Below are positions 1 through 13,060 of a stretch of DNA of 13,060 bases, in pieces. Position numbers and translations under genes: made by a program. Positions within the stretch are counted from its first letter, which is position 1; each line of letters opens with the position of its first letter. Source of the DNA: JBBIVP01 sp037439705 [NCBI: bacterium] (lineage in GTDB: Bacteria; JBBIVP01); contig JBBIVP010000039.1 in assembly GCA_037439705.1 (NCBI GenBank), positions 1 to 13,060 of the forward strand. The letters run 5' to 3'. The notes beneath the pieces were generated by a model. It saw nothing but the letters and a program-made list of their open reading frames with translations, made no database searches and was not told the DNA's origin.

Positions 1-549
1 TCTTTCCTTTTGAAGGGAACTTATTTCCTGATATCTTTTTTTCAGTTCCCTTATTTCCCTTACAATCCCTTTCAACTCTTTGTGAAGGGAGATTGCATCA
101 CAGAAGGCATCAAGGTACTCAGCATGTTTTTGTGGTTTTAAAAGTTCAACAGCTCCTCCCTGTCCGGTTATCTCTACGAGTTCCTCGCCTATTTCCTTTA
201 AGGTTCCAACTGTTGAAATGGAACCTCCTATGTAAACCCTTGACCTTCCATCTGATTCAAGAATTCTCTTTATCAGAAGTCTGTCGTCATCAAGAGTAAT
301 TCCTCTTTCTTCAAGCCAGCCTTTTAACTCCTTTTTTTTGATCTGAAAAAGGGCTTCAACCTCACAGGATTTCTGACCCTCTTTTATCATTGAAGTGGAT
401 GCCCTCCCGCCCAGGAGAAATTGAAGGGAGCCAATGAGCATTGATTTTCCTGCGCCTGTTTCGCCCGTTACTACATTGAATCCTTCAGAAAATGTAAGAA
501 ATATCTCAGAAAATATGCCGAAGTTTTTTATCCTTATTTCCTCTATCAT
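1..549 (-). CDS. recN: DNA repair ATPase RecN, N-terminal part (runs off left edge)
   Basis: This is the first 183 codons of RecN, an SMC-like ATPase that acts at DNA double-strand breaks in the cytoplasm. The frame opens with MIEEIRIKNFGIF, the usual SMC/RecN N-terminal strand. The Walker A motif GETGAGKS lies at residues 29-36 and is followed by SLQFLLGGRAS, the RecN-specific extension of the P-loop helix. Residues 101-125 (GRSRVYIGG and the following segment) match the conserved RecN region before the coiled coil, and the charged, helical sequence from about residue 155 is the start of that coiled coil. The start codon shares ATGA with the nadK stop, so the two are translationally coupled; nadK-recN is a common bacterial neighbourhood. 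One oddity is that the usual HGQHEHQ-type motif reads TGQGGA at 128-133. The Walker B and C-terminal lobes lie outside the window. Confidence 0.93.
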   Translation of the reverse strand, partial: MIEEIRIKNFGIFSEIFLTFSEGFNVVTGETGAGKSMLIGSLQFLLGGRASTSMIKEGQKSCEVEALFQIKKKELKGWLEERGITLDDDRLLIKRILESDGRSRVYIGGSISTVGTLKEIGEELVEITGQGGAVELLKPQKHAEYLDAFCDAISLHKELKGIVREIRELKKRYQEISSLQKER

Positions 550-1376
550 TCACTTCCCCATCCCAGTTTCTTTCTTAAAATTGAGAAGTAATCCTTTCCT
601 TTTGGCATAATCAAATTTGCTGTATATGGAGACCTTTCTACAATAACTATGTCATCTTTTTCAAGAATAAATCCCACCTGTCCGTCAAGGGTGATGTATA
701 CCTCATCACCCCTTTCTATAAGGATTTTGATTACCGCATCCGGAGAGATTATTATCGGTCTGTTTGTGAGGGTATGGGGACAGATAGGAGACAGAATGAT
801 GCATTCAACAGAAGGATGAACAACCGGACCATCCGCAGCGAGGGAATAGGCGGTGGAGCCTGTGGGAGTTGAAACTATGAGACCATCCGCCCTGTACCTT
901 GACAGAAATTTGTTGTTAACTTCAACATATATCTGAATAATCCTGGCAAGTGCTCCTTTATTCACAACCACATCGTTTAGCACATCCATCGCCAGAATTT
1001 CATTTTCCTTCCTCAAAACCATTCCTCTGAGCATCATCCTCTTTTCAACTTTCAGTTCACCCTTTTTAAATGCCAGGATTGTTTCCTCTACCTCTCCAAC
1101 ATTTGTCCATGTCATAAACCCTAATCCGCCGAGGTTTATTCCCATTATCGGGACATTCCTTCCCTGAAGAAACCTTATTCCTCTCAAAAGGGTTCCATCT
1201 CCTCCCATTACGATGAGAATGTCTATTGGAGAGGAAGGTTGAAGTACCTCTTCTTTTAAATCAACTTCTTTTTCAACAAATACTGTAAATCCTTCTTTTT
1301 TTAAAAATTGAAGAAGCGGATTCAGTTCTTCTACAGCTTTTGGGTTTTTCCATTTTCCTATTATTCCAATTTTCAT
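546..1376 (-). CDS. nadK: NAD kinase (ATP-NAD kinase)
   Basis: NAD kinase phosphorylates NAD to NADP in the cytoplasm and is the only route to NADP in most bacteria. The 276-aa length is normal for the family. The diagnostic GGDGT motif is at residues 58-62, followed by the NLGGLGF segment, NDVVV, the GLIVSTPTGSTAYSLAADGP block that forms the NAD/ATP site, and LDGQ near the C-terminus. No residue of the core motifs appears lost. The start is ATG at 1376. There is no Shine-Dalgarno, but a TATATT box ends 7 bases upstream, which suggests a leaderless mRNA. The stop overlaps the recN start by four bases. The gene lies 79 bases downstream of the lipoprotein gene on the same strand, so it could also be reached by read-through from that gene. 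Confidence 0.96.
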   Translation of the reverse strand: MKIGIIGKWKNPKAVEELNPLLQFLKKEGFTVFVEKEVDLKEEVLQPSSPIDILIVMGGDGTLLRGIRFLQGRNVPIMGINLGGLGFMTWTNVGEVEETILAFKKGELKVEKRMMLRGMVLRKENEILAMDVLNDVVVNKGALARIIQIYVEVNNKFLSRYRADGLIVSTPTGSTAYSLAADGPVVHPSVECIILSPICPHTLTNRPIIISPDAVIKILIERGDEVYITLDGQVGFILEKDDIVIVERSPYTANLIMPKGKDYFSILRKKLGWGSE

Positions 1377-1383
1377 CTCTATA

Positions 1384-1411
1384 AATATACCTTTTATTTT
1401 TTCCCTTTCAA
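1384..1411 (-). promoter_or_regulatory. Putative sigma70-type promoter of nadK-recN
   Basis: On the minus strand, TTGAAA (1411-1406) and TATATT (1389-1384) are separated by 16 bases. Each hexamer matches the sigma70 consensus at five of six positions. The -10 box ends 7 bases before the nadK ATG, which places the expected transcription start at or next to the ATG. The hexamers are read directly from the sequence; promoter activity is inferred. Confidence 0.55.
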
Positions 1412-1455
1412 GAAAGGTTTAAATTTTTAATATCAGAGAAGGAACTTTCTTGCAA

Positions 1456-4449
1456 TTAAAAAAATGCCCTGAACATCTCAATTACATTATGAGGTGGCGA
1501 ACCGAGGTAGATGTAATAAACTCCTCCTTCCTTCCTTACGAAAATTTTGTTAACATCGTATGCGTTGAATTTGGCATATTTTAATGGAATGGTTGGGTCT
1601 GAAACATCGTAAACATATCCGAATCCCTTATCCGTTCCGTATATTGATACATCGTCCACTGCGAGGAAGAGATACTGGTTTAAGAGGAATATGTCATAAA
1701 CCTGATAATATTCACTACCAATGAATGTGGAGGATAGAAGCACGGGAGAAGAGGGGGATGAGATATCGTGGATTATTAAATATCCTCGCGAACCTATGAA
1801 AAGGATTCCGTTTTTGAGATAAATAGATTTTGGAAGGGTTCCAACAGCTGAAAGGGTTAACTCTCCAAGAGATTCAAATGGCTCTGCTCTGAAAAGGTAA
1901 AGTCTTCCGGATTCTGAAAGAATCACAATCAATCCATTATCAATTGCGCAGTCTTGTGCGTCTTCAAGGGATAGAACTCCGATTTCTTGGGGACTGGAAG
2001 GGTTTGATACATCTATTTTTCGCAGGTTGCCTGTTCCAGCTGCATACAGATAATTTCCTTCCTTCATAATACAGCTCATATAATCAGGAGGGCGGAAAAA
2101 GGTGAGCGGGGCAGGATAACTGATGTTTTCAAGGGATATAATCTCAATTCCATCGTCAGCCAGTGCATAGAGAATGTCGTTGCTCAGGACAAATTTTCCG
2201 TAATTTTTTCCGTCCTGAAATGAAGAGATGAAATAGGGGTCATTTATATCCGTCACATCGTATATCATAATTCCGCTTTTTTCAATTGAAAGGATGAGAT
2301 AGATTTCTGAATCCTTCGGATATTCTATTAAGTCAATCAACTTTCCTGAGAAAAAAAGGATTTTTTTCATATCCGGATTTTGGAAATCTGAAAAATCAAC
2401 CACCCCGAGTTCTGCTCCTGTTATGACGAATCCGGTTCTTGTGTTCTCAGCCTCATATCCTCTTAATCTTATACATCCGGAGAAACCAAAATTTCTCATT
2501 ATCTCAAAACTCGTGAGGCTTTTAGGATAATAGGGGTCTGAGAAATCTAAGAGTTCAAGATACTGAAATGGTTCAAGCCCTGGAACAGGAGCATCACAGG
2601 TTAAAACCTTCAATTTTGAAAAACTTGTAAATGCGCCTATGTCATTTAAAAGGGTTATCCCGGATGAGAGTTCTGATGTGATGGAACTGTTATACCTTTT
2701 TATTTCCCACATCCTGAGCTCTCCTGCGTAATCATAATTAAACATTCTGTTCACACCGGCGAAAAGAATTGCAGGCACAGTATAGGTTGCTGAGTAAGTC
2801 CAGGATGGATATTGATAATTTTCGTAGAACCAGTCTTTAAGGATTACTCTCTTTCTGTCAAAAAAGTCATAATGTGAGCCATCAAGTTTAAAAGTTGTTG
2901 TCCCGTTGCAAAATATTTCTACATCTTCTTTTCTGCCTGTGCTAAAGAGGCTTAAGGTCAATACAGCTGTTAAAGATGGTGGATAGGTAACGGGAACCAA
3001 AAATTCGTTTTCAACCCTCTCTTCTTTTCTTCCGCTCATTCCTGCAACCATGCAATAATTGGTGGAAGAACAGTTCGGAATTCCCAGAAGGAGTTCAGGT
3101 GGTGGATTCTCGTACGGATATTCTCCAAACCTAAAATTTAAAAGGTCATAGTTATAAACCCCTATCCCGCAATTGGGATCTGTTATCATTTCAGGGGAAA
3201 GGAAAGCAAATGGAAGAAGCGAAAATACATATTTTGGAGTTCCACACCCTGTCACCTCAACAATCCTGTCTGTTTCTCTTATATCCATGGGATTTGATAG
3301 ATTTACAGAATAGGCTGCACCTTCCTCAATTAAAAAGCCCGTTATTCCTTCCACATATATCTGAGACGGTGTGAATGGAATTGAATTAATGTCATTCCAT
3401 CTGGAAGAAATGGGGTTGAAAATAAAAGTATTGGTGGCAGCAAAGACATATACTCCGGCTCCCTCTCCGTTCATGTGAAGATACCCGTTATCAGAGAATT
3501 GAAGTTCTCCTTTTGATTCGTCTCCGTGATAAACATGAATGAGTTCCATCTTCCACGGCTCTGTAACAGGTGCCTGATATATCATTATTGAAGGACTTTT
3601 TGGAACTTTTCCTATTGCTGGGACCCATCTGCTCGCTGATGTGGAAAGGTATATGAAAAGATCATCGGTTATTCTCTGTGGATATACATCTGAAACGCCA
3701 AGTTCTACTGTTATGGCGGATGTCATGGATTCTACATATGGGAAAACCTCCATTATATTGTCCGGGGTATTTCTGGAACATCCGCAGGCATTATAAACAC
3801 TTCCTCCTATTCTGTATTTGCCGGTCTCTAAGAACATAAAATTTCTTGTATGATAGGAACTATACTCCTCAAAAATTTTTTCTCCGTTTCTCTCTTCAAC
3901 CCAGTAATATGTTAGTGGCTGAGTGTAAATGTCCGTCGCCTCTATGTGGAAATCACATCCTCCTCCCACATTCAATTCGCACCAGGATTCCACACAGCAG
4001 GTGTTAGTCAAATACTTAACAACAGGATAGGGACATTCCACAACACCTATCTGAACTACAGAAGTGAACGGTGCAGGAGCATCACAGCCCTTTATTTCTG
4101 GAAAGGATGCCACGGAAATCTGGAAATTTCCTTCCGGAAAGTAGTAGCAGAATTCTCTATTCGGTGATACCACTTCAGTTGTCCCATCTCCGTAGCTGGC
4201 TATGTAGGTAGTTTCAACATTTTTTGTTTTGCACAATTTATCAAAAGGGATGAATCGGATGTTTTCAATAAGAAAACAGAACTTTAATTTTTCATCGCTT
4301 CCGCAATCCTTCATTCTTGTTTCTTTTCCGTCTGATACCGAAAGGGTGAATACCACCTTTCCGCAGCAGGTCTTTTCTTCATTGGATTCTCCACATCCGC
4401 ATCCACTAAAAAGGATAAGAAACAGAAATAAAAAAACCCCTTTTTTCAT
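1456..4449 (-). CDS. Large Cys-rich lipoprotein with LVIVD-type beta-propeller repeats
   Basis: This is a 997-aa predicted lipoprotein of unknown function. Its signal peptide is MKKG followed by a hydrophobic stretch to residue 14 and the lipobox FSGC, giving a lipidated mature N-terminus at Cys17. The N-terminal 240 residues are unusually Cys-rich (for example CGCG, TCC, TCC, CGC), which suggests disulfides outside the cytoplasm. Residues about 145-238 (LTYYWV, then GKYRIGGSVYNACG) resemble a PKD-like Ig-fold domain. From about 630 to 965 there are at least seven degenerate repeats of the form [hydrophobic]xxx-D-[VIF]-S-[DN]-P-xxP, at about 631, 681, 727, 768, 809, 891 and 944. This is the pattern of the LVIVD family, which usually folds as a propeller; an outlying copy may lie near 379. 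It stands alone on its transcript, divergent from the crp-like operon. Surface binding or adhesion is possible but is only an inference. The start is well supported by the signal peptide and by the promoter immediately upstream. Confidence 0.85.
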   Translation of the reverse strand: MKKGVFLFLFLILFSGCGCGESNEEKTCCGKVVFTLSVSDGKETRMKDCGSDEKLKFCFLIENIRFIPFDKLCKTKNVETTYIASYGDGTTEVVSPNREFCYYFPEGNFQISVASFPEIKGCDAPAPFTSVVQIGVVECPYPVVKYLTNTCCVESWCELNVGGGCDFHIEATDIYTQPLTYYWVEERNGEKIFEEYSSYHTRNFMFLETGKYRIGGSVYNACGCSRNTPDNIMEVFPYVESMTSAITVELGVSDVYPQRITDDLFIYLSTSASRWVPAIGKVPKSPSIMIYQAPVTEPWKMELIHVYHGDESKGELQFSDNGYLHMNGEGAGVYVFAATNTFIFNPISSRWNDINSIPFTPSQIYVEGITGFLIEEGAAYSVNLSNPMDIRETDRIVEVTGCGTPKYVFSLLPFAFLSPEMITDPNCGIGVYNYDLLNFRFGEYPYENPPPELLLGIPNCSSTNYCMVAGMSGRKEERVENEFLVPVTYPPSLTAVLTLSLFSTGRKEDVEIFCNGTTTFKLDGSHYDFFDRKRVILKDWFYENYQYPSWTYSATYTVPAILFAGVNRMFNYDYAGELRMWEIKRYNSSITSELSSGITLLNDIGAFTSFSKLKVLTCDAPVPGLEPFQYLELLDFSDPYYPKSLTSFEIMRNFGFSGCIRLRGYEAENTRTGFVITGAELGVVDFSDFQNPDMKKILFFSGKLIDLIEYPKDSEIYLILSIEKSGIMIYDVTDINDPYFISSFQDGKNYGKFVLSNDILYALADDGIEIISLENISYPAPLTFFRPPDYMSCIMKEGNYLYAAGTGNLRKIDVSNPSSPQEIGVLSLEDAQDCAIDNGLIVILSESGRLYLFRAEPFESLGELTLSAVGTLPKSIYLKNGILFIGSRGYLIIHDISSPSSPVLLSSTFIGSEYYQVYDIFLLNQYLFLAVDDVSIYGTDKGFGYVYDVSDPTIPLKYAKFNAYDVNKIFVRKEGGVYYIYLGSPPHNVIEMFRAFF

Positions 4450-4455
4450 TTTTTA

Positions 4456-4485
4456 ATTATACCAGTTTTTTGCAGTTGTATTCAA
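4456..4485 (-). promoter_or_regulatory. Putative leaderless promoter of the lipoprotein gene
   Basis: On the minus strand, TTGAAT (4485-4480) and a perfect TATAAT (4461-4456) are separated by 18 bases. Only six bases (TAAAAA) separate the -10 box from the ATG at 4449, and there is no Shine-Dalgarno. Transcription should therefore start at or very near the initiator codon. The -35 box overlaps the -35 box of the opposing promoter by two bases. Confidence 0.6.
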
Positions 4486-4504
4486 ATTCAAAAACCGATA
4501 TAAT
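4476..4504 (+). promoter_or_regulatory. Putative leaderless promoter of the crp-like/que operon
   Basis: TTGTAT (4476-4481), a 17-base spacer and a perfect TATAAT (4499-4504) precede the ATG at 4511 by six bases. There is no Shine-Dalgarno in that gap and no space for a riboswitch or attenuator, so the mRNA is predicted to be leaderless. This is the only obvious promoter for the six-gene operon. Confidence 0.65.
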
Positions 4505-4510
4505 TTAAAA

Positions 4511-5167
4511 ATGGAACTCTTAAGGAGCAAAGAAGATGTAATCAAAAAGTTTGGAAAGTTTTATAAGAAGGGAACAATCCTTTTCAAGGAAGGGGAAGAG
4601 GGGGATAAAATGTTCATAATTCATCAGGGGAAGGTTAAGGTTTTCAGAATAATAAAAGGGGTTGAGAGGGTTCTTGCAGTTCTTGAGAAAGGAGATTTCT
4701 TCGGAGAAATGGCAATTTTCACAGAGCATCCCCGTTCTGCTTCAATAGAAGTAATAGAGGACAGTATACTCATTGAACTGACAGAGGATCAGCTTTTAGA
4801 GTTCATAAAGGAAGAACCTGCCATAGCCTTAAAGATGCTCACAATTATGGCAAAAAGGTTAGAGAACTCCAATAAATTGGTGGAGAATCTACTTCTAAAG
4901 GATGAAAGGACACAGAGCCTTAGTGCCATCATTCAGATAGCAGAGGAGATGGAGAAAATGGGAAAGAGTGGAGATTGGTTCAGATTTGAGCCAAATTCAT
5001 TTATAGCGAGAGCGGGTGTTTCCCTTGAAACTGCTAAAATGGTCCTTGCCACAATCAAAAGAATGGGTTTAATTGAAGTAAAGGGTAAGAATATTAAGAT
5101 AGTGAATCCCGCAAAGTTAAAGGAGTTCATAAACTTCCTTTTGTGGAGCAGGACTATAACACAGTGA
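4511..5167 (+). CDS. Crp/Fnr family transcriptional regulator
   Basis: This 218-aa protein is a cytoplasmic DNA-binding regulator of the Crp/Fnr superfamily. An N-terminal cyclic-nucleotide-binding jelly roll covers about residues 10-115 (the GTILFKEGEEGDKMFIIHQG strand pair, then GEMAIFTEHPRSAS at 65-78). The GE...RSA phosphate-binding cassette is intact, so a cyclic nucleotide ligand is plausible. There is no N-terminal cysteine cluster as in oxygen-sensing Fnr. A dimerisation helix (about 100-150) leads to a C-terminal winged helix-turn-helix at about 163-195 (FIARAGVSLETAKMVLATIKRMGLIEV). It is the first gene of the que operon, and its TGA is shared with the queD GTG. It may regulate its own divergent promoter region, which carries a dyad. 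The ATG at 4511 is supported by the promoter, and no better in-frame start with a ribosome binding site exists downstream. The ligand and target genes are unknown. Confidence 0.9.
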   Translation: MELLRSKEDVIKKFGKFYKKGTILFKEGEEGDKMFIIHQGKVKVFRIIKGVERVLAVLEKGDFFGEMAIFTEHPRSASIEVIEDSILIELTEDQLLEFIKEEPAIALKMLTIMAKRLENSNKLVENLLLKDERTQSLSAIIQIAEEMEKMGKSGDWFRFEPNSFIARAGVSLETAKMVLATIKRMGLIEVKGKNIKIVNPAKLKEFINFLLWSRTITQ

Positions 5168-5535
5168 AAAAATACAGAATAACTGTGCAGGGCAGATTTT
5201 CATCTGCACATTTTCTCAGGGGTTATAAGGGAAAGTGTGAAGCCCTCCACGGACACAATTACCTCGTTCAGTGCACAATTGAAGGAAAAGGGGTTGACGA
5301 TCTTGGGATGGTGATGGATTTTAACAGGTTGAAAGGGTTACTATCAAAGGTTCTAAATGAGCTTGACCACAAGCTACTCAATGACCTTCCTCAGTTTAAA
5401 GCAAAAAACCCGACTGCTGAAAACATAGCAGAGTTTATCTATGAAGAGGTAAAAAAAGAACTTCCTCCTGATTCATTCCTCCACATAAAGGTATGGGAGA
5501 CAGATGAGAGTTGTGCTGAATACTGTGACCTGTGA
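5164..5535 (+). CDS. queD: 6-carboxy-5,6,7,8-tetrahydropterin synthase QueD
   Basis: QueD converts 7,8-dihydroneopterin triphosphate to 6-carboxytetrahydropterin, an early step towards preQ0 and queuosine. The PTPS-fold motifs are complete: zinc ligands His16 (SSAHF), His29 and His31 (LHGHNY), catalytic Cys25 just before them, the DHKLLND motif at 68-74 and the conserved Glu112 (VWET). The predicted length is 123 aa, normal for the family. The start chosen is GTG at 5164, which forms a GTGA overlap with the crp-like stop, has AGGA at 5150-5153 and gives the usual family N-terminus (KKYRITV). A longer frame from GTG at 5143 adds seven residues but has a less suitable ribosome binding site. The next gene, queC, starts within its stop codon. 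Confidence 0.94.
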   Translation: MKKYRITVQGRFSSAHFLRGYKGKCEALHGHNYLVQCTIEGKGVDDLGMVMDFNRLKGLLSKVLNELDHKLLNDLPQFKAKNPTAENIAEFIYEEVKKELPPDSFLHIKVWETDESCAEYCDL

Positions 5536-6194
5536 GCGGAATAGCCCTCATATCAGGAGGTCTTGATTCAACATTAGCACTTCATCTTGCAGTTAAGAAA
5601 AAAAGGTGCTCACTGGCTTTAACCTTTGACTATGGACAGGTTTCAGGAAAGAAAGAACTTCTGGCATCCCGAAAGATATGCAAAAAGTATGGAATTAAAC
5701 ATATCGTCATTAAGCTTCCCTTTCTTAAAAAAATAAGCAAGAAAAGTGGACTCATATCAGGAAAAATTCCTTCAATTGAAAATCCATCGGAGGAAACTGC
5801 AAGGGCTGTCTGGATTCCAAATAGAAACGGATTGTTTGCAAATGTAGCTGCTTGCTTTTGTGATGCAATGAACCTGAGATGGGTTATCATGGGTTTAAAC
5901 AGGGAAGAGGGAATGAGTTTTCCTGACAACTCAGAAAGTTTTGTCCAAAAAATGAACGAGCTCTGGACATTTTCAACCCTCGCCAGACCAAAGCTGTGGG
6001 CTCCTCTTATTGATAAAACAAAGGAGGAGATTCTAAAAACTGCCATTGAAGAAAAAATTGACCTTTCCTATATATGGGTTTGTTATAAAGTCGGGAAGAA
6101 GCATTGTGGAATATGTGAATCCTGTTTCAGGTTAAAAAGGGCTATGAAAAATCTCGGTGTTTTTGATAAATTTACGGAAATGTTTGAAAGATGA
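5532..6194 (+). CDS. queC: 7-cyano-7-deazaguanine (preQ0) synthase QueC
   Basis: QueC is the ATP-dependent enzyme that converts 7-carboxy-7-deazaguanine and ammonia to preQ0. The PP-loop ATP-pyrophosphatase motif SGGLDST is at residues 8-14, followed by TFDYGQ at 31-36 as expected for the family. WIPNRNG at 94-100 is the conserved substrate region. Four cysteines at 184, 192, 195 and 198 (in CYKVGKKHCGICESC) form the structural zinc site. The length of 220 aa is typical. It starts with GTG overlapping the queD stop by four bases and ends overlapping the DUF366 gene by four bases, so translation is coupled throughout. Confidence 0.95.
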   Translation: MSGIALISGGLDSTLALHLAVKKKRCSLALTFDYGQVSGKKELLASRKICKKYGIKHIVIKLPFLKKISKKSGLISGKIPSIENPSEETARAVWIPNRNGLFANVAACFCDAMNLRWVIMGLNREEGMSFPDNSESFVQKMNELWTFSTLARPKLWAPLIDKTKEEILKTAIEEKIDLSYIWVCYKVGKKHCGICESCFRLKRAMKNLGVFDKFTEMFER

Positions 6195-6745
6195 AGACGG
6201 TTTTTACAAAAGAAGATATATTCTATGATGGAAGCCAGCTTTCTGAAAGATGGATATACAGAAAATTTGGGGTTTTGGGGGATGCGTGCGTGGCTTTTGT
6301 GGGAGGCTGTGATGTGAAACCTGAATACATGGCAGACCTTGAGGACCTTAAAGGAGAAAAACTTATAAGGGCTCAAAAGATGCTCCATTTTATTTCCGAG
6401 ATATTTTCCTTTCCCCAAAAATCCTGCGTTCTCCTTCAGAAACTTTTTGTCGTTAACTTAAAGGAATTGCTTGAAATGAAGACGAAAAAACACTTTTTAA
6501 GAAGGGGAAACGACCTGTACCTTGATGAAAAGAAACTAAACATCTCGGTGGCAATTCCATCCATTTCTTCATCGCTCATCCACATAGGGTTAAACATAGA
6601 TGGAACCGGAGCACCTGTTCCTGTGATTACACTTCCAGAACTGGGAATAGAACCCGGGGTTTTCGCAGTTGAAGCCCTTGACCGAATAAGTTCAGAATTT
6701 GAAAACTCCCTTAATGCGCTTTTCAAAACCCGCTCCTCAAGATGA
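6191..6745 (+). CDS. DUF366 family protein embedded in preQ0 operon
   Basis: This 184-aa protein has no established function. The features I associate with DUF366, a family I recall mainly from archaea and some thermophilic bacteria, are visible: YDGSQL at residues 12-17 with a nearby conserved Trp, GGCDV, a DLEDL segment, MLHFISEIF, and a C-terminal block around SSSLIHIGLNIDGTGAPVPV followed by ELGI. There are no membrane segments or signal peptide, so it should be cytoplasmic. From memory, the family has been related to the biotin/lipoate ligase fold; I cannot test that here. Its position between queC and queE, with ATGA overlaps at both ends, strongly suggests a role linked to 7-deazaguanine metabolism. 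The family assignment is fairly secure; the role is inference from context. Confidence 0.8.
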   Translation: MKTVFTKEDIFYDGSQLSERWIYRKFGVLGDACVAFVGGCDVKPEYMADLEDLKGEKLIRAQKMLHFISEIFSFPQKSCVLLQKLFVVNLKELLEMKTKKHFLRRGNDLYLDEKKLNISVAIPSISSSLIHIGLNIDGTGAPVPVITLPELGIEPGVFAVEALDRISSEFENSLNALFKTRSSR

Positions 6746-7458
6746 AAGGGTATATAAGCGAGGGATTCGTATCAATTCAGGGGGAGGGTGAATTTGCAGG
6801 AAAACCACAGTTCTTTTTGAGATTTGCTGGATGCTCAATGAGATGTTCCTATTGCGACACAAAATATGCATGGAGAAGAAAAGAAGATTTTCTCATTCAT
6901 TTTCCAGATGGGAAAAAAAGATTCAAAAATCCAGTTGACCCATTTGAGATGGCAAATTTTTTAAATTCTAAAAGAGAAAAGGGAGAGATTCCGAAAAGTA
7001 TCTCAATTACTGGCGGTGAACCCTTGGAACAGGTGGAATTTTTTGAAGACCTTATTAAGGGGTTAAAAAATTTTGAAATACTTCTTGAAACAAATGGAAT
7101 GCATACAGAGATAAAGGAAGAACTTGTAACACTCGTTAATTTTTTTTCCGTTGACATAAAACTTCCGTCTTTTGTGGGTAAAGAAATCGATTATTCAGTT
7201 CATGAGGCATTTTTGAAAAAACTGAAAACCATGGGAGCAAAGGGATACATAAAAATTGTTTTTACAAAAAAAACATCTTCAGAGGAGGTAAAAAGAGCGC
7301 TTGATTTATTTTCTTCTTCGGGAATTTACTGGAACATTTATCTTCAACCAACCTCTCCATCCCTCATCAAAAAGGGCTTGAAAATAATAAGGCAGGAACT
7401 TTATCCATTTCACTTGAGAATTCTTCCCCAAATTCATAAAATTTTAAACCTGAAATGA
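6742..7458 (+). CDS. queE: 7-carboxy-7-deazaguanine synthase QueE (radical SAM)
   Basis: QueE is a radical S-adenosylmethionine enzyme that contracts the ring of 6-carboxytetrahydropterin to 7-carboxy-7-deazaguanine, the step between QueD and QueC. The N-terminus SEGFVSIQGEGEFAGKPQFF is the classic QueE opening. The cluster motif CSMRCSYCD gives Cys31, Cys35 and Cys38 as ligands of the 4Fe-4S cluster. TGGEPL at 90-95 is the SAM-binding GGE motif, and QPTSPS at 202-207 is a conserved C-terminal substrate motif. At 238 aa it is of normal size. It carries a short insert after the cluster loop (about residues 42-62, rich in Lys/Arg) where QueE proteins vary. ATGA overlaps join it to DUF366 upstream and to the aldehyde dehydrogenase downstream. 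Confidence 0.95.
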   Translation: MKGYISEGFVSIQGEGEFAGKPQFFLRFAGCSMRCSYCDTKYAWRRKEDFLIHFPDGKKRFKNPVDPFEMANFLNSKREKGEIPKSISITGGEPLEQVEFFEDLIKGLKNFEILLETNGMHTEIKEELVTLVNFFSVDIKLPSFVGKEIDYSVHEAFLKKLKTMGAKGYIKIVFTKKTSSEEVKRALDLFSSSGIYWNIYLQPTSPSLIKKGLKIIRQELYPFHLRILPQIHKILNLK

Positions 7459-8873
7459 AGAGATACCCAATAATAGTTAACGGAGAAGAAAGGTACAAAT
7501 CTGATTTCAGAGAAATAAGGGACCCTTATACCGGGGAAATAATCGCTGAATTTTCACTTGCAGATGAAAAAGATATTGAAGAAGCATCTGAGGGAGTTCT
7601 GAGAGCGTTTAAAAAATTTAAACTGAGTTCATCGGAAAGAAGAAAAATTCTTTTTCAGATTTCAAAGAAAATAAGGGAAAGGGCCGAGGAACTTGTAAAA
7701 TGGGTTGTGAGGGAAGCGGGAAAACCTCTTACACTTGCAAAAATGGAGGTTGAGAGGTGTGCTCAGACCTTTGAGATGGCAGGCGGAGAGATTCTTAACT
7801 ACGGTGGAGAGGTCATTCCAATTGATGTGACAGACTGGACCGGAAATTATTTCGGGTTTTTCAGATATTTTCCAAGAGGTCCTGTTCTTGCAATTACTCC
7901 ATTTAATTTTCCATTAAACCTGCTCGCTCATAAGATAGCCCCTGCAATAGCCATTGGTGCTCCGTTTGTGGTAAAACCCGCACCTCAAACCCCTGTTTGC
8001 GCCTACAATCTTTTGAAAATAGCATATGAAAGCGGACTCCCATCTGAATTTGCAAGTCTCATATACTGCACAAATGAATTGGCAGAAAAAATGGTAAAAA
8101 TGGAAGAATTTGAAATCCTTTCGTTTACTGGAAGTGCCAAAGTTGGATGGTACCTTGAAGGGATTGCCGGTAGGAAGAAGGTTCTTCTTGAACTCGGCGG
8201 AAACGCTCCTGCAATAGTCCATAAGGATGCGGATATAAAATGGTCTGCAAGAAGGATTGTTCTTGGTGGGTTCATGTATGCTGGACAGATATGCATATCC
8301 GTTCAGAGGGTTTATGTTCATAATGAAATCTACGAAAAGTTTAAAGAAGAATTGATTTCCGCCACAGGTGATTTAAAGGTCGGAAACCCTTTTGAAAAAG
8401 ATGTGGTGGTTGGTCCGGTTATAAACGCCGAATCAGCGGAAAGAATTGAAAACTGGATTGAGAAGGCTGTTAAAAATGGAGCAAGGTTACTTACCGCGAA
8501 GAGAAGGGAAGGAAATCTCATTTATCCTGTTATTCTTGAGAATCCTCCTGAAGGCGAAGAGGTGGTTCGTGAGGAGATATTTGGTCCCGTTATATGCATT
8601 TTTCCTTATAATGACATTCGTTCAGCAATAGAAAAAGCAAATGATACGAAGTACGGGCTTCAGGCTGGAATTTTTACAAAGGATATAAACCTCGCCCTTT
8701 CAGCCTATGAAGAACTTGATTACGGAGGAGTAATAATAAATGACTACCCAACATTCAGAACCGACAACTTTCCATACGGAGGAATAAAGGCTTCTGGAAT
8801 GGGAAGGGAGGGGATAAAATATGCAATGCTGGAAATGTCAGAGATAAAAATGTGCGTGATAAGGAAAGACTGA
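7455..8873 (+). CDS. NAD(P)-dependent aldehyde dehydrogenase family protein
   Basis: This 472-aa cytoplasmic enzyme of the aldehyde dehydrogenase superfamily oxidises an aldehyde to a carboxylate using NAD or NADP. All catalytic elements are present: Asn151 (PFNFP), Lys174 (VVKPA), the cofactor motif FTGS at 224-227, general base Glu246 in LELGG, nucleophile Cys280 (GQIC) and Glu374 in EEIFGP. Sequence flavour is closest to the lactaldehyde / non-phosphorylating glyceraldehyde-3-phosphate dehydrogenase-like branch, but the substrate cannot be read from sequence. It is the last clear gene of the que operon and overlaps queE by ATGA. There is no known step for an aldehyde dehydrogenase in preQ0 synthesis, so its place here is unexplained. 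A short frame overlapping its 3' end may follow. Confidence 0.93.
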   Translation: MKRYPIIVNGEERYKSDFREIRDPYTGEIIAEFSLADEKDIEEASEGVLRAFKKFKLSSSERRKILFQISKKIRERAEELVKWVVREAGKPLTLAKMEVERCAQTFEMAGGEILNYGGEVIPIDVTDWTGNYFGFFRYFPRGPVLAITPFNFPLNLLAHKIAPAIAIGAPFVVKPAPQTPVCAYNLLKIAYESGLPSEFASLIYCTNELAEKMVKMEEFEILSFTGSAKVGWYLEGIAGRKKVLLELGGNAPAIVHKDADIKWSARRIVLGGFMYAGQICISVQRVYVHNEIYEKFKEELISATGDLKVGNPFEKDVVVGPVINAESAERIENWIEKAVKNGARLLTAKRREGNLIYPVILENPPEGEEVVREEIFGPVICIFPYNDIRSAIEKANDTKYGLQAGIFTKDINLALSAYEELDYGGVIINDYPTFRTDNFPYGGIKASGMGREGIKYAMLEMSEIKMCVIRKD

Positions 8874-8953
8874 ACAGTGAAGAGAAAATAACTAAGGCTC
8901 TGAAAAAGAGTGGAGGGCTTTTTAGTTTCACGATGTCAACAGAATTTTTTTGA
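8852..8953 (+). other. Possible 33-codon frame or gene remnant after the aldehyde dehydrogenase
   Basis: A frame opening with GTG at 8852 overlaps the dehydrogenase stop by 22 bases and encodes 33 residues containing EEKITKALKKSGG. It ends at TGA directly after a run of seven T (8945-8951). If one T is dropped, the frame continues with EEL and a Lys-rich helical segment into the 3' end of the convergent barrel gene. The KxxxALKKSGG element resembles the beginning of a Fis-type helix-turn-helix. It could be a very small gene, a decayed one, or chance. It lies within the 120-base gap between convergent operons, in which I find no convincing terminator. Confidence 0.25.
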
Positions 8954-8993
8954 AGAGCTCACCACGAAAAAAATTAGGGCAAATTTGAAAAAT

Positions 8994-10397
8994 TTAAAAT
9001 GTCCATTTTATTCCAAAAAATCCCTCATCGTTTTCCCTGAAAAATCCGAAGGGGCTCGCCCTTCTTCCATCAAGTATGTGGGTTCCTAAAATGATTTTAA
9101 AATTGTCGTTTAATGAATAAGAGGTTCTGACATCAACTGCCCAGCTCATATAATTTGCATCAAGAACAAATCTTCCCTCCATTGTAAGTTTATCTTCAAG
9201 GATGCTTTTTCTTAAATAGAGACCGAGAACAGGATTAAACTGCCGGACTATAAAAAGTTTTTCTGAATAATCAGGAATAAAATACCCGCTGAATAAAAGG
9301 TTGCCGTAAATGTCCTTCGGAAATATGTAATCAATGTTTGATGATATGGAAAGGAGGACTTTTTCACGAACCCTGAAATTCTCGTCATAAAAAATGGAAG
9401 GATAGGAAATTCCGATGTCGCCCATGAATCCTATTCCCTTCCAGGCTGTTGAAAAAGAAGCCCCTGTTGTGAGTGAGCGAACAGGGGAGGCAGTTATAAA
9501 GTGGTCTTTTGTTTTTTCATCTCCATCCGGTGTGGAATAGGCTATGATTTCAGCAGGTGTAATTGAGGCAAGTTTCTCCTCAGGAGTTCCTTTTGTCATT
9601 TCAAGGGATCTTAGAAAATCCTCATGAAAGTAAAAGGCTGGAATGTCAGTCCATCCGTAAAAGAGGACGAAAGAATAATCAAGCATACTGATTGAGGAAG
9701 CGAAATGAACTCCAATTTCTCCATTCCTTATGTCTTTGTCGGGATAATCAAAATATACTGGGGTTATCTGCTTTTCTATTGCCTTTATACTTTCATAATC
9801 TCCTGTTTGTGTAAGAAGTTCCGGAATGAATATTGACCAGTCATCCTTTATTATGTTGAAATCAGGCGGTTCATAAAAGGGTATAAAAACTCCTTCAAGC
9901 GTCCAGTTTTCCTTCATCCATGAAACCTTTCCAAGAAGGATTGGCTTGTTGAAAAATTCTTCTTCCATGAACATGAACTCTCTGTAATCAAATGGTGTTG
10001 CTATGTTTAGAACGCTTACATCAGATTTTCCCCAGCTCAGAAACTGCTTTCCTACTGAGAAATCAAACTCCCCTTTTGAAAACTTTATGTAAGCCTCATA
10101 AACATCAAAGAAAAAATCTGAATCCTCCTCTTTTTCGTTCCAGAGAAGGTTGTAGAAAGACCTGCCCGAAAAAATCATCTCTCCATTTTTAAATGGAAGT
10201 TTGAGTTCAAGGAAAAACTTGTTTCTCCACTCAACGAAGTCCTCCATGAAGTTGTCCTTTTTGTAGTCAAGGTTTATCCTTGAATAAAGAATTCCCTTTA
10301 CTTCAACCTCCTTTCCAAAAACCTCCATCTCCTGAGCATAAAGGGGGATATAAATAAAAAAAAACAGAGGAATCAGAATTTTACTGAAACTTTTCAA
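8994..10397 (-). CDS. Outer-membrane beta-barrel protein, DUF1302-like
   Basis: This is a 467-aa exported barrel protein. The signal peptide has a basic start (MKSFSK), a hydrophobic core to about residue 18 and a cleavage site after LYA at 19-21. The mature protein is built of alternating amphipathic strands and ends in Trp-Thr-Phe, the C-terminal aromatic signature of outer-membrane barrels recognised by BamA. The block at 98-126 (DVYEAYIKF, then GKQFLSWGKSD) followed by VLNIATPFDYREF strongly resembles the DUF1302/porin-like family, in which this segment is the best-conserved part. Function is unknown; transport or adhesion is possible. The start is TTG at 10397 with a strong GGAGGAG Shine-Dalgarno seven bases upstream, inside the end of the preceding nucleotidyltransferase gene (17-base overlap). 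It is the last gene of the xerC operon. Confidence 0.85.
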   Translation of the reverse strand: MKSFSKILIPLFFFIYIPLYAQEMEVFGKEVEVKGILYSRINLDYKKDNFMEDFVEWRNKFFLELKLPFKNGEMIFSGRSFYNLLWNEKEEDSDFFFDVYEAYIKFSKGEFDFSVGKQFLSWGKSDVSVLNIATPFDYREFMFMEEEFFNKPILLGKVSWMKENWTLEGVFIPFYEPPDFNIIKDDWSIFIPELLTQTGDYESIKAIEKQITPVYFDYPDKDIRNGEIGVHFASSISMLDYSFVLFYGWTDIPAFYFHEDFLRSLEMTKGTPEEKLASITPAEIIAYSTPDGDEKTKDHFITASPVRSLTTGASFSTAWKGIGFMGDIGISYPSIFYDENFRVREKVLLSISSNIDYIFPKDIYGNLLFSGYFIPDYSEKLFIVRQFNPVLGLYLRKSILEDKLTMEGRFVLDANYMSWAVDVRTSYSLNDNFKIILGTHILDGRRASPFGFFRENDEGFFGIKWTF

Positions 10398-11583
10398 GGA
10401 ATATCTCCTCCTCTGAAGAGAGTGGACTGGTGGTTTTCAATGTTTCAGGATGGAGTAAGGATGAGGAAAATTTTTTTCCTGAGAAAAACCTCTTTACAAA
10501 TTTCTCCTTTTTCTCAAGAGGTACATATCTTAACCATATCAAAAGCCTTAGATACCAGAGTTTTTCCACGACTCCTCGGTAGGAATATGCCCTATCCATA
10601 CCTTCCATTGCCCTTGGTGAAGGTGGTGGAAGGTATGGGAAGAGGTGGGGAAATATACCGAGTTTTATGCATTCCTTGATAATAAGTGTGCTCTTTTCCT
10701 CTTCAAGGATGAGTTTGTTTTCTGCAAGAAGCCTTTCCTGAGGCAGTTTCTCCAAAAGAAGATTTTTCTTCACACCTTCCATCTGAAGCAAAAAATCCTC
10801 TGAGATTTCAAAACAAAGCCTTATTGAAAGCCTTATCCCTCTTTGAAGCCTTGTTGGGTCTACATAAAATGATATGGGGGTAATCGGCGTGATAATTTTT
10901 CTTTCAATATCTTCAAGTCCACCGGTTACATCAATCAAAAGGTTTTCTTTCAAATCAAAAATCAATGCATTCACCGTAAAATCTCTTCTGAACGGGTCCT
11001 CTTCTGCTTTTACCCATTTTATTACGGGATCTGCACCTGGAGAGGTATATAAATCTCTTCTCGCTTTCGCGAGGTCTATTCTTATACCCTGAAAATCAAG
11101 CGTGGCTGTCCCGAAGTGGGGATGGGTATTTTTTATGTTGCTACCGGTTTTTTTTGCCAGTTCTTTGGCAAATTTCAAAACATCACCTTCAACCATTATA
11201 TCAATTTCTTTCGGCGGGATGGAAAGAATAAGGTCTCTTAAACTTCCTCCAACAAGGAAAACCCTTTCTTTTGATTCCATAAAAAATTTATTAAGCTTTT
11301 TAAAATCTGGAAAAAACTCGTTCAACTTCTTTAAAATTTCTCTCTCCCTTTTTTCTTTTTTCGTGTAGGAGGTTCTGCTGAATGTAAATTCCCATACAGG
11401 ATTTGAACCGAGTCCCATCTTCAACGCCTCTTCAAGGTATTTTTTCAGAATGAACCTTTCTGAAGAACCCTTTATAATTGCAATTTTACTTTTAAATTTT
11501 GCCATTTTGTTAACCGCAGAGGCAATCCTTTCATCAGGAGAAAAACTTAAAATTTCATTTTGCTCGCGGATGGTGCTCTTCAT
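10381..11583 (-). CDS. tRNA nucleotidyltransferase / poly(A) polymerase family protein, short form
   Basis: This 400-aa protein belongs to the class II CCA-adding/poly(A) polymerase family, which adds nucleotides to tRNA 3' ends. The head domain has GGSLRD at 112-117, the metal motif region EIDIMVEGD at 126-134, HPHFGTAT at 154-161, RRDFTVNAL at 199-207 and a DPTRLQRGIR element at 242-251. These fit the sub-branch in which the polymerase follows DHH and CBS domains. Here the DHH part is absent, and the first ~60 residues look like one degenerate CBS half (SPDERIASAVNKM, then a Lys/Ile strand). The region after 280 is short and no HD domain is visible. The catalytic DxD reads Glu126-Ile-Asp128. 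It overlaps xerC by 29 bases and the barrel gene by 17. It could be a CC- or A-adding enzyme, a full CCA enzyme, or a specialised derivative. Confidence 0.82.
   Translation of the reverse strand: MKSTIREQNEILSFSPDERIASAVNKMAKFKSKIAIIKGSSERFILKKYLEEALKMGLGSNPVWEFTFSRTSYTKKEKREREILKKLNEFFPDFKKLNKFFMESKERVFLVGGSLRDLILSIPPKEIDIMVEGDVLKFAKELAKKTGSNIKNTHPHFGTATLDFQGIRIDLAKARRDLYTSPGADPVIKWVKAEEDPFRRDFTVNALIFDLKENLLIDVTGGLEDIERKIITPITPISFYVDPTRLQRGIRLSIRLCFEISEDFLLQMEGVKKNLLLEKLPQERLLAENKLILEEEKSTLIIKECIKLGIFPHLFPYLPPPSPRAMEGMDRAYSYRGVVEKLWYLRLLIWLRYVPLEKKEKFVKRFFSGKKFSSSLLHPETLKTTSPLSSEEEIFLEKFQ
10405..10411 (-). promoter_or_regulatory. Strong Shine-Dalgarno supporting a TTG start
   Basis: GGAGGAG on the minus strand lies seven bases before a TTG codon at 10397-10395, within the coding end of the upstream gene. 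It decides the start of the barrel protein, because the TTG opens directly into a good signal peptide. Confidence 0.7.
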
Positions 11584-12457
11584 ATATCTTTTTTAATCTC
11601 TCTCTATTAACAAGGGTGTATATCTGGGTTGTTGTGAGCGAAGAGTGTCCGAGGAGGTTCTGAACGGAAACTATATCCGCTCCCCTCTCAAGGAGATGTG
11701 TTGCAAAGGAATGCCTTATCACATGTGGACTTATTTTTTCTAACGGGATTCCGCATTTTTTTGCATATTCCTTTATAATTCCCCAGAACCTCTGCCTTGT
11801 CATCCTTTCACCCCTTCTATTCAAAAAAAGATACTCGCTTTCTTTCTTTTTGCCGAGAAGTTTCCCCCGACAACTTTCTATGTATTCTTTCACTCTCTCC
11901 ATTGCCACCTCCCCCATTGGAACCAGCCTTTCTTTTTTCCCTTTTCCTTTGACTCGCACATATCCGTAGGTAAGGTTCACATCCTCAGCGCTTAAAGATA
12001 AAAGCTCGCTTACCCTCAATCCGCTTGCATACATCAACTCAAGCATTGCAGAATCCCTCAATCCAAGTAGGGTTGAAGTATTTGTGGAAGAAAGCAGTCT
12101 TTCCACCTCTTCAAGTGTAAGCGGTTTTGGAAGACTTTTTTTGACCTTTGGAAGGACTATTCCTTTTACAGGGTCTTTTTTTATCAACTCCTCCCTCAGG
12201 AGATATTTAAAAAGTCCTCTAACCGCAGAAAAAATCCTCATTATTGAAGATGGAGAGTAGTTCATTTTATAAAGTTCTGCGACGAACGCCCTTATGTGCA
12301 TCTTTTCCAAATTTTCAAGTTCTCCGTTGAACTTTTCGTTCAAAAATTTTTCAAAGATAGAAAAGTCATTTGTGTAGGAAGAGATAGTGTTTTGCGATGC
12401 TCCTTTTTCAATCTGAAGGTAGGAAAGATAATCCCTTATAGCCTTCTTCAATCTCAT
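11555..12457 (-). CDS. xerC: XerC/XerD-type tyrosine site-specific recombinase
   Basis: This 300-aa tyrosine recombinase probably resolves chromosome dimers at a dif site together with FtsK. An N-terminal SAM-like core-binding domain (about 1-95) precedes the catalytic domain. All active-site residues are visible: Arg148 (SGLRVSE), Lys172 (KGKGKKERLVP), His245 and Arg248 (HVIRHSFATHLL), His271 (LGHSS) and nucleophile Tyr280. Length and motifs match chromosomal XerC/XerD rather than a phage integrase. No partner recombinase and no recognisable dif site are in the window, so this could be a XerD or a single Xer enzyme; the symbol is provisional. It heads an operon with the nucleotidyltransferase and the barrel protein. 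The ATG at 12457 lacks a Shine-Dalgarno and follows a -10-like box by eight bases. Confidence 0.92.
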   Translation of the reverse strand: MRLKKAIRDYLSYLQIEKGASQNTISSYTNDFSIFEKFLNEKFNGELENLEKMHIRAFVAELYKMNYSPSSIMRIFSAVRGLFKYLLREELIKKDPVKGIVLPKVKKSLPKPLTLEEVERLLSSTNTSTLLGLRDSAMLELMYASGLRVSELLSLSAEDVNLTYGYVRVKGKGKKERLVPMGEVAMERVKEYIESCRGKLLGKKKESEYLFLNRRGERMTRQRFWGIIKEYAKKCGIPLEKISPHVIRHSFATHLLERGADIVSVQNLLGHSSLTTTQIYTLVNRERLKKIYEEHHPRAK

Positions 12458-12465
12458 TTCGTTCT

Positions 12466-12493
12466 ATTCTATCAAAAAAATGTTTTATTTAAA
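12466..12493 (-). promoter_or_regulatory. Weak putative promoter of the xerC operon
   Basis: On the minus strand, TAGAAT (12471-12466) ends eight bases before the xerC ATG. A TTTAAA (4 of 6 to the -35 consensus) lies 16 bases further upstream. There is no Shine-Dalgarno between the box and the ATG, so a leaderless start is again likely. The -35 match is poor. Confidence 0.35.
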
Positions 12494-12577
12494 GTTTTGG
12501 GTTGAAAAGTAACAGGGGGGTTTTTCAAAAATGAATTTCTTATAAAAACTTTCCTCATTGTCCTGACGAGATTATCC

Positions 12578-12676
12578 TCAAAAAAGGTTATCTTTTGTTC
12601 CTAACTCCTCTAACAGTTTGGCAACAAAACTCCCCCTTCCTGCCTGACTATGTTGATAATTACAATTTAATTTCAT
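12578..12676 (-). other. Possible 32-aa small protein or C-terminal gene remnant
   Basis: The frame begins at ATG 12676, overlapping the last 17 bases of the zinc-ribbon gene in another frame, and encodes 32 residues with the protein-like stretch QAGRGSFVAKLLEELG. It lacks a clear Shine-Dalgarno and would depend on coupling to the gene upstream. The composition (a basic turn followed by an amphipathic helix) looks like the end of a real protein, so it may be a remnant, a frameshifted extension of the zinc-ribbon gene, or a genuine small gene. I do not recognise a family. Confidence 0.35.
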
Positions 12677-12848
12677 TTCTTATTTTACCTATCTCTACTG
12701 CTCGGTAGTTTATTTGAAATTTAGTGTCACATTTTAGGCACTCACAGAGTAATGTAATCCATTCGTTGTCATAATCTTCATCAAAAGAGATATATTCGGA
12801 ACTCTTACAAGTAGGGCATTCAATATCTACAGGTTTTATGTTAGCCAT
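12660..12848 (-). CDS. Small zinc-ribbon protein, function unknown
   Basis: This 62-aa protein has two CxxC knuckles: Cys11/Cys14 (CPTC) and Cys37/Cys40 (CLKC), with an extra Cys35, a layout typical of a zinc ribbon. Between them lies an acidic segment (FDEDYDNEW). There is no membrane segment or signal peptide. Such small ribbons may bind nucleic acid or protein partners, but no specific role can be assigned. The start is ATG at 12848 because a GGAGGT Shine-Dalgarno sits six bases upstream; a longer frame from 12878 exists but would read through that site. It follows an unrecognised gene on the same strand by about 40 bases. Confidence 0.75.
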   Translation of the reverse strand: MANIKPVDIECPTCKSSEYISFDEDYDNEWITLLCECLKCDTKFQINYRAVEIGKIRNEIKL

Positions 12849-12854
12849 TTTAGT

Positions 12855-12860
12855 ACCTCC
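12855..12860 (-). promoter_or_regulatory. Shine-Dalgarno deciding the zinc-ribbon start
   Basis: GGAGGT on the minus strand lies six bases before the ATG at 12848. It is a near-consensus ribosome binding site, in contrast to the leaderless starts of nadK, the lipoprotein, the crp-like gene and xerC. Confidence 0.7.
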
Positions 12861-12861
12861 A

Positions 12862-12891
12862 TTAGTTTTTAAACTCATAAAAGTTTTTCAT
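12862..12891 (-). other. Nine-codon frame between two accessory genes
   Basis: ATG at 12891 overlaps the TGA of the upstream gene as ATGA and opens a nine-codon frame (MKNFYEFKN) whose TAA ends just before the zinc-ribbon Shine-Dalgarno. Terminating ribosomes could be carried to the next start in this way. It may be a coupling or leader peptide, or chance. Confidence 0.2.
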
Positions 12892-13060
12892 AAAAGACCC
12901 ACCTCTTGAAGAAATTTACTCCACGAGTCTTTTTCCCATTTTAGTTCATTAATTAGAATTAAATATCTTTCTTCCCGTACCTCGCCTAAGTAAGGCAGTA
13001 TTGTACCTTTTTTAACAGGTTTATATTCACCTGTCTTAAAATAACCGCAAATTATACCTT
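12888..13060 (-). CDS. C-terminal 56 residues of an unrecognised protein (runs off right edge)
   Basis: An open frame enters from the right edge and ends at TGA 12890-12888. The visible end contains GYFKTGEYKPVKKGT, then LPYLGEVREERYLILINELKWE, and finishes in KFLQEVGLL. It is rich in Lys, Glu and aromatic residues, with no membrane segment or Cys motif. I do not recognise a family from this fragment. It probably forms a small operon with the zinc-ribbon gene about 40 bases downstream. Confidence 0.6.
   Translation of the reverse strand, partial: GIICGYFKTGEYKPVKKGTILPYLGEVREERYLILINELKWEKDSWSKFLQEVGLL

What the first reader, a model, noticed from the sequence alone, without database searches (positions are those of the whole stretch)
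6191..6745. DUF366 protein locked inside a preQ0 biosynthesis operon
A protein of unknown function sits between queC and queE with four-base overlaps on both sides. QueD, QueE and QueC account for the known steps to preQ0, so the extra gene points to an undescribed step, such as preQ0 use, salvage, attachment or an alternative to an early or late enzyme. The conserved YDGSQL and SSLIHIGLN segments look like a ligand-binding site.
Basis: partly seen in the sequence, partly recalled or inferred. Interest (0 to 1): 0.6.

Follow-up and report, generated by a model that had tools for sequence, protein, structure and literature searches.

The report
Ligase-like partner of variant preQ0 synthase
A small protein of unknown function in this operon has the biotin/lipoate ligase fold and nearly always accompanies a distinct variant of the enzyme that makes preQ0, the precursor of two tRNA modifications, which suggests an undescribed version of that step.

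Summary
In detail: DUF366 (6191-6745, PF04017) sits in a coupled operon queD-queC-DUF366-queE-aldehyde dehydrogenase with four-base overlaps.

The link to 7-deazaguanine synthesis is real and widespread: queD-queC-DUF366-queE in Bacillota-type genomes, queC-DUF366 in small Cyanobacteriota genomes, and a queC cluster in one Thermococci genome.

DUF366 goes with a separate QueC clade (support 100/100) whose YPDC substrate motif is FPDN: 117 of 117 adjacent QueC reads (55 of 55 taking one locus per genome) and 15 of 15 reads from DUF366-positive Thermococci-like genomes; 33 of 34 others have the usual motif.

DUF366 has the biotin/lipoate ligase fold (Z about 14) and keeps its Asp/Lys pair.

Best reading: DUF366 acts with this QueC at the CDG-to-preQ0 step by ligase-type chemistry. 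The linkage is well supported; the mechanism is inferred.

Against: four genomes keep DUF366 with an ordinary QueC, two without QueC. DUF366-positive Bacillota-type genomes mostly lack QueF (34 of 38), so QueF replacement is a rival, but 10 of 12 tested Cyanobacteriota have both, and archaea need no preQ1.

No paper on this link turned up in the searches made.

The parts
5143..5535 (+). queD, 6-carboxytetrahydropterin synthase
   Evidence: PF01242 E 4.8e-40; TIGR03367 106.8 bits, cut-off 89.25
5532..6194 (+). queC, variant subtype (called QueC2 here)
   Evidence: PF06508 E 7.2e-47; TIGR00364 just over cut-off; inside the DUF366-linked clade, support 100/100
5907..5930 (+). variant substrate motif of QueC2: E126 and F130-P-D-N133 in place of D...Y-P-D-C
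   Evidence: 62 of 62 against 24 of 24 at three columns; 117 of 117 adjacent QueC reads; canonical motif and mutants from PMC13329287 section 6
6191..6745 (+). DUF366 protein, biotin/lipoate ligase catalytic-domain fold
   Evidence: PF04017; model mean pLDDT 94.9; 2DDZ Z 29.6, biotin ligases Z about 12-14
6500..6535 (+). putative catalytic segment R104-R-G-N-D108-L-Y...K115 of DUF366
   Evidence: R104, G106, D108, K115 invariant in 35 sequences; aligned with the ND...K segment of A. aeolicus biotin ligase, E 0.0015
6742..7458 (+). queE-like radical SAM protein
   Evidence: PF04055 E 3.4e-10; best NCBIfam matches are QueE models, below cut-off
7455..8873 (+). aldehyde dehydrogenase, coupled to queE by ATGA; membership of the system unproven
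   Evidence: PF00171 E 9.2e-139; the tblastn shows no match to it in the 117 loci searched (90 of them with at most 1.5 kb of flank)

Best explanation
DUF366 is a stand-alone enzyme of the biotin/lipoate-ligase (class II synthetase-like) fold that belongs to a variant preQ0 pathway. It works at the CDG-to-preQ0 node together with a distinct QueC (QueC2). Inferred: QueC2, with its substrate motif changed from D..YPDC to E..FPDN, carries out only part of the two ATP-dependent steps CDG to ADG to preQ0 well, and DUF366 uses ligase-type activation of the carbonyl (invariant Asp108 and Lys115) to carry out or finish the other part. Shown: operon linkage, co-occurrence, the separate QueC clade, the motif change, the fold and the conserved residues. 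Not shown: any activity, substrate, ATP use or complex.
For: Same-strand adjacency to queC in 25 of the 30 best-scoring Bacillota-type loci (24 with a gap under 100 bases) and 30 of the 30 best-scoring Cyanobacteriota loci (of 38 and 89 genomes with DUF366), and to queE in 29 of the 30 Bacillota-type loci. queC, DUF2139, phosphatase and DUF366 in one same-strand run in one Thermococci genome. QueC tree of 88 rows: all 59 DUF366-adjacent bacterial QueC, the window QueC and both remaining Thermococci-like QueC form one clade, 100/100, apart from every sampled QueC of DUF366-negative genomes. Motif: 117 of 117 adjacent reads (several genomes read twice; 55 of 55 with one locus per genome) and 15 of 15 Thermococci-like QueC from DUF366-positive genomes are FPDN-type; of the other 34, 33 are YPDC-type and one is unassigned. 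In Thermococci queC is not within 1.5 kb of DUF366 in 30 of 30 loci, yet both are kept. Genomes with a strong QueC and no DUF366: 51 in the Bacillota-type sample and 96 in the Cyanobacteriota sample, so ordinary QueC needs no DUF366. 210 phage records match QueC, one record matches DUF366, and that one looks bacterial. Fold and Asp/Lys pair.
Against: Four genomes (G009, G055, G056, G094) keep DUF366 with an ordinary QueC elsewhere. In the G055/G094 pair DUF366 differs at 0.15 of nonsynonymous but 0.83 of synonymous sites, so it probably stayed under selection long after QueC2 was lost. Two genomes (G233, G292) keep DUF366 without any strong QueC. Six large-genome Cyanobacteriota loci (L004, L153-L156, L194) have DUF366 with no queC near, and their QueC type was not read. 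Ten Thermococci-like genomes have a QueC in the score range of the variant class (type not read) but no DUF366; 13 of 13 DUF366-negative genomes of that group also lack its phosphatase neighbour, so assembly gaps are possible but joint loss is not excluded. No phosphate-binding loop like that of biotin ligases was seen in the alignment (motif recalled). Co-transfer of the pair could explain part of the tree pattern.
Confidence: 0.4

Rival explanations
1. DUF366 replaces QueF: it, alone or with a partner, turns preQ0 into preQ1 in bacteria that lack QueF.
For: In 299 Bacillota-type genomes QueF is over cut-off in 4 of 38 DUF366-positive genomes and in 35 of 51 DUF366-negative genomes with QueC (Fisher p 6.7e-8 on the 36 and 51 that have QueC, not corrected for kinship). 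TGT and QueA are present in 30 of 30 DUF366-positive Bacillota-type genomes tested, so preQ1 should be needed. QueF is also absent where QueC is ordinary (G009, G055, G056, G094) or missing (G233; G292). DUF366 kept in G233 after loss of queD, queC and queE beside it points downstream of preQ0.
Against: QueF is present in 10 of 12 DUF366-positive Cyanobacteriota tested. The three Thermococci-like genomes tested have DUF366 but neither QueF nor QueA and archaea use preQ0 directly. 16 Bacillota-type genomes have QueC but neither QueF nor DUF366. No invariant cysteine, and no NADPH site is known to me in this fold (recalled).
Confidence: 0.13
2. DUF366 acts on free 7-deazaguanine bases or nucleotides in salvage or repair, independent of which QueC is used, for example turning ADG back into preQ0.
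For: Kept without QueC in G233 and G292. In Thermococci it follows a HAD phosphatase (24 of the 34 Thermococci loci, some of the same genome; 9 of 10 DUF366-positive genomes have the phosphatase), and one genome has a phosphatase-DUF366 fusion (L078), as expected for nucleotide salvage.
Against: Does not explain why DUF366 is so tightly tied to the FPDN type of QueC or its place between queC and queE.
Confidence: 0.2
3. DUF366 is not an enzyme but a binding partner: a scaffold, stabiliser or effector-sensing protein for QueC2 or QueE.
For: It is short, lacks the C-terminal part of biotin ligases, and no biotin-ligase phosphate-loop motif was seen.
Against: Many invariant polar residues (Y12, D49, D52, E70, Q83, R104, D108, K115, S119, H131, N135, E169, K179) and an Asp/Lys pair that aligns with biotin ligases.
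Confidence: 0.15
4. DUF366 acts on tRNA, attaching or removing a group on the inserted 7-deazaguanine.
For: The fold family includes class II synthetase-like enzymes (general knowledge).
Against: Queuosine sits at position 34 and archaeosine at position 14 or 15 (PMC13329287). In the panel genomes tgt and queA lie apart from DUF366; the nearest case I found in the listed positions is queA of G547, about 20 kb away.
Confidence: 0.05

Closest known systems
PH1223 of Pyrococcus horikoshii, PDB 2DDZ (DUF366, function unknown; locus name recalled)
   Same: Same family; 40-41% identity, Z 29.6 over 183 residues
   Different: In related Thermococci the gene mostly lies beside a HAD phosphatase and not in a que operon
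Biotin protein ligase catalytic domain (BirA, A. aeolicus and P. horikoshii BPL)
   Same: Fold, Z about 12-14 over about 150-165 residues; Asp and Lys of the ND...K segment
   Different: No C-terminal domain, 8-19% identity, no recognisable phosphate loop, and the genomic context is preQ0 synthesis
Lipoate protein ligase / LipB
   Same: Fold, Z 13.7 for LipB 1w66
   Different: C40 is not invariant, so no candidate catalytic cysteine as in LipB (LipB mechanism recalled)
Canonical QueC (PF06508 cluster 1 of PMC13329287)
   Same: The operon partner keeps SGGxDS, VPxRN (IPNRN in the window) and the zinc cysteines
   Different: YPDC replaced by FPDN (P varies) and a nearby D by E in 62 of 62 rows; separate clade
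QueF (PF14489)
   Same: Complementary distribution in Bacillota-type genomes
   Different: No QueF match of DUF366; both present in 10 of 12 DUF366-positive Cyanobacteriota tested

Membership tests
DUF366 (PF04017) | Full-length profile match above the curated cut-off | tested here: met
   169.8 bits, cut-off 29.9, positions 1-183 of 184
Biotin/lipoate ligase fold superfamily | Catalytic-domain fold | tested here: met
   Foldseek E 1.7e-8 to 3efs; VIA Z 14.2 to 8fi3, 14.1 to 2ejg
Biotin/lipoate ligase fold superfamily | Catalytic lysine and preceding aspartate (role recalled) | tested here: met
   K115 and D108 invariant in 35 sequences and aligned with A. aeolicus BPL
Biotin protein ligase | Curated full-length family match | tested here: not met
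   NF006294 19.8 bits, cut-off 179; no BPL family among Pfam matches up to E 1
Biotin protein ligase | Glycine/arginine-rich phosphate-binding loop | tested here: inconclusive
   Not seen by eye in the alignment; motif recalled, structure not inspected residue by residue
QueF | PF14489 match | tested here: not met
   DUF366 is the only Pfam family listed up to E 1
Canonical QueC (operon partner) | PF06508 match and zinc cysteines | tested here: met
Canonical QueC (operon partner) | YPDC substrate motif | tested here: not met
   FPDN in the window
preQ0 pathway enzyme | Activity on a 7-deazaguanine | not testable with these tools
   No biochemical data

The most novel reading that the evidence does not exclude
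QueC2 and DUF366 are a two-protein preQ0 synthase shared by bacteria and archaea, in which a biotin-ligase-fold enzyme activates the carbonyl of CDG or ADG, so that nitrile formation is split between two enzymes instead of being done twice by QueC.
Probability: 0.25. Interest if true: 0.8.

Novelty: new variant of a known kind. Interest (0 to 1): 0.62.

Why it matters
It gives a structure of unknown function released in 2007 (2DDZ) a pathway and a partner. It splits QueC into two types with a simple motif that goes with the presence of DUF366. It also shows that many Bacillota-type genomes carry preQ0 genes, TGT and QueA but no detectable QueF, so an enzyme of queuosine synthesis may still be missing there. 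All three points can be tested by simple complementation.

Tried and rejected
Early-enzyme replacement: folE, queD, queC and queE are all present in the typical Bacillota-type operon, so no early step lacks a gene there. Defence role: DUF366 has no PADLOC match and its QueC partner matches only the generic QueC model. Mobile or phage origin: no DUF366 match in 72,556 plasmid records, one phage record that looks bacterial, and none confirmed in viral contigs by pattern. preQ1 riboswitch as a product hint: none at gathering score in 9 sources. LipB-like cysteine mechanism: C40 is not invariant. Not done: QueC type in the six large-genome Cyanobacteriota, in G550, and in the ten Thermococci-like genomes without DUF366; motif of phage QueC; inspection of the modelled pocket; T. 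kodakarensis by name.

Literature. (word beginning DUF366): 22 papers, 20 listed; by title none concerns queuosine, and none was opened. (COG2029, PF04017, PH1223): one Myxococcus paper, not opened; one paper, not opened. (QueF missing): 10 papers; passages of PMC6593275, PMC5372724 and PMC11130926 seen, none naming another enzyme for the QueF step; 29 papers, 20 listed; none; 11 papers. (2DDZ, IPR007162, DUF366 family): 9 papers, 8 listed, none relevant by title. PMC13329287 has no occurrence of DUF, FPDN or PF04017 in its main text; its supplements were not read.

Rows dropped: G144 (partial PF04017 hit under cut-off) was not counted as DUF366-positive. For QueC counts in Bacillota-type genomes only best hits over 100 bits were taken. 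QueC reads aligned over fewer than 170 residues were left out of the tree (166 to 164 rows), which was then dereplicated at 80% identity to 88; the QueC of G327 fell to that step. L215 is a long branch. In the motif count one row (L215) was unassigned; in the column comparison the two second-copy QueC (L215, L216) were left out. Among the 33 YPDC-type rows, three are the ordinary QueC of DUF366-positive genomes (L204-L206) and one is a second copy (L216). L147, L151, L158 and L161 had no DUF366 ORF by the gene caller and are not in its neighbour counts.

Full report
Observation. The ORF 6191-6745 is DUF366 (PF04017, E 5.6e-50, whole profile). It lies in a run of five genes joined by 4-base stop/start overlaps: queD 5143-5535, queC 5532-6194, DUF366 6191-6745, queE-like 6742-7458 and an aldehyde dehydrogenase 7455-8873. 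No whole genome is held for the window, so folE, queF, tgt and queA could not be looked for in it.

Spread. With PF04017 searched in whole genomes, DUF366 is over cut-off in 38 of 299 genomes of the phylum of Pelotomaculum (called Bacillota-type here), 81 of 115 of the phylum of Thermococcus and 89 of 194 of the phylum of Vampirovibrio (called Cyanobacteriota here). The first and third samples were drawn from larger groups. Of the 14 control genomes, Methanocaldococcus jannaschii and Methanosarcina acetivorans have it.

Neighbourhood. Of the 30 best-scoring Bacillota-type loci, queC precedes DUF366 on the same strand in 25 (24 with a gap under 100 bases) and queE follows in 29; of the 30 best-scoring Cyanobacteriota loci queC precedes it in 30. 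A GTP cyclohydrolase I gene follows in many Bacillota-type loci (a cluster in 32 loci of the 104 with a called DUF366 ORF, some of the same genome; named from a member). In six large-genome Cyanobacteriota loci (L004, L153-L156, L194) no queC is near. In Thermococci DUF366 follows a HAD phosphatase in 24 of 34 loci, and queC was not found within 1.5 kb in 30 of 30 loci (L058-L087). One genome (G327) has queC, DUF2139, the phosphatase and DUF366 as one same-strand run with touching or overlapping ORFs, depending on the start codons chosen, and one genome has a phosphatase-DUF366 fusion (L078).

A QueC subtype. A tree of 88 dereplicated QueC puts all 59 DUF366-adjacent bacterial QueC, the window QueC and both remaining Thermococci-like QueC into one clade with support 100/100. 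The sampled QueC of DUF366-negative archaea of the same phylum and of DUF366-negative bacteria lie outside it. Three columns separate the groups completely (62 of 62 against 24 of 24): a D to E, and the Y and C of YPDC to F and N. Over all reads, 117 of 117 adjacent QueC (55 of 55 with one locus per genome) and 15 of 15 Thermococci-like QueC from DUF366-positive genomes have the variant motif; of the 34 others 33 have the usual one and one is unassigned. In E. coli QueC, Y131A of that motif is dead and Y131F partly active (PMC13329287, section 6); C134 does not appear in its text.

Exceptions. DUF366 stays with an ordinary QueC elsewhere in the genome in G009, G055, G056 and G094 (the QueC of G056 was judged by score alone). 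DUF366 of G009 and G056 is identical in DNA over the aligned region; that of G055 and G094 is 76% identical with saturated synonymous change, and their QueC are sisters in the tree, so DUF366 has probably been selected without QueC2 for long. G233 has lost queD, queC and queE next to DUF366, keeps DUF366 beside folE, has TGT and QueA and no QueF. G292 has DUF366 without que neighbours, and neither QueC nor QueF is among the listed matches; its TGT and QueA were not tested and its assembly may be incomplete. DUF366 of G009, G055, G233 and G292 is among the 35 sequences over which 23 columns are invariant. Ten Thermococci-like genomes have a QueC in the score range of the variant class and no DUF366; the phosphatase neighbour is absent in 13 of 13 DUF366-negative genomes of that group and present in 9 of 10 DUF366-positive ones, which fits either gaps in assembly or joint loss.

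Fold. The AlphaFold model (35-sequence alignment) has mean pLDDT 94.9. Besides 2DDZ, the best matches are biotin ligases and LipB at Z about 12-14 over about 150-165 residues. A profile of DUF366 finds A. aeolicus biotin ligase by sequence at E 0.0015, aligning D108 and K115 with its ND...K segment. The domain is therefore a lone ligase-type catalytic domain without the C-terminal part. What it binds is unknown.

Which step lacks a gene. In a panel of 80 genomes TGT is in 80 and QueA in 77, that is all but the three archaea. QueF is over cut-off in 2 of 30 DUF366-positive Bacillota-type genomes, 14 of 20 DUF366-negative ones with ordinary QueC, 6 of 6 DUF366-negative ones with another low-scoring QueC, 10 of 12 DUF366-positive Cyanobacteriota, 5 of 6 and 3 of 3 DUF366-negative Cyanobacteriota with high- and low-scoring QueC, and 0 of 3 archaea. 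Over all 299 Bacillota-type genomes it is 4 of 38 DUF366-positive against 35 of 51 DUF366-negative with QueC. The step without a known gene in these Bacillota-type genomes is thus preQ0 to preQ1. But 16 genomes with QueC lack both QueF and DUF366, Cyanobacteriota mostly have both, and archaea need no preQ1. So the lack of QueF may mark lineages rather than the role of DUF366.

Verdict. Two correlations pull in different directions. The tie to the QueC2 motif is nearly perfect in the loci read over three phyla and two domains of life, holds where the genes are not neighbours, and puts DUF366 at the CDG-to-preQ0 node. The tie to absence of QueF holds in one phylum. Thermococcus kodakarensis makes archaeosine in a queE- and tgtA-dependent way (PMC6393311, passages) through preQ0 in tRNA (PMC11298593, abstract start and passages). 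Loci titled Thermococcus carry DUF366 and QueC2 is seen in genomes of that phylum, so I infer that this pathway variant delivers preQ0; T. kodakarensis was not examined by name. I therefore favour a QueC2 partner using ligase-type carbonyl activation at 0.4, and keep salvage or repair (0.2), a non-enzymatic partner (0.15) and QueF replacement (0.13) open. The four genomes with ordinary QueC and the two without QueC are the strongest evidence that DUF366 has some value of its own.

Novelty. No paper on DUF366 or 2DDZ in this context was found in the searches. The 2026 survey of the QueC family (PMC13329287; abstract and outline, section 6 and passages seen) does not mention DUF366 or the FPDN motif in its main text.

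Noticed in passing
window 7455-8873: An aldehyde dehydrogenase is coupled to queE by an ATGA overlap; one search showed no match to it in the 117 loci searched.
   Followed up: partly
16 Bacillota-type genomes (G016, G044, G063, G080, G091, G102, G122, G126, G136, G158, G166, G191, G216, G241, G265, G289): QueC present but neither QueF nor DUF366; six of them (G016, G044, G063, G102, G122, G126) were tested and have TGT and QueA, so a further preQ1 route may exist.
   Followed up: partly
L078 1489-2535 (-), genome G347: A fusion of the HAD phosphatase and DUF366 in one open frame in one Thermococci-like genome.
   Followed up: partly
L216 (genome G001): A second QueC beside a PF02592 transporter and a 588-aa protein with DUF6884 and a weak TGT match, with two further ORFs that look by eye like a helicase and a nuclease: possibly a 7-deazaguanine DNA modification cluster.
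   Followed up: partly
L256 / MW495066.1 104411-128971: The record 'Microcystis phage MaAM05' carries genes annotated glyS, mtgA, secDF, secF, fabI and fliM around DUF366 and looks like bacterial chromosome rather than phage.
   Followed up: partly
L215 8078-8695 (-), genome G033: A divergent QueC-like protein next to a kinase that looks PfkB-like by eye, resembling cluster 4 of PMC13329287.
   Followed up: no
window 4511-5167: A CRP/FNR-type regulator overlaps the called start of queD on the same strand and may control the operon.
   Followed up: no
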